Positions 1 through 64,000 of a DNA stretch of 64,000 bases are shown here, one piece after another; the first letter of the stretch is position 1, and the number at the start of each line of letters is the position of its first letter. The position numbers were made by a program, and so were the translations under genes. The notes beneath the pieces are model-generated. The model saw nothing but the letters and a program-made list of their open reading frames with translations, had not been told where the DNA came from and did no database searches. This DNA comes from an uncultured Acidimicrobiales bacterium (GTDB lineage Bacteria; Actinomycetota; Acidimicrobiia; Acidimicrobiales; SHLQ01): positions 36,147-100,146 of the forward strand of contig CALHTB010000039.1 of NCBI GenBank assembly GCA_938038785.1. The letters are read 5' to 3'.

Positions 1-1
1 C

Positions 2-478
2 GTTGCCGAGCAATGGCTCGCTGACATGGTGGCCAACGACGCCATCGTGACCGAGAGCAACCGTCCAACCGTCGATGCCGTCGGACGCGGCGAGTACGAG
101 TTCGGCTTGGTCAACCACTACTACAACTTCCAAGAAGCCGAGGCGCTTGGCGACGCCCACCGGGCAGAGAACCACAGCTTCGCATCCGACGACATTGGAT
201 CGCTCGTGATCGTCACCGCCGGAGCGGTGACCTCGACCTCGGACAATCCTGCCGCCGGTGAGCAACTGCTGGCCTTCATGTTGAGCAACGGAGCCCAGAC
301 CTTCTTCACGAACGACTCGCTCGAGTACCCACTTGCAGACGGCGTCGACCCCGCCGAAGCCCTGCCGCCATTGGGCGACGATGGCTCGGACTTCGACGTG
401 ACTTTCGACGAGCTCGGCGATGGGCTGGCAGGCACGGTAAAGATCATCGAGTCCAGCGGGATTCTCGCTAGCTCATGA
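2..478 (+). CDS. Fe(3+) ABC transporter substrate-binding protein, C-terminal part (5' end outside window)
   Basis: Frame is open from base 2; translation ends ...AGTVKIIESSGILASS; stop overlaps (ATGA) the downstream iron-type permease. Confidence 0.8.
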   Translation, partial: VAEQWLADMVANDAIVTESNRPTVDAVGRGEYEFGLVNHYYNFQEAEALGDAHRAENHSFASDDIGSLVIVTAGAVTSTSDNPAAGEQLLAFMLSNGAQTFFTNDSLEYPLADGVDPAEALPPLGDDGSDFDVTFDELGDGLAGTVKIIESSGILASS

Positions 479-2091
479 CGGCAAGCCGGCAGTCACACCA
501 ACAGGCTCCGCCGCCGTTGTTGGTTGTGCTGTCGACTGTTGCCGCGCTCGTACTCGCCGCACCCGCGGCGTACCTCCTGATCCGCAACTTCACGGCTGAT
601 GCCGATCCATTTGGATTGCTGATGACCGACGGGGTCCAGGGCCCGCTGCGCCGAACCATCGTCCTTGCAACTCTCGTGAGCGTGTCAGCTGGAGTCGTTG
701 GCACAGGCCTTGCGTGGCTGACGACCCGGACCGATCTGCCGTTTCGTCGCCTCTTCAGCGTGCTGCTCGTTCTTCCGCTGGTCTACCCCACTTTCATCGG
801 CGCAGCGGCGCTCGTTCGAACGCTCAACCCCGGCGGCCTGCTGAACGACGCGCTCGGGTTCATTGGCGTGGACAGGTCGTTCACATTGAGCGGCTTGTTC
901 GGATCTTGGCTCGTGCTGACGTTACTGACGTACCCGTATGTGTTCTTGCCAGTAGCGGCCAGGTTCTCACGATTGCCTGGGTCGATCGAGCAGTCCGCCC
1001 GCCTGCTCGGCAATAGCTCGTGGCGGGTATTCGCCCGAATCATCGTCCCGCAGGCGTTTGGCGCAATCGCTGCCGGAATGCTGCTCGTGTTCTTGTATGC
1101 GATCTCGGATTTTGGGGCGGTCGCCATCCTTCGCTATGACACCCTTACCCGTGCCATCGAGAACAACCAGCTGGCCAACCGTCCAGTGGCCCTCGCTCTC
1201 AGCTTGGTTCTCCTCATCCTCGCAGGGCTCGTGGTGCTCGCCGAACGGTGGGCGCAGCGGCGCCGTCCCACGCAGACCACGCAGCGCATCCACGGCACCG
1301 CAGCGGCACTCACCCTTGGTCGAGGAAAAGCGCCAGCGTTGTTCGTCGTCGGAGCCGTCACGTTGATGGCGCTGATCGCACCCCTGCTGGCGCTCATCGA
1401 GTGGAGTGTTCGCGGACTGCTTACTCGAAACCGCACGGGCCGACGAATGGTGGTCGACGGAGGCGACATTTTCGAGGTGACCTGGCACACACTCGCCGTT
1501 AGCGCCGTGGCTGCGATCACCGCTGTCCTCATCGTGTTGCCAATTGCCGTTCTTGCCGGGCGATATCGGTCGAGCGTCGGCACGTTGGGTCATGCGGTGG
1601 CGATTTCGACCTTTGCGTTGCCCGGCATCCTCATTGCACTAGCGGGAACATTCTTCATACGCCAGACCGACTGGACGTTCTCGACGTTCAACAGCTCGTT
1701 CACGATTTTGATCTTCGCCTACACCGTGCGGTTCGCGGCGCTGGCAATGGGTACCACACTCGTGTCGGTGTCGGCCGTACCTGACCGTCTCCGCGACGTT
1801 TCCGAAAGCCTCGGAGCGTCGCCGCTTCGCCGGTTCACCCGGATCGACATTCCGCTCATGACCCCCGGTTTGTTGGCCGCCGGTGGCCTGGTGTTGCTGT
1901 CCACGATGAAAGAACTGCCGATCAGCCTTCTGCTCGCACCCATCGAGTTCGAAACGCTCGCAACTCGAATCTTCAGCACGTTCAACGAGGCGTTCGTCAC
2001 CGAAGCAGGGCTCATGGCGCTAACGCTCGTGGCGCTGTCCTTCGTCGCAACCTGGACGCTAATCGTGCGCCCACTTTCGAAACAGCGCTAG
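475..2091 (+). CDS. Iron ABC transporter permease (FbpB-like, two fused permease halves)
   Basis: 538 aa, many TM segments, two BPD_transp-like halves; ATGA overlap with binding-protein gene. Confidence 0.85.
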   Translation: MTASRQSHQQAPPPLLVVLSTVAALVLAAPAAYLLIRNFTADADPFGLLMTDGVQGPLRRTIVLATLVSVSAGVVGTGLAWLTTRTDLPFRRLFSVLLVLPLVYPTFIGAAALVRTLNPGGLLNDALGFIGVDRSFTLSGLFGSWLVLTLLTYPYVFLPVAARFSRLPGSIEQSARLLGNSSWRVFARIIVPQAFGAIAAGMLLVFLYAISDFGAVAILRYDTLTRAIENNQLANRPVALALSLVLLILAGLVVLAERWAQRRRPTQTTQRIHGTAAALTLGRGKAPALFVVGAVTLMALIAPLLALIEWSVRGLLTRNRTGRRMVVDGGDIFEVTWHTLAVSAVAAITAVLIVLPIAVLAGRYRSSVGTLGHAVAISTFALPGILIALAGTFFIRQTDWTFSTFNSSFTILIFAYTVRFAALAMGTTLVSVSAVPDRLRDVSESLGASPLRRFTRIDIPLMTPGLLAAGGLVLLSTMKELPISLLLAPIEFETLATRIFSTFNEAFVTEAGLMALTLVALSFVATWTLIVRPLSKQR

Positions 2092-2112
2092 CGAAGCTCT
2101 GTTACGCAAGCC

Positions 2113-2829
2113 CTAAGCAGCTGAGGGAGCGGCAGTTACAACGATTCGTTCGCCAGCGAAGGGTCCGATACCGAAGGGGCGTCCTTCAACCTCGACGGTG
2201 GTTGTGCCGTCGGGTGCAAGCGCCATGACAACGCCGGTCTGGCCGGGAGTGACACCGACCTCTTCGAGATACTCGAGGAGACCTGGCTCGAATTCGAGCT
2301 CTTCGGGAATCCGTTGCACCACAAAGCCATCGCCAACCTTGACTTGGCCAAGCGTGGTTGCATCAACTGGGCGTTCGTAACCAGACCCAGGAATCGGGTT
2401 GCCATGAGGACACGTTGTTGGGTTGCCCAACACTCGGGCAAGGGCTTCTTCAACAACCGGGCTGATGACGTGTTCCCACTTGCCGGCTTCGTGGTGGGCC
2501 TCTGCCCAGCTGAGGTCGAGCATGTCGGTGAGGAAGCGCTCGGCGAGCCGGTGACGTCGCACCACTTGCTGGGCAAGGATCATGCCATCGTCGGACAGCG
2601 ACAGCTCGCCGGAGTCGTCGGTGGTTACGAGGCCCTCGCGTTCCATCTTGCGGATCATTTCGGAGACCGCTGGGCGCGACACCGACAGACGGTCGGCAAT
2701 GCGCGCTTGTTTGACGTCGAGTCCGTCCTCGCTCAGCTCGAATATCGTCTCGCAATATTCTTCAAAGGCAGGGTGGTATTCGGGTGCTTCGTAGACCACG
2801 TACCTGACACTAGCTGGGCTGGTCGACAT
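2113..2829 (-). CDS. DtxR/MntR-family metal-dependent transcriptional regulator
   Basis: N-terminal wHTH (RLSVSRPAVSEMIRKMEREGLV), dimerisation and C-terminal FeoA/SH3-like domain; start trimmed to MSTSPASVRY (CAT at 2827-2829). Confidence 0.85.
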   Translation of the reverse strand: MSTSPASVRYVVYEAPEYHPAFEEYCETIFELSEDGLDVKQARIADRLSVSRPAVSEMIRKMEREGLVTTDDSGELSLSDDGMILAQQVVRRHRLAERFLTDMLDLSWAEAHHEAGKWEHVISPVVEEALARVLGNPTTCPHGNPIPGSGYERPVDATTLGQVKVGDGFVVQRIPEELEFEPGLLEYLEEVGVTPGQTGVVMALAPDGTTTVEVEGRPFGIGPFAGERIVVTAAPSAA

Positions 2830-2869
2830 GTTCACACCCACAGGTGCTTGGCGGCCGTAGATTGGGGGC

Positions 2870-4597
2870 ATGCTTGGGTCGACACGTTTGCACACCGGCC
2901 TACTTCGCGTCGGCGCTGACCGAGGCTGGATGCGCTTCGAGGACCCAATCGAAACGGTGACCATCTGGGATCTCGACGAGGTGCTACCGGCACTCGAGAA
3001 GGCCGAGGCGGCCACGGCTGCAGGAAACTGGGTCGTAGGCATGCTCAGCTACGACGCTGGCCCGGCGTTTGACCCGGCGGTTGTGAGCCAACGCGACGAC
3101 AGCACGCCGTTGCTGGCCTACGGCATCTTCTCCTCAGGCGAACCAACAGATGGACCACTCGACGGCCCCTTCGAGATCAGCGAATGGACGCCAGATCAGA
3201 CTGAACAGCGCTACACCGAATCAATTGCGAAGGTGCGGGAGTACATCCGGTCGGGCGAGACGTACCAGGTCAACTACACCGTCCGCCGAAACGCCACGTT
3301 CTGGGGCAGCGCCGAAGGACTCTTCGCGTCGTTGTCCCGGGCCCAACGAGCCAAGCATGACGCGTTCTTGCACTTCGGTTCGCATGCGCTTTGCAGCGCG
3401 TCGCCCGAACTGTTCTTCACGCGAGACGGCGACATCTTGTCGTCGCGGCCGATGAAAGGCACCCGTCCACGACACTTCGACCCAGAGATCGACGCGCAGA
3501 TCGTCGAGGATCTTTCAAGCAGCCTAAAAGACCGCGCCGAAAACGTGATGATCGTCGACATGGTGCGCAACGACCTCGGACGCATCGCGCAAGTTGGCAG
3601 CGTGAACGTTCCAAAACTGCTTGAAGTCGAGCACTACCCCACCGTCCACACCATGACGTCCACAGTCGATGCGGTATCAACGGTGGGGTTGGTGGAAGCA
3701 CTACAAGCGCTCTACCCCGTGGCCTCGATCACCGGAGCGCCCAAGTATCGCACTACCGAGATCATCGCCGAACTTGAACAAACCCCCCGTGGCGCCTACT
3801 GCGGTTCTGTCTTCGCCCTCTCCCCCGATGGACGGTGGGAATTCAACGTCATCATCCGAAGTGTGTGGCTCGACCTCGAATCGGGTCAGGGAACCTACGG
3901 CGTCGGAGGTGGAATCGTGTGGGATTCCGAGGCCCACAACGAATGGGAAGAAACCGAACACAAATCTCGTGTCCTCGCCCGTGCTGGCAAGCCACTGCAA
4001 CTCCTCGAAACAATGGCCTGGACACCCGACGCAGGCGTTTCGCTTCGACAACGCCACATCAACCGATTGCTCGACGCCGGCGACCACTTCAACATCCACG
4101 TCGACATGGACATCGTCATGGACCTCCTCAACAGCGTCCGTTCCGACACGCCGGTCAAGCTTCGCCTGCTCATCGACGCCGCCGGCGAACCCGAGCTTCA
4201 GGTCGGGCCGCTCCCGCCCGACAGCGGCGACGTGCGGTCGCTTCCCATCGACACCGAGCCAACCGACCCGTACGACGAGTTTCTCGTGTACAAAACCACC
4301 ATTCGCACCCGGTACGAGGAAGCCCTAGAACGCTTCCCCGACGCCCCCGACGTGATCTTGTGGAACCGTCGAGGCGAACTCACCGAAACGTGCATTGCGA
4401 ACCTTGTCCTCGAACTCGACGGAGAACTCGTCACTCCCGACCACTCGAGTGGCCTGCTAGCAGGCACACTGCGTGAGGAGCTCCTCGACCGCGGTCAGCT
4501 CACCGAACGGATCCTCACCCGCGACGACCTCCGTAAGGCCGACAAAGTCTGGACGATTAACTCAGTACGGGGCTGGGACCCGGTCAGAATCGCCTGA
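2870..4597 (+). CDS. pabB: Aminodeoxychorismate synthase component I fused to aminodeoxychorismate lyase (PabB-PabC)
   Basis: Chorismate-binding motifs (SGETYQVNYT, MKGTRPR, SITGAPK) followed by class IV aminotransferase domain (LWNRRGELTETCIANLVLEL). Confidence 0.88.
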   Translation: MLGSTRLHTGLLRVGADRGWMRFEDPIETVTIWDLDEVLPALEKAEAATAAGNWVVGMLSYDAGPAFDPAVVSQRDDSTPLLAYGIFSSGEPTDGPLDGPFEISEWTPDQTEQRYTESIAKVREYIRSGETYQVNYTVRRNATFWGSAEGLFASLSRAQRAKHDAFLHFGSHALCSASPELFFTRDGDILSSRPMKGTRPRHFDPEIDAQIVEDLSSSLKDRAENVMIVDMVRNDLGRIAQVGSVNVPKLLEVEHYPTVHTMTSTVDAVSTVGLVEALQALYPVASITGAPKYRTTEIIAELEQTPRGAYCGSVFALSPDGRWEFNVIIRSVWLDLESGQGTYGVGGGIVWDSEAHNEWEETEHKSRVLARAGKPLQLLETMAWTPDAGVSLRQRHINRLLDAGDHFNIHVDMDIVMDLLNSVRSDTPVKLRLLIDAAGEPELQVGPLPPDSGDVRSLPIDTEPTDPYDEFLVYKTTIRTRYEEALERFPDAPDVILWNRRGELTETCIANLVLELDGELVTPDHSSGLLAGTLREELLDRGQLTERILTRDDLRKADKVWTINSVRGWDPVRIA

Positions 4598-5792
4598 GGA
4601 ATACGCCTGATCTTGGCTTTGGGGTTACGTAGGTGCTCTTGGGGGGCATGTCGAGGCCTTCGTCAGCTACAGCGAACACCTCGGCGGGAGTTACCGCCCG
4701 CAAGATAAACAGAAGCTCGCGTGGCTCAAGGGACTCGCACAGCGCTGCCCGGTCGATCGCGTCGAGGAAGTAGCTGATCTTGCCCGCACCCTTTTCGGGG
4801 TCGATGCCCAGCACCGGACCGATGATCTGATTCTGCAAGCGAACCGGGTCAATAGCGTCCAACGGCGACTCGGTCAGAACCGGAGGCAACACGCCCAACC
4901 AGAACTGGCCATCCATGCACACGCCGATCTGCCCCGGTACCTCGGGCAGCTCGTTCATAAGCCGGTCGTCGAGCTCCAAGCCGAGCAGCGAATGCAACGA
5001 TGCCTTGATGGTGTCGATATCGGCATCGTCGGCAACACACACTCGACGATGGAACGGGTCGATGTTCATCCGGTCGTCAGCAAACACCACGCCAAGCATG
5101 TATTTGCTTCGCTCGCCATCAAGTCGCTTCGCGAGCTCGCCTGCTGCGGCCGCCCGATGATGTCCATCCATGATGTACAGCTCTTCGTCGGCAAACAGTT
5201 CGGAGATGGCCCCGCAGTGATCAGCGTCCTCGATGACCCACACCGCTTGTTCCAGACCATCACCAGAAGTGAAGCTCAGTACGGGCTCATGGGTTTCCAA
5301 CATGACGTCGATTCGTTCGCGAATCTCCGGGCGGCTTCGATATCCCAGGGCAATCGGGGACGAATGCACGCCAAGAGCCTCGAAGTGGTTGGACAGGTGG
5401 ACGGCCCGTTGGGTTGACACTTGTTCGTGCCGCTTTACCCGGCCGTCCAGATAGTCGGCTGTTTCGACGAGCCCTACGACTCCTAGTTGGACGTGCTCAT
5501 CAAGGGTCAATCGGTACAGGAAGAAGGCCGGTCCTTCGGTTTCAACGAACGCGTCGGCATCGAGGATGCGCTGAAGCGCCTCGGCACCGAGCTCGAGCAA
5601 ACGTTCGGGGCTGGCGTCGCCCTCGGGCCCTCCGTCGTTGGGTGAACGCGTTACGAGCGTGTAGCTCTCGGGGTGGGTACGCAGGTACTCGGCACGTTCG
5701 GCCCGTGACATCGAGTCGAACGCAGGAGCGGGCACACGGCGTACAAAGTCCGGCTTGATATGTGAGCCATGAAAGGGAACGAACGCGACCAC
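4584..5792 (-). CDS. DUF1015 family protein
   Basis: MVAFVPFHGSHIKPD.. and IMDGHHRAAAA signature; adjacent to serA. Confidence 0.85.
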   Translation of the reverse strand: MVAFVPFHGSHIKPDFVRRVPAPAFDSMSRAERAEYLRTHPESYTLVTRSPNDGGPEGDASPERLLELGAEALQRILDADAFVETEGPAFFLYRLTLDEHVQLGVVGLVETADYLDGRVKRHEQVSTQRAVHLSNHFEALGVHSSPIALGYRSRPEIRERIDVMLETHEPVLSFTSGDGLEQAVWVIEDADHCGAISELFADEELYIMDGHHRAAAAGELAKRLDGERSKYMLGVVFADDRMNIDPFHRRVCVADDADIDTIKASLHSLLGLELDDRLMNELPEVPGQIGVCMDGQFWLGVLPPVLTESPLDAIDPVRLQNQIIGPVLGIDPEKGAGKISYFLDAIDRAALCESLEPRELLFILRAVTPAEVFAVADEGLDMPPKSTYVTPKPRSGVFLRRF

Positions 5793-7010
5793 TTAGGCCA
5801 CCTTGGACGAAACGGAGACGGCCAAAACATCGTCGTCGGCTTCGATCGCTGCAAGCACCTCGTCGGACGGAGCTGACTCCAGGTTGATCGACGCGACGGC
5901 GGCGACTGAGCCGGTAAAGAGCTGGTTCTCCATCTGCTGCACGTTCAGCCCGGCCGTACGAAGGGTTTCAAACACCTTCGCAAGTACGCCTACTCGGTCG
6001 AGGTGGCGCACGGTAAGGACGGCACAACCGAGGGTGTCAGCGACCATGTTGACGCAGTTGGTGATGCGCCCGCCGAGGTACGCCTCGATGACGTCGACAG
6101 TTCCCGTTGCAACTGCGTTTTGGGCTTGCTGGGTTGACGCACCTATGTGATGTGAGCCGACAACGTTCGGGTGCGTGGATAGGGCCGACGTCCAGTCCCC
6201 CGCCTTGCCCGATGGTTCATCTGGCCACACGTCGAGGCCGGCACGGATTCCCTTTGCGTCCATCGCCGCGATCAGCGCGTCGCCGTCCACAACCTCACCT
6301 CGCGCGGTGTTGATCAGAATCGCGCCGTCCTGCATCTTCGCAAGGAAGTCGGCGTCGACCATGCCCGTAGTCTCAGGCGACTTCGGAACATGTAGCGACA
6401 CAACGTCGGAGATGCTGAGCAGGTCGTCGATCGAATCGACGAGCGTGATGCCAGCCGAGCGCAGCCGGGACAGTGCAGTTGTTGAACGACCTGACTTTCG
6501 CAGCGCCACGACTTGCATGCCAAATGCGTTTGCCCGCTCTGCCAGTGCGAATCCAATCTCGCCGAGACCAATGATGGCCAGCGTCTTGCCATAGATGCCG
6601 TCGGCCTTTGCGTACTTGCCCTTGTTCCACTGGCCTGCGACCAAGTCGGCGTTCCCTGTGGCGATATGGCGATCGATCGCCAGGAGCAACCCCATCGCCA
6701 GTTCGGCCACGGCGATTGCGTTCTTTCCGGGCACGTTAGCCACATAGACACCGCGAGCTGACGCAGCATCCTTGTCGACGTTGTCAGTGCCAGCGCCAGC
6801 GCGAACGACAAGGCCAAGCGAGGTCGACGCCTCGATGGCATCAGCGTTGACCTTTGTTGAGCGAACCACAAGAACGTCGGGTGAGAGCTCGCCGATTCGG
6901 GCGGGAAGCGTGTCTCCTGAGAGGTCGGATTCGACGATCACTTCGTGACCGGAATCCCGGAGAGGGGCGAGCAGGTCGTCCGCCAGGGCGTCTGCGCACA
7001 AGATCTTCAT
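5793..7010 (-). CDS. serA: D-3-phosphoglycerate dehydrogenase with C-terminal ACT-like domain
   Basis: GLGEIGFALAERANAFGMQV Rossmann motif, NTARGEVVDGDAL; start set at MKILCADAL (CAT at 7008-7010). Confidence 0.88.
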   Translation of the reverse strand: MKILCADALADDLLAPLRDSGHEVIVESDLSGDTLPARIGELSPDVLVVRSTKVNADAIEASTSLGLVVRAGAGTDNVDKDAASARGVYVANVPGKNAIAVAELAMGLLLAIDRHIATGNADLVAGQWNKGKYAKADGIYGKTLAIIGLGEIGFALAERANAFGMQVVALRKSGRSTTALSRLRSAGITLVDSIDDLLSISDVVSLHVPKSPETTGMVDADFLAKMQDGAILINTARGEVVDGDALIAAMDAKGIRAGLDVWPDEPSGKAGDWTSALSTHPNVVGSHHIGASTQQAQNAVATGTVDVIEAYLGGRITNCVNMVADTLGCAVLTVRHLDRVGVLAKVFETLRTAGLNVQQMENQLFTGSVAAVASINLESAPSDEVLAAIEADDDVLAVSVSSKVA

Positions 7011-7163
7011 GGTGTTTAGCTTTCTCTGAGGCTCGAATCGGCCGAAGCGGACACGAGGTTCAACTAGCCAAGTAAACCGCACAACTGGACAGTCGTCCAG
7101 CATCGGATGGCCGTAACTTTCGACGACTTTGGGGCAACGGGCCATCGCGGGCAGACTGTGCGG

Positions 7164-8315
7164 GTGAAAGCACTCCTCTTTGAACGCAAAGAAGCTCGGT
7201 ATGCAGCTGCTTCGGTCGCGTCGTCAATCCGCCCCGGCAGCGGCGCTGGAATTGGCCCGCTGCATCTGGCCGACATCGACCCTCCCGAACTTCCAGGGGA
7301 CGACTGGTCCTTGATCAGCCCCACGCTCACCGGCATTTGTGGAAGTGACCTTTCGACCATCGACGGCCACTCGTCGGGATACTTCGACGACCTGGTCAGC
7401 TTCCCGTTCGTCCCAGGTCACGAGGTCGTCGGCACAACCGATGCAGGCGACCGAGTCGTGATCGAGCCGGTCCTGGGCCCAGCCGCTCGAGGTGAGGCTC
7501 CTCTCGGCGATGCGCCCGGCGATGGCACCGACTACGGATATCTCATCGCGGGCGACATCGACGATGGCATCCAGGTGGGCTTCTGCGCCAGCACCGGGGG
7601 TGGCTGGGGCGAACAATTTGTGGCCCACGACAGCCAACTGCACGCCGTACAAGATTCTTTGTCCGACGAAGACGCAGTCATGCTCGAACCCGCTGCGGGC
7701 GGAGTGCACGCCGCAGCCAAAGCACAGATCGACGGTGGCGTCGTGCTTGTGCACGGTGCGGGCACGATGGGCCTCGTCACGATCGCAGCCCTTCGCGAGT
7801 ACACGAACGCCGAAACGATCATTGCGGTGGCCAAGTACCCGATTCAGAAGCAGTTCGCTTCCGAGCTGGGCGCCGACGTCGTCGTTGCTCCCAGTGAGAC
7901 CAAGCGGGCCGTACGACGCGTAACCGGTTGCCGCATGATTGGCGAGAACCTCTCGGGCGGAGCAGACGTCACCATCGATGCCATCGGCAATGCCTCATCG
8001 ATCGAAGCGTCGATCGGGGTTACCCGTCCACGCGGCAAGGTCGTGCTCGTCGGCATGCCCGGCAAGCTCAACATCGACCTGACCGCGCTGTGGCATCGCG
8101 AAACCGAACTCATTGGCGCTTACACCTACGGCACCGATGTGTGGCCTGACGGCACCACGATCAGCAGCTTCGTCCGAGCTCAAGACTTGGCCAAGTCCGC
8201 CAAGCTCGGTCGCCTGGTTAGCGCGAAGTATCCCCTCGACCGCTACAAGGACGCCATCGCCCACGCAGCAAACGCTGGCCAGCGAGGCGCAGTCAAGGTC
8301 TGCTTCGAGCTGTGA
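7164..8315 (+). CDS. Zinc-dependent alcohol dehydrogenase (MDR superfamily)
   Basis: GICGSDLSTIDGH, PGHEVVG, VLVHGAGTMGLV; GTG start at 7164. Confidence 0.8.
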   Translation: MKALLFERKEARYAAASVASSIRPGSGAGIGPLHLADIDPPELPGDDWSLISPTLTGICGSDLSTIDGHSSGYFDDLVSFPFVPGHEVVGTTDAGDRVVIEPVLGPAARGEAPLGDAPGDGTDYGYLIAGDIDDGIQVGFCASTGGGWGEQFVAHDSQLHAVQDSLSDEDAVMLEPAAGGVHAAAKAQIDGGVVLVHGAGTMGLVTIAALREYTNAETIIAVAKYPIQKQFASELGADVVVAPSETKRAVRRVTGCRMIGENLSGGADVTIDAIGNASSIEASIGVTRPRGKVVLVGMPGKLNIDLTALWHRETELIGAYTYGTDVWPDGTTISSFVRAQDLAKSAKLGRLVSAKYPLDRYKDAIAHAANAGQRGAVKVCFEL

Positions 8316-9282
8316 CTCGCACCGCTATTGCCCGGTGATCGCTGCCGGCGTAGTCGAAGATCTCGAAACTCTCAGCGGTCACGGTGTCGGCGAGCAGCGC
8401 ATGGTCGATCGACAAGAGGCTGGGCCCGGTGCCGCGTGGCGACCAGGTGGTGCCTAGTCCGCAACCCGCAACGCGATGGGCATCGGTGAAGCGGGTCGAT
8501 CGCATCTCGCGAAACTTGCGGTCGGACGACGGTGCGTTGAAGTCGCCAATGAGCACGTCGATGTCTTGGACATCGGGGTCCTCGGCGAGGAACGCAAACT
8601 GCTGCTCTTGAACCTCACGCAGAGGCGTTTCGAAGGGAGGGTCTGCGTGGAAGTTCGCTATCCGAACACCACCGATCGGCGACTCAACCGTCGCGATGAG
8701 CATGGGTTTACGGTAGGTCGATTCAGCATCGACCACCCGCGTCTCCGCTAGTGGCCATCGGCTTAGAAGCGCTTGATTTCGCTCGACCATTATGTACGGG
8801 TAGTCGTCGGCGAGAGCTACCAGAAGTCCGTTGGTGAATTCGTCGCTCACTTCTTGGAAGGCGAGCACGTCCGGATCGACTCGCTGGACCTGCGCCCGGA
8901 CGGCATCGGGTTCTCGATTGACGATGAGCAGGTTGTGCGACATGACCACGATCGACTCCTCCACGGTTGCGGCGGCGATATCGCATCCGCGGCGTGGGAG
9001 GATTTCGCCGGGCAACATGAGCGTCGCCAGCACGATCGCCACCAGAAGACAACCACCCATCTGCAAAGGTCCGCGGAGCAGTCCCCATGCGACGAGACAG
9101 ACGAGCGCAACTGCGGGAGCGATCGGCACAAGGCCAAAGAGAAGCGGTTGACCAATGTCACTGAACCGCAGCATGGCGATAATCGTCGAGCAGACCAACC
9201 CGAAAAGCGCAAGGTTTCGAGCCGCCTGTATCAGCCGACAGCGGAAGTCCTTCGTCTGTTCAAAATCGCCTGAGTCGCGCAC
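8293..9282 (-). CDS. Membrane-anchored endonuclease/exonuclease/phosphatase family protein
   Basis: N-terminal TM segments; SHNLL, DPDVLAFQEV, IGDFNAP, SDHRAIAV motifs. Confidence 0.82.
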   Translation of the reverse strand: MRDSGDFEQTKDFRCRLIQAARNLALFGLVCSTIIAMLRFSDIGQPLLFGLVPIAPAVALVCLVAWGLLRGPLQMGGCLLVAIVLATLMLPGEILPRRGCDIAAATVEESIVVMSHNLLIVNREPDAVRAQVQRVDPDVLAFQEVSDEFTNGLLVALADDYPYIMVERNQALLSRWPLAETRVVDAESTYRKPMLIATVESPIGGVRIANFHADPPFETPLREVQEQQFAFLAEDPDVQDIDVLIGDFNAPSSDRKFREMRSTRFTDAHRVAGCGLGTTWSPRGTGPSLLSIDHALLADTVTAESFEIFDYAGSDHRAIAVRVTARSRP

Positions 9283-9294
9283 TGTCGAGAACCC

Positions 9295-9771
9295 TTAGCT
9301 GATGTCGATAGGGCTTGAGGGAAGCTCGCCGGCTGCGATTGGGGCAATGAACTCGCGCAATCGTGGAGGCAAGACTGGCTCATCGTTGGCGAGTAGTTCG
9401 GGGATGTCCCACCACTTCGCCCCCTTGAAGGCCAGAGCTTCGAAGTACTCAAGGCCTTGCGGGTTGTACTCGCCCCCGTCACACCAGGCGACGTGAATCC
9501 ACTCTTCAGAGTCGAAGAACATCCCGGCGAACGTGAACTGGCACTCTTGTGTCCAGATACAAGGGCCTAATTCGAACTCGGCAATGCCGGTCTCTTCGAC
9601 GATCTCGCGGCGAGCAGCATCGGCACTCGACTCTCCTGGGTCCATTCCGCCACCGGGAATCTCCCACCAGGCGGGCTTTGTGGGGTCGCCCGGGTCGGAC
9701 GAGTTGATCATGAAGATCCGGTTGTCTCGATCGAGTAGCACCACTCGGGCAGCAGGTCGTTTGCGTCGCAC
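9295..9771 (-). CDS. NUDIX hydrolase
   Basis: Nudix box [24 protein letters not shown]. Confidence 0.9.
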
Positions 9772-9804
9772 TCCCTGAACTTACTGACGCATAGACTCAC
9801 CACC

Positions 9805-12645
9805 GTGAATGAGAGCACTGAAATGCCTGCGCATCGCTATGACGCTGCGCTCGCCGACACCATCGAAACCACCTGGCAGGAGCGCTGGAAAGCGGCGGGC
9901 ACCTACCACACGCCCAACCCATCGGGCTCGCTAACCGAGGGCCCAAGCAATGGCCCCGCCGACCTCGCGCAGCGCCCGAAGCTCTTCATCATGGACATGT
10001 TCCCGTACCCGTCGGGAACTGGCCTACACGTCGGCCACCCGCTCGGCTACATCAGCACCGACGTCTACGCCCGCTTCAAGCGCATGACCGGGTTCAACGT
10101 GTTGCACACCATGGGCTACGACGCGTTTGGTCTTCCGGCCGAAGAGCATGCCCGTGCCACCGGCGAGCACCCACGAACCAACACTGAAGCCAACATCGCA
10201 AACATGAGCCGCCAGCTGGCCCGCCTGGGCCTCGGCCATGACGATCGCCGCGCCGTGGCCACAACCGACGAGGCGTTCTACAAGTGGACTCAGTGGATCT
10301 TCAACCAGATCTTCAACGCGTGGTTCGACGAGGAAGCTGGCAGGGCTCGCCCAATTAGCGAACTCGAAGCCGAATTCGAAAGCGGCACCCGCACTCCCGA
10401 GGACGGGACGATCTGGGCCAACATGACCGCGGGTGACCAGCGGGCCCTAATCAACAGCTACCGGTTGGCCTACGTATCGGAAGCTCCAGTGAACTGGTGT
10501 CCTGGGCTCGGAACAGTGCTGGCGAACGAAGAGGTCACCGCAGAAGGCCTTTCCGATCGCGGCAACTTCCCCGTCTTTCGCCGCCCACTGAAGCAATGGA
10601 TGATGCGCATCACGGCTTACTCCGACCGGCTGCTCGACGACCTCGACCTGCTCGACTGGACCGACAGCATCAAGACGATGCAGCGCAACTGGATTGGCCG
10701 CAGCGAAGGCGCCCATGTCGACTTCAAAGTTCCAACCGCTACCGATGGCGACGGCGAGGTCGCGAACATTCGGGTCTTTACCACGCGCCCCGACACGCTG
10801 TTCGGCGCTACCTACATGGTCGTCGCCCCCGAGCACCCGCTCGTTGCGAACCTGACCACGAACGCATGGCCCCAAGGCACGAAGGATGCCTGGACCGCTG
10901 GCGCAGCAACGCCAGCCGAGGCCGTCGCCGAGTACCAAAAGGTCACGTCACAACGCAGCGACCTCGACCGGCAGGACAATAAGCAAAAGACTGGCGTCTT
11001 CACCGGCAGCTATGCAGTCAACCCAGTCAACGACCAGTCCATCCCTGTCTTCATTGCTGACTACGTGCTCATGGGCTACGGCACTGGCGCGATCATGGCG
11101 GTTCCTGGCCAGGACGAGCGAGATTGGGAATTCGCTACCGAATTTGATCTCGACATCATCCGCACCGTGCAGCCACCCGCCGACTTCGACGGTGACGCAT
11201 ACATTGGCTCGGGGCCCGCAATCAACAGCGGCTTCCTCGACGGCATGGAAATCGACGAGGCCAAGACGGCCATAATCGATCACCTTGCGGAGATCGGTGC
11301 CGGAGAGGGCACGATCACCACCAAGTTGCGCGACTGGCTGTTCGCTCGCCAGCGCTACTGGGGCGAACCAATCCCAATCGTCTTCGACGAAGACGACAAC
11401 GCTCGTTCCATCCCCGACGAGATGTTGCCGGTCAACCTGCCCGAGCTCATCGACTGGGCGCCGCGTGAGCTCGACGAGGATTCTGACCCAGAGCCGCCAT
11501 TGGGACGCGCCGATGGCTGGACGACCGTCGAGCTCGACTTCGGCGACGGTCTCAAGACCTACAAACGCGACCTGAACACGATGCCGCAGTGGGCAGGCTC
11601 GTGTTGGTACTACCTGCGCTACATCGATCCGGTAAGCGAGGACGTCGTTGCCGACCCCGTGTCCGAGAAGTATTGGATGGGTGGCGACGACCCCGAGAAT
11701 GGCGGCGTCGACCTCTACGTCGGCGGCGTCGAGCACGCAGTCCTTCATCTGCTCTACAGCCGTTTCTGGCACAAGGTGCTGTACGACCTGGGCAAGGTCA
11801 GCACACCCGAGCCATTTAAGCGCCTCATCAACCAGGGCTACATCCAGGCATATGCATTCGTCGATGATCGAGGCATGTACGTCGAAGCTGGCGATGTTGT
11901 CGAAGCCGGTGACGGCTACACCTACGAAGGGCAAACCGTCACCCGCGAATACGGGAAGATGGGGAAGTCACTCAAGAACTCGGTGACCCCCGATGACATG
12001 TATCGCGACTATGGCGCCGACACGCTTCGTCTCTACGAGATGTTCATGGGCCCAATCGATCAGGATCGGCCGTGGGAAACCAAGTCGGTCGTTGGTTCCC
12101 AACGCTTGCTGCAACGCATCTGGCGCAACCTCGTCGACGAGTCCACCGGCGAGCTGACCGTTTCCGACATTCCCGTGCCCGATGATCTCAACCGCATGCT
12201 CCACCGCACCATCGACTCGGTGCGCACGGCAATGGACGCGCTGAGCTTCAACACCTCGATTGCCCGGATCACCGAGCTGAACAACGAGCTCACGAAGCTC
12301 GACGGCCCGACGCCAACTGCCGTGGCCGATCCGCTTGTGCGAATGATCTCGCCCCTTGTGCCGCACGTCGCGGAGGAACTGTGGAGCAAACTCGGCAATG
12401 AGACCTCGGTGGTCTACGCCGAGTTCCCCACCGCTGATCCAGCGCTGCTCGTCGACGACGAAGTCGAGATTCCGGTGCAGATCAAGGGCAAGGTGCGGTC
12501 ACGCATCACGATCGCCGCCGACGCCGACGAGGCAACCATGGAAGCAGCCGCACTGGCCGATCCACGCATCGTCGAATTGCTCGACGGCGCCGAAGTCCGC
12601 AAGGTCATCGTCATCCCCGGCAAGCTCGTCAACATCGTCGCCTAA
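9805..12645 (+). CDS. leuS: Leucyl-tRNA synthetase
   Basis: 946 aa; HVGHPLGY (HIGH) and KMGKSLKN (KMSKS-like); GTG start. Confidence 0.96.
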
Positions 12646-12650
12646 CCAAA

Positions 12651-12765
12651 AGATTTGTACACAGTTTCAGACCGCCACGGTGGGCAAATCCTGTACAAAT
12701 CCTCCGGTGAAGATTTGTACACAGTTTCAGACCGCCACGGTGGGTAAACCGTGTACAAATCTTTG
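12651..12765. repeat. Two tandem 60-bp units, each an imperfect hairpin (AGATTTGTACAC...GTGTACAAATCT)
   Basis: AGATTTGTACACAGTTTCAGACCGCCACGGTGGG at 12651 and again at 12711; copy 2 arms 12710-12722 / 12751-12763 pair perfectly. Confidence 0.93.
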
Positions 12766-12779
12766 GGGATCTCTAGCGG

Positions 12780-13211
12780 TCAGGCGTCTACTACGACAAA
12801 CATAATGTCGGCGCTGCACGCTACTTCGCCGTCGAGGAGCACTCGCCCTTTGCCTTTGCCCGCTCGAGCCGACAGTTTGTGGATCTCGGCCTCGACCTGA
12901 ACGGTGTCGCCAGGGCCGACCTGTTTGCGGAATCGGGCGTTGTCGAGGCCGCCGAATAGTGGCAATTTGCCCACATATCGCTCGGGGTCAGTAAGAACGG
13001 TATACGCCCCCATCTGAGCGATTGCTTCGCACATCAACACTCCAGGAAGTGTTGGCCGGCCGGGAAAATGCCCAGGAAACCAGAATTCGTCGCCGGTGAG
13101 CGTCCAGTTGGCTTTTGCGTACTCGCACGGCGTGAGCTCGAGGATTTCGTCGAGGAACAGAAATGGGGCTCGATGTGGGAGCACGTCGGTCGGTGACGGA
13201 AAGTCGGTCAT
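12780..13211 (-). CDS. FabZ/FabA-like 3-hydroxyacyl-ACP dehydratase family (hotdog fold)
   Basis: LPHRAPFLFLDEILEL, FPGHFPGRPTLPGVLMCEAIAQMGA; start trimmed to MTDFPSPTDVLPHR. Confidence 0.85.
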   Translation of the reverse strand: MTDFPSPTDVLPHRAPFLFLDEILELTPCEYAKANWTLTGDEFWFPGHFPGRPTLPGVLMCEAIAQMGAYTVLTDPERYVGKLPLFGGLDNARFRKQVGPGDTVQVEAEIHKLSARAGKGKGRVLLDGEVACSADIMFVVVDA

Positions 13212-13321
13212 GTCATAAGCCTTCCAGCTCGATGCCAGGCCAGCAAAGGCCTGCCGGGAAAACGGCAGATGGGATGGCGCGAACGCCACCCCATCCACAA
13301 ATTACGTTGTGATCGTGAGAT

Positions 13322-13600
13322 CTATTGCTGCTTGCCAGCGGCCTTGAGCTTGGATCCGGCTTGGATCTTCACTGCGGTACCAGCTGGGATGAGGCGAGCC
13401 TCACCGGTGCGTGGGTTGCGACCCATGCGCTCCTTGGTGTCCTTACGGGAGAACTTGATGTAGCCAGGAATGTTGACTTCGCCTCCCTTGCGTACCTCTG
13501 AGGAGACGATCTCCATCATGGCATCGACACACGAACCAGCATCCGCCTGGGTTACGCCGGCCTTTGATGCGATCTCTGCGACCAATTCACTCTTGTTCAT
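13322..13600 (-). CDS. HU family DNA-binding protein
   Basis: MNKSELVAEIASKAGVT...GRNPRTGEARLIPAGTAVKIQAG. Confidence 0.93.
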   Translation of the reverse strand: MNKSELVAEIASKAGVTQADAGSCVDAMMEIVSSEVRKGGEVNIPGYIKFSRKDTKERMGRNPRTGEARLIPAGTAVKIQAGSKLKAAGKQQ

Positions 13601-13849
13601 TCTGGAATCCTCCTGCACCACCAACCTGGCGGTCTGTCTTGCGAATTACAAGTAGGTGTCACCTTAGTGGGAGTGTTTTGCAGAAGTGGGTCATTCCACC
13701 GAAAATTCGTTGGAAAGTCAACGCTGCATGATTCGTCGCTTTTGGTGACGGTTCGCAACACAAACTACATCGCGGTCTCAACGGCCTCAGGCCTGCGCCA
13801 GTTTCATGTCGAATTCTTGTCTCGGGCACTGGGCGGTAAGGTATTTGGC

Positions 13850-14401
13850 GTGGAAACCACAACTCCGGCCGGGCCAGTCGGCCAAGACGCTCGCTTCAAC
13901 GAGTACGTCATCCCCGAGCTCGACGTTCTTTATCGGGTTGCGTATTCGATCACACGCAACAAAACCGATTCCGAGGACTTGGTCCAAGACACGTTGCTTC
14001 GCGCCTATCGGGCGATCGATCGGTTCGACGGTCGCTACCCCCGTGCTTGGCTTCTGACCATCATGCGTAACGCTCAGGTCAATCGGGTTCGCCGCAAGCG
14101 CCCTGAACTCATGCATGATCCCGATGAGACTATGTCTCGTATGGCTGACGAGTCGGCAGAGGCTGCCGACGCCGAGACCCAGCTCATGGACCAAGAGTTC
14201 GAAGCACCTATCGAATCGGCGCTTGCTGCACTTCCTAAGAAATTCCGCAAAGTTGTCGAACTCGTAGACCTAAACGAGTTGTCATATCAAGAGGCTGCAG
14301 ATGCCCTTGGAATCCCCGTCGGAACCGTAATGTCAAGATTGCATCGAGCCAGACGGAATATTCGACAGCACCTTGAGGCTTCCCCTCTGGAGGAGACCTG
14401 A
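13850..14401 (+). CDS. ECF-family RNA polymerase sigma factor (SigR/RpoE-like)
   Basis: Sigma region 2 (DSEDLVQDTLLRAYRAIDRFDG) and region 4 (LSYQEAADALGIPVGTVMSRLHRARR); GTG start. Confidence 0.88.
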   Translation: METTTPAGPVGQDARFNEYVIPELDVLYRVAYSITRNKTDSEDLVQDTLLRAYRAIDRFDGRYPRAWLLTIMRNAQVNRVRRKRPELMHDPDETMSRMADESAEAADAETQLMDQEFEAPIESALAALPKKFRKVVELVDLNELSYQEAADALGIPVGTVMSRLHRARRNIRQHLEASPLEET

Positions 14402-14402
14402 G

Positions 14403-14660
14403 ATGGCAACAAAATACACAAACTGCAAAGAAGTAGCGCTGCGCCTTCAGACTTACCTAGATGGTGAGCTCGACGACGCCCGCATGGAGGAGATCCGCTC
14501 CCACCTCGATGCATGTATCGACTGCGGATTTGAGGCGGACGCATTTCGCGAGATCAAGAACGACCTCGGTTCACTCGCCCAGCCCGTTGATTCTGATGCA
14601 CTTGCACGCCTTAGGGACTTCAGCGCTCGGATTGCTGCCGAGGCTGCGGAGGCCAACTAG
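14403..14660 (+). CDS. Zinc-finger anti-sigma factor
   Basis: HLDACIDCG (HxxxCxxC); starts immediately after the sigma gene. Confidence 0.8.
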   Translation: MATKYTNCKEVALRLQTYLDGELDDARMEEIRSHLDACIDCGFEADAFREIKNDLGSLAQPVDSDALARLRDFSARIAAEAAEAN

Positions 14661-14666
14661 GCGCGT

Positions 14667-16022
14667 TCAGCGTCGAGCTGGGCGTGCTTCTAGCCCGCTG
14701 ATTGGTTGAAAGAACATCCCTGCGGCTTGCTGTACACCTGTTGTCCATGACGGGTATGGCACCGTGACCTGGGCGAGTCGGCCGACGTACATTCCGAGTC
14801 GCACGGCGAGCGTGGGTCCGTGAATCATCTCGCCGGCGCGGTCGGCCACAATCGTGGCACCAACGAGCTTTCCCCCAAGCACATGCCGGGTGAGTGTTCC
14901 GGGGGCGGCGATCAGCTTGATGAAGCCATCGGTTCGACCTTCGGTAATGGCCCGATCGACGTGTTCGAGCGGAAAGTACGCCACTCGCGAACCCTTCGGC
15001 GCATCAGCTTCTACCACCCCGACGCGGGCTACCTCGGGGCTAATGAAGGTCACCGCCGGTGTTGAGGTTGCGTCGTATTTCCACTTCGCCTTGGCTCCGA
15101 GGGCGTGAGCGACCGCAACACGAGCCTGCTCGTCAGCGGAGTGGGTAAAGGGTGCAAGCCCGGTAACGTCACCGGCGGCACTTAGCCCGTCGACCGACGT
15201 CCGCAGCTTCGAGTCCACGACGATGTGACCCCGTGGGTCCAACTCGACTCCAAGGGCGTCGATGCCCAGACCAGCGGTGTTTGGTGTGCGTCCCGTTGCG
15301 ACCAGCAGTGCGTCAGCTGCGCCCTGCTTGGCGTTGGTCTCGATGTGAATCCCCGCGTCGTCCTGGCTCACCGACGATATCGACGCGCCCGTGACCACCG
15401 TGATTCCATTGGACCTGAGCGTGCGCTCGACCACCGCGGATGCCTCGGGCTCCTCGTTCGGCATCAGGCGATCCGCCATGTCGTATACCGTGACCTGACT
15501 GCCAAACCCGGCGAAGGCCACTGCCATCTCACAGCCAATTGGCCCGCCGCCAATGATGCTGAGCCGTTTGGGCAGCTCGGTTAGCTCGAACAGGCTCTCA
15601 TTCGTGAGAAAGTCGATGTCTGCAAGGCCGCTGATCGGTGGAGCCGCCGCACGCGCGCCGGTCGAGATCAACACGGTGTCGGCCTGGAACACGACCTTGC
15701 CAACCTCGACCCGTCCACCGCCCAACAGGCGGCCTCGACCTTCGACCACATCGATGCCTTCGCTGCGCAACGCAGCTGCGTCCTCGGTGCGGGCGATCTC
15801 GTCGATCGTCGTGTGCACCGCGCTCATCGCGTCGGCGAACGAAACGCCCTTTCGGCTTTGGGAGAGCAGAGTCTTCGAGGGTACGCATCCAGTGAAGGTG
15901 CAGTCACCGCCGATGGGCCCGTCGGTCACGAGCAACGCCCGTTTCCCTGCGATCGCCGCACTTCGCGACGCACCTAAGCCTGCGGTCCCGCCACCGATGC
16001 TGATCAGGTCATATCGATCCAT
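14667..16022 (-). CDS. FAD-dependent pyridine nucleotide-disulfide oxidoreductase (dihydrolipoamide dehydrogenase/mercuric reductase-like)
   Basis: GGGTAGLGAS, GGDCTFTGCVPSKTLL redox motif, IGGGPIGCEMA; start trimmed to MDRYDLISIGG. Confidence 0.85.
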   Translation of the reverse strand: MDRYDLISIGGGTAGLGASRSAAIAGKRALLVTDGPIGGDCTFTGCVPSKTLLSQSRKGVSFADAMSAVHTTIDEIARTEDAAALRSEGIDVVEGRGRLLGGGRVEVGKVVFQADTVLISTGARAAAPPISGLADIDFLTNESLFELTELPKRLSIIGGGPIGCEMAVAFAGFGSQVTVYDMADRLMPNEEPEASAVVERTLRSNGITVVTGASISSVSQDDAGIHIETNAKQGAADALLVATGRTPNTAGLGIDALGVELDPRGHIVVDSKLRTSVDGLSAAGDVTGLAPFTHSADEQARVAVAHALGAKAKWKYDATSTPAVTFISPEVARVGVVEADAPKGSRVAYFPLEHVDRAITEGRTDGFIKLIAAPGTLTRHVLGGKLVGATIVADRAGEMIHGPTLAVRLGMYVGRLAQVTVPYPSWTTGVQQAAGMFFQPISGLEARPARR

Positions 16023-16102
16023 GCTTCGACGGTACTGCGATGAGTTCAGGCACGTTTCGGCTGCGGGTAAGAATCGTTGGCGCGCCAATCCCTTGCATGC
16101 CT

Positions 16103-16112
16103 AACGATCGTT
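16103..16112. promoter_or_regulatory. Candidate TetR-family operator (perfect palindrome AACGATCGTT)
   Basis: 10-bp perfect palindrome 22 bp upstream of the TetR ATG, in the divergent intergenic space. Confidence 0.4.
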
Positions 16113-16134
16113 CGGTAGCCTCCGATGAGGACCT

Positions 16135-16749
16135 ATGGTAATCACCGACACGACGACCGATCAGATCGAGCATGGACGAGACCGGATTCTTCGCGTTGCC
16201 GCCGAGTTGTTCTTGACCAAGGGGTATGCCGAGACGTCGCTACGAACCATCGCCGATGCGGTAGAGATGCGCCCCGCATCGATCTACCATCACTTCGATT
16301 CCAAAGACGCGTTGCTCACCGAGATTCTCGACATTGGAATGGACGCCGTCACCACTGCCTTTGATGCAGTAGCGAGCGAGACCTCGAACACCGGTGGTCG
16401 CGAGCGCCTCGAAGCCCATGTCGCTGGCCACCTCCGAGCACTCTTCGCCAACCATGCGTTCACCGCAGCCCACGTCACCGTGTTCCCGTTTGTGCCCGCC
16501 GACGTAAGGGAGGCGTCGGTGGCCCAACGTGATGCCTACGAAGCACAGTGGTCGTCGTTGCTTGCCGAGCTGGCCCCCCGCCTCGAACCTGATGCCCTTC
16601 GGCTGACCCGGCTTGCCCTTTTTGGCGCCATGAACTCCGCGGTTCAGTGGTTCGACCCGTCGGAAGGTTCGATCGACGAACTGGCCAAGAACATCGTCAG
16701 CACTCTGTGGCACGGGCTCGGCTCGATCGCCTCGGAAGGAACGAACTAA
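16135..16749 (+). CDS. TetR/AcrR family transcriptional regulator
   Basis: N-terminal HTH RILRVAAELFLTKGYAETSLRTIADAVEMRPASIYHHFDSKDALL. Confidence 0.9.
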   Translation: MVITDTTTDQIEHGRDRILRVAAELFLTKGYAETSLRTIADAVEMRPASIYHHFDSKDALLTEILDIGMDAVTTAFDAVASETSNTGGRERLEAHVAGHLRALFANHAFTAAHVTVFPFVPADVREASVAQRDAYEAQWSSLLAELAPRLEPDALRLTRLALFGAMNSAVQWFDPSEGSIDELAKNIVSTLWHGLGSIASEGTN

Positions 16750-18371
16750 TGCGTCGAATCGCAAACACCATCGACAGAATGAGCACGCTCTTCGCCAGCA
16801 ACACTGAGGCCTACCGAGCCGACCTCGACACGCTTGCTGAGCGCATGCAGTTCGCCATCGATGGAGGCCGCAACCGCCAGCGGTCCATCGACCGGCACCA
16901 TGGCCGTGGCAAGGTGCTGGTTCGCGACCGAATCGACATGGTGACCGATGAGGGCTCGCCGTTCCTCGAACTTTCGACCCTCGCCGGATTCGGCCAAGAA
17001 GATAACGAGTTCCCAGGGGCAGGCATCGTCACTGGAATTGGCGTGGTCCACGGCGTCCCGTGGATGTTCATTGCCAACGACGCCACCGTCAAAGGCGGTT
17101 CGCTCTTCCCCGCTGGCATCAAGAAGCACGTTAGGGCTCAAGACATCGCGCTGGAAAACGGTCTTGGCTGTCTGTACCTGGTCGATTCGGGTGGAGCGTT
17201 CCTGCCAATGCAAGACGAGGTGTTTCCCGATCGCGATCACTTCGGCGGCACCTTCTATCGCCAGGCCCGAATGTCGGCCGCTGGGCTTCCGCAGCTCTCG
17301 GTTGTGCTCGGCGGTTGCACCGCTGGCGGCGCCTACGTACCGGCACTTAGCGACGAGGTGATCATGGTCGAGGGAATCGGCCGAATCTTCCTCGGTGGCC
17401 CACCGATCGTGAAGGCTGCTTTGGGTGAGGTCGTTGCCCCCGACGATCTCGGCGGCGCTGCGCTGCACACCCGACAGTCCGGCGTAAGCGACTACATGGT
17501 GCAGACCGAAGCCGAGGCATACGGGCTACTCCGCGAGCTATGCGAAAACACGAACAAGCGCACCATCGATGAGCGACAGGGCTGGCTCGATTGGGTCGAG
17601 CCTGAGGCACCCGCCTACCCCGCCGAGGACATTCTCGGAATCATCAACGAAGACACTCGCATTCCCTACGATGCGCGCCAGGTCATTGCTCGGCTCGTCG
17701 ACGACAGTCGCTTCGCCGAGTTCAAGCCCGAATGGGGCAATTCGATCGTGGTCGGCTTCACCCGAATCTGGGGCCACCAGGTTGGCGTCATCGCAAACAA
17801 CGGCATCATCTTCAGCGAGGACGCCCTAAAGGCCACGCACTTCATCGAGCTGTGCAACCAACGCAGCGTGCCGTTGCTATTCCTCCAGAACACCACGGGC
17901 TACATGGTGGGCCGTGACTCCGAGGTCGGCGGCATTGCCAAGAACGGGGCCAAGATGGTCGCTGCCGTCTCTAACGCACAGGTACCGAAGTTCACCGTGC
18001 TCATCGGCGGTTCCTATGGTGCTGGAAACTACGGCATGTGCGGTCGAGGTTTTGACCCGCGATTCCTGTTCGCCTGGCCCAACAGTCGAATCGCCACGAT
18101 GGCTGCCGACACCGCTGAAACCGTTCTCACCGACATACGCCTCGGCGGGATGAAGGGCGCCGAAACCACCGACGAACAGATCGCCGAAATTCGCTCGACC
18201 ATCCGAGCCCAGTACGAAGAGCAGTCCGACCCGTACTACGCCACGTCGAGGCTGTGGGATGACGGCCTCATCAGCCCCCTCGACACACGAGACGCCCTCG
18301 GCATGTGCTTGGCACTGGCCGCCCGACAAGACGCACCGGTTACCGGTGACCGCATCGTCTACCGGATGTAA
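16749..18371 (+). CDS. Acyl-CoA carboxylase beta (carboxyltransferase) subunit
   Basis: RHHGRGKVLVRDRID, GGSYGAGNYGMCGRGFDPRFLFAWP, methylcrotonyl/propionyl-CoA carboxylase-like. Confidence 0.9.
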   Translation: MRRIANTIDRMSTLFASNTEAYRADLDTLAERMQFAIDGGRNRQRSIDRHHGRGKVLVRDRIDMVTDEGSPFLELSTLAGFGQEDNEFPGAGIVTGIGVVHGVPWMFIANDATVKGGSLFPAGIKKHVRAQDIALENGLGCLYLVDSGGAFLPMQDEVFPDRDHFGGTFYRQARMSAAGLPQLSVVLGGCTAGGAYVPALSDEVIMVEGIGRIFLGGPPIVKAALGEVVAPDDLGGAALHTRQSGVSDYMVQTEAEAYGLLRELCENTNKRTIDERQGWLDWVEPEAPAYPAEDILGIINEDTRIPYDARQVIARLVDDSRFAEFKPEWGNSIVVGFTRIWGHQVGVIANNGIIFSEDALKATHFIELCNQRSVPLLFLQNTTGYMVGRDSEVGGIAKNGAKMVAAVSNAQVPKFTVLIGGSYGAGNYGMCGRGFDPRFLFAWPNSRIATMAADTAETVLTDIRLGGMKGAETTDEQIAEIRSTIRAQYEEQSDPYYATSRLWDDGLISPLDTRDALGMCLALAARQDAPVTGDRIVYRM

Positions 18372-18376
18372 CGCTC

Positions 18377-20137
18377 ATGACCGAACCAACACCAGTCCCC
18401 TGCCCAGAACCGAACATGGTCGTGCTCGTTGCCAACCGCGGCGAGATCGCCCGACGCGTCATACGCACCTGCAACGCTTGGAATATCGACAGTGTTGCGG
18501 TGTATGCCGACCCCGATACCAGCGCGCCTCATGTGGCCGACGCAACCAAGAGTGAACGCATCGGCCCGGCCGCGCTCGACGAGAGCTACCTGTCGATCGA
18601 GGCAATTCTTGCCGCTGCAGAGCGTTCGGGAGCCACGCATGTTCACCCCGGATACGGCTTCTTGTCCGAACGAACCGAGTTCGCTGAGGCGGTCACCGAC
18701 GCTGGCCTCAGCTGGGTTGGCCCGTCCCCCGCGTCGGTTGCGTCGATGGGTTCAAAGATCGAAGCTCGCAACGTCGCTGTCAACGCTGGCGTGCCCGTGA
18801 TCCCCGGATACAACGTCAGCCAGGATCCCGGCGATCTCAAAATGGCTGCAGACGACATTGGCTACCCAATTCTCGTAAAGGCGTCGGCTGGCGGCGGCGG
18901 CAAGGGCATTCGAATTGCCCACTCCCCCGACGAGTTCGATCAGGCGCTCCACGACGCCAAGGCCGAATCCCTGCGTTCGTTCGGAGACGACGACGTCATC
19001 GTCGAGCGCTACATCACACGTCCTCGCCACATCGAGGTACAGATCGTGGCCGATACCCACGGCAACGTCATTGATCTCGGCACCCGTGAATGTTCGGTCC
19101 AGCGTCGCTATCAGAAGGTGCTCGAAGAGGCTCCCGCTCCGAACCTGCACCTAGACGTAGAGACGGCCATGCGGGAAGCCGCGGTCAACCTCGCGTCCTC
19201 CATTGGCTACGACTCGGTGGGCACGGTCGAGTTCATCGTGGACGCAGCCACCAACGAGTTCTTCTTCCTCGAGATGAACACCCGTATCCAGGTCGAGCAC
19301 ACCGTGACCGAGCAGGTCACCGAGGTCGACCTCATTGCGGTCCAACTGTCCGTGGCGAGTGGCGAAGCCCTGACGCTGTCACCAACGTGTTTCGAGGACG
19401 CTCGCAAGGCGGCGCCGCTGCATTCGATCGAAGCGCGCATCACCGCCGAGGACGCCTGGGCTGGCCACCTACCCCAAACCGGCACTGTTACTACCCTCAC
19501 CGTTCCCGAGCTCGACCATCTGCGCTGGGACGCAGCGATCGTGTCTGGTTCGGAAATCACGCCCCACTATGACTCGATGATCGGCAAGCTCGTCGTCACC
19601 GCACCCGACCGCATCACTGCACTCAACCGACTCGATGAGGCGCTTCAAACGCTCACGATCGACGGGCTCACCACCAACGTCGATTTCCATCGATGGCTGA
19701 TTGCCCAGGCACCAGTCCGCGCCGGCCAAGTCACCACTCGCTTCCTCGATGAGGCTCCTGCACCGACCTCATCGCCCTACGGCGCTCCCATCAGATCCGC
19801 CTGGGAAACGAAGACCGGCCAACGCCTGACACCACATCGGTCAGCCTTCGCCTTCGACAGCGTCAGCCGTGACGACCGCTGGCACGGCAGCGAACGCTCT
19901 GGCGATGCCGGCACGCACGTCGCTGCCCCGTTCCCTGGCCTCATTACCGAGATCATGGTCGCGGTCGGAGACTCCGTGGCCGCTGGTCAGACCTTGTGCA
20001 CGATCGAGGCCATGAAGATGCTGCACCCGATCGTCGCCGCCGGCCCAACAACGATCGCGTCGATCGACGTTGCTGCTGGAGACCAAGTCGAATCGAACGA
20101 CACCCTAATTACCTTCACCCCACCCGAACCTGCTTAG
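18377..20137 (+). CDS. Acyl-CoA carboxylase alpha subunit (biotin carboxylase + BCCP)
   Basis: ANRGEIARRVIRT, KASAGGGGKGIRI, C-terminal biotinyl motif IEAMKMLHP. Confidence 0.92.
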   Translation: MTEPTPVPCPEPNMVVLVANRGEIARRVIRTCNAWNIDSVAVYADPDTSAPHVADATKSERIGPAALDESYLSIEAILAAAERSGATHVHPGYGFLSERTEFAEAVTDAGLSWVGPSPASVASMGSKIEARNVAVNAGVPVIPGYNVSQDPGDLKMAADDIGYPILVKASAGGGGKGIRIAHSPDEFDQALHDAKAESLRSFGDDDVIVERYITRPRHIEVQIVADTHGNVIDLGTRECSVQRRYQKVLEEAPAPNLHLDVETAMREAAVNLASSIGYDSVGTVEFIVDAATNEFFFLEMNTRIQVEHTVTEQVTEVDLIAVQLSVASGEALTLSPTCFEDARKAAPLHSIEARITAEDAWAGHLPQTGTVTTLTVPELDHLRWDAAIVSGSEITPHYDSMIGKLVVTAPDRITALNRLDEALQTLTIDGLTTNVDFHRWLIAQAPVRAGQVTTRFLDEAPAPTSSPYGAPIRSAWETKTGQRLTPHRSAFAFDSVSRDDRWHGSERSGDAGTHVAAPFPGLITEIMVAVGDSVAAGQTLCTIEAMKMLHPIVAAGPTTIASIDVAAGDQVESNDTLITFTPPEPA

Positions 20138-20145
20138 GAAGACCA

Positions 20146-21300
20146 ATGGCAAAGACACTCCGCAATGCGTACATGACCGACGAGCTCGAGGCGATCTACG
20201 ACCAGACGGTCGACTTCGTACAAAAAGAGGTCGTTCCTCACGGTGAGGAGTGGGAGGAGGCAGGCAAGGTTCCACGCGAGGTCCTCGCGAAGATGGGGTC
20301 GCTTGGCATGTTCTCGTTGCGGGTCCCCGAGGAGCACGGCGGCCTAGGGATGGGGTACGTGGCCAGCGCAGTGTTTTCCGAAGCGCTGGGATCTTCCACG
20401 TTCGCCGGGTTCGACGTGACCTGTCTCGTGCACACCGACATGGCATCGCCGCACCTGCTCAACTCGGGTAACCAGGAGCAGTTCGACCGGTACCTGCCAG
20501 GCATCATTGCCGGTACCCACATCATGGCCATTGGCGTGAGCGAGCCTGACGCTGGCTCAGATGTCGCCGGTATGCGAACCACTGCGGTCAAAGATGGCGA
20601 CGGCTGGCGCATCAACGGCACAAAGATGTACATCACGAACGGGGTGTACGGCGACACGGTGATCGTGGCTGCCCGCACCGACCACGACAACAAGTACGGA
20701 ATCTCGATGTTCCTTGTCGACCATGGCACCGAGGGCTTCTCGGTTGGTACCAAGCTCGACAAGCATGGCTGGCGTTGCAGCGACACCGCCGAGCTCATCC
20801 TCGAAGACGTGTGGGTGCCCGAGGAGAACCTGCTCGGCACCGAACACCGCGGCTTCTACGAGACCATGAAGAACTTCCAGAACGAGCGCATGGTGCTCAT
20901 CGGTATGGGCGTTGGCGCTGCACAAGCCGCCATCGACCTGACCAGCGCCTATTGCCAAGAGCGCTCCGCGTTCGGCGGCAAGCTCTACGACCTCGGCGCC
21001 ATCCGCCAGCGCCTAGCCATGGGCCAGGCCAAGGTCGACGCGGCACGGGCATCGATGTACCACGCTGCCTGGCTTGGCGACCAGGGCGAGGACAACGTGA
21101 AGGCAATGTCGGGGGCCAAGGCCTGGGGTTGCGAGATCGTCATGGAGGTCATGTACGACTGCATGCAGTTCCACGGCGGTATGGGATACATGCGTGAATC
21201 GGCCATCGAGCGGATGTACCGAGACGCCCGAATCCTGCCGATTGGTGGCGGCGCTACCGAGGTCATGCTCGAAGAGGTCGCCAAGCGCAGCTACGCGTAG
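20146..21300 (+). CDS. Acyl-CoA dehydrogenase
   Basis: AIGVSEPDAGSDVAGMRT, GGMGYMRESAIERMYRDARI; start trimmed to MAKTLRNAYM. Confidence 0.92.
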   Translation: MAKTLRNAYMTDELEAIYDQTVDFVQKEVVPHGEEWEEAGKVPREVLAKMGSLGMFSLRVPEEHGGLGMGYVASAVFSEALGSSTFAGFDVTCLVHTDMASPHLLNSGNQEQFDRYLPGIIAGTHIMAIGVSEPDAGSDVAGMRTTAVKDGDGWRINGTKMYITNGVYGDTVIVAARTDHDNKYGISMFLVDHGTEGFSVGTKLDKHGWRCSDTAELILEDVWVPEENLLGTEHRGFYETMKNFQNERMVLIGMGVGAAQAAIDLTSAYCQERSAFGGKLYDLGAIRQRLAMGQAKVDAARASMYHAAWLGDQGEDNVKAMSGAKAWGCEIVMEVMYDCMQFHGGMGYMRESAIERMYRDARILPIGGGATEVMLEEVAKRSYA

Positions 21301-21360
21301 CGCCCACGTTGCTGGGTGATTGTTGACACCGCCCGCTCGCCAGCCGATACAAAGAGGGTG

Positions 21361-22770
21361 ATGTCCGCACCAACCGCTCCAGCTGCACCGTCGGTCCAGA
21401 CGCCCGCCACCGGACTGTCGACTGGTGCCATCGTGTTACTGGGTGCACTGGTTTTTGGTGTCCTGCGACAGGGCGCGTACCACCAGTGGCAGCACCAAGT
21501 ATTCGCAGCGCTCGTGTTGGGCGTGGGCTTGGTGATGCTGACCCGGGCGCCCGACCGTTCATCTCTCGTCGGTGCTGCGCTCATCATCTCGCCGCTCGTC
21601 GTTTCGTCGCTGGTAAGTACCGCGTTGTCCAACGACCGTGGAGATGCCGGGAGCACGTTTCTTACACTCGCCTTGGTCGCCATCGCACTTGCTGCGGGCC
21701 GATCGGTGCTTCCGTCGCGTCGTGACCTTGCTACGGATGGGGTCCTACTCGTGGCGGCGATCGTCGCAGTCACGGCGATCTGGGGCGTAGCCACCCACAC
21801 GACGCCGTGGGGTCGCATCACCGAGGGCGTGTGGCGGGGTTCTAGCTCGCTCACCTATGCCAACGCCGCCGCGGCCGTTGTTGGCCCTGCAGCTGTGCTC
21901 GCGTTCGGGCGAGCTGCACTCACCGGTCGCCGGGCGTATGCGGTCTTGTCCACTCTGTTCCTGGTGGGGTTCATCTCGACCCAGAGCCGAGGCGGTGCAC
22001 TCGCGCTGCTGATCATCTCGATTGCCGCGCTCGCATTGGCTGGAATTGCACGAACAGGCCAAATCGCCCCGAGCATTCTGGCTGGAACCGCTGTGGGAGC
22101 AGTGCCGTTGCTGGCGTTTGCGGGGGACGCGGGACAACCGCGAACGGCTGTCGTCCTGGCGGCTGTGCTTGCTGGGCTCGCCGTTACATATGTCGCCATG
22201 GGTTTCCAAGAACAGATGCCGCACCCTGGGGTGTCGCTCGCAGCGCTCGTCGTTGCGGCGATCGGCACCGTGGCATTCACCGACCTTGCAGCTCCCCTCA
22301 CCGAACGGCTCACACTCCGCTCGGGCACAACCGCTGGCGGAGAAGACGCGGCCGTACTCTTCGGCGACCGCGCCAAGGAATGGTCAACCGCGTGGGACCG
22401 TGTGCTAGATGCGCCGATCGTGGGCCACGGGCCCGGCGTGGTCGACCTTAGGTGGACCGAAGATGAACGAGCCTTCCAAGCGCTCTTTGTGCACAACGAA
22501 TATCTCGAACTGGCGGTCACACACGGTGTCCTCGGCATACTCGCTTTGGCCGTCTCGGGCGCGTTGCTCATCCGTCAGCGAAGCCGCTTGCTCACGTTGT
22601 GGCCTAACACCCTCGCCATCGTCGGATACCTGCTGCACTCAGGCGTCGATTTTCTCTGGCATGTTCCAGCGCTACCCGTGTTGTTCGCCTTCTTGGCCGG
22701 GCTGACGCTGGAACCCACTGGGCCATACGCCTCAGGCATACCCAACTCTGGGGAGTCCACACTGCAGTAG
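21361..22770 (+). CDS. O-antigen ligase-family polytopic membrane protein
   Basis: Many TM helices; GHGPGVVDL...HNEYLELAVTHGVLG region typical of Wzy/WaaL-like proteins. Confidence 0.65.
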   Translation: MSAPTAPAAPSVQTPATGLSTGAIVLLGALVFGVLRQGAYHQWQHQVFAALVLGVGLVMLTRAPDRSSLVGAALIISPLVVSSLVSTALSNDRGDAGSTFLTLALVAIALAAGRSVLPSRRDLATDGVLLVAAIVAVTAIWGVATHTTPWGRITEGVWRGSSSLTYANAAAAVVGPAAVLAFGRAALTGRRAYAVLSTLFLVGFISTQSRGGALALLIISIAALALAGIARTGQIAPSILAGTAVGAVPLLAFAGDAGQPRTAVVLAAVLAGLAVTYVAMGFQEQMPHPGVSLAALVVAAIGTVAFTDLAAPLTERLTLRSGTTAGGEDAAVLFGDRAKEWSTAWDRVLDAPIVGHGPGVVDLRWTEDERAFQALFVHNEYLELAVTHGVLGILALAVSGALLIRQRSRLLTLWPNTLAIVGYLLHSGVDFLWHVPALPVLFAFLAGLTLEPTGPYASGIPNSGESTLQ

Positions 22771-22786
22771 GCAACAAAAGGCAACT

Positions 22787-23866
22787 GTGCGCACTCCAAG
22801 CTTCATCTCGTTCAGCCCGGCAATCAAGGCAGCCCTTCTCGGCTTGCTCTTCGCCCTCCTTGCCCCGGCGGGCATAGCGGCGGCCGGTCTCGGAAATCCG
22901 GGAGCGAACCACTCGGTCGGCAATGACAGCGCTGTTGGTGAAGATAGCCCTGTAGGCGAGGACAGCTCGCCAACGCTTGAGCCCGCCTACATCACAATCG
23001 CCAACCGGGTGAACAACAACAACCTCGGCACCGCTACCAAGGCTGACCCGGTGACCACCATCGAAACCGGTGAACCGTTTACGTTCATGGTCCTGGAGGA
23101 CCGCACCAAGACCGAATGGCCAGCTGGTCGACAGAGCGCGATCTTCAGCTCGCTCGACGGCTATGACACCAAGTTCAAGGGCTGCACCGACACCGCAACC
23201 GGCGAGTCGGTTAGCGCAAGTGTGTTCTTCGGACTGATCGTGGCCGAGCCTGGCCAACACATCCGCTGCGTCTTTGCCCACAATGACATCGCCACGCAGA
23301 TCCGCATTGCCAACCGTGTCTTCAACAACGCCAACGGCACCGTTACCGCAGCTGACGTCGCGGTAGCGCTGGACGGCCATGAGATCGCTCCGAAGCAGTG
23401 GATCTCGGTTGAGCCAGGGGCACATTCCCTGTCGTTCGACCAGCTCGACGGCTACGACGTCACGAAGTTCACATGCAGGTCGAGCAACGGCGATGCCCTT
23501 GCGATCAACGCAGGAATTATCGACATTCCCGAAGGCGAACGTGTGCGGTGCGTCATTGCCCAGAACGACATTCCGACTCGAGTACGTGTAGCTGTCGTCG
23601 TCCGTGATGCTTCGAACCAGCTCATCACCCCGTCTGGCGTTGAGATCTCTGTCGACGGTGTCGAGTTCGCCGATCGCAAGTCGCAGTCGGTAGCTCCCGG
23701 CGAATATGACATCGATGTACAGCTCGATGGTTTCTCAGTGACGAAGGTTCGCTGCACCAACGGCAGTGACCGTGGCGCCGTTGCTCTCGATGGCGACTCC
23801 GTCAGCGTCACCGAAGGTGCAGTCGCCCGATGCCGAGTCGTGCTGCGCCCTAGCTACAACAGCTAG
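22787..23866 (+). CDS. Secreted protein with three degenerate repeated beta-rich (prealbumin-like) domains
   Basis: GTG start, signal peptide (LLGLLFALLAPAGIAAA); recurrent IANRVxNNNxGT..., LDGYD...CT..., RCVxAxNDI units. Confidence 0.6.
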   Translation: MRTPSFISFSPAIKAALLGLLFALLAPAGIAAAGLGNPGANHSVGNDSAVGEDSPVGEDSSPTLEPAYITIANRVNNNNLGTATKADPVTTIETGEPFTFMVLEDRTKTEWPAGRQSAIFSSLDGYDTKFKGCTDTATGESVSASVFFGLIVAEPGQHIRCVFAHNDIATQIRIANRVFNNANGTVTAADVAVALDGHEIAPKQWISVEPGAHSLSFDQLDGYDVTKFTCRSSNGDALAINAGIIDIPEGERVRCVIAQNDIPTRVRVAVVVRDASNQLITPSGVEISVDGVEFADRKSQSVAPGEYDIDVQLDGFSVTKVRCTNGSDRGAVALDGDSVSVTEGAVARCRVVLRPSYNS

Positions 23867-23886
23867 CGACATCACTGGCAGCTTCG

Positions 23887-25035
23887 CTAGGCCAGCTTTT
23901 GGTAGCTGAAGGCGGCCATTCCGTCGCCCTCGAAGATGTCGGGCAGAAGTCGCCCGCCTCTCCCCCACGGCTCCCACGGCTCAGGTAGCGGCTGCGGTTC
24001 AAGCTCGGGCACCTCGGTGGCGACTCGATCATCGACCGCAGTCGATTCGGCAACGGTAAGCGTGCACACCGAAAACACCACTTGCCCACCGGGCTTCACA
24101 AGTTCGGCTGCATTTCGAACGAGTTGAAGTTGGAGATCAGCGAGTTTGCCGATGCTGTCAGCCGACATGTTCCATCGTGCATCAGGGCGCCTACGTAGCG
24201 AACCCAAGCCACTGCACGGGGCGTCGACGAGCACTGCGTCGGCCAGACCCAACCGATACGGCGGGTGGGTCGCGTCCGCGACGACGGCGTGTACGTCGGT
24301 TCCCGTATCTTCTGCTGCCGTTACGACAAGGCCAGCTCGATGATCGTGCAGGTCCGACGCAATCACCGTTGTTGCGCCCTGTCCTGCGATGTAGGTGGCT
24401 TTGCCACCCGGAGCGGCACACAGGTCGAGCACGAGGCCAACCGGTGCCACGAGGGCGGACACAGCCTGTGACGCAAGGTCCTGGCGGTAGCCGTCATCGC
24501 GAGTGTGGGTGGTGGCCGCGGTGTTCATAGCTTTGAGCACCGGAATCGCCCGGTCGCCGAGGTCGTACTCGACGCTGCGCAAGATCCAATCGGGGTAAGA
24601 CAGCTCGATCCCTGGTGTGGGCCATTGCGGGTCGCCCGCCGATGACACCTTGCGAAGTACCGCGTTCACGAAGCCGCGGGCTCGTTTTGGTGTCGCTGCG
24701 ACGGTTGCATCAACGGCGGCGTGGCTCGGCACCCGCATGAACTGCAGCTGATAGGCGCCCGCTCGCAGGGCCGCTCGGACTCGGCTGTCGACATCATCGC
24801 GATCGATGAACCGATCGACCAGATAGTCGAGCGAGCGCTTCATGCGGGTCGAGCCGTAGACCAGCTCGGTGACAAAGCCACGGTCGCGTTCGTCAAGATC
24901 GGACTCCGCGAGCATCTTCGGCAATAGCAAGTTCGAGTAAGCGCCATCGCGTTCGATGCGCTCGAGCGCTTCGATGGCGAGCCTGCGTACTGCTACGCCA
25001 TCACTACGGGCACTACTGCTGGCGGGGTTAGCCAT
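23887..25035 (-). CDS. rsmB: 16S rRNA m5C967 methyltransferase (RsmB/Sun-like)
   Basis: NusB-like N-terminus; LDLCAAPGGKATYIA; DAPCSGLGSLRRRPDARW. Confidence 0.88.
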   Translation of the reverse strand: MANPASSSARSDGVAVRRLAIEALERIERDGAYSNLLLPKMLAESDLDERDRGFVTELVYGSTRMKRSLDYLVDRFIDRDDVDSRVRAALRAGAYQLQFMRVPSHAAVDATVAATPKRARGFVNAVLRKVSSAGDPQWPTPGIELSYPDWILRSVEYDLGDRAIPVLKAMNTAATTHTRDDGYRQDLASQAVSALVAPVGLVLDLCAAPGGKATYIAGQGATTVIASDLHDHRAGLVVTAAEDTGTDVHAVVADATHPPYRLGLADAVLVDAPCSGLGSLRRRPDARWNMSADSIGKLADLQLQLVRNAAELVKPGGQVVFSVCTLTVAESTAVDDRVATEVPELEPQPLPEPWEPWGRGGRLLPDIFEGDGMAAFSYQKLA

Positions 25036-25975
25036 TCGGTTGCTCGGTATCGAAGGAGTGGCCGTCGGGCTGGGCGCCGTTGGCCCACGCCGAGGCGTCC
25101 ATGCGGGGCTTACCCGCTGGTTGCACGGTGATCAGCCGGAGCGACCCGTCGCCGGTGCCAACAAGGAGTTTGGAGCCGTTGTGGCTCAACGTGGCGCTGG
25201 AAACGTCGCCAGCATGAGGCTCGGCACTATGGATCTCGGCGTCGTGGACTTTGAACCGTTCGCCGCCCAGTGTTGTCCAGGCCCGACCAACCCGAATCAC
25301 CCGCAGCAGCTCGGCTGCTGGTCGGCTCCAATCGAGCCAGCCATCCTCGGTGGTCAACTTCCGGGCGTAGACCGATTCGCCGGTCTGTGGCTGCGGGTTC
25401 GTAAACCCGGCCTGCATGGTTTCCACGAGTAGCGATGCCCCGTCATGGCTCATCGATTCCCATAGCGAGAGCAGCGTGTGAGATGTGGTGATGGGCACGA
25501 TGATCTTGGCCCACACGTCGCCTTCGTCGAGCCCTTCAACCACGCTCATGATGGCAATGGCGGTCTCGGGGTCACCTTCGAGCAATGCTCGTTCCACCGG
25601 CGCTGCGCCCCGCCACCGCGGCAGGTCGGAGAAGTGGATGTTCACCATGGGGATGGCTTCGAGAAGCGGGAGTCGGATGATCTGGCCAAAGGCAACAACA
25701 ACGGCGAGGTCGATGGGCTCAGCGTTGTGGAGCTCGAGCAGGTCGCCAACCTCGGTGGTCACCGCAAGGTCGAGGTCCAGTGCGGCAGCTTTGACCGGTG
25801 TCGGCGACTTTTCTTTGCCTCGGCCTCGGCGCTTATCTTCACCGCTCACCACTAGCGGGATCTCAAACCCGGCTGCGTGTATGGCTCGAAGTGTCGGAAC
25901 CGCAATCTCGGGGGTGCCGAGAAATGCGACGCGACGGATGGCCGACGGATCGGCCGGTGGCAGAGGAAGTGTCAT
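25028..25975 (-). CDS. fmt: Methionyl-tRNA formyltransferase
   Basis: VAFLGTPEIAVPTLRAIH; NIHFSDLPRWRGAAPVERALLEGD. Confidence 0.93.
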   Translation of the reverse strand: MTLPLPPADPSAIRRVAFLGTPEIAVPTLRAIHAAGFEIPLVVSGEDKRRGRGKEKSPTPVKAAALDLDLAVTTEVGDLLELHNAEPIDLAVVVAFGQIIRLPLLEAIPMVNIHFSDLPRWRGAAPVERALLEGDPETAIAIMSVVEGLDEGDVWAKIIVPITTSHTLLSLWESMSHDGASLLVETMQAGFTNPQPQTGESVYARKLTTEDGWLDWSRPAAELLRVIRVGRAWTTLGGERFKVHDAEIHSAEPHAGDVSSATLSHNGSKLLVGTGDGSLRLITVQPAGKPRMDASAWANGAQPDGHSFDTEQPNG

Positions 25976-25991
25976 CGATGACGGGTCAGCG

Positions 25992-26573
25992 CTAGGGAAG
26001 ACTCAGCCCGCCACCAGCACCTGGCAACTTGAGGCCGAGCTCGTCGCTCATCGCGTCGGTGTGGGTGTCGCCGCTCGCGGCCCGTTGGCGAAGGATCTTC
26101 TTCGCTTCACGCTTTTGCTCGTCATCGAGGTGTTCGACGAGCAGTACGCCGTTGAGGTGATCGAGTTCGTGCTGGAACAGCCGGGCTTCGAGCTCGTCGG
26201 CGTCGAAGTCGACTTCGTTGCCGTTGATGTCAATGCCGCGAATGTGCACGGTCTTGGGACGGGTAATGGTCCAGTGCAAGCCAGGTACCGACAGGCAACC
26301 CTCGAGGAACTCCCACTCCCCATCAGATTCGATGATCTCGGGGTTGATGAGGACCTTGGGGTCGTACTCGTCCTCACCCGTAAGGTCGTAGACAAACAAA
26401 CGCTTGCGGACACCAACCTGAGGGGCGGCCAGGCCAAGCCCTGGCTCTTCGTACATCGTGTCGAGCATATCCTCGACAAGACGCACGAGGTTCCCATCGA
26501 TATCGGTGACATCTTTGGCCACCTGCTTCAAAACAGGGTCGCCGTAATGACGGATTCGGTACGGAGCACTCAC
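25992..26573 (-). CDS. def: Peptide deformylase
   Basis: GLAAPQVG, EGCLSVPG, QHELDHLNG. Confidence 0.95.
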   Translation of the reverse strand: MSAPYRIRHYGDPVLKQVAKDVTDIDGNLVRLVEDMLDTMYEEPGLGLAAPQVGVRKRLFVYDLTGEDEYDPKVLINPEIIESDGEWEFLEGCLSVPGLHWTITRPKTVHIRGIDINGNEVDFDADELEARLFQHELDHLNGVLLVEHLDDEQKREAKKILRQRAASGDTHTDAMSDELGLKLPGAGGGLSLP

Positions 26574-26611
26574 ACGTTCCAGGGTACCGGCTCATTCGAT
26601 AGCGTTGCGCT

Positions 26612-27283
26612 GTGGATCCAACCAGTTCAGGCGACTCCCAGTACTTCGAGAGCACGCCGACAGTGGCGTCCAAGCGTCAGCAAATCGAACTCGTCCTTCC
26701 CGACGTCTATCTCGAACTCACCACAGATACCGGAGTGTTTTCTGCCAGCCAGGTCGACAAAGGCACCCGCTACCTCCTCAAAGACATGCCTCCGTACGAA
26801 TCTGTGGAGTCTGATGACCGAATATCGAACACCAGACTCCACAGATCTGTAGCGATTCTGGATTTGGGGTGCGGGTATGGGCCGATTGCGCTCACGATGG
26901 CCAAGCGCGTGCCGGAGGCGCACGTGTGGGGTGTCGATGTAAACGAGCGGGCGCTCGACCTCGCGCGAGAGAACGCTGCGACTAACGGTGTTGCCGAGAA
27001 CACGACGTTTGGCCTGAGCGACGACATCGACCCCGAGCAACGGTTCGACCTCATTGTGTCGAACCCGCCCATCCGCATCGGAAAGGCTGCGCTTCACCAG
27101 CTGCTCACAAACTGGCTCGACCGCCTGACACCTACCGGGCGGGCGTTATTGGTCGTCCAAAAGCACCTGGGTAGTGACTCGCTCGCCGAGTGGATGACCG
27201 CAAACGGTTGGGCCGCGACCCGACTCGGTTCACGCAAGGGTTTCCGTATCCTCGAAGTGCTCGCCCGTCAGGAGACGACATGA
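26612..27283 (+). CDS. RsmC-like class I SAM-dependent methyltransferase carrying an in-frame palindromic repeat
   Basis: LDLGCGYGPIALTMAKR, SNPPIRIGK; residues ESVESDDRISNTRLHR are the translation of a repeat also found at 45568 and 46636. Confidence 0.85.
   Translation: MDPTSSGDSQYFESTPTVASKRQQIELVLPDVYLELTTDTGVFSASQVDKGTRYLLKDMPPYESVESDDRISNTRLHRSVAILDLGCGYGPIALTMAKRVPEAHVWGVDVNERALDLARENAATNGVAENTTFGLSDDIDPEQRFDLIVSNPPIRIGKAALHQLLTNWLDRLTPTGRALLVVQKHLGSDSLAEWMTANGWAATRLGSRKGFRILEVLARQETT
26797..26849. repeat. Dispersed palindromic element family 1, copy 1 (inside rsmC-like CDS)
   Basis: Arms ATCTGTGGAGTCTG 26800-26813 / CAGACTCCACAGAT 26833-26846; 19-nt loop is the reverse complement of the copy 3 loop. 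Confidence 0.93.
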
Positions 27284-27804
27284 AGAACCTCGACCCCACC
27301 GGGCTAAAGCGTCTGCATCGCGGCTGGCGCAAGGAGACCACCCAGAAGATCTCGCTCATCCTCGACAGTGTGCAGACGCCCTACAACGTCGGAACGATCA
27401 TTCGGACGTCGGCCGCATTAGGCGTGGAGCACCTGTGGCTCGTTGGTGCAACCGAATCGCCAACCCACAACAAGACGAACAAGACGGCTCTTGGCACGCA
27501 GCGCTATGTCACCTGGACCGCGGTTGAAGAGCCAGCTGAGGCTGTGGCCGAGGCAAAGGCCGCCGGCCTGACGATCGTCGGGATCGAGCTCGCAGACGAA
27601 GCTATCCCGCTCCACGAGGTCGACCTGACCGGGGATGTATGCCTCGTGGTTGGACATGAAGATCGCGGGCTGAGCAAGGACATCCTCCCGCTGTGCGATG
27701 CCGTGGGTTACATCCCACAGACCGGCAAGGTCGGTTCGCTCAACGTCGGCGTCGCCGCATCGATCGCCATCAGCGAAGCCCGCCGCCAAGGCTGGACCGT
27801 CTGA
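27280..27804 (+). CDS. SpoU/TrmH-family RNA 2'-O-methyltransferase
   Basis: LILDSVQTPYNVGTIIRTSAALG, LVVGHEDRGLSKDI, GSLNVGVAASIAISEA; ATGA overlap with upstream gene. Confidence 0.88.
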   Translation: MKNLDPTGLKRLHRGWRKETTQKISLILDSVQTPYNVGTIIRTSAALGVEHLWLVGATESPTHNKTNKTALGTQRYVTWTAVEEPAEAVAEAKAAGLTIVGIELADEAIPLHEVDLTGDVCLVVGHEDRGLSKDILPLCDAVGYIPQTGKVGSLNVGVAASIAISEARRQGWTV

Positions 27805-27806
27805 TC

Positions 27807-27854
27807 AAAATTTCGTGGTTTGAACACCGTGGGTGTGGTCAAACCACAAATTTT
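27807..27854. terminator. Long A/T-flanked hairpin between convergent genes, candidate bidirectional terminator or repeat element
   Basis: AAAATTT(C)GTGGTTTGA 27807-27823 pairs with TCAAACCACAAATTTT 27839-27854; nested ACACC GTG GGTGT. Confidence 0.75.
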
Positions 27855-27858
27855 GGGA

Positions 27859-29916
27859 TTAGATCGATTCGACTTGGACGAGAGTGTCGCCGTAATTCGA
27901 GCCGCTTCCAAAGACCGTGTCAGCTGCATTGGTGAGGTCGTTTACCGATCCAACGCCATCGCCATAGGCCGAATCGACGTAACCCCATGGCACGCTAACC
28001 ACGCCAGGACGAAGTCGGTCCGAGATGGCAACCGGCATCGTCAGGGTGGCTCGATCGTTGAAGACCCTGGCGATATCACCATTGGCGAGACCCCGAGCGG
28101 CGGCGTCGGCGCTATCGAGCTCGATGTGCGGGGCCTTCTCTTTGTCGGCATGCTCGGCCAAACCCGAATACGACGTGTTCATAAACCTGGTCGCCTTCTT
28201 CGGTGTCTGCAGGAAAAGTGGGAACCTGTCGGTTTGTGGGCTTCCGGGGCCCTCGGCGACCGGAACCCATTCGGGCAGGCGCGGCACTCCCATTGCTTCG
28301 AACGACTCGGCCACGAACTCGGCCTTGCCCGAGGCCATATGGAAGCCGCCATTCGCGTATGGCAGCGCGTCGACGGCATAGTCGCTTACTCGAACGAAGC
28401 CGTCCTGCTTCATTTGCTCAAGGTCGACGTGGTCGGCAACAGCGAGTGCAATTTGGGCTTCGTCGGAGAGGTGAAGCTCGGGTTCGTCGAAGCCGAGCGC
28501 AGTCGCGAGTCGACGGAAGAGCTCGGTGTTCGCTACAGCCTCGCCCAACGGCTCGGTCGCCGGTTCGTTCCAGCCAATCCACAAATGGCCCCACGAAGGC
28601 ATGACATCGAGCATCTCGGTTTCCATCGCTGCCGGCAGTACGACATCGGCATACCTTGCAGTGTCGGTCACGAACTGCTCGGACACGACGGTGAACAGGT
28701 CGTTCCGCTCGAGCCCGCGACGAACAGCCGCTGAATCGGGCATCGATAGCAGCGGGTTGCCATTCCAGATCATGAGGGCATAGACAGGCTCGTCGAGCTC
28801 GGTGAGTGTATGACCGAGTCGGGGCTGATCGAGCGAGCGGCGTTCGACGCCAGGTGCAACCTTGGCCGCAAGTCCGGGCACGGCACCAGCATCGAGGTCG
28901 TTGAGCTCGGCCCAGCTGCCGACGCTGCGAGCAAAGCCGCCACCGAGCACCTGATGCGACCCTGTCAGGAGCGGGATCATCGAGAGCAGGCGGTACATGG
29001 TCGGGCCGCTGTAGTGGTGTTCCAGGCCGATCAAGCCACGCAGCATCGTCTTTGGAATCGTGCCGATCGAGCGGGCCAGTTCGGTGATGACGTCGGCATC
29101 GAGGCCACACTCGGCGCCAGCCCATTCGGGGGTGTGAATGGCCACGTGGTCGGCAAACTCGGCAAAGCCGGTGGTGTGGGCGTCGATGTAGTCCCGGTCG
29201 ATGAGGCCCTCGGCGATCAGCACCTGACAGATCGCAAGAAGCAGGGCCACATCGGTTCCCGGTAGTGGCTGGATGTGAAGGTCGGCTTTATCAGCGGTGA
29301 TCGTGCGGATCGGGTCGACCATCACGACTCGTGCGCCTCGCTTTTGCGCTGCCTCCACCGTGGGCCAGTAGTGCCGGTTTGTTAGTCGGGTGTTGGTGCC
29401 CCAGAGGATGATCTGGTCGGAATGTTCTGCTTGGAGAGGGTCGGTGCCCAAGCCGTGCCCGTACACCGCGGCCATCGCTGCGCCGGAGGCAGCGCCACAG
29501 ACGCTGCCGTTCTGGCGAGAGGCACCGAGCTTCGCGAACAGTGCGTTGCTTGTGCCGGTGTTCTGGATGAGACCTTGGGTTCCCGCTGACCACCATGGCA
29601 GGATCGCCTGGCCGCCGTGCTCGCTACGGACCCTGGTGAACTCAGCCGCAACCAGCGCCATAGCTTCGTCCCACGTTGCTTCGCGAAACTCACCGCTTCC
29701 CTTCGCCCCCGTTCGAATGAGCGGGGTGAGCAGACGGTCTTCGTGGTTCACCCGCCCGACAAAGCGATTGACCTTCGGGCATAGTTCGCCCTTAGAGAAT
29801 GGATGTTGCGGGTTTCCCTTAACCGACGTCAACACGCCGTCGACCGAGGTCGCTATCCACCCGCAGCTATCGGGGCAGTCGTGGTGGCACGTTCCGAGGA
29901 CTTCGAGCGTTGTCAT
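27859..29916 (-). CDS. Molybdopterin-dependent oxidoreductase (formate dehydrogenase/BisC-like)
   Basis: N-terminal CHHDCPDSCGW Fe-S motif, GELCPKVNRF, C-terminal molybdopterin dinucleotide binding domain (DIARVFNDRATLTMPV). Confidence 0.88.
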   Translation of the reverse strand: MTTLEVLGTCHHDCPDSCGWIATSVDGVLTSVKGNPQHPFSKGELCPKVNRFVGRVNHEDRLLTPLIRTGAKGSGEFREATWDEAMALVAAEFTRVRSEHGGQAILPWWSAGTQGLIQNTGTSNALFAKLGASRQNGSVCGAASGAAMAAVYGHGLGTDPLQAEHSDQIILWGTNTRLTNRHYWPTVEAAQKRGARVVMVDPIRTITADKADLHIQPLPGTDVALLLAICQVLIAEGLIDRDYIDAHTTGFAEFADHVAIHTPEWAGAECGLDADVITELARSIGTIPKTMLRGLIGLEHHYSGPTMYRLLSMIPLLTGSHQVLGGGFARSVGSWAELNDLDAGAVPGLAAKVAPGVERRSLDQPRLGHTLTELDEPVYALMIWNGNPLLSMPDSAAVRRGLERNDLFTVVSEQFVTDTARYADVVLPAAMETEMLDVMPSWGHLWIGWNEPATEPLGEAVANTELFRRLATALGFDEPELHLSDEAQIALAVADHVDLEQMKQDGFVRVSDYAVDALPYANGGFHMASGKAEFVAESFEAMGVPRLPEWVPVAEGPGSPQTDRFPLFLQTPKKATRFMNTSYSGLAEHADKEKAPHIELDSADAAARGLANGDIARVFNDRATLTMPVAISDRLRPGVVSVPWGYVDSAYGDGVGSVNDLTNAADTVFGSGSNYGDTLVQVESI

Positions 29917-29979
29917 GACGCCAGCTTAGAACGACCTCGAAGCCAACGCGATCGAAGCGTCGGCCATGGATCCAACGAT

Positions 29980-30552
29980 TTAGGACGGGTGCGCCGGAGA
30001 GAGCGTGACGTTGCCAAACCCGACGTAGGCCCAGGGCCCGCCAGCGTCGAACCGATACACCCCTTGCAAGTTGCCAATGGGAGATGCGATGCCAGCGATG
30101 CTGTAGCACTCGTCGTTCGTGCAGGAGATGCTGCGTTGCTGCAGTTCGACCACACCGTTCTGGTCGGCCCAGGTCTTCACCGCCTGGGTAGCTATCGCAG
30201 TTCCAGGCGGCGTTGATGGGTGGTCCCAGCCCCACAGAAAAGTGTTGTCCTGGGGGTTCCACGTGCCGAGCAACTCGGCAGGCGCATTGGCCACAACGTT
30301 TTTGTCGGGGAACTGCCAGGTGATCGTGCCTGCTTCGAGATCGACGTCGAACCGTTCAGCGCTCCCAAGACCCCACGTCGACGAATGGGCGACTTGTTGG
30401 GCCTGAATGTGATGGCCCGCGAACTCGACGAGCGAGGCGAAGTCGGTCGGCAACGGCGGGAGGTTTGGATCCATGCCGTCGACTGGTGTGCTGATCGCTG
30501 TCGAGCCGACGTTGTTCCCGTTTCCGTCTGCAGATCGTTTGAAGATGCCCAT
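29980..30552 (-). CDS. Small conserved protein, DUF6882-like
   Basis: Trp-rich core (TWGLG..., NTFLWGWDHPS); tentative family recognition only. Confidence 0.5.
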   Translation of the reverse strand: MGIFKRSADGNGNNVGSTAISTPVDGMDPNLPPLPTDFASLVEFAGHHIQAQQVAHSSTWGLGSAERFDVDLEAGTITWQFPDKNVVANAPAELLGTWNPQDNTFLWGWDHPSTPPGTAIATQAVKTWADQNGVVELQQRSISCTNDECYSIAGIASPIGNLQGVYRFDAGGPWAYVGFGNVTLSPAHPS

Positions 30553-30603
30553 GTACGCACTCTAAACACACGTGGAGCCCGGGTCTGCGGGTAGAAGTAC
30601 CCG

Positions 30604-32394
30604 TCAGATGTCGAGCGGGTCGACCTCGATGCGAATGCGTTCTGCGGGACGGTCGACGCCGTTGATAAGCGAAAGTAGCGACTCGTAGTTTGGAGCGGCG
30701 ACACGCCAACGGTCACCCAGCCGGTTGATCTGCACGCCGCCAGGCTGCACCTCGTGCAGACCCTCAACAAACTCTGGAGCTCCGGCACCCGAAATGAGAG
30801 CCCACGAGCCGTAAGGCGGCTGCTGAAACACCTGACGGACGTCGCGCTGGGCCGAGGCGACCCGGCCTGGGTCGCCGTTGAGGGCTGCCTGGACCACCAC
30901 GTCGTCCGGACGGCGCGTTTGGATGATCACGCGGCCGCCATCGGCCCGCGGCCCGACCCGACGTGCAGCTAGCGCGAGCAAGGCGAAGGCGTCTTCTGCG
31001 GCCCGGAACCTCGGCACGGCCAGCTCTTGGTCGAAGTCGAGAAAGATGACGGCACGCGCCGAGTCCATACGATGCAGCAACGCTTCGGTTCCTACGAACA
31101 GCGTGTTGCCGCTCAGCTCTTGGTGCGGCGTTTCAGCTGATACCTCCACGACGGGCCGCTTGGCGAGCGCTTCCAGGTCTTCGGCGACTCGGGAGATGCC
31201 GAGGCGCAGCTGCTTCATGTGGGTGCCGTTGCATTCGTTGCAGACCATTGGGCGGACGGTGCCGTCACGGTCGCAGGCAAGCCGCCCCTCATCGTCCTCT
31301 CGTAGCGCTCCCCCACATTCGGTGCAGGCGGCGAGCGATGAGCAGGTGGCGCAGGCCAGCATGCGAGCTCGGCCTTTGCGGTTCAAAATGCATGCGATCG
31401 GACCATCGCCCCTGATGACGTCCACGATTCTCTCGGAAAGCAACCCGGGCGTGTCCTGCACCCGCATGTCGATGACATCGACCCTCGGCCACGACCGCTT
31501 CTCGACCACCCGCTCGGGGGTGAGCGTTCGGCTTGCGGCCCGGTGAGCTTCGAGCGAGGGCGACGGTGACGCTAAGACGCATGGGACGCCGGCACGGCGG
31601 GCTCGTTCGATGGCGACGTCCCGGGCGTTCCAGGCTGGGGTTCGCTCTTCTTTGTAGGTCGAGTCGTGTTCGTCGAGCACGAGTACGGCGTCGACGTTCG
31701 GCATAGGCGCGAACGCCGCCGTGCGGGTGCCGACCGTGGTAGCGCCCGAGGCTGAACGCTCCCACTGGTCGTCGTATTCAGCCACGCCGACACCGGCGTC
31801 TCGCAGAGCTCGGGCCAGTGCGCGCCGGTGAGAAATCGTCGACACCAAAATGAGCGCCGCACCTTGTGCGGCTGCACCAAGCGCCAGGCCCACACCATCG
31901 TCGGCGGGGGCTGTGCGTACGAGCGTCACGTCGCCGTCAAATGCTGCTTCGTGTCCACCGGCGTCGACCGCCGGTGTGGGCGGCTTGTGGCGAACCATCG
32001 GCACCATGCGAGGCGGCGAGGCTGCCCGCAAAAAGTGTGGAAGACGGCCAGCCCACCGCTCAGCAGCCCACTCACCAAGGGCTATGACCTCAGCAGGCGG
32101 CCCATGGCTCGACAATTTGGCCAACGGGCGAACTTCGACGGTGTTGTCGAACTCGACGTCTACCGCAGTGATCCAGCCCGCTGTTCGCCGACCCCCGAAG
32201 TCGATCCGCACGAGCGAGCCGACGGCAATCTGGGCGGCCCGGCCGTCCTCTTCCCACTTGGGTGGAACGACGTACGTGAAGCTCTGGCGAACCGAGGTGA
32301 TGTCGGGCTGCACCGCCACCAACCGGCCCTCCGGACGCGAAACGACCCGCTGCGGAACAGCGGGTCGTTCAAATCCTGGAAGCGGTTCGGTCAT
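30604..32394 (-). CDS. priA: Primosomal protein N' (PriA), actinobacterial type apparently lacking Walker A
   Basis: FTYVVPPKW...VGSLVRIDFGGRRTAGW; LDEHDSTYKEERTPAWNARDVA; zinc-binding CATCSSLAACTECGG region. Confidence 0.85.
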   Translation of the reverse strand: MTEPLPGFERPAVPQRVVSRPEGRLVAVQPDITSVRQSFTYVVPPKWEEDGRAAQIAVGSLVRIDFGGRRTAGWITAVDVEFDNTVEVRPLAKLSSHGPPAEVIALGEWAAERWAGRLPHFLRAASPPRMVPMVRHKPPTPAVDAGGHEAAFDGDVTLVRTAPADDGVGLALGAAAQGAALILVSTISHRRALARALRDAGVGVAEYDDQWERSASGATTVGTRTAAFAPMPNVDAVLVLDEHDSTYKEERTPAWNARDVAIERARRAGVPCVLASPSPSLEAHRAASRTLTPERVVEKRSWPRVDVIDMRVQDTPGLLSERIVDVIRGDGPIACILNRKGRARMLACATCSSLAACTECGGALREDDEGRLACDRDGTVRPMVCNECNGTHMKQLRLGISRVAEDLEALAKRPVVEVSAETPHQELSGNTLFVGTEALLHRMDSARAVIFLDFDQELAVPRFRAAEDAFALLALAARRVGPRADGGRVIIQTRRPDDVVVQAALNGDPGRVASAQRDVRQVFQQPPYGSWALISGAGAPEFVEGLHEVQPGGVQINRLGDRWRVAAPNYESLLSLINGVDRPAERIRIEVDPLDI

Positions 32395-32479
32395 CAGCTG
32401 AAACCTATCGAATCCTCCCTCACTCCAGAAAGACCGAGACCGGTAACGTTGAGGTCAGACCCCAGTATTCATCGCTCCC

Positions 32480-32512
32480 TGTCAACGATGGGGTCAGACC
32501 CCATCGTTGACA
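32480..32512. repeat. 33-bp near-perfect palindrome TGTCAACGATGGGGTC-A-GACCCCATCGTTGACA
   Basis: 16-bp perfect arms around one A; contains GGGGTCAGACCCC. Confidence 0.97.
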
Positions 32513-32541
32513 AGGGTTCCCCCGCGTGTGCCTATTCGCAC

Positions 32542-32597
32542 GAAGAACTGCTTGCCTTCCGAGGGAGTGGAAGAACTGCTTGCCTTCCGAGGGAGTG
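32542..32597. repeat. 28-bp exact tandem duplication (GAAGAACTGCTTGCCTTCCGAGGGAGTG x2)
   Basis: Copies 32542-32569 and 32570-32597 are identical. Confidence 0.97.
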
Positions 32598-32649
32598 AGG
32601 GACGAACGACCGTGCGCCGTCTCCGACGCAGCAGCGTGCTACGACCGCC

Positions 32650-32745
32650 TCAGGCGCCCAGCTTCCGTGGCGCCTGAACGGCTCCCAGAGGGATGGAGTT
32701 CTCTGCAGCCCGAAGGGAGCAGAATCGCGGCGGAGCCGCTGCTCC
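32650..32745. repeat. Two further hairpins in the priA-metK gap
   Basis: TCAGGCGCC 32650-32658 / GGCGCCTGA 32669-32677; GGAGCAG 32716-32722 / CTGCTCC 32739-32745 with inner GCGGC-GGA-GCCGC. Confidence 0.85.
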
Positions 32746-32753
32746 CGAAGGGA

Positions 32754-33950
<1,197 letters not shown>

Positions 33951-34009
33951 GGCAAATTCTCCTCGGGTACGCCACAGATCCTAGAGTGGCGAAAGATTGG
34001 ACTAGAGGA

Positions 34010-35209
34010 TTATGGGAAGGTTCCTCGGACCCGAACGACAGCATCGAATATCGCATCTGCGACAACCCGTTTCGACCCCATAGGTACATCAATTTCTTCG
34101 CTATTGCCAAAGACAAGCGTCACCTTGTTGGTGTCGTGGGCAAAGCCTGCTCCGGGAGCAGATACATCGTTGGCAACGATGAGGTCGAGGTTCTTACGCT
34201 TGAGCTTGCCACGGGCATTCTCGAGCAGATTCTGTGTCTCGGCTGCAAAGCCAACAAGCACCTGTCCGGCGGGCTTGCTTTGGCCGAGATCAACCAGAAA
34301 ATCGTGCGTCTTCTCAAGAGAGATCTCGGGCACTGCGCCGTCGGTCTTCTTGATCTTGTCGCCTGCGGGGTTCGCAGGACGAAAGTCAGCGACCGCTGCG
34401 GCCATGACGATGACGTCGGCATCAGCAACGGCCATAACGGCTGCGTGCATGTCGGCCGCTGATTCCACGGGAACAACAGTGACCCCGATAGGCGCTTCGC
34501 GGTCAACGGTCGAGATAAGCGTGACTCGCGCTCCGCGAGCCCACGCAGATTCGGCGAGTGCGTACCCTTGCTTGCCGGTTGATCGATTCGAGATTACCCG
34601 GACCGGGTCGATGGCCTCACGGGTTCCGCCAGCGGTAATGACCACGTGGGTGCCCGAAAGGTCGTCGGCGGCAAGCACCCGTTCGGCGTGGGCCACGATC
34701 GATGCAGGAGACGCAAGACGACCAAAGCCGATGTCGCCGCCAGCGAGGCGGCCGGGCTCGGGGTCAACAACATGTACGCCGCGCTCGCGAAGCACCACCA
34801 GGTTGTCTTGCACTGCTGGGTGTTCCCACATCTCGGTGTGCATCGCCGGAGCAATGAGCACTGGCGCTCGGGTTGCGATCAATGTGGCCGTAAGGAGGTC
34901 ATCGGATCGGCCCATGCGATAGTCCGCCAGAAGCCGTGCGGTGGCCGGCGCGACCAAGATCAGATCGGCAGTTTGCCCGAGCGTCGTGTGTGGGATGGGG
35001 CTGGTTTCGTCCCAAAGTGTGGTTTGCACCTTCTCGGAGGCAAGCGCGTCGAACGTGGTGCGGCCAACGAAGTGCTCGGCACCTTCGGTGAGAATGGGGA
35101 CGACGTGCGCGCCAGCGTCGACGAGACGGCGGCTGACCTCGATGGCCTTGTATGCCGCAATACCGCCGGTGACGCCGAGAACTACCTTGGCGCCGTCCAG
35201 GCTGGTCAT
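34010..35209 (-). CDS. coaBC: Bifunctional phosphopantothenoylcysteine decarboxylase/phosphopantothenate-cysteine ligase
   Basis: VLGVTGGIAAYKA, APAMHTEMWEHPA, TAGGTREAIDPVRVISNRSTGKQGYALA. Confidence 0.94.
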   Translation of the reverse strand: MTSLDGAKVVLGVTGGIAAYKAIEVSRRLVDAGAHVVPILTEGAEHFVGRTTFDALASEKVQTTLWDETSPIPHTTLGQTADLILVAPATARLLADYRMGRSDDLLTATLIATRAPVLIAPAMHTEMWEHPAVQDNLVVLRERGVHVVDPEPGRLAGGDIGFGRLASPASIVAHAERVLAADDLSGTHVVITAGGTREAIDPVRVISNRSTGKQGYALAESAWARGARVTLISTVDREAPIGVTVVPVESAADMHAAVMAVADADVIVMAAAVADFRPANPAGDKIKKTDGAVPEISLEKTHDFLVDLGQSKPAGQVLVGFAAETQNLLENARGKLKRKNLDLIVANDVSAPGAGFAHDTNKVTLVFGNSEEIDVPMGSKRVVADAIFDAVVRVRGTFP

Positions 35210-35220
35210 TGAGCTGGAGC

Positions 35221-35544
35221 TCAGTCTTTCTTGGCGAGCTCAGCTTCGAGCGCTTCAGCGTCAGCTTTGGCCTGTGCTTCAGCAAGAGCTTCTGCCTCGA
35301 AGTCGCGCTCGACGGGAACGATCTTCTCTGCGGCGATTTCCTCGAAGGCGATCGACAGCGGCTTGCGGGCGGTCGAGGTGACCTGGGGTGGCACGCTCGA
35401 ACCAAGTCCTTCGCCAAGCTGACCGAAGTACGCGTTAATCTGGCGGGCCCGGCGGGCGCCCAAGGTCACGAGCCGAAACTTCGATCCAGATGCTTCGAGC
35501 AAGGTCTCGACCTGTGGCTCGATCATCGATGCACTATCAGACAT
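35221..35544 (-). CDS. rpoZ: DNA-directed RNA polymerase omega subunit
   Basis: SGSKFRLVTLGARRARQINAYFGQ..RKPLSIAFEEIAAEKI; between gmk and coaBC. Confidence 0.88.
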   Translation of the reverse strand: MSDSASMIEPQVETLLEASGSKFRLVTLGARRARQINAYFGQLGEGLGSSVPPQVTSTARKPLSIAFEEIAAEKIVPVERDFEAEALAEAQAKADAEALEAELAKKD

Positions 35545-35616
35545 GTACGGAACTCCCGTTGCAGATGGCCCAGCTACGTTCGCAGGGCCAGCAGATAAGG
35601 CTACCAGACTCACCAA

Positions 35617-36168
35617 TCAATCGGTCTGAAGCTGCCGGTAGTTATCGATCAGTCCGGCAATCTCGGTAGCGCAACGCTGAATATCGTCGTTCACGACGTA
35701 GAGATATGGCAGTGCCTCAGCCATATCTCGCTCACGCTGCCCAGCGGCCAGGCGCTGATCCACCTTCTCAATCGAGTCGCCCCGGCCAATCAAGCGACTT
35801 CGTTGCTCCTCGATCGATGGGGTATCGATAAAGATGAATAGGGCCTCGACCGGTCCGTCGTGGATGGTCTTTGCCCCGTTGACGTCGATTTCAAGGACCA
35901 GGTCGTCATCGGTGGGCGCCGGTACTGGTGAGCCGTAGTAGTTGTCGAAATGGTGGTCCCACTCGAGAAATCCGCCCGCATCGATTGCAGCTTTGAATTC
36001 GTCCTCGGTAACGAAGTTGTATGAATCGTCTGCTTCACCGGGTCGTTGATCGCGGGTGGTCCACGATTGGGAGAGCGAAAGGCCTTCGGTGTTCGCGACG
36101 AGTTCGTTGACGACGGTGCCTTTGCCGACTCCCCCAGGGCCGGAGATGACAATTACGAGCCCAGGCAT
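35617..36168 (-). CDS. gmk: Guanylate kinase
   Basis: ISGPGGVGKGT P-loop, SWTTRDQRPGE. Confidence 0.94.
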   Translation of the reverse strand: MPGLVIVISGPGGVGKGTVVNELVANTEGLSLSQSWTTRDQRPGEADDSYNFVTEDEFKAAIDAGGFLEWDHHFDNYYGSPVPAPTDDDLVLEIDVNGAKTIHDGPVEALFIFIDTPSIEEQRSRLIGRGDSIEKVDQRLAAGQRERDMAEALPYLYVVNDDIQRCATEIAGLIDNYRQLQTD

Positions 36169-36497
36169 CAGCGTGCGTGCCTTTCGAGGGCTGCGGGTAG
36201 CTTCGCAATTGCTTCTGGCGTTACGTCATCGATATGGGCTGCCTCATCGATGCCGACATCGCCAAAGGCTCGGCGTGTCTGGACCTTCATGAGGTCCGGC
36301 GCGTTCTCGATGGCTGGCAGCACCTTCATCCCCGCAAGCACAGGGTCTGTCGCGGCGCGCTCGAACACATTCTCGAGAGGCACGTCTCCGGCGATGACCT
36401 CGTCAACGAAAGCATCGCGGTGCGCCCGAACCGCAGCAATCCGATCGAACAGGCTGCGATAGTCGTCCGATTCGAAGCGGTTACCGGCGTTCGTCAT
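36168..36497 (-). CDS. mihF: Actinobacterial integration host factor (mIHF)
   Basis: ALERHAR C-terminus, VLPAIENAPDLMKVQTRRAFGDVGIDEAAHIDD; pyrF-mihF-gmk position. Confidence 0.8.
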   Translation of the reverse strand: MTNAGNRFESDDYRSLFDRIAAVRAHRDAFVDEVIAGDVPLENVFERAATDPVLAGMKVLPAIENAPDLMKVQTRRAFGDVGIDEAAHIDDVTPEAIAKLPAALERHAR

Positions 36498-36506
36498 AAC
36501 GCGAGA

Positions 36507-37202
36507 CTACGACAAACAGCTGTTGACGATCGCTTCTGCGGCTGCTTCGCGATCTTCGGCGAGGGTTACCGCTCGGCCGATCACCAGGAGATCCGAGCCG
36601 TTGTCCAGTGCCGCCTTAGGCGTGCTCACCCGTACTTGATCGTGGTGGTCGGTGCCCTCGGGGCGGATGCCCGGGGTTACGCCAAGCAAACGCGGTGCGT
36701 ATTGCTTGGCATCCTTGACATCCATCGGGCTGCAGACGAGCCCAGACATCCCAGCTTCGACGGCGCTCATCACCCGCTTGGGCATGATGTGCTCGGGGGC
36801 GTCTTTGTCCGAGGTGAGCACGGTGATTGCGAGCGGGTGAGGGTCGGGCAGCCCGGCGTTGGATGCACCTGTGCGCAGTCCTTCGGCGCCTGCCTTCAAG
36901 ACATCGAGGCCACCTTGGGCGTGGTATGTCGCGTAGGACACTCCGAGCGCACCAAGCACTTGGGAGGCCTTCTCGACGGTGGTGGGAATGTCGTACATCT
37001 TCAGGTCGACAAAGACGTCGTAGCCCATGCCAATAAGCGTACCGATGGCGTCGGTTCCGGCAGCGGTGTACAGCTCGAGCCCGACCTTGGCCACGCCAAA
37101 CCAGGGTGAGAGCGCTTTCGCGATTCGCACGGCATCGACGAGGTCATCAACGTCGAGGGCGACGCACAGCTTCTGGCGTAGTTCGTCATCTACATCAATC
37201 AT
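36507..37202 (-). CDS. pyrF: Orotidine-5'-phosphate decarboxylase
   Basis: LCVALDVDDLVDAV, VFVDLKMYDIPTTVEKA, TPGIRPEGTDHHDQ. Confidence 0.93.
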   Translation of the reverse strand: MIDVDDELRQKLCVALDVDDLVDAVRIAKALSPWFGVAKVGLELYTAAGTDAIGTLIGMGYDVFVDLKMYDIPTTVEKASQVLGALGVSYATYHAQGGLDVLKAGAEGLRTGASNAGLPDPHPLAITVLTSDKDAPEHIMPKRVMSAVEAGMSGLVCSPMDVKDAKQYAPRLLGVTPGIRPEGTDHHDQVRVSTPKAALDNGSDLLVIGRAVTLAEDREAAAEAIVNSCLS

Positions 37203-37218
37203 CAGGGTTCTCCCGTAG

Positions 37219-38136
37219 TTAGCGCGAGTGCGCCGTGCCGATCAGGTCAGTAACCCGAGCAACACCCGACGTATCGCACCAGGTAGCAAGATCATTGGCG
37301 ACTCGCACAGTGGATCGGGGATCAGCAAACGTCGCTGTACCGACCTGCACTGCAGAGGCTCCGGCACGAAGGTACTGCACGGCGTCGGTAGCTGTGGCGA
37401 TACCCCCAACGCCGATGATGGGCAGGTTTGGGTAGGCGGCGGACACGTCGAACACCGCCCGCAGCGCCACGGGGCGCATCGATGGACCTGAGACGCCGCC
37501 TCCACCGCCCCCAAGCACGGGCTTACCGGTATCGGGGTCGAGTACCAGCCCGAGCAGCGTGTTCGTGAGGGTGACAGCGTCGGCACCGGCCTCCCCCACC
37601 GCACCGGCGATTTCGGCGATGTCAGCAACATTGGGGCTGAGCTTGGCCCACCTTGGAACTTCCAACATCGCAGTGGCATCGATTACCGCGGCTGCACTGT
37701 GGCCAGAATGGGCAAACATTTTGCGCCGGTCCTCGATGTTGGGACAGCTCACGTTGACCTCGACCGCAGTGAGGTCGTCTTGAACGTCGACGAGCGCCTG
37801 CGCCGCGTCACGGTATTCGTCGATTGTGCGGCCCCAGATGCTCGCAACGATCCGAGCTCCGCTTGCGCGCAGCTCGGGCAGTTCTTGGGCGATCCAGCCA
37901 GCCACGCCGGGGCCCTGCAGGCCAACGCTGTTCATCATGCCGCCAGGCAATTCGACGACGCGTGGACCAGGGTTTCCTTCCCATGGCATTACCGACAGCG
38001 ATTTCACGACGAGGGCGCCCAGCTTGTCGAGCGGCACGTAGCGAGACAGCTCGGCACCATGCCCAGCAGTCCCCGAAGCCGTCATAACCGGCGACGGCAA
38101 GCGGGTTGGCCCCACCTGGGTAGACAGATCAACCAT
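37219..38136 (-). CDS. pyrD: Dihydroorotate dehydrogenase
   Basis: PVMTASGTAGHG, EVNVSCPNIEDRRKMF, GGGGGGVSGPSMRPVALR. Confidence 0.93.
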   Translation of the reverse strand: MVDLSTQVGPTRLPSPVMTASGTAGHGAELSRYVPLDKLGALVVKSLSVMPWEGNPGPRVVELPGGMMNSVGLQGPGVAGWIAQELPELRASGARIVASIWGRTIDEYRDAAQALVDVQDDLTAVEVNVSCPNIEDRRKMFAHSGHSAAAVIDATAMLEVPRWAKLSPNVADIAEIAGAVGEAGADAVTLTNTLLGLVLDPDTGKPVLGGGGGGVSGPSMRPVALRAVFDVSAAYPNLPIIGVGGIATATDAVQYLRAGASAVQVGTATFADPRSTVRVANDLATWCDTSGVARVTDLIGTAHSR

Positions 38137-38150
38137 TAGATTCCACGGAT

Positions 38151-38247
38151 GTCGAGCGGCAGACTCGACAAGGACAAGAGCTCTCGGGGAGCGAAGCTCG
38201 CGTAGCGACCAAGCCGGCTACCGCGGATGTCGAGCGGCCGTCTCGAC
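38151..38247. repeat. Composite repeat family 2, copy A (carB-pyrD intergenic), two hairpins
   Basis: GTCGAG-CGGCAGA-CTCGAC 38151-38169; GGGGAGCGAAGCTCGCGTAGCGACCAAG 38187-38213 region; GTCGAG-CGGCCGT-CTCGAC 38229-38247. Confidence 0.9.
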
Positions 38248-41200
38248 TAGTCATTGTGGTACTCCTGCAAGGAGCGGACCTGCATTGGGGAGGCGAGCCA
38301 TTCTTCCATGCCGCGAGCTGCTGCTACCGCAGCGGAGCCTGTGGTGAGCAGCGGTATCCCAGCTGCACCAGCGGCGGCCCGAATGTACGCGCCGTCGGCT
38401 CGTGGGCCGCGGCCCCGAGGGCTGTTGATGACCATCTGAATCTCATCGGCCTGAATCAGGTCTACCGCGGTTGGGCCGGGAGTATTGCTCCCGTCGTTCT
38501 CCGAAACCTTCGACATACGCTTTGCCACCGGAATATCGGCAGCTTCCAGTGCGTCGGCGGTGCCGCCGGTGGCAACGATGTCGAAACCAAGTCCGCTGAA
38601 GCGGCGGGCGGCTTCGATGCCAAGTGGCTTGTCGCGATCTGCGAGCGACATGAAGATGGTGCCGCTCTCGGGAAGGGTGTCTCCAGCGGCCATCTGGCTC
38701 TTGGTGAATGCCAGGCCGGTGGTGGCATCGATTCCCATGACCTCGCCAGTCGAGCGCATCTCGGGGCCCAACAACGGGTCGGCGTCTGGGAATCGGTTGA
38801 ACGGAAGCACCGCTTCCTTGATCGATACATGGCCGGTGACCGGTGGCCGCACTAGCCCTTCGGTGCGGAGCTCGGCAATCGATGCGCCCATCATGACCCG
38901 AGCTGCGATCTTGGCCAGTGGAACACCGGTGGCCTTGGCAACAAATGGCACAGTGCGCGAGGCCCGCGGGTTGGCCTCGATGACGTAGGCCTCGTCATCT
39001 TTCACTGCGAACTGCACGTTGATGAGGCCCACTACTTCGAGCTCGGTCGCGATGAGCTCGGCGTACTTCTCGAGCGTGGCAATGACGTCCTCGGAGAGGT
39101 ATGGCGGAGGGATCACACACGCGCTGTCACCGCTGTGGACGCCCGCTTCTTCGACGTGTTCCATAACCGCACCGATGAGTACCTCGCCGGTGGTGTCTCG
39201 AATGGCGTCGACATCGACTTCGGTTGCATCTTCGAGGAAGCGGTCGATGAGCACTGGACGTTCTGCTGAGAGGCCACCTTCGCGTCCGAGGGTGCCGAAG
39301 CTTGCAAGCTGTTCCATTGCGGCGGCGAGGCCCTCGTCGTCGTAGACGATCTCCATTGCTCGCCCACCCAAAACGTAGGAAGGGCGTACGAGTGCGGGGT
39401 ACCCAATGCCACCGATGATCTCGAGCGCTCCGGCGGTGGTGGTTGCGGTGCCGCCGGGAGGCTGGGGAATGCCCATGCGTTCGCACAGTTCGTTCCATAG
39501 CTCGCGATCCTCGGCCAAATCGATCGACTTCGGAGATGTGCCCGCAATGAGCTCGGCAGGAAGATCGTTCGCCAGCTTGAGCGGCGTTTGCCCGCCGAGA
39601 GACACGATGATTCCATCGGGCTGTTCGGCTTCGATGATGTTGCTGACGTCCTCGAATGTCAGCGGCTCAAAGTACAAGCGGTCGCTCGTGTCGTAGTCGG
39701 TCGACACGGTCTCGGGGTTGCAGTTGACCATGATCGTCTCGTAACCAGCGTCAGCGAGGGCGAAGCTTGCGTGCACGCAGCAGTAATCGAACTCGATGCC
39801 TTGGCCAATACGGTTTGGGCCCGAGCCGAGAATCATGACCTTCTTGCGGTCCGAGTCGCGCACCTCGGTCGTGTCTTCCCACGTCGAGTAGTGGTACGGC
39901 GTTTCGGCGTCGAACTCGGCGCCGCAGGTGTCGACCGTCTTATACGTGGGTTCGATACCTACGGCCTTACGTGCTGAACGCACGTCGGCTTCGGACTCCT
40001 TCCACAGATACGCAAGCTGCGCGTCCGAGAACCCGAGCTGCTTCACCCGCTTCCACCCTCGACGAGTCATGTCGGCCATTGCCGTGGCCTCGATCACGTG
40101 ACGTTCCTCGGTGATGCGCAGCATCTGGTCGAGGAACCAAGGGTCGACCTTGGTGAGCTCGTGGACTTCGTCGACGGTCTTGCCGCGACGCAGGCACGCT
40201 TCGAGCTTCCAGATGCGGTCGGGCGTTGGAGTGTTCGCCTCGACCAGCAACTGGTCGAGCGGCATCTCGTCGTACTCTGTCTCGCCGGGGTCGGCGTTGA
40301 GGCCGTTGCGACCGAGCTCGAGGCTGCGGAGACCCTTCTGCAACGACTCAGGGAATGTCCGACCAATCGCCATGGCCTCGCCAACCGATTGCATCTGCGT
40401 GCCGAGGATTCCAGACGTTCCTGGGAACTTCTCGAAGGCCCACCGAGGAACCTTGGTGACGACATAGTCGATCGACGGTTCGAAGCTGGCGGGCGTTTCC
40501 TTGGTGATGTCGTTCTCGATTTCATCGAGGGTGTAGCCAATTGCCAGGCGGGCTGCGATCTTGGCGATCGGGAAGCCGGTGGCCTTTGATGCCAGCGCCG
40601 AAGACCGGGAAACCCGCGGGTTCATCTCGATGACCACCTGGCGACCGTTCGCTGGGTCGACGGCGAACTGCACGTTTGAGCCACCGGTCTCGACGCCGAC
40701 ACGACGCATAACGGCAAACGCGGCGTCGCGCATTTCCTGCAGCTCAACATCGGTGAGCGTCTGGGCCGGCGCAACGGTGATGCTGTCACCGGTGTGAACA
40801 CCCATGGGGTCGATGTTCTCGATCGAGCACACCACCACCTGGTTGTCCATGTGGTCGCGCATGACCTCAAGCTCGTATTCCTTCCAGCCCTTGATCGATT
40901 CCTCGATGAGGATCTCGCCGATTGGGCTAGAGGCGATGCCATGGGAGGCAACCTGCTCGAACTCTTCGGCCGTCTCGGCAATGCCCGTACCTTTGCCGCC
41001 CAAGATGTAGGCGGGGCGAATGATCACCGGCAGGCCGAGCTCATTCATGATCTCGCGAGACTTTTCCATGTCGTGGGCAATGCCCGACTTGGGAACGTCG
41101 AGGCCAATCTCGATCATGGCTTGCTTGAACTTGTCTCGGTTCTCGGCAGTGTCGATGGCGACAGGGTCAGCGCCAATGACCTCGACGTCATACTTGTCGA

Positions 41201-41522
41201 CGATCCCTGCCTCGACGAGCTCCATCGCGAGGTTCAGTGCGGTTTGCCCGCCGAGCGTAGGCAGCAGGACGTCCGGCTTCTCCTTCGCAATGATCGCTTC
41301 GAGGACAGTGACGTCCAACGGTTCGATGTACGTGGCATCGGCAAAGTCGGGATCGGTCATGATCGTGGCGGGGTTCGAGTTCGCCAAGATCACGCGGTAG
41401 CCCTCCTCACGGAGAACGCGACATGCCTGGGTTCCGGAGTAGTCGAACTCACATGCCTGGCCAATGACGATCGGGCCAGAGCCGATGACGAGGATCGAGT
41501 TGATGTCAGTGCGTTTTGGCAT
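38247..41522 (-). CDS. carB: Carbamoyl-phosphate synthase large subunit
   Basis: 1091 aa with duplicated ATP-grasp halves and C-terminal MGS domain. Confidence 0.97.
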
Positions 41523-41524
41523 GA

Positions 41525-42625
41525 TTAGTTGCCCCCGTGAGAAGCCATGAGCTGCTCAAAATCGTCGAAGAGGTAGCGGCTGTCGTGGGGTCCGGGGCCG
41601 GCCTCTGGGTGGTACTGGACGCTGAACGCTGGTACGTCGGTGCAGCGCATTCCCTGCACCGTGTTGTCGTTCAGGTTGATGTGGGTGAGCTCGGCATTGA
41701 CGCCATCGGCCGACAGCGATTCTTCGGTAACGGCGTAGTTGTGGTTCTGCGAGGTGATCTCGACCTTGCTGTCGCGCAGGCGCTTGACCGGCTGGTTTCC
41801 GCCGTGGTGGCCGAATGGCAGTTTGTACGTCTGGGCGCCGACGGTTGCAGCCAGTAATTGGTGGCCGAGGCAAATGCCGAACACCGGGACCTTGCCGAGG
41901 AGCTCGGAGATCGTCTCTCGGATGTACCCCAGCGGCTCGGGGTCGCCAGGGCCGTTCGACAAGAACACGCCGTCGGGGTTGTGGGCCATGATGTCGGCGA
42001 CCGACGTCGATGCCGGAACCACTTCAATGGTGCCGAGACGCTTGAGCTGGTTGATGATCGAGGTCTTTATGCCGAAGTCCATCGCCACGATCGTGCGAGG
42101 GCCGTCGGAGGAAACGGTGTACGGCGCGTCGCAGGTCACTGTCGAGACGAGGTCGATACCGTCGGTGCCCGGCTCGGCCCTGGCGGCGGCGAGCAGCGCA
42201 TCCTCATCAGCCACCCCGAAGGCACCGGGCATTGCGCCGAGGTCGCGGATGTGGCGGGTCAGGCGGCGGGTGTCGAGGCCCGCGATGCCCGACAGGCTGT
42301 GTGTGCGAAGGAAGTCGTCGAACTCACCCTCGCTGCGATAGTTGCTGGCTCGGCGGGCCGGGTCCCGAATGATCACACCTCGGCAGAACGGCGCTCGAGA
42401 TTCGTTGTCGACCGCGTTCACCCCGTAGTTCCCGATGTGGGGGTAGGTAAACGTGATGATCTGACCTGCATAACTCGGGTCGGTGATGACCTCTTGGTAG
42501 CCGGTCATGACCGTGTTGAACACGACCTCGCCCGTGCTGATGCCTTTGGGGGCGTCAGCACCGATTAGTTCGCCTTCGAAGATGGTGCCGTCTTGCAGCA
42601 CGAGTGCTGCTTCTCGGATACTCAT
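41525..42625 (-). CDS. carA: Carbamoyl-phosphate synthase small subunit
   Basis: [29 protein letters not shown]. Confidence 0.96.
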
Positions 42626-43923
42626 CGGGTTGCCTTTCCTTCATCGACGGTGAGCTCACCCTCGAGGATCGTGTATTGAACTTTGCCGCGGACGGTGCGC
42701 CCCTCATAGGGCGTGTTGTGGCTGCGGCTGGCCATGCCGGTGCCCGAGATTGTCCACTCGGCGTTCGGGTCGACGATGGCGAGGTTGGCTCGTTGTCCAG
42801 CCTCAACCGGGTTGCCATGGCGGTCTGATAGACCAGCGATTTCAGCGGGACGAGTGCTCATCAGCTCGACGATGCGCTCGATGGGCAGGTCGAGCTCGGT
42901 GATCGCCAAGGCCAAGGCAGTCTCCAACCCGAGCATCCCCGGGGGTGCCTGGTCAAACGGGAACTCTTTGGTGTGCGGTTCGTGCGGGGCATGGTCGGTG
43001 GCTATGCAGTCGATTGTCCCGTCGGCGAGCCCGAGGCGGATGGCCGCGAGGTCGGCGTCTGTGCGTAGCGGCGGGTTTACCTTGAAGACCGGGTCGTAGC
43101 TCGAGCAGGCGGCGTCGGTGAGTGTGAAGTGGTGGGTGGTCACCTCGGCCGACAAGGCGATGCCTTCGGCTTTGGCGGCTCGGACGATGTCGACGCCTTC
43201 GGCGGTCGACACGTGCTGGAAGTGGATGCGCGCGCCGGTACGGCGAGCGAGCGCGATGTCGCGCCGCATCATGAGGGTCTCAGATTCGGCGGGCAGTCCG
43301 CCCATGCCAAGGCGGGTTGACCATTCGCCTTCGTGCATGTGGCCGCCAGCGGTGAGCGCTTCGACCTCGCAGTGTTGGGCGAGTACCACCGGCGCTCCCC
43401 CGGTGACCGCTTCGAGACCCGTGGCGTATTCCATGATCGAGCGCATTAGCGCGGGGTCTTGAACGCCCCGGCCGTTGTCGGTGAAGATACGCACTCCCAT
43501 GGCAGCGAGTTCACCCATTGGGGTAAGGAGCTTGCCTTCCCGCCCAACAGTCATTGCCGCAGCGGGCACTACTTCACATGGAACACCTTCGGCGATCGCG
43601 AGCACATCGCGAACAATCGACGGCGAGTCGATGGTGGGAGCGGTATTCGGCATCGCGACGACGGCGGTGTAGCCGCCAAGAGCGGCACCCCGAGCGCCGG
43701 TCTCGATGGTTTCGGCTTCTTCGTTGCCCGGTTCGCGCAAATGGGCATGCAGGTCGACAAGACCTGGCATCACCACCATGCCCGTCGCATCGATATGCCG
43801 AGCAGTATTTGGCACCGGCAGGTCAAGGCCCGTGGCGACGATTGATGAACCGGTGACCAGGACATCGGAGCGTTCGGCACCGTTCGACCCAATGACTGTT
43901 CCCCCGTGGATGAACAAGCTCAT
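42622..43923 (-). CDS. pyrC: Dihydroorotase
   Basis: VMPGLVDLHAHLREPGNEEAETI, ATDHAPHEPHTKE. Confidence 0.95.
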   Translation of the reverse strand: MSLFIHGGTVIGSNGAERSDVLVTGSSIVATGLDLPVPNTARHIDATGMVVMPGLVDLHAHLREPGNEEAETIETGARGAALGGYTAVVAMPNTAPTIDSPSIVRDVLAIAEGVPCEVVPAAAMTVGREGKLLTPMGELAAMGVRIFTDNGRGVQDPALMRSIMEYATGLEAVTGGAPVVLAQHCEVEALTAGGHMHEGEWSTRLGMGGLPAESETLMMRRDIALARRTGARIHFQHVSTAEGVDIVRAAKAEGIALSAEVTTHHFTLTDAACSSYDPVFKVNPPLRTDADLAAIRLGLADGTIDCIATDHAPHEPHTKEFPFDQAPPGMLGLETALALAITELDLPIERIVELMSTRPAEIAGLSDRHGNPVEAGQRANLAIVDPNAEWTISGTGMASRSHNTPYEGRTVRGKVQYTILEGELTVDEGKATR

Positions 43924-44849
43924 GGGTTGCTCCGATCAGCCGCCGCCGAACCGAGAACGAGGTACAGCACGGCCATCCGGACGATGACGCCATTGGTGAC
44001 TTGGTTAAGCACCCGCACTCTTGGGTCGTCGACGACCTCGGGCGAGATTTCGATGCCTCGGTTCATTGGGCCCGGGTGCATGATGAGCGCCGAAGCGGGA
44101 AGCTTGCGGGCGCGGTCGGGGGTCAGGCCAAACGACCGGTGATACTCATGCAGTGACGGGACGAGCGCTTGGTCCATGCGTTCGTTCTGCATTCGCAGCA
44201 GATACAGCACATCGGTGTCAGCAAGGATTGCATCGAGGTCGTGGCTGACCTTGGCCCCGAGCGTCTCGACATAGGGAGGCAGCAACGTGGGCGGTGCCAC
44301 CAGTGTGACCTCGGCCCCGAGGGTCGTGAAGGCTTCGATGTTGCTTCGGGCGACGCGGCTATGGCTGATATCGCCAGCGATCGCGATTCGAAGCCCGTCG
44401 AAGTTACGGCCCTCTTCGCGGATCGTATAGACGTCGAGCAACGACTGAGTGGGGTGCGCATGCCAGCCGTCACCGGCGTTGATGACCGACGCATCGGCCC
44501 ATCGGCTGATCTGTTGTGGAGCACCCGACGACTTGTGACGAACGACGATGGCGTCGACACCCATGGCTTCAATCGTCTCGACCGTGTCTCGGAGGGACTC
44601 CCCCTTGTTGACCGACGACGAGGAGGCGCTGAAGTTCAAGATGTCGGCGCTCAATCGGCGTGCTGCGGTTTCAAACGATGTCCGCGTCCTAGTGGAGTCT
44701 TCGAAGAACATGGACGCGACTGTCTTGCCCCGCAGTGCCGGAACCTTTGGGATGGGCCGCTGGCAGACTTCGGCGAAGCTGTCGGCTGCGTGCATGATTT
44801 CGTGGATGCCGTCTGCGCCGAGGTCGGCAATGGTCAGCAGGTCTTTCAC
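43920..44849 (-). CDS. pyrB: Aspartate carbamoyltransferase catalytic subunit
   Basis: FFEDSTRTRTSFETAARRL, HPTQSLLDVYTI; start trimmed to GTG at 44849 (VKDLLTIADLG) overlapping pyrR stop. Confidence 0.94.
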   Translation of the reverse strand: MKDLLTIADLGADGIHEIMHAADSFAEVCQRPIPKVPALRGKTVASMFFEDSTRTRTSFETAARRLSADILNFSASSSSVNKGESLRDTVETIEAMGVDAIVVRHKSSGAPQQISRWADASVINAGDGWHAHPTQSLLDVYTIREEGRNFDGLRIAIAGDISHSRVARSNIEAFTTLGAEVTLVAPPTLLPPYVETLGAKVSHDLDAILADTDVLYLLRMQNERMDQALVPSLHEYHRSFGLTPDRARKLPASALIMHPGPMNRGIEISPEVVDDPRVRVLNQVTNGVIVRMAVLYLVLGSAAADRSNP

Positions 44850-45457
44850 TGGTCGCCCTCTCGGGTTCCTTCTTCGAGGGGCTCGCGACACCCTAGGTCA
44901 ACACCTTCGAGCGACACCCGAACGCTTTCCTCGCGTGAGGTGGGAAGGTTCTTGCCGATGTAGTCGGGGCGGATCGGCAGTTCGCGGTGGCCACGGTCGA
45001 CGACCACAGCGAGCTGGATCGTCTTTGGGCGGCCGAAGTCGGTAACTGCGTCGAGGGCGGCGCGAACGGTGCGGCCGGTGAACAGGACGTCGTCGCAGAG
45101 CACCACGTGCTTGTCGGTGACGCTGAACGGGATGCGGGTGACCTCGGGAAGGATGTGTGTCGTCGAGATGTCGTCGCGATGGAAGCTGGCGTCGACCGAG
45201 CCCACTTCGACGTCGACGTTCTCGATCGAGGCCAACGCCTCGCCGAGAGCGTTAGCGATGGGCACGCCGCCGCGCTCAAGCCCGATGAGGACGACGTCTT
45301 CGAGGCCGCTGTTGCGCTCGATAATCTCGTGGGCCATGCGCTTGAGCGCCCTGGCTACGTCTTCAGAACTGAGGACGGTGGTGTGGGGAACGAACCGGCT
45401 TATCTCGCCTCGTCCGAATCGACTTGCACGTGGGCGCCGAAGCTCCGCGTCAACCAT
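44846..45457 (-). CDS. pyrR: Bifunctional pyrimidine operon regulator/uracil phosphoribosyltransferase
   Basis: VVLCDDVLFTGRTVRAALDA PRPP loop; heads the pyr cluster. The ORF extends to 45511; MVDAELRRPR chosen as start. Confidence 0.9.
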   Translation of the reverse strand: MVDAELRRPRASRFGRGEISRFVPHTTVLSSEDVARALKRMAHEIIERNSGLEDVVLIGLERGGVPIANALGEALASIENVDVEVGSVDASFHRDDISTTHILPEVTRIPFSVTDKHVVLCDDVLFTGRTVRAALDAVTDFGRPKTIQLAVVVDRGHRELPIRPDYIGKNLPTSREESVRVSLEGVDLGCREPLEEGTREGDQ

Positions 45458-45567
45458 CTCGTCTCCTGCTCGTACAAGCCTCACGGGACTCGTTTCACGA
45501 ACGAATTTCACGGTAGTAGTTTCCCGGTCAACTCACACCGTTGGGCGCCACATTTTCTGGATCGGTC

Positions 45568-45620
45568 CGAATCTGTGGAGTCTGCTGTTCGATATTGCGT
45601 CACCAGACTCCACAGATTCG
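45568..45620. repeat. Dispersed palindromic element family 1, copy 2 (pyrR-phzF divergent intergenic)
   Basis: Perfect 17-bp arms CGAATCTGTGGAGTCTG 45568-45584 / CAGACTCCACAGATTCG 45604-45620; loop CTGTTCGATATTGCGTCAC. Confidence 0.97.
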
Positions 45621-45648
45621 CGGTAGTGCGTGTCGGGTAGGTTGAGGT

Positions 45649-46632
45649 ATGCCCAACTTTTCTCAGGTCGATGTGTTCACCGCTACCCCGCTTCTCGGGA
45701 ATGCTCTTGCCGTTGTGCACGATGGCTCAGGTCTCACCGATGCGCAGATGCAGCAGCTCGCAAATTGGACCAACCTGAGCGAGACGACGTTCTTGCTGCC
45801 GCCAACCGACCCCACTGCCGACTACCGAGTGCGGATCTTCACGCCGGGTAGTGAGCTGCCATTCGCGGGCCATCCGACCATCGGCACATGTCACGCATGG
45901 CTCGAAGCCGGTGGCACGCCAAAGGCCGACGGGGTCATCGTTCAAGAATGCGGAGTTGGCCTCGTGCCGCTTCGTCAATCTGGGGGCCGGCTTGCGTTTG
46001 CTGCACCTGCGCTAATTCGGGGCGGCCCGGTCTCTGAAGAAGACCTTGAACCGGTGTGCGCTGTGCTGCAGGTCGACCGATCCGAGATTGTCGATGCGCA
46101 ATGGGCCGACAACGGGCCGGGTTGGATTGCGGTAATGCTCAAGGACGCCGATGCGGTACTTGAGATCGTGCCCGACTTCAGCGCAGCCGAAAGCTACGAC
46201 ATCGGCGTCGCTGGCAAGTACCCCGTAGGCGTCGTTGGACTGTCGAACACTCCAACATCGCAATCAGAAAGCGCTATCCAGCGAGATGTCTCGAACGATT
46301 CAACATCGCATTCAGAAAGCGCCATCGGGGAGCGAAGCTCGCGTAGCGACCAAGTAGGCGAAGTGGGGATCTCGACCGGAAGTGTCGAGAAAGTCGAAGT
46401 TCGGGCGTTCTTTCGTGCGGGTGGGGTGGCTGCCGAGGATCCAGTTACTGGCTCACTCAACGCAGCACTGGCGCAATGGCTTCTTGGCAACGGCACGCTT
46501 ACCGCTCCGTACATTGCACGCCAAGGCACGGCGATGGGTCGGGCAGGCAAGGTCTTCATCGAGGAAGCCGATGGCGAAATCTGGGTCGGTGGCGATGCCG
46601 TCACCGTCGTCTCAGGCTCTGTCAATCTCTAA
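45649..46632 (+). CDS. PhzF family isomerase-like protein with a repeat-derived internal insertion
   Basis: FSQVDVFTATPLLGNALAVV, SELPFAGHPTIGT, AEDPVTGSLNAALAQWL; segment SNTPTSQ...GSVEK corresponds to repeat DNA. Confidence 0.88.
   Translation: MPNFSQVDVFTATPLLGNALAVVHDGSGLTDAQMQQLANWTNLSETTFLLPPTDPTADYRVRIFTPGSELPFAGHPTIGTCHAWLEAGGTPKADGVIVQECGVGLVPLRQSGGRLAFAAPALIRGGPVSEEDLEPVCAVLQVDRSEIVDAQWADNGPGWIAVMLKDADAVLEIVPDFSAAESYDIGVAGKYPVGVVGLSNTPTSQSESAIQRDVSNDSTSHSESAIGERSSRSDQVGEVGISTGSVEKVEVRAFFRAGGVAAEDPVTGSLNAALAQWLLGNGTLTAPYIARQGTAMGRAGKVFIEEADGEIWVGGDAVTVVSGSVNL
46243..46389. repeat. Composite repeat family 2, copy B, plus two 48-bp in-frame tandem units, inside phzF-like CDS
   Basis: TCGAACACTCCAACATCGCAATCAGAAAGCGCTATC (46243) / TCGAACGATTCAACATCGCATTCAGAAAGCGCCATC (46291); GGGGAGCGAAGCTCGCGTAGCGACCAAG; CTCGAC-CGGAAGT-GTCGAG 46371-46389. 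Confidence 0.92.
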
Positions 46633-46635
46633 TTT

Positions 46636-46688
46636 CGAATCTGTGGAGTCTGGTGTTCGATATTCGGTCATCAGACTCCACAGATTCG
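46636..46688. repeat. Dispersed palindromic element family 1, copy 3 (between convergent phzF and GNAT genes)
   Basis: Perfect 17-bp arms 46636-46652 / 46672-46688; loop GTGTTCGATATTCGGTCAT. Confidence 0.97.
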
Positions 46689-46691
46689 TAG

Positions 46692-47243
46692 CTATGGGGC
46701 GGGGTTGCGGTAGACGAAGGCTTGACGGTCGCTCTTGGTTGGGATTTCGGGCCAGCCTTGTGAGCTGAGCAATGCAATGGCTGCGCTGTTCGCTGGGTCG
46801 ACGAGCGCGACGAGGCCTTGCAGCTCGAGCTCGGCGCACAGGGCCTCGGCAACGTGGAGTAGGGCAGCTCCCATGCCGATTCCCCGATGAGCTGCGGCAA
46901 GCCAAAATCCCACCTCGCCGATCGAATGAACCGGGTCGATCTGCAGGCCCACTTCACCAATAACCCCAGGATTCGTGAGCACCACGTCGATACCGATGCT
47001 CGCCTCGTTCTGCGTTTCGGTGGAGCGAATCCACTTCTCGGCCAATTCAAGGGACGGCTCAGGAGGAACCGGATTCCAACGGGCGATCTCAGGATCTGTC
47101 CATGCGTCCAACAGGCCGGGCGCTAATTCAACTCGCCAGGGCTCGACAGCGTAGGCACGAGCAACCCTCGTAGACAGCGATGCACAAACCTCGCTTAGCG
47201 GACGTGGCGCTGGCGTTGCCTCGGGTGCTCCCGCGTCGTTCAC
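46692..47243 (-). CDS. GNAT family N-acetyltransferase
   Basis: IGEVGFWLAAAHRGIGMGAALLHVAEAL. Confidence 0.75.
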   Translation of the reverse strand: MNDAGAPEATPAPRPLSEVCASLSTRVARAYAVEPWRVELAPGLLDAWTDPEIARWNPVPPEPSLELAEKWIRSTETQNEASIGIDVVLTNPGVIGEVGLQIDPVHSIGEVGFWLAAAHRGIGMGAALLHVAEALCAELELQGLVALVDPANSAAIALLSSQGWPEIPTKSDRQAFVYRNPAP

Positions 47244-47350
47244 CGGGGTGGTTCGATCTGGCGATGACTAGTGGTCTGGTACGTCACAGAACCCCATCGT
47301 AGGCTGCGCACCATGACCCATCCGCTGTCCAATGTCAGGTGGTCATCACG

Positions 47351-48223
47351 ATGACCGGCCGCAAGATCTTCCTCGCCGGGGGCACTGGGGTGCTCGGACG
47401 GCGCGTAACTCCATTACTCGTGTCTGCTGGACATGACGTGATGGTGAATACACGAAACGAAGCTGCTGCGGCCAACGTCAGAGCGGCGGGCGCTACTCCG
47501 GTCACGGTTGACCTCTTCGACCGGCCAGCTGTCAGCGCCGCAGTCGACGGCTGCGACACGGTTGTCAACATCGCAACAGCTATACCGACCGGAGGGTCGG
47601 CGGCACTCAAGCGAAACTGGGCCACGAACGACAGGATCCGCACACACGCGTCCTCCCATCTCGCCTCGGCACTGCCCACTGGCGGAACGTATGTGGGCGA
47701 GTCCATCACCATCCCGTACGTAGACTCGGGCGACCAGTGGATTGATGAATCGGTCGCGCGCACGTTTAGCTCCGCAACCGAGTCGGTCAATCACGCTGAG
47801 GCTGCCGCTCGTTCGGTGGACGGGGTTTCGCTGCGGTTCGCGATGTTTGCCGCCGAAGACAGCGCCCACACGAAGGACCTTCTCGCTGCTGCTCGCCGAG
47901 GTGTCTTCGCGCTCCCAGGAAACAGCGACGCCTACGCGCCGTTTATCCACATCGACGATGCTGCCTCGGCCGTCGTTGCCGCGCTCGATGCGCCCGCGGG
48001 CATCTACAACATCGCCGAAGCGAACCCGGTGCAACGATCAGCGCATATGGAAGCCCTCGCCAAGGCGCTGGGTCGTAAGCGGCTGCGCTTGCTTCCTTCG
48101 CTCGTTGTGAAGCTCGGCGGGCCTCCGGTCGAAGCGCTCAGCCGATCACAACGCATTTCATCGGGTCTGTTTCGCGAGGTGAGCAACTGGGTTCCCGCGC
48201 ACTCCATTGTCGAGGAGTACTAG
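47351..48223 (+). CDS. NAD(P)-dependent epimerase/reductase-like protein
   Basis: KIFLAGGTGVLGRRVTPLLVSAGHDV Rossmann start; IHIDDAASAVVAALDAPAGIYNIAE. Confidence 0.85.
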   Translation: MTGRKIFLAGGTGVLGRRVTPLLVSAGHDVMVNTRNEAAAANVRAAGATPVTVDLFDRPAVSAAVDGCDTVVNIATAIPTGGSAALKRNWATNDRIRTHASSHLASALPTGGTYVGESITIPYVDSGDQWIDESVARTFSSATESVNHAEAAARSVDGVSLRFAMFAAEDSAHTKDLLAAARRGVFALPGNSDAYAPFIHIDDAASAVVAALDAPAGIYNIAEANPVQRSAHMEALAKALGRKRLRLLPSLVVKLGGPPVEALSRSQRISSGLFREVSNWVPAHSIVEEY

Positions 48224-48229
48224 CGCCGT

Positions 48230-48640
48230 TCAGCCGGGACGTTGCGTGGACGCAAGCTTGACGAGGATGCCGTTAATGAACGGGGCCGACTTCTCGGTGG
48301 AGTAATCATTCGCCAACGCCACTGCCTCGGACACGATTGCGGTTGTTGGCACCTCGGGCGAATGGACGAGCTCCCAAACACCCATACGCAAGATCGACCG
48401 GTCGATCCCGCCCATTCGCGACACGGTCCAATCTTCGGCCACATCGTCGATCAGCTCGTCGAGTTCGGCTTGTGCTGAGGAAACACCAACAGCAATGTCG
48501 TAGCCGTACTCGTCGTCGTCCGCGTGATTTCGATCGAGAACGTCAGCCATTGCGTCGCTGGTCATGTCTGCCTCGTAGAGGTAGCCAAGTGCGGTCTCGC
48601 GATCCTCTCGCCGAGACAGGTGAAGCGGGTTCGAGCTCAC
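48230..48640 (-). CDS. nusB: Transcription antitermination protein NusB
   Basis: [15 protein letters not shown]..., [54 protein letters not shown]. Confidence 0.93.
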
Positions 48641-49200
48641 GCGCGCGAGAGATAGTCGCCGGTGCGAGTATCGACCTTCACGACATCGCCGATGTTGACG
48701 AACAACGGGACCTGGATGCTCTTGCCCGTTTCGAGCATCGCTGGCTTCGTGCCGCCAGAGGAACGATCGCCCTGCAAACCGGGCTCGGTCTCAGCAATGG
48801 TGAGCTCGACAGACGCAGGAAGGTCGGTACCGACGATCTCATCGCCGTACATCAATACGTTGGCGGTTCGACCTTCGATCAGATAGTGCGCGGAATCGCC
48901 GAGTGTTTCGGGAGTGACGTTGCGCTGGTCGTAGCTCTCGGTGTCCATGAAGACATAGTCGGCGCCGTCTTTGTACAGGTACTGCATGTCGCGCTTGTCG
49001 ATCATGGCTCGCTGCACCTTCTCGCCAGCACGGAAGGTCTTGTCGACGGTTGACCCGGTGCGAACGTTCTTAAGCGTCGTCCGGACGAAGGCGCCGCCCT
49101 TGCCGGGCTTGACGTGTTGGAAGGCCAAAACCTGGACGAGGTCGCCATCGAGGTCGAGGTGCATTCCGTTCTTCAGATCGTTCGTGGTGATGGTGGGCAT
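48637..49200 (-). CDS. efp: Translation elongation factor P
   Basis: [40 protein letters not shown]; start CAT at 49198-49200. Confidence 0.96.
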
Positions 49201-49232
49201 CGGGGGCTCCTTGCGCCGAAATCTGCTGGCAG

Positions 49233-50321
49233 CTACAGCGTGATGAGTGGCTGCTTGGGGCTGCGGGTGAGGGGCTCTGCCCCAACGGTGGTGACCGCAA
49301 CGGTGTCTTCCCAGCGAACTCCCCCAACGTCGGGGATGTACACGCCAGGCTCGACAGTGACGATGTGGCCAGGGGCGAGCGTAGCAGTGGACGAGCTGCT
49401 CACCGACGGCGCCTCGTGGATATCGAGGCCCACACCGTGTCCGGTTCCATGGGTGAAATACTCGCCGTAACCGGCGTCGGTGATCGACGTGCGACATGTC
49501 GAGTCGATTTCAGAGGTTCCAACGCCGGGGCGAACGGCGTCTACTCCGGCTTGCTGGGCGACCAACACCACGTCGAGCATCTCTTGTTGTTGCGACGTTG
49601 GTGGGCCGAAAACGAACGATCGGGTCATGTCGGACCGGTAGCCATTCACCGTGGCTCCGCTGTCGATGATGAGTAGGTCTCCAGCTTGGATTACTCGATC
49701 GGTCGGCTCGTGGTGGGGCTTGGCCGAGTTCGGTCCTGATGCCACGATGATCTCGAAACTCGGAACCGCCCCAGCGATATCGAACATGTGCTGGGCGAGA
49801 CGGCGGGCAACATCAACTTCGGTAAGACCAGGGCGCAGCTCGTCGATGAGCAACGTAAGGGCGTTGTCACCCACTTCTGCTGCCGCCCGAAGCTGAGCGA
49901 TCTCGTGCTCTGTCTTGAACTCGCGAAGGGCTTCGATGGCGCCTGTCGTTGCCACGACGCGCTCGCGGCCAAACTCGGATTGAAACGACTCGGCATCGGT
50001 CCACGAGATATGGCCAGCTTCCAACCCGATCGACCCGGCGCTCTCAAGAAGCCGCTCGAGCTCTTTGAGACCATTGCCGGAGGCGATGACGACGTCGACG
50101 TTGGGGGCGTGTGCTTCGATTTCGTCTGCGGCCCACTTGGTGTATCGGCGGTCGGTGATGAGCTGCACCGAGTCAGGGCGGATGAGCACGGTGCCGTTAC
50201 TTCCGGTAAAGCCGGTGATGTAGCGGATGTTCGTGGGCGCCGAAACGATCAGCGCGTCGAGGCCATGGTCGTCGAGAAGTTCTCGCAGTTGTGCTGTCCG
50301 AGCGCCCCCAGCGCTACTCAC
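49233..50321 (-). CDS. M24 family Xaa-Pro aminopeptidase/dipeptidase
   Basis: [55 protein letters not shown]. Confidence 0.92.
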
Positions 50322-51367
50322 GAGACGAAACGTTCATAGCTTGCGGCTAACAGGTCGATATCCACCCCGGTGACAACCTCACAACCCTGAGCGCTATCGA
50401 GAATGAACGTGATGCCGTCGAGCGCCTTCTTGTCACGTGCAAGCAACGGCGCAATGTCGTCGAACCTAGGAGCACCGGGTGGGAGCATCGGCAAGTCATA
50501 GCCAGCGAGCACTGCACGGTGCTGTTCGACTCTTGCCGCATCGATCCGACCCATATCGAGTGCCACTTCAGCAGCGTAGGCAATACCGATCGCAACCGCC
50601 TCGCCGTGCAGCAGCTCGTGGTTGCCAAGCGTCTCCAGCGCGTGACCAAGGGTGTGCCCGTAGTTGAGCAGCGCCCGCGAGCCACCTTCTCTCTCGTCAC
50701 CCATCACTGCGTTGGCCTTTAGCTGAACCGACGCAACCACCCGTTCGATGAGTTCGTCGGCGGCAAGGCGGCCGTCAATAAGATCGGCGGTCGAGAGCTC
50801 GTTCATCTGGCCGTCGTCGAGAAAGTGATACTTCGCGAGTTCGCCGAGGCCGGCGCGGTAGTGACGTGCTGGCAGTGTTTCGAGCGTGTCGACATCGCAC
50901 AGCACAGCACGGGGTTGCCAGTAGGTGCCGACGAGGTTTTTTCCCTCAGCGAGGTTCACCCCGGTCTTGCCGCCGATTGCGGCATCGATTTGGCCGAGGA
51001 GCGATGTGGCGACGTGGATAACCGGAATTCCCCGGTGGTAGACCGAGGCTGCGAACCCGGCGACGTCGGTGACGATGCCGCCACCCACGCCCACTACGAC
51101 GTCGTTGCGGTTCAGTCCCCATTGGGTCCACTCGCGGGTGAGGCGCTCGATGGTGTCGATGGTCTTGTGCTCTTCGCCCTGCCCGATGTGAAAGACGCGC
51201 TGGTCCACACCGCTGTCGACCTCGATGCCAATCGACTCCTGAGTCACGATGGCAACTTTGCGGGCGTTTGCCGGAATATGTTCGGCCAACCGATACCGCG
51301 TACCCGACCCAATCTCGACGGGATAGGAACGATCGCCCAGGTCGACGGTAACGGTTTGTTGGTTCAC
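50318..51367 (-). CDS. aroB: 3-dehydroquinate synthase
   Basis: GVGGGIVTDVAGFAASVYHRGIPVIHVATSLLGQIDAAIGGKTGVN. Confidence 0.96.
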   Translation of the reverse strand: MNQQTVTVDLGDRSYPVEIGSGTRYRLAEHIPANARKVAIVTQESIGIEVDSGVDQRVFHIGQGEEHKTIDTIERLTREWTQWGLNRNDVVVGVGGGIVTDVAGFAASVYHRGIPVIHVATSLLGQIDAAIGGKTGVNLAEGKNLVGTYWQPRAVLCDVDTLETLPARHYRAGLGELAKYHFLDDGQMNELSTADLIDGRLAADELIERVVASVQLKANAVMGDEREGGSRALLNYGHTLGHALETLGNHELLHGEAVAIGIAYAAEVALDMGRIDAARVEQHRAVLAGYDLPMLPPGAPRFDDIAPLLARDKKALDGITFILDSAQGCEVVTGVDIDLLAASYERFVS

Positions 51368-51387
51368 ACCTTCAGCTTAGGAACGCC

Positions 51388-52230
51388 TTAGGCAAGAATG
51401 CTCGCACCGTCGAGCAGCTGGTTTGAAAAGAGGATCAGGGCGAGAGCGCTGGCTGCCAAGGCCGGGCCAAACGGCATCTGTGTTTTCAGCAGCGGAAGAA
51501 GGCTGCCGTCTTCCTGGATCGCGGGGAAATCGGGGTCGGGCATGAAGTCGGCACCGAAAATCCGTCGGCCGATTCCAACGAAGAGGCCGGTGAACACCCC
51601 GAGGATCATTCCAAAGAGAAACGCCCAGACTGCAAGACGGGCAGCGTCGATACCAGTCTCGGCAACCCATCCAAGAAAAAGCCCAAGCAGAAGTCCGAGT
51701 TTCACATCGCCAAATGCGAGGCCTGCTGGCATGACCAGGTTAGGAACGAGCAAGACAAAGCTATAGGCCAACATCACAATGAGACCTCGAACGAAGTGAT
51801 CGACCGAACCGGTGGCGAATGAGAAGATCCCGAGCATGCCAATGCCGATATACAGCGATGGAAAGACCAGCTTGTCGGGCAAACGGAATCGGGCAAAGTC
51901 GACAGCCGAAAGAGCGATGACGCTCGCCGAAAGGAATAGCAGCGGCACTAATTGCCACTTGGCGCCCACTACTGCGCCGACAAGAGCGAAGACCAGGCCA
52001 GTCGCTACCGCGATTGGAAGTCGGCCGGCGGAGACAGCCTCGCCGCAGTTCGAGCAGGCGCTTCCGGCCGAGCGAATCGGCGACAAGCCAGCGGTGCCCT
52101 TTGGCGTATTGCACGCTGCACAGGCTGTGGGAGTGTGTCCGCCGCCCCCATTGTCAGGTACCACCTCGGCAATAAGCGCCAGGATCGCTCCACAAATGAG
52201 CCCGCCGATGGCAAGCAGCGCAATGAGCAT
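51388..52230 (-). CDS. A24 family prepilin peptidase-like protein
   Basis: Two CxxC-type pairs, SAVDFARFRLPDKLVFP and GDVKLGLLLGLFLG aspartate motifs, polytopic. Confidence 0.82.
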   Translation of the reverse strand: MLIALLAIGGLICGAILALIAEVVPDNGGGGHTPTACAACNTPKGTAGLSPIRSAGSACSNCGEAVSAGRLPIAVATGLVFALVGAVVGAKWQLVPLLFLSASVIALSAVDFARFRLPDKLVFPSLYIGIGMLGIFSFATGSVDHFVRGLIVMLAYSFVLLVPNLVMPAGLAFGDVKLGLLLGLFLGWVAETGIDAARLAVWAFLFGMILGVFTGLFVGIGRRIFGADFMPDPDFPAIQEDGSLLPLLKTQMPFGPALAASALALILFSNQLLDGASILA

Positions 52231-53783
52231 TAGTCGCGACGCAAGAACTTCAGCACGCTTCCGCGGTCCTCGTCGTCGACCTCTTCGTCCGCTAGCAGCG
52301 TGTCGAGAGCTCCGAATGGGTTCTCGTCAGCTGTTGGTGCCGCTGGTGCATCAGGTGTGAACGTGTCGTCGAGCGCCCAGTTGCCAGACCCTACTTGCTG
52401 GTCGTCCATTTGGCTGAGCGTTGCGAGGTCACTGAGGACCTCACCAGCGACGGCGGTTGATTCGAGCGCTGCCTCGGGCGGTACCGCGTTAAAGACCTCT
52501 GCACCCACGTGCTCGGTTGGAGCCAGCGGCATTGGGGCAAGCTCAGCTGCAGGGTTGACAGCAGCGACGCCGGGTTGCGCAGCGTCATAGGACGGTGAGT
52601 GATCGCTAGCCCAGCCGTCGTCTTCGCTTACCGGAGCAGGTGCGGGTGCGGGTGCGGGTTCGGGAGTTGGAGCCGGTGCGAGTGCAGGTGCTGGTGCTGG
52701 TGCTGGTGCGGGCGCAGCTGGAGCAGGAGCAGGAGCAGGAGCAGGTGCTACCTCGGCCACTGGCGCAACAGGTTCTGGTGCAAACTCAGCGGCTGGGGCT
52801 TCGAACGCGGGCTCAAAGTTGGCAACCGGAGCCGGCGCGGGAGCGAGGTTTGACTCAGGCATTGCTGGGGCTTCAAGGGGTGCATCAAAGGCCGACGGCG
52901 CTGCAACCGGTGCGGGCGCCTCAAATGCTGCCGGGGCTTCGGCGACTGGCTCGGCGACGGCGGAGGGGGCTTGCACGGGAATCGATGCGTCCGGAATGGG
53001 AGGTGCCTGGGGGGCTGCGGTTTCTGCAATCGGCGCTGCGGGGGCTGGAGCAGCTGCTACCGGAGTTGGGGCGGGCGCAACAGCCTCAGGAAATTCTGGA
53101 ACCTGCGGAGCGTCCAGCGGTTCGACCTCGAGCTCAACAGTAGGAACGGCGGCCTCGACCTCCACGGTCTCGATCTCTGTTTCAGGTGAAGCCACATCGG
53201 CTTCGTCGATTGCAGGAACCTCAAGCGACATCGGATCGATCTCTTCAACGCTTAGGAGTCCGGCGTTGGTCATGTCGAGTACCAGCAGCGATGCGCTGAG
53301 CAGACCCTGTTGAGTTTGCGCCGCAAGCTGCAACGAGGTCTTGCCCTCTCCGATGATCTCGAGGGTCTTCCACCACTCGGGTTGGATCGTGACCGAGCCG
53401 TCGAGTTCGGTGTTTCGCACGAGCAGGTGGTTGGGGGTTGGGATCTGTTCCTCGACCTCGTGCCACTTCTCTGCGATTTCCGCGGTGCGCGAGAGAACCG
53501 AGGTCACGTCCTCACAGTTGTCGGTGTCAATTGGCTCTTGGTCCTCGTCGAAGAAAAAGGTTCCGTCGAGCTCTGAAACGATGTAGTAGGTCGCTTCAGC
53601 GGCATCGTCACCGGACTCACGAATGAAGGAGTACTCGCACTGCGCAACGGTACCTTCAGACATCACGTACGTAGCCGTGCCCATCTCAGTTGTAATGTCG
53701 AGCTGGCCGGTGGCCTCTCGTTGCGCCAAGAATTCGAGGACCTCGGTAATACCGAGCGTCGTAAGGGTGCCTTGTAGGGACAT
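52230..53783 (-). CDS. DUF4388 (PATAN-like) domain protein with long Pro/Ala/Glu low-complexity tail
   Basis: MSLQGTLTTLGITEVLEFLAQREATGQLDI; APAPAPAPAAPAPAPAPAP tract; start CAT at 53781-53783. Confidence 0.75.
   Translation of the reverse strand: MSLQGTLTTLGITEVLEFLAQREATGQLDITTEMGTATYVMSEGTVAQCEYSFIRESGDDAAEATYYIVSELDGTFFFDEDQEPIDTDNCEDVTSVLSRTAEIAEKWHEVEEQIPTPNHLLVRNTELDGSVTIQPEWWKTLEIIGEGKTSLQLAAQTQQGLLSASLLVLDMTNAGLLSVEEIDPMSLEVPAIDEADVASPETEIETVEVEAAVPTVELEVEPLDAPQVPEFPEAVAPAPTPVAAAPAPAAPIAETAAPQAPPIPDASIPVQAPSAVAEPVAEAPAAFEAPAPVAAPSAFDAPLEAPAMPESNLAPAPAPVANFEPAFEAPAAEFAPEPVAPVAEVAPAPAPAPAPAAPAPAPAPAPALAPAPTPEPAPAPAPAPVSEDDGWASDHSPSYDAAQPGVAAVNPAAELAPMPLAPTEHVGAEVFNAVPPEAALESTAVAGEVLSDLATLSQMDDQQVGSGNWALDDTFTPDAPAAPTADENPFGALDTLLADEEVDDEDRGSVLKFLRRD
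52628..52750. repeat. Purine/GC-rich simple-sequence tract encoding the PA-repeat
   Basis: Runs of GGTGCG/GGTGCT and GGAGCA hexamers. Confidence 0.85.
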
Positions 53784-53867
53784 GAGGACTCCGTCAGGTG
53801 CGTGTTCATCCCCGATCGGCACTTCGAACCGAAAGTTAAAGACGAATCTCCCAGTTTTGGGCAGCCG

Positions 53868-54698
53868 CTACGACCCTGCGTAGCGGGCAGCCTGCCGCAG
53901 TACCTCAAGCGGTGCGGCGTGGCCTGTCCAGGCTTCGAACTGTTCTGCTGCTTGCCCAACGAGCATGGAAAGCCCGTCGACGACAGTGAGGTCGCGCGCC
54001 TGTGCCGCCACCAAGAGTGGTGTAGCCAGCGGGTGATACACGATATCGACGACGACGACGTCGCCACGTAGTGCGTTGACATCGAAGGGCACGGCATCGC
54101 TCTGTTGAGTTTCGGCCATCCCCAGCGGCGTGGCGTTCACGACTACGTCAGCCTCAGCAAACGCCTCGATCGGCCCCGGTTTGGCGTCATCGCCCGCAAT
54201 CTCGGCAGCTTGACGCGCACGATCGGGATCTCGAGCCACGACGACGACGTTCGCTCCACTCGACGCGCACGCGTGGATAATGGCTCGTGCCGCTCCCCCG
54301 GCACCAAACACGCCTACGACTTTCCCGTCGAGCTCAACCCCAGCGTCGTGCCGGAGCCCCGAGACAAAACCTGCGCCGTCGGTGTTGTTCCCAATGAGGT
54401 GACCATCGTTGTTCGTGATGTGGTTCACGGCTCCGAGCGTTTGGGCTACGGGTGTGACCTCATCCAATGCGTCGATCACGTCGACCTTGTGAGGCATGGT
54501 GACAGAGAGCCCGCGGATCCCGAGGGTCCGCATCGCTGCTGCTGCTGCTGCCCCTTGACCTGGTCGAACCGGCAGCGCGGTGTACACGAGATCGACGCCT
54601 GATGCCTTCGCAGCTGCGTTATGAATCGCCGGTGAGCGAGAATGCTCGACGGGCCACCCAATGACGGCGGCGAGCAATGTCGCGCCAGATATCGGCAC
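53868..54698 (-). CDS. aroE: Shikimate dehydrogenase
   Basis: IGWPVEHSRSPAIHNAA, SVTMPHKVDVIDALD, VFGAGGAARAIIHACA. Confidence 0.94.
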   Translation of the reverse strand: MPISGATLLAAVIGWPVEHSRSPAIHNAAAKASGVDLVYTALPVRPGQGAAAAAAMRTLGIRGLSVTMPHKVDVIDALDEVTPVAQTLGAVNHITNNDGHLIGNNTDGAGFVSGLRHDAGVELDGKVVGVFGAGGAARAIIHACASSGANVVVVARDPDRARQAAEIAGDDAKPGPIEAFAEADVVVNATPLGMAETQQSDAVPFDVNALRGDVVVVDIVYHPLATPLLVAAQARDLTVVDGLSMLVGQAAEQFEAWTGHAAPLEVLRQAARYAGS

Positions 54699-56245
54699 TA
54701 GCAGTAGCCGCGTTCCACGCAGACCTGCTTAGCTGCTTGGAACTCGGCATCGGTCACCGCGAACGTGTGCCCGCCGTCTTCCTCGGTGCGAACGTAGAAC
54801 AGCCAGTCACCGACATCAGGGTTCAGTGCTGCACGAATGGCCTTCTCACCCGGCGAGGCGATTGGCGTTGGCGGCAGACCGTAGTTCTGTAGGTTTCGAG
54901 TGTTCCACGGCGACTCGCTTGAAAGATCCTCGGAGTTGAGGTCGGCACACGGCTTTTGAGCTGCGTAACAGGACGTGGCGTCGATGCCCAGCGAGAAACG
55001 CCCGTTGGCGAGGCGGTTGTAGATCACGCGGGAGATTCGGCCGAGATCTTCATCGATGAGGTACTCCTCTTCGATAAGCGACGCAATGACGAGCACTTCA
55101 TAGTCGGTGAGCTCGAGTTGTTCGATAATTGGTGCTCGCCCGTTCTCGTCGACGGCTTCGGTGAACTTCAACTCCATGGTGTCGGCCATACGGCGAAGGA
55201 TGTCGAGCGTGTCGGACTCCTTCTTCTCGTCGATCTGATAGGTCGCCGGGAAGAGAAGCCCTTCCTTGCCGCTGCCGGTTGGATCTGGACTGTCGGGACG
55301 CGGCCGCTCTGGAACACCGGTGAGGCCGACGCTGACGAGCGTCGCTTGCAGATCAGATTCGAGATCGGCCTTCGCAAACGACGGGTTCTCGGCGTTGAGC
55401 ACGTCGATGATCTCTTCGAGGCGAAGACCCTCGGGGATCGTGATCGAGAAGAACTTTGGCGGCACTGGTCCGACGCCTTGTAGGCAGTCCAAAGCTTCCT
55501 CGAACGACATGTTCTCTTGGAGGCAGGTGTATTCGCCGGCCAAGAAGTCGCCATCCTGATTGTCGCTGACCCAATAGCGAAACAGCGTCGGATTGGCGAT
55601 GACATCAGCCGCGAACAATTGTTGGGTGACCTTGTTGGCAGTGGCACCTGGTTCGATGGTGAACTCGACTGGAGCACCTGGGTCACCGGGCGGGTCGTAC
55701 TGGTTGTCCCACCAGGTGCCGATGCGGCCGTACACGCTGAACACGGCAAAGCCGATCAGGAACGCAATGACTGCGAACCGAAAGACCGGCCCGGTACGGC
55801 GCGGCATACGAACCCAGTCGCGGCGGTCGATGACCTCGACGGGCTCTGGTGCATCCTGGAGCACCATGACTTCTTGCACGTTCGATGGCGGAGCCTCAGG
55901 GTCGGGCCACGTGCCAACGCCAATCGGGGCTTCGCCGAATACATCGTCGTGCGGCTCGTCAAAGAGAGGCGATGGCGTTGTGCTAGGTGTCGCCGCGGTA
56001 AGGGTCGCGGTGGCACCGGCTGGGTGGTCAGAGCCCGCCGCACCCTCTGCTGGGTGCGAGCCCTTCGCTCCGGTCGGTCGGGCGAGCGTGGCATTCGACG
56101 GCCGCGGGCCTGGGGCGCGGCGGTCGGGGTCGGCCTGCACTGGGCCGAAGCGGCTCAGGAGCTTGTCGACACCCGTTGGAGCGTCGTTGGTCGGCCGCGG
56201 GCCGGGCTTCTTCTTGCTTGCGGAGTCTTCGTCACCTGATGTCAT
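54698..56245 (-). CDS. mltG: Endolytic murein transglycosylase (YceG/MltG)
   Basis: FTIEPGATANKVTQQL..., VLVIASLIEEEYLIDEDLGRISRVIYNRL; acidic/Pro-rich N-tail then one TM. Confidence 0.9.
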   Translation of the reverse strand: MTSGDEDSASKKKPGPRPTNDAPTGVDKLLSRFGPVQADPDRRAPGPRPSNATLARPTGAKGSHPAEGAAGSDHPAGATATLTAATPSTTPSPLFDEPHDDVFGEAPIGVGTWPDPEAPPSNVQEVMVLQDAPEPVEVIDRRDWVRMPRRTGPVFRFAVIAFLIGFAVFSVYGRIGTWWDNQYDPPGDPGAPVEFTIEPGATANKVTQQLFAADVIANPTLFRYWVSDNQDGDFLAGEYTCLQENMSFEEALDCLQGVGPVPPKFFSITIPEGLRLEEIIDVLNAENPSFAKADLESDLQATLVSVGLTGVPERPRPDSPDPTGSGKEGLLFPATYQIDEKKESDTLDILRRMADTMELKFTEAVDENGRAPIIEQLELTDYEVLVIASLIEEEYLIDEDLGRISRVIYNRLANGRFSLGIDATSCYAAQKPCADLNSEDLSSESPWNTRNLQNYGLPPTPIASPGEKAIRAALNPDVGDWLFYVRTEEDGGHTFAVTDAEFQAAKQVCVERGYC

Positions 56246-56670
56246 GAGTGCTCTTTGTCCATCCAACCTTGAAGGATCACTTGCGCCGCCACCATATCGA
56301 CCATGTCTTTGCGATTTCGGCCAGGCACGTTCTGCTCGTCGAGCAACCGATGTGCCGTAACCGTTGTCAGCCGCTCATCGTAGGTCACGATGGGCACCGA
56401 AAGGGTGGCAGCTAGCCGTTTGATGACCGCCTTGGTGCGTTTCACAGCACTCCCCTCCTGGCCATCGAGTTGCAGCGGAAGGCCAACGACTAGCACGGAC
56501 GGCTCCCATTCGGCTACGAGCTCAGCGATTCGTCGATCCGCGGCGGCGCGATCCGCAGCAGGAATTACCTCGAGGGGAGTCGCAACCGCCTGCTCGTCAT
56601 CGCTGAGCGCGACGCCGATTCGGTCGGTTCCAAGGTCGAGCCCGATCGCTCGCCCTGGCCGATCGCTCAC
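56242..56670 (-). CDS. ruvX: Putative pre-16S rRNA nuclease (YqgF/RuvX)
   Basis: AIGLDLGTDRIGVALSD, VVGLPLQLDGQEG, TYDERLTTVTAHRLL. Confidence 0.93.
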   Translation of the reverse strand: MSDRPGRAIGLDLGTDRIGVALSDDEQAVATPLEVIPAADRAAADRRIAELVAEWEPSVLVVGLPLQLDGQEGSAVKRTKAVIKRLAATLSVPIVTYDERLTTVTAHRLLDEQNVPGRNRKDMVDMVAAQVILQGWMDKEHS

Positions 56671-59234
56671 GCCGAAGCGCCCCCGCTCGATTCCCGTAGA
56701 AGATCGAGTGCAGCGTCGAGTTGCTCAGGGTCACGTCCGCCGGCCACGGAGAGGTCGGGGGCTTTCTTGCCACCGCCGCCAACAAGTTTTGCTGCCGGCG
56801 CAAGCCACTCCCCTGCGTGCAGTGGCGAACCTTCGGCTACAGCACCCACGAGAGCGACACCGCCGCCTTCGAGTGCCGCGCCAAGACCGACTGACAGCGC
56901 GCCCTTGTCACGAATCGCAACGGCGAGGTCTCGAAGGGAATCGCGGTCGAGCCCGTCGATACGAGCGACGACAACTCCCTCAACTGCCGTGGCTGCGAGC
57001 TCGTCCGCCTGACCAACTGCGTTAGCGCGCTTTGCCGCGGCGAGCTCCTTGCGAAGCTCGGCCAGTTCGGCCATGCGGCGCTCGACGCCGTTCACGACAT
57101 CGTCGACCGGGACACCCAACGTGTCGGCGATGGCCGCGGTCGTTGCTTCCTCCGCGCGCAGCAGCTCGATGGTCGAACCACCCGTCACTGCCTCAACTCG
57201 TCGAATGTTCGAGCCAATCGAGCTTTCCGACACGATCTTCATCAATCCGATATCACCCAGCGCATGCACATGCGTGCCACCGCACAGCTCGACCGAGTTC
57301 GGACCCGCGTCGAGCACACGGACGACGTCACCGTACTTGTCGCCGAAGAAGGCAATGGCGCCCTTCTCCTTCGCTTCGTCCATCGACATTTCGACGTGGC
57401 GCGTCTCGGGGTTCGCGAGAACATCGGCATTCACCATGTCTTCGATCTCTTGCATCTGCTCGGTCGTCACGCCTTCGAAGTGGCTGAAGTCGAAGCGCAG
57501 CCGATCCGGGCCAACCATCGACCCTTGCTGCTGAACATGGTCGCCGAGCACCCGGCGAAGTGCAGCGTGCAGCAGATGGGTGCCGGTGTGGTTGCGGCGA
57601 ATGGCCGCGCGGCGATCGGTGTCGATCGAAGCCACGACGGCGTCGCCCACATTGAGCACGGCTTGAGCGCCCTCGACGTGATGAAGACTCAGCGATGGCA
57701 CCCCGTAGGTGCAGTCGGTGACCGAAACCGAGCCGTTGGGGCCGGTGATGGTGCCGGTGTCGCCGATCTGACCGCCCGATTCGGCGTAGAACGGGGTGCT
57801 GTCGAGGACGACGCCTTCGGCGCCAACCCAAAGGACCGTGGCGGCCACATCGACGAGCTCGTCGCGTCCCACGAAATTGGTCGCGCCATGTTCGTCGACG
57901 AGTGCGACGAACTCGGACACGTCGACTGTTGCGCTCTTGGACTTCTGGTCGGCCTTTGCCATCTCACGCTGATTCGCCATCGCTGCAGCGAAGCCGTCGG
58001 TGTCAACCGAACCGTTGCGCTCTTCGACGATCTCCTGGGTGAGTTCGAGCGGGAACCCGAACGTGTCGTGGAGCTTGAAGGCCACCTCGCCGGGCAACGG
58101 ACCGTCGAGTCCGTCCATCTCGGCATCGAGGATGTTCAAACCCTTTTCGATCGTCTGGCGGAAGTTGATCTCTTCGCGCTCAACGATGTCTTTGATCTTC
58201 GTTTCGTTCTCGCGAATCTCGGGGTAGTCGTCGCCCATGATCTCCACGACCGTCGAGACGAGGCGAGGCATAGCCGGGTCGCTGACGCCCAGCAGGTACG
58301 CATGGCGAATGGCTCGACGCATGATGCGACGCAGCACGTACCCGCGACCTTCGTTGGAAGGGAACACGCCGTCGTTGATCATGAACGTGGTGGAGCGGGC
58401 GTGATCGGCCAAGATGCGCAGCGACACGTCGGACTTGGGGTCAGCACCGTCGGCAACGCCGCTGATCTCGCTGGCCGAGTTGAGCAGCGCCATGACCTCG
58501 TCGGTCTCCCATACCGAACCAACGCCCTGAAGGACGGTGAGGATTCGTTCGAGGCCTGCGCCGGTGTCGATCGATGGCTTTGGCAGCGGGATCTGCTCGC
58601 CGTCAGGCTGCTGGTCGAACTGCATGAACACAAGGTTCCAGATCTCGACGAAACGAGCGTCTGCGTCGAGGTTCTCGGGCCCACCGTCGGGGCCGTACTC
58701 GGGTCCCAGGTCATAGAAGATCTCCGAGCACGGGCCGTTTGGACCTGTGTCGGCCATGCGCCACCAGTTGTCTTCGTCGAGGCGTTGGATTCGATCTCGT
58801 GGAACACCCACCTTGGTGGCCCAGATCTCCTCGGCCTCATCGTCGGTGAGGTGGCAGGTAACCCACAGTTTCTCGGGGTCGAGCCCAAAGCCGTTGGTGA
58901 GCAGGTCCCAGGCGAACGGAATGGCGTCTTCCTTGAAGTAATCGCCGAAGCTGAAGTTGCCCATCATCTCGAAGAACGTCAGGTGTCGTGCGGTACGGCC
59001 AACTTCATCGAGGTCGTTGTGTTTACCGCCGGCGCGAACGCACTTCTGCACGGTGGTGGCGCGGCTCCAAGGAGCTTTTTCGGTGCCCTGGAAGAATGGC
59101 TTGAACGGCACCATGCCCGAGTTGGTGAACAGCAGCGTGTCGTCGTGAGGGATGATGCTCGCCGACGCAACCGCTTCGTGGCCGCGTTCGGTAAAGAACT
59201 CGGTGAACGTGCGTCGTACTTGCTTGGCATCCAT
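56667..59234 (-). CDS. alaS: Alanyl-tRNA synthetase
   Basis: MDAKQVRRTFTEFFTERGHEAVASASIIPHDDTLLFTNSGMVPFKPFF; HTGTHLLHAALR editing motif. Confidence 0.96.
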   Translation of the reverse strand: MDAKQVRRTFTEFFTERGHEAVASASIIPHDDTLLFTNSGMVPFKPFFQGTEKAPWSRATTVQKCVRAGGKHNDLDEVGRTARHLTFFEMMGNFSFGDYFKEDAIPFAWDLLTNGFGLDPEKLWVTCHLTDDEAEEIWATKVGVPRDRIQRLDEDNWWRMADTGPNGPCSEIFYDLGPEYGPDGGPENLDADARFVEIWNLVFMQFDQQPDGEQIPLPKPSIDTGAGLERILTVLQGVGSVWETDEVMALLNSASEISGVADGADPKSDVSLRILADHARSTTFMINDGVFPSNEGRGYVLRRIMRRAIRHAYLLGVSDPAMPRLVSTVVEIMGDDYPEIRENETKIKDIVEREEINFRQTIEKGLNILDAEMDGLDGPLPGEVAFKLHDTFGFPLELTQEIVEERNGSVDTDGFAAAMANQREMAKADQKSKSATVDVSEFVALVDEHGATNFVGRDELVDVAATVLWVGAEGVVLDSTPFYAESGGQIGDTGTITGPNGSVSVTDCTYGVPSLSLHHVEGAQAVLNVGDAVVASIDTDRRAAIRRNHTGTHLLHAALRRVLGDHVQQQGSMVGPDRLRFDFSHFEGVTTEQMQEIEDMVNADVLANPETRHVEMSMDEAKEKGAIAFFGDKYGDVVRVLDAGPNSVELCGGTHVHALGDIGLMKIVSESSIGSNIRRVEAVTGGSTIELLRAEEATTAAIADTLGVPVDDVVNGVERRMAELAELRKELAAAKRANAVGQADELAATAVEGVVVARIDGLDRDSLRDLAVAIRDKGALSVGLGAALEGGGVALVGAVAEGSPLHAGEWLAPAAKLVGGGGKKAPDLSVAGGRDPEQLDAALDLLRESSGGASA

Positions 59235-59382
59235 GCGGCTAAGGCTATCGGCTTGTTTGTTTTGCTGGCCGCATGGATTACCTCTCGGACTTCCGTCTGC
59301 GACTACCGACGCTCTTCAAGAGGAACGACCAACAGCCAAAACCCGAGCTTGTATACGCACGAACGAGACGCCTCGGGCGAGA

Positions 59383-59444
59383 GGGGAACGGAGCTCGCGT
59401 AGTGACCATGTCGACCTCCGCGGATCTCGGGCGGAAGTCCCGAG
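59383..59444. repeat. Composite repeat family 2, copy C (alaS upstream)
   Basis: GGGGAACGGAGCTCGCGTAGTGACCATG 59383-59410; CTCGGG-CGGAAGT-CCCGAG 59426-59444. Confidence 0.85.
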
Positions 59445-59446
59445 AA

Positions 59447-59830
59447 TTACAGGCGGAAACGGCGGGCGCGTTCTCTTAGGCGGTGGATGCCGGGCTGGTT
59501 GGTCATGTCGCCTTCGACCACGGTGAGCGTTGGTTGCTGGCGAGCCTGAAGGCGAGCTTGGGCTCGGTCGGTGAGGTCGATGTCGGGCCTGACTTTCTGT
59601 ACGACCTTGTTTGCCCCTTGGGTGACCGGCGAGTTGATGGTCTTTTCGAGGGCCTTGTCACTCACTGCATTGACCCGGTCGCTGGCCGCGCTGACGCGGT
59701 TGGTGACCTCGTTGCGCACGGCGTTCGGGATGACCTTCTCGACTTCCTTCTTCACTTTGCGCTGGACCCACCAGCTCGAGGCCGCGCCCGTGGCGTATCC
59801 GGTGGTCATCCAGAAGATTCGTTTAGGCAT
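59447..59830 (-). CDS. Small protein between rarA and alaS, DUF6167-like
   Basis: [33 protein letters not shown]; positional match to actinobacterial alaS neighbourhood; overlaps rarA stop. Confidence 0.65.
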   Translation of the reverse strand: MPKRIFWMTTGYATGAASSWWVQRKVKKEVEKVIPNAVRNEVTNRVSAASDRVNAVSDKALEKTINSPVTQGANKVVQKVRPDIDLTDRAQARLQARQQPTLTVVEGDMTNQPGIHRLRERARRFRL

Positions 59831-61115
59831 CGGGGGTGCGCTCCTGTTTCCACCGTTCCCAGCGTGCGGGTTCGGCGCCGTGTTCTGACGGGGTGTAGTA
59901 GACCTCGCCTTCCGCTTCGGGCGGACGGTACTGCTGGTCGACCCATCCTGACGGGTCGTTGTGTGGGTAACGATAGCCAACTCCGTGGCCCAGACCTGCC
60001 GCACTCTTGTAATGCGCGTCGCGGAGGTGGTCGGGCACCTCACCTGTGCCCGCTTGTTGGGCTGCCTCTTTGGCCTTGCTTCGTGACGAGACCATCGAGT
60101 TCGACTTCGGCGCCGTCGCCAGGTGCACGACGGCTTGGTTGAGGTTGAACTCGGCCTCGGGCAGCCCCACAAATTCGACGGCTTGGGCTGCACCGTTGGC
60201 GATGATGAGCGACATTGGGTCGGCCATGCCTATGTCTTCGGACGCCAGAATCACCAGGCGTCGGGCGATAAAGCGGGCCGACTCGCCAGCGTCGAGCATG
60301 CGGTAAAGCCAATAGAGGCCAGCATCGACGTCGCTACCGCGAATGCTCTTGATGAACGCGCTGATGACGTCGTAGTGGTCATCGATGCCGTAGCGAATTG
60401 CCTTCGTGCCGAGTGCGGCTTCGATGTGGGCCTCGCCTATGCGACCCGAGTCTCGTTTCGCAATCGCCGCAGCAACCCCGAGGGCGGTAAGAACCTGACG
60501 GCCATCTCCCGCGCTCCGGTCGACGAGCAGCTGGATTGCGTCATCGTCTGCGTCGATCGATTCTGCTTCGAGGCCGCGGGCAACGAGCTGACGTAGGGCG
60601 TCTTCCTCGAGCATGTTGAGCCGAAACAGCGTCGAGCGGCTCCGCAACGCCGCATTTACTTCGAAGCTCGGGTTCTCGGTGGTCGCACCGATCAGGCTGA
60701 TCAGCCCGCTCTCAACACCGGGCAGCAACGCATCCTGCTGGCTCTTGTTGAAGCGGTGCACCTCGTCGAGAAACAGGATCGTTCCCTGGCCTTGCTGGCC
60801 AAGACGGTCTTGGGCCCGCTGAAGCACGGCGCGTACGTCCTTTACCGACGCGCTCACGGCAGATAGGGATTCGAAACTTCGCTCGGTTGTTCGGGCAATG
60901 ACCTTGGCCAAGGTGGTCTTACCTGTTCCGGGCGGCCCCCAGAAGATCACCGAACCTAGCGTGTCGGTTTCGATGAGGCTCCGAAGCGGACGGCCCTCGC
61001 CCAGTAGGTGTTGCTGGCCGACAATGTCGTCAAGGCGGATTGGGCGTAGCCGGTCGGCCAACGGAGCCCGTTTGGCTTGCTGTTCCTCAGCAGCGGCGGC
61101 AAACAAATCGGTCAC
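59823..61115 (-). CDS. rarA: Replication-associated recombination protein A (RarA/MgsA AAA+ ATPase)
   Basis: [55 protein letters not shown]. Confidence 0.94.
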
Positions 61116-61193
61116 GCCCGCACCTTATATTCTCAAACCGAATTTTGATGCCTGGTGGGCCTGAGCCGCCCACCAACGATCACAGATCGCCGG

Positions 61194-61925
61194 TTACCAC
61201 CCAAGGTTCGTGAGAAAGTCGATGGTCTGCGCGGTCGTTTCGGTGAACGCAGGGTCGTCGTTGAAGAAGCCATGGTCGCCCTCATCGAAGGCGACGAGCA
61301 CACAGTTCTGGACGGCGTTGCAGAAGCCCTCCGCCGAGCCGAACGAGACGATCGTGTCTTCTCGGCTGTGAAACACGATGACCGGTTGGTCGCCCACGAA
61401 GTCTGCGGTGTTGGCGTTGGCGGCTGGGTTGAACAGCGCAACCGCGGTGACATGATCGCTCGCCGCCGTGGCCCGGATAGCGAGGTCTCCGCCTGCGGAC
61501 GAGCCGGCAATAGCGATCAACGCAGGGTCGATCCCGAGCCGTGCTGCGTTCTCGGTAATGAACGCCACCGCGTCGACACCATCGTCAACCGAGTCGTCAC
61601 GGGAAGCTCCTTCAGGTCGCACTCGGTATTCGACGACAACGCCGGTCATACCAGCGTCCGCTGCAGCTTGAGCTTGCCGTTCGAACTGCTCAACCCGAGT
61701 CGTGCCATACCCGCCACCGTGAAAGAACAGCACGGCGCCCTGGTCTCGGCCTGCGATGTCGGGCTGAAATAGGTGAACATGCAGATCGCGTTGTTCGGTG
61801 ACCTTGTATACCTCGACCGGCACGCCAAGGTCATCGTCGGGATACCCCGAAACGTTGCCCCGATCAGATCCACGAAGACCGCACCCCGAGAGCACCACAG
61901 CAATCACAAGAAAGCCCACGTACAC
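61194..61925 (-). CDS. Alpha/beta hydrolase-fold lipoprotein (esterase-like)
   Basis: Lipobox VVLSGC; FFHGGGYG and GSSAGGDLA; GTG start chosen at 61925 because the upstream ORF extension is repeat DNA. Confidence 0.75.
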   Translation of the reverse strand: MYVGFLVIAVVLSGCGLRGSDRGNVSGYPDDDLGVPVEVYKVTEQRDLHVHLFQPDIAGRDQGAVLFFHGGGYGTTRVEQFERQAQAAADAGMTGVVVEYRVRPEGASRDDSVDDGVDAVAFITENAARLGIDPALIAIAGSSAGGDLAIRATAASDHVTAVALFNPAANANTADFVGDQPVIVFHSREDTIVSFGSAEGFCNAVQNCVLVAFDEGDHGFFNDDPAFTETTAQTIDFLTNLGW

Positions 61926-61927
61926 CA

Positions 61928-62112
61928 ACGGGGTCTGACCCCATTTGGCGAGAAGGGGTCTGCCCCCTTTTTCGAAAGAGGGGTCAGAGTACAGGTCAGA
62001 GTACAAAGGTGTTGATTTGTCTGCTCGCACCCGAATAGTTGAGCTGTTGGCGGTGAAAGACAGGCGAAAGACTGCGTTTTGGCCAAGAGCCTGACCCCAT
62101 GTGGCGAGAGTC
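61928..62112. repeat. Cluster of GGGGTCTGACCCC-type repeats and a 12-bp tandem duplication
   Basis: GGGGTCTGACCCC at 61930-61942; CTGACCCCATTTGGCGAGA near 61935 and CTGACCCCATGTGGCGAGA near 62091; GGTCAGAGTACA x2 61982-62005. Confidence 0.9.
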
Positions 62113-62158
62113 GCGAAATCTAGAGGCTGGAACCTACCCCTGACGTAGGCCACAGCCT

Positions 62159-62899
62159 CTAGAACTGGGAGACGTCGATGACAGCTCCGTTCTCGAGCGT
62201 CATCGAACCTACAGTGTCACCTGCGTCGGCTGTCGAGAGCATCAGCAACTTGGCGGCTACGTCGCCTGGAGCGGCGAGCTGACTCTCCATTCCTTGAAAC
62301 TGCTCGACCAGAGGAAACGTCTCGGCATTCTGGTCTCGAATGAGGGCTTGCATGCCGGTGTCCACAACACCTGGACCGACGGCCACGATCGTCACCGCAC
62401 TCCCCCGTTCAGCTCGCTCTGCCCCGGCTGTCCGAGCCCACATGTCGCCTGCGGCCTTCCCAGCGCAGTAGCTCGACCAGCCGAGAAACGGACGCTTGCC
62501 GGCGCCCGAGGTGATGACTTGAAACTGTGCCGGAACACCGGCCTTCTCGGCGGTTGCGATGAAGCGCTCGCCCAGCGCCTGAGGCGATGCGGAATTCAAG
62601 AGGATGTTCTCGATGTACGCATCGCAATCGACCTCGCCTGCAAAGCCAACCGGGTGGAGGTTGCCAGCGTTATGAATGAACACAACACGGTCCCACGTTT
62701 GGGACTCGACAAGCTCGGCGGTCCAACTAGAGACCGCTCCCCACGAAGCTGGGTCCGACAGATCAGCAGCAAAATGCTGCCCTGGACCAGGTCGCCGACT
62801 CACCGTCGCGACGACATGTCCTGCCGCGTCGGCCTGTTTGGCAAGTTCAGCGCCAATACCGCTGGAGGCGCCGGTGATGATCATCAAGGTGTTGGTCAT
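62159..62899 (-). CDS. SDR family oxidoreductase
   Basis: TNTLMIITGASSGIGAELAKQ; YCAGKAA active site. Confidence 0.9.
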   Translation of the reverse strand: MTNTLMIITGASSGIGAELAKQADAAGHVVATVSRRPGPGQHFAADLSDPASWGAVSSWTAELVESQTWDRVVFIHNAGNLHPVGFAGEVDCDAYIENILLNSASPQALGERFIATAEKAGVPAQFQVITSGAGKRPFLGWSSYCAGKAAGDMWARTAGAERAERGSAVTIVAVGPGVVDTGMQALIRDQNAETFPLVEQFQGMESQLAAPGDVAAKLLMLSTADAGDTVGSMTLENGAVIDVSQF

Positions 62900-62991
62900 C
62901 GCGTGACCCTACCCATGCCGGGACGCGAAAAATGCTGGCGACCAAGTCGCCAGCATTTCGCCCGCCTTTGCCCATCGCCCGCCGGCGACGC

Positions 62992-63234
62992 CTATCGGTT
63001 GAACAACCGACGGAACCAGCCTCGGATGCCGGTTGGCAAACGCTCGGTTGAGAGTTCTGCAACCTCTGCTCGGGTGGCCATGAACGCTTCAAGAGAGGCA
63101 ATGGTGAGACCCACGGGGATCTCCTCGCCAATGACAACGGGGTTCTTTTTCGCTGTCATCGTGCCGAGATCGATTCCGGTGGTGTCGATCTTGTCGAGAC
63201 CACGAGTTGTGTCGATTGCTCCACCTGCGTACAT
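62992..63234 (-). CDS. Hypothetical small protein (80 aa)
   Basis: Only plausible ORF in its interval; no recognised family. Confidence 0.4.
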   Translation of the reverse strand: MYAGGAIDTTRGLDKIDTTGIDLGTMTAKKNPVVIGEEIPVGLTIASLEAFMATRAEVAELSTERLPTGIRGWFRRLFNR

Positions 63235-63359
63235 GTCATTGCTTTCTCCCGGGTCATTTGCCGGGGTTGCTTATGACTCTCAAGGTACGGATCCGGGACG
63301 TTCGTGTCTGCGGGGAACGCCCCCTATGCGCCCCGGTGATGACTGGGAATATTTCGACG

Positions 63360-63929
63360 CTAGGACCGCGCCATTGCGGCACCGTCGGGAACGTCAATTC
63401 TGTAGGCCACCTCGTCGACGGTGATGCCATCGATCTCGAAGCTCTTCGGCTCGATCTTGGGGTCGAGCTGCCACCCCCACTTCTCATAGAAGTTGCGGGC
63501 CATTGCGTTCTCGGTGAGAACCCAGAGATAGCCGGTGTTGCACTCCGTCGATGCAAAGTGCTCGAGCGTCCGTCCCATGAGCGCGCTACCTGCGCCGGTC
63601 CGCCAATGATCGGGGTGGACGTACATTGCCCACAACTCGCCTACCCCAGCGGCGGGAGCATCACGGAACTCGCCAACGTCGGCAAACCCGACAACCTCAC
63701 CGTCCACTTCGACGACGTAATCGGTTGGTGACCCGACACCTTCGACCGGCACTTCGCCGCGAAGAATCGCCGCCCACTGCTCGGTCCGTGTGGCAACATC
63801 GAGACCATCGAGATACGTCGCAGGAATTATCGATGGATACGCAGCTCGCCAGCCCGCTACATGGGCGGCAGCGATCGAGGGTGCGTCGTCAACGATCGCA
63901 AGGCGAACAACGGGTTGGTTCAGCGCCAT
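63360..63929 (-). CDS. GNAT family N-acetyltransferase
   Basis: GVGELWAMYVHPDHWRTGAGSALMGRTLEHF...NFYEKWGW. Confidence 0.88.
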   Translation of the reverse strand: MALNQPVVRLAIVDDAPSIAAAHVAGWRAAYPSIIPATYLDGLDVATRTEQWAAILRGEVPVEGVGSPTDYVVEVDGEVVGFADVGEFRDAPAAGVGELWAMYVHPDHWRTGAGSALMGRTLEHFASTECNTGYLWVLTENAMARNFYEKWGWQLDPKIEPKSFEIDGITVDEVAYRIDVPDGAAMARS

Positions 63930-64000
63930 GGGCCTAGTTTGGCCCGAACCCCTCGCGAAATTCTGTTCCGATCCGAATAAGCGGTCGCCCCGGGGCCTCC

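Follow-up and report, generated by a model that had tools for sequence, protein, structure and literature searches.

The 53-bp palindrome that recurs in the 64,000-nucleotide stretch of Acidimicrobiales DNA analysed here (the window) is probably a REP-like, non-autonomous mobile hairpin, and its probable enzyme is the nuclease with an AbiEi-type domain that is encoded at the sucD locus; we give this reading a probability of about two in three. The genome contains many copies of the element, with the hairpin conserved, the element lies in frame within genes whose relatives lack it, and hairpins of the same family flank the nuclease gene. In-frame REPs are already known; the association of a palindrome with an AbiEi-nuclease partner appears to be new.

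Palindromes in frame within two conserved genes

Homologues of the rsmC-like gene of the window (Table 1) were present in 59 of the 60 genomes searched. The initial annotation had reported that the palindrome seen at two intergenic positions also lies inside this gene, where the frame is intact and the encoded peptide directly precedes the SAM-binding motif, and this was borne out. The copy within the gene (CGA-ATCTGTGGAGTCTG...CAGACTCCACAGAT-CTG) is, in inverted orientation, identical at 52 of 52 bases to positions 46639-46690, the reading frame is open throughout, and the palindrome is translated as ESVESDDRISNTRLHRS immediately ahead of VAILDLGCGYGP. The further statement that the copy at 46636 is free of stop codons in five of its six frames was also correct. 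All three copies match the pattern ATCTGTGGA-N29-TCCACAGAT exactly, and with three mismatches allowed there were still only three matches in the window, against an expectation of 0.02 from dinucleotide shuffles.

Table 1. Positions in the window of the palindromes and of the gene that contains one of them
Feature	Position	Strand	Context or evidence
Third-family palindrome doublet (GATTTGTACAC...), units 60 bp apart	12650..12761		immediately follows the leuS stop codon
RsmC-like class I SAM methyltransferase CDS	26612..27283	+	223 aa; Pfam MTS, E 1e-32
In-frame palindrome in the methyltransferase gene	26797..26849 (core 26800-26846)	+	pattern match; absence from 21 relatives
Intergenic family-A palindrome	45568..45620		28 bp upstream of phzF
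Intergenic family-A palindrome	46636..46688		both convergent genes end 3 bp away

The annotation had proposed that the palindrome is mobile, a proposal against which homologues carrying the same peptide without the palindrome would have counted. The ESVESDDRISNTRLHRS peptide was found in none of the aligned rsmC relatives (0/21), and the linker was shorter in all of them: it reads PPIASDVTSVLDLG or an equivalent in most, PAIGSLPTPPTSVLDLG in the nearest relative (G006, 83% identical) and PPYESVESDDRISNTRLHRSVAILDLG in the source genome (G000; 3.67 Mb in 134 contigs, 73% complete). The net gain, +39 nt compared with most relatives and +30 nt compared with G006, is smaller than the 53-bp element, so that the addition of the palindrome to rsmC was not clean, 14 to 23 nt of the linker having been lost or rewritten. 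An assembly error was considered as the source of the insert; the position of the rsmC copy on a 100-kb contig and the existence of a second in-frame copy make it less likely.

That second copy lies in a phosphoglucomutase/phosphomannomutase gene (pgm, G000:C107) in whose product all four PGM domains are recognised, and it supports the proposal of a palindrome that is mobile in frame. It has the same orientation and frame as the rsmC copy, reads ISESVESDDRISTTRLHRSGISIAY, and was absent from all 15 aligned relatives, where the loops are different and mostly shorter. The peptides of the in-frame inserts in the two products include ESVESDDRISNTR and ESVESDDRISTTR. Both inserts sit in loops of variable length, as would be expected if the insertions now seen are the survivors of selection. 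Judged from the alignments, rsmC and pgm are conserved genes that have each received an in-frame insertion lacking in their homologues. The pgm gene of G005 (L162) carries, in the same loop, an insert of equal length and unrelated sequence, TESIGTRRVRVEDGQARNG.

A hairpin of fixed length

The element, here called family A, has an invariant core of 47 bp; the length of 53 bp given initially holds when the CGA/TCG ends are included. It folds as an imperfect stem of 20-21 bp closed by a 3-nt loop; the tips (TCTGTGGA/TCCACAGA) are conserved and the interior covaries. Its length is fixed: when 20 to 45 bases were permitted between CTGTGGA and TCCACAG, nearly all matches in the genus had exactly 29. 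The hairpin structure is conserved while its sequence varies. In a sample of 50 hairpins from three species (G001, G003 and G007), with the positions dictated by the search pattern left out, the 14 inner pairs were 69.9% paired compared with 30-41% when the partner was slid by 1-3 columns, and their covariation was 0.314 compared with 0.182 after shuffling, a value reached by none of 500 shuffles. Some copies are extended by CTACGA on the 5' side, mirrored by TCGTAG on the 3' side. Family A occurs singly in G000; hairpin doublets are frequent in G007, with a spacing of exactly 60 bp.

Insertion footprints could be read from the few sites that are empty in G006 and occupied by intergenic copies in G000. 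The local sequence was rewritten around the position of the hairpin, as at L007, where GAACTACGA-hairpin-TTTGTGTTAGCCGAC corresponds to GGAACTAACCGAC in the empty site, and L074 showed a possible duplication of 7-14 bp (CATGATG..CTCC). No consistent target-site duplication was seen at rsmC, pgm and these few intergenic sites.

Copies mostly adjoin gene ends and are confined to the genus

A mobile element should also be present elsewhere in the genome, and a search of G000 identified about 18 distinct copies, 2 in coding sequence (rsmC and pgm) and 16 outside it. When genes were called simply by codon usage, 14 of the 16 non-coding copies had a gene 3' end at most 14 bp away, often those of both convergent genes at 3-5 bp. 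At one stop codon G006 (L373, G006:C12) has a hairpin (TTTCTGCCCC...GGGGCAGA) that is about as long as the family-A hairpin present there in G000 (L006, G000:C22) but unrelated to it, as though successive hairpin families were drawn to gene ends.

Such positions, and the exchange of one hairpin for another at the same stop codon, are also what might be expected of transcription terminators or of 3' hairpins that protect mRNA, in which case the AbiEi-nuclease gene described below would simply have one on each side. However, the stem is not followed by a T-run in the flanks of the G000 copies, so that the GC-rich stem plus T-run of an intrinsic terminator is not what is found, and two copies lie in mid-gene, in frame. 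Near-identity over ~50 bp also exceeds what a terminator needs, and neither the matched left and right families of individual genes nor doublets of exactly 60 bp are expected of generic terminators. We consider this explanation unlikely and place it below that of a mobile REP-like hairpin.

Copies related to the palindrome were found in the congeners G001, G006, G008 and G010 (E <= 0.001); the search also covered 55 other relatives and, at the same threshold, found no copy in them. When 398 genomes of the phylum were scanned for CTGTGGAG...CTCCACAG, only three genomes besides G000 matched. The reversed control gave at least as many matches, and the exact form is therefore a genus-level one. 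Beyond the genus the exact pattern yielded only scattered singletons or unrelated repeats, with none in Rickettsia; we attribute matches in Paenibacillus, Planctomycetaceae, Gammaproteobacteria and Azospirillum to chance or to another repeat. Near-matches adjoining stop codons were seen in Mycobacterium, Mycolicibacterium and Nitriliruptoraceae. Contigs of the last (L107, 1015-1254, and L122) have several nearby CTGTGGAG-N27-CTCCACAG hairpins, and one of them (L122) also has a distant AbiEi-nuclease homologue. Rfam gave zero matches in the window.

The hairpins flank a gene for a candidate nuclease

The gene associated with the hairpins, and the wider family to which it belongs, lie beyond what the window alone shows. 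In several genomes pairs of hairpins ~1.0 kb apart enclose the same gene, encoding an AbiEi-nuclease, and hairpins of the same family flank AbiEi-nuclease genes in G000, G001, G003, G008 and G010. The product, of ~300 aa, combines an N-terminal AbiEi-type winged helix with a C-terminal Vsr/EDxHD-like (PD-(D/E)XK) nuclease: among 32 members, AbiEi_4 was matched in 30, REase_MTES_1575 in 31 and DUF559 in 19, and PADLOC models also name the N-terminal half AbiEi. Residues D232, E243 and D259 are invariant. An AlphaFold model built from three sequences was good only in the C-terminal half, the N-terminal half being unreliable, and its best nuclease fold match was the EDxHD homing endonuclease I-Bth0305I (3r3p; probability 1.00, TM 0.73-0.75 by target length), at modest E-values of 0.007 and 0.012. 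The protein is thus predicted to have a Vsr/EDxHD-like fold with conserved acidic active-site residues.

In eight genomes of the genus this gene adjoins sucD on its 3' side. It looks vertically inherited and so does not behave like a jumping gene itself; G006 lacks it at the sucD site, where another gene is found instead. Matches to TCTGTGS-N27-33-SCACAGA numbered 8-37 in the eight genomes that have the gene at sucD, the G000 count taking in a second, TCTGTGGT family that adjoins another paralogue, and 4 in G006, which lacks the gene at that site. There were 5 in G004, whose contig ends near the site, and 9 in G009, in which sucD was not found, and the reversed control gave 0 in all genus genomes. 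The family-A nuclease copy at sucD in G000 has an apparent frameshift near codon 69; the hairpin copies of that genome are still near-identical.

The palindromes might instead be moved by a RAYT-type tyrosine transposase encoded elsewhere in the genome, the AbiEi-nuclease being a neighbouring toxin-antitoxin or defence gene, as the PADLOC assignment of its N-terminal half would allow. REP-like size, preference for gene ends and doublets all fit RAYT-REPIN systems (PMC3733652, PMC8049555). However, the gene that is flanked by matching palindromes is that of the AbiEi-nuclease, and this holds for many paralogues, each of which has a family of its own; moreover, the GTAG tag of RAYT-REPs is unpaired at one end, whereas CTACGA...TCGTAG is here an extension of the palindrome in some copies only. 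We regard dispersal by a RAYT as quite unlikely.

AbiEi proteins are known to bind their own promoters at inverted repeats, and the AbiEi-nuclease gene has one hairpin upstream and another downstream. The flanking palindromes could on this basis be operators of a solitary AbiEi-like regulator that were spread by gene conversion or recombination, with no dedicated enzyme. An operator does not account for the downstream copy or for dozens of solo copies far from any AbiEi-nuclease gene, the nuclease residues are conserved, and the coding loops that received insertions show no homology to the ends of the element. This explanation seems to us improbable, and we favour a mobile hairpin with the AbiEi-nuclease as its enzyme.

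The PhzF-family gene of the window (45649-46632) also has family-A palindromes on either side, ~1.07 kb apart (45568-46688). This is nearly the spacing seen around the AbiEi-nuclease genes, to which the PhzF gene is unrelated.

Other AbiEi-nuclease genes and their hairpin families

Homologues of the AbiEi-nuclease were present in 68 of 148 relatives at E <= 1e-20, often several per genome. The left flank of each Acidimicrobiales locus was compared with its right flank, with rsmC and pgm loci from these genomes as controls; the resulting counts are not fully independent because one locus was entered twice (L174/L202) and some are orthologues, and with this proviso 74 of 88 loci scored above the best of 45 control genes. 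None of the controls (0/45) exceeded the threshold, which was reached by 11 of 261 pairings of left and right flanks taken from different loci. When 87 loci were each compared with 20 dinucleotide shuffles of their own sequence, 72 scored higher than every shuffle, and 48 of 73 matched flank segments were more palindromic than all 50 shuffles. The matching repeats are usually each gene's own family, with different hairpins beside different paralogues. Thus, a second family adjoins the G000:C31 paralogue and has solo copies in G000, G006, G008 and G010, and the third-family doublet of the window matches the flanks of another AbiEi-nuclease gene of the genome (L208, G000:C64) with 81-83% identity over 111-113 bp.

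In the class of G082, which we read as Actinomycetes, 235 of 297 genomes had homologues (E <= 1e-15). The flank test was weaker there (14/30, compared with 10/109 shuffled pairs), and clear palindromes were seen at L308, L311, L316, L321, L324 and L328. At L308, L311 and L320, in other actinobacteria, the AbiEi-nuclease loci have flank repeats of the GGTGTAGTTAGTGGCG... type that might represent a dispersed family.

As an association, the pairing of hairpin family and AbiEi-nuclease is strong. We lean, by somewhat better than even odds, towards the broader view that AbiEi-EDxHD/Vsr-like fusions, which are common across Actinomycetota, are dedicated mobilisers of a large unrecognised class of REP/REPIN-like elements, each with its own hairpin family. 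No link between DUF559, MTES_1575 or AbiEi and palindromic repeats was found in a literature search that had bioRxiv and most subscription papers outside its scope.

Comparison with known systems

The initial annotation had likened the element to the Rickettsia palindromic elements (RPEs). The analogy is fair for the effect, both being palindromes that lie in frame in unrelated protein genes and are open in several frames. However, RPEs are ~150 bp long and nearly half of the 44 in R. conorii are within genes (PMC10969869), whereas the family-A element is 53 bp, has 2 of 18 copies in genes, flanks a candidate enzyme gene and has a different sequence in an actinobacterial host; it is not itself an RPE.

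Structurally the better comparison is with REP/REPIN elements, for which in-frame copies in many species and a preference for gene ends are documented, and among which the CGTC-tagged REPs, including RPE-4 and RPE-6 of R. conorii, have no known transposase (PMC3733652). Like REP/REPIN-RAYT systems (REPtrons), the present one consists of short dispersed hairpins, mostly at gene ends and in singlets and doublets, together with an enzyme gene that is vertically inherited and flanked by its own repeats, with several families per genome; the doublets, the vertical inheritance, the several families and the lower copy number where the gene is missing all have their parallel there (PMC8049555, PMC8266576). 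Unlike RAYT, which is a Y1/HuH tyrosine transposase, the flanked gene encodes an AbiEi winged helix and a Vsr/EDxHD-like nuclease; the unpaired 5' GTAG tag is missing, and each hairpin is a fixed stem-loop of 43-47 bp.

I-Bth0305I, a dimer with a target of nearly 60 bp (PMC3943268), and other Vsr-like nucleases share with the AbiEi-nuclease the predicted C-terminal fold and acidic residues of catalytic type, but the AbiEi-nuclease has in addition an N-terminal AbiEi domain, flanking palindromes and dispersed non-autonomous copies, and is associated with no intron or intein. MITEs are likewise short, non-autonomous inverted-repeat DNA adjoining genes and can form in-frame fusions; the family-A element, by contrast, is one whole hairpin, and we found neither a target-site duplication of fixed length nor an association with a DDE transposase. 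With the AbiEi antitoxin of type IV toxin-antitoxin systems there is homology in the N-terminal domain, which is here fused to a nuclease.

A possible mechanism

We propose that the AbiEi domain would recognise its cognate palindrome, that the nuclease would then nick or cut, and that host repair or replication would copy the hairpin into a new site, an insertion rewriting from a few to about 20 bp locally. The hairpin would in this way be scattered mainly beside gene ends, and the two G000 copies that landed in tolerant protein loops in a stop-free frame would have stayed there, presumably in proteins that remain stable. If this is so, there would be a second enzymatic route to REP dispersal, independent of RAYT, which also writes short peptides into proteins and might account for the short in-frame inserts that some proteins have gained. 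The nuclease family has so far been known only as AbiEi, DUF559 or MTES_1575, and its own palindromes flank it in many genomes; very common actinobacterial genes now called 'antitoxin-like' or 'unknown' would be reassigned. A single purified protein and one oligonucleotide would be enough to test the question.

A further interspersed repeat

Another interspersed repeat (GGGGAGCGAAGCTCGCGTAGCGACC...), about 60-72 bp long, is present in the window at 38176-38246, 46317-46388 and 59383-59446, the copies being 76-79% alike. G006 has additional copies, among them a 72-bp tandem array (L354). The copy at 46317 lies in frame within the PhzF-like gene, in a stretch reading NTPTSQSESAIQRDVSNDSTSHSESAIGERSS that itself has an internal repeat.
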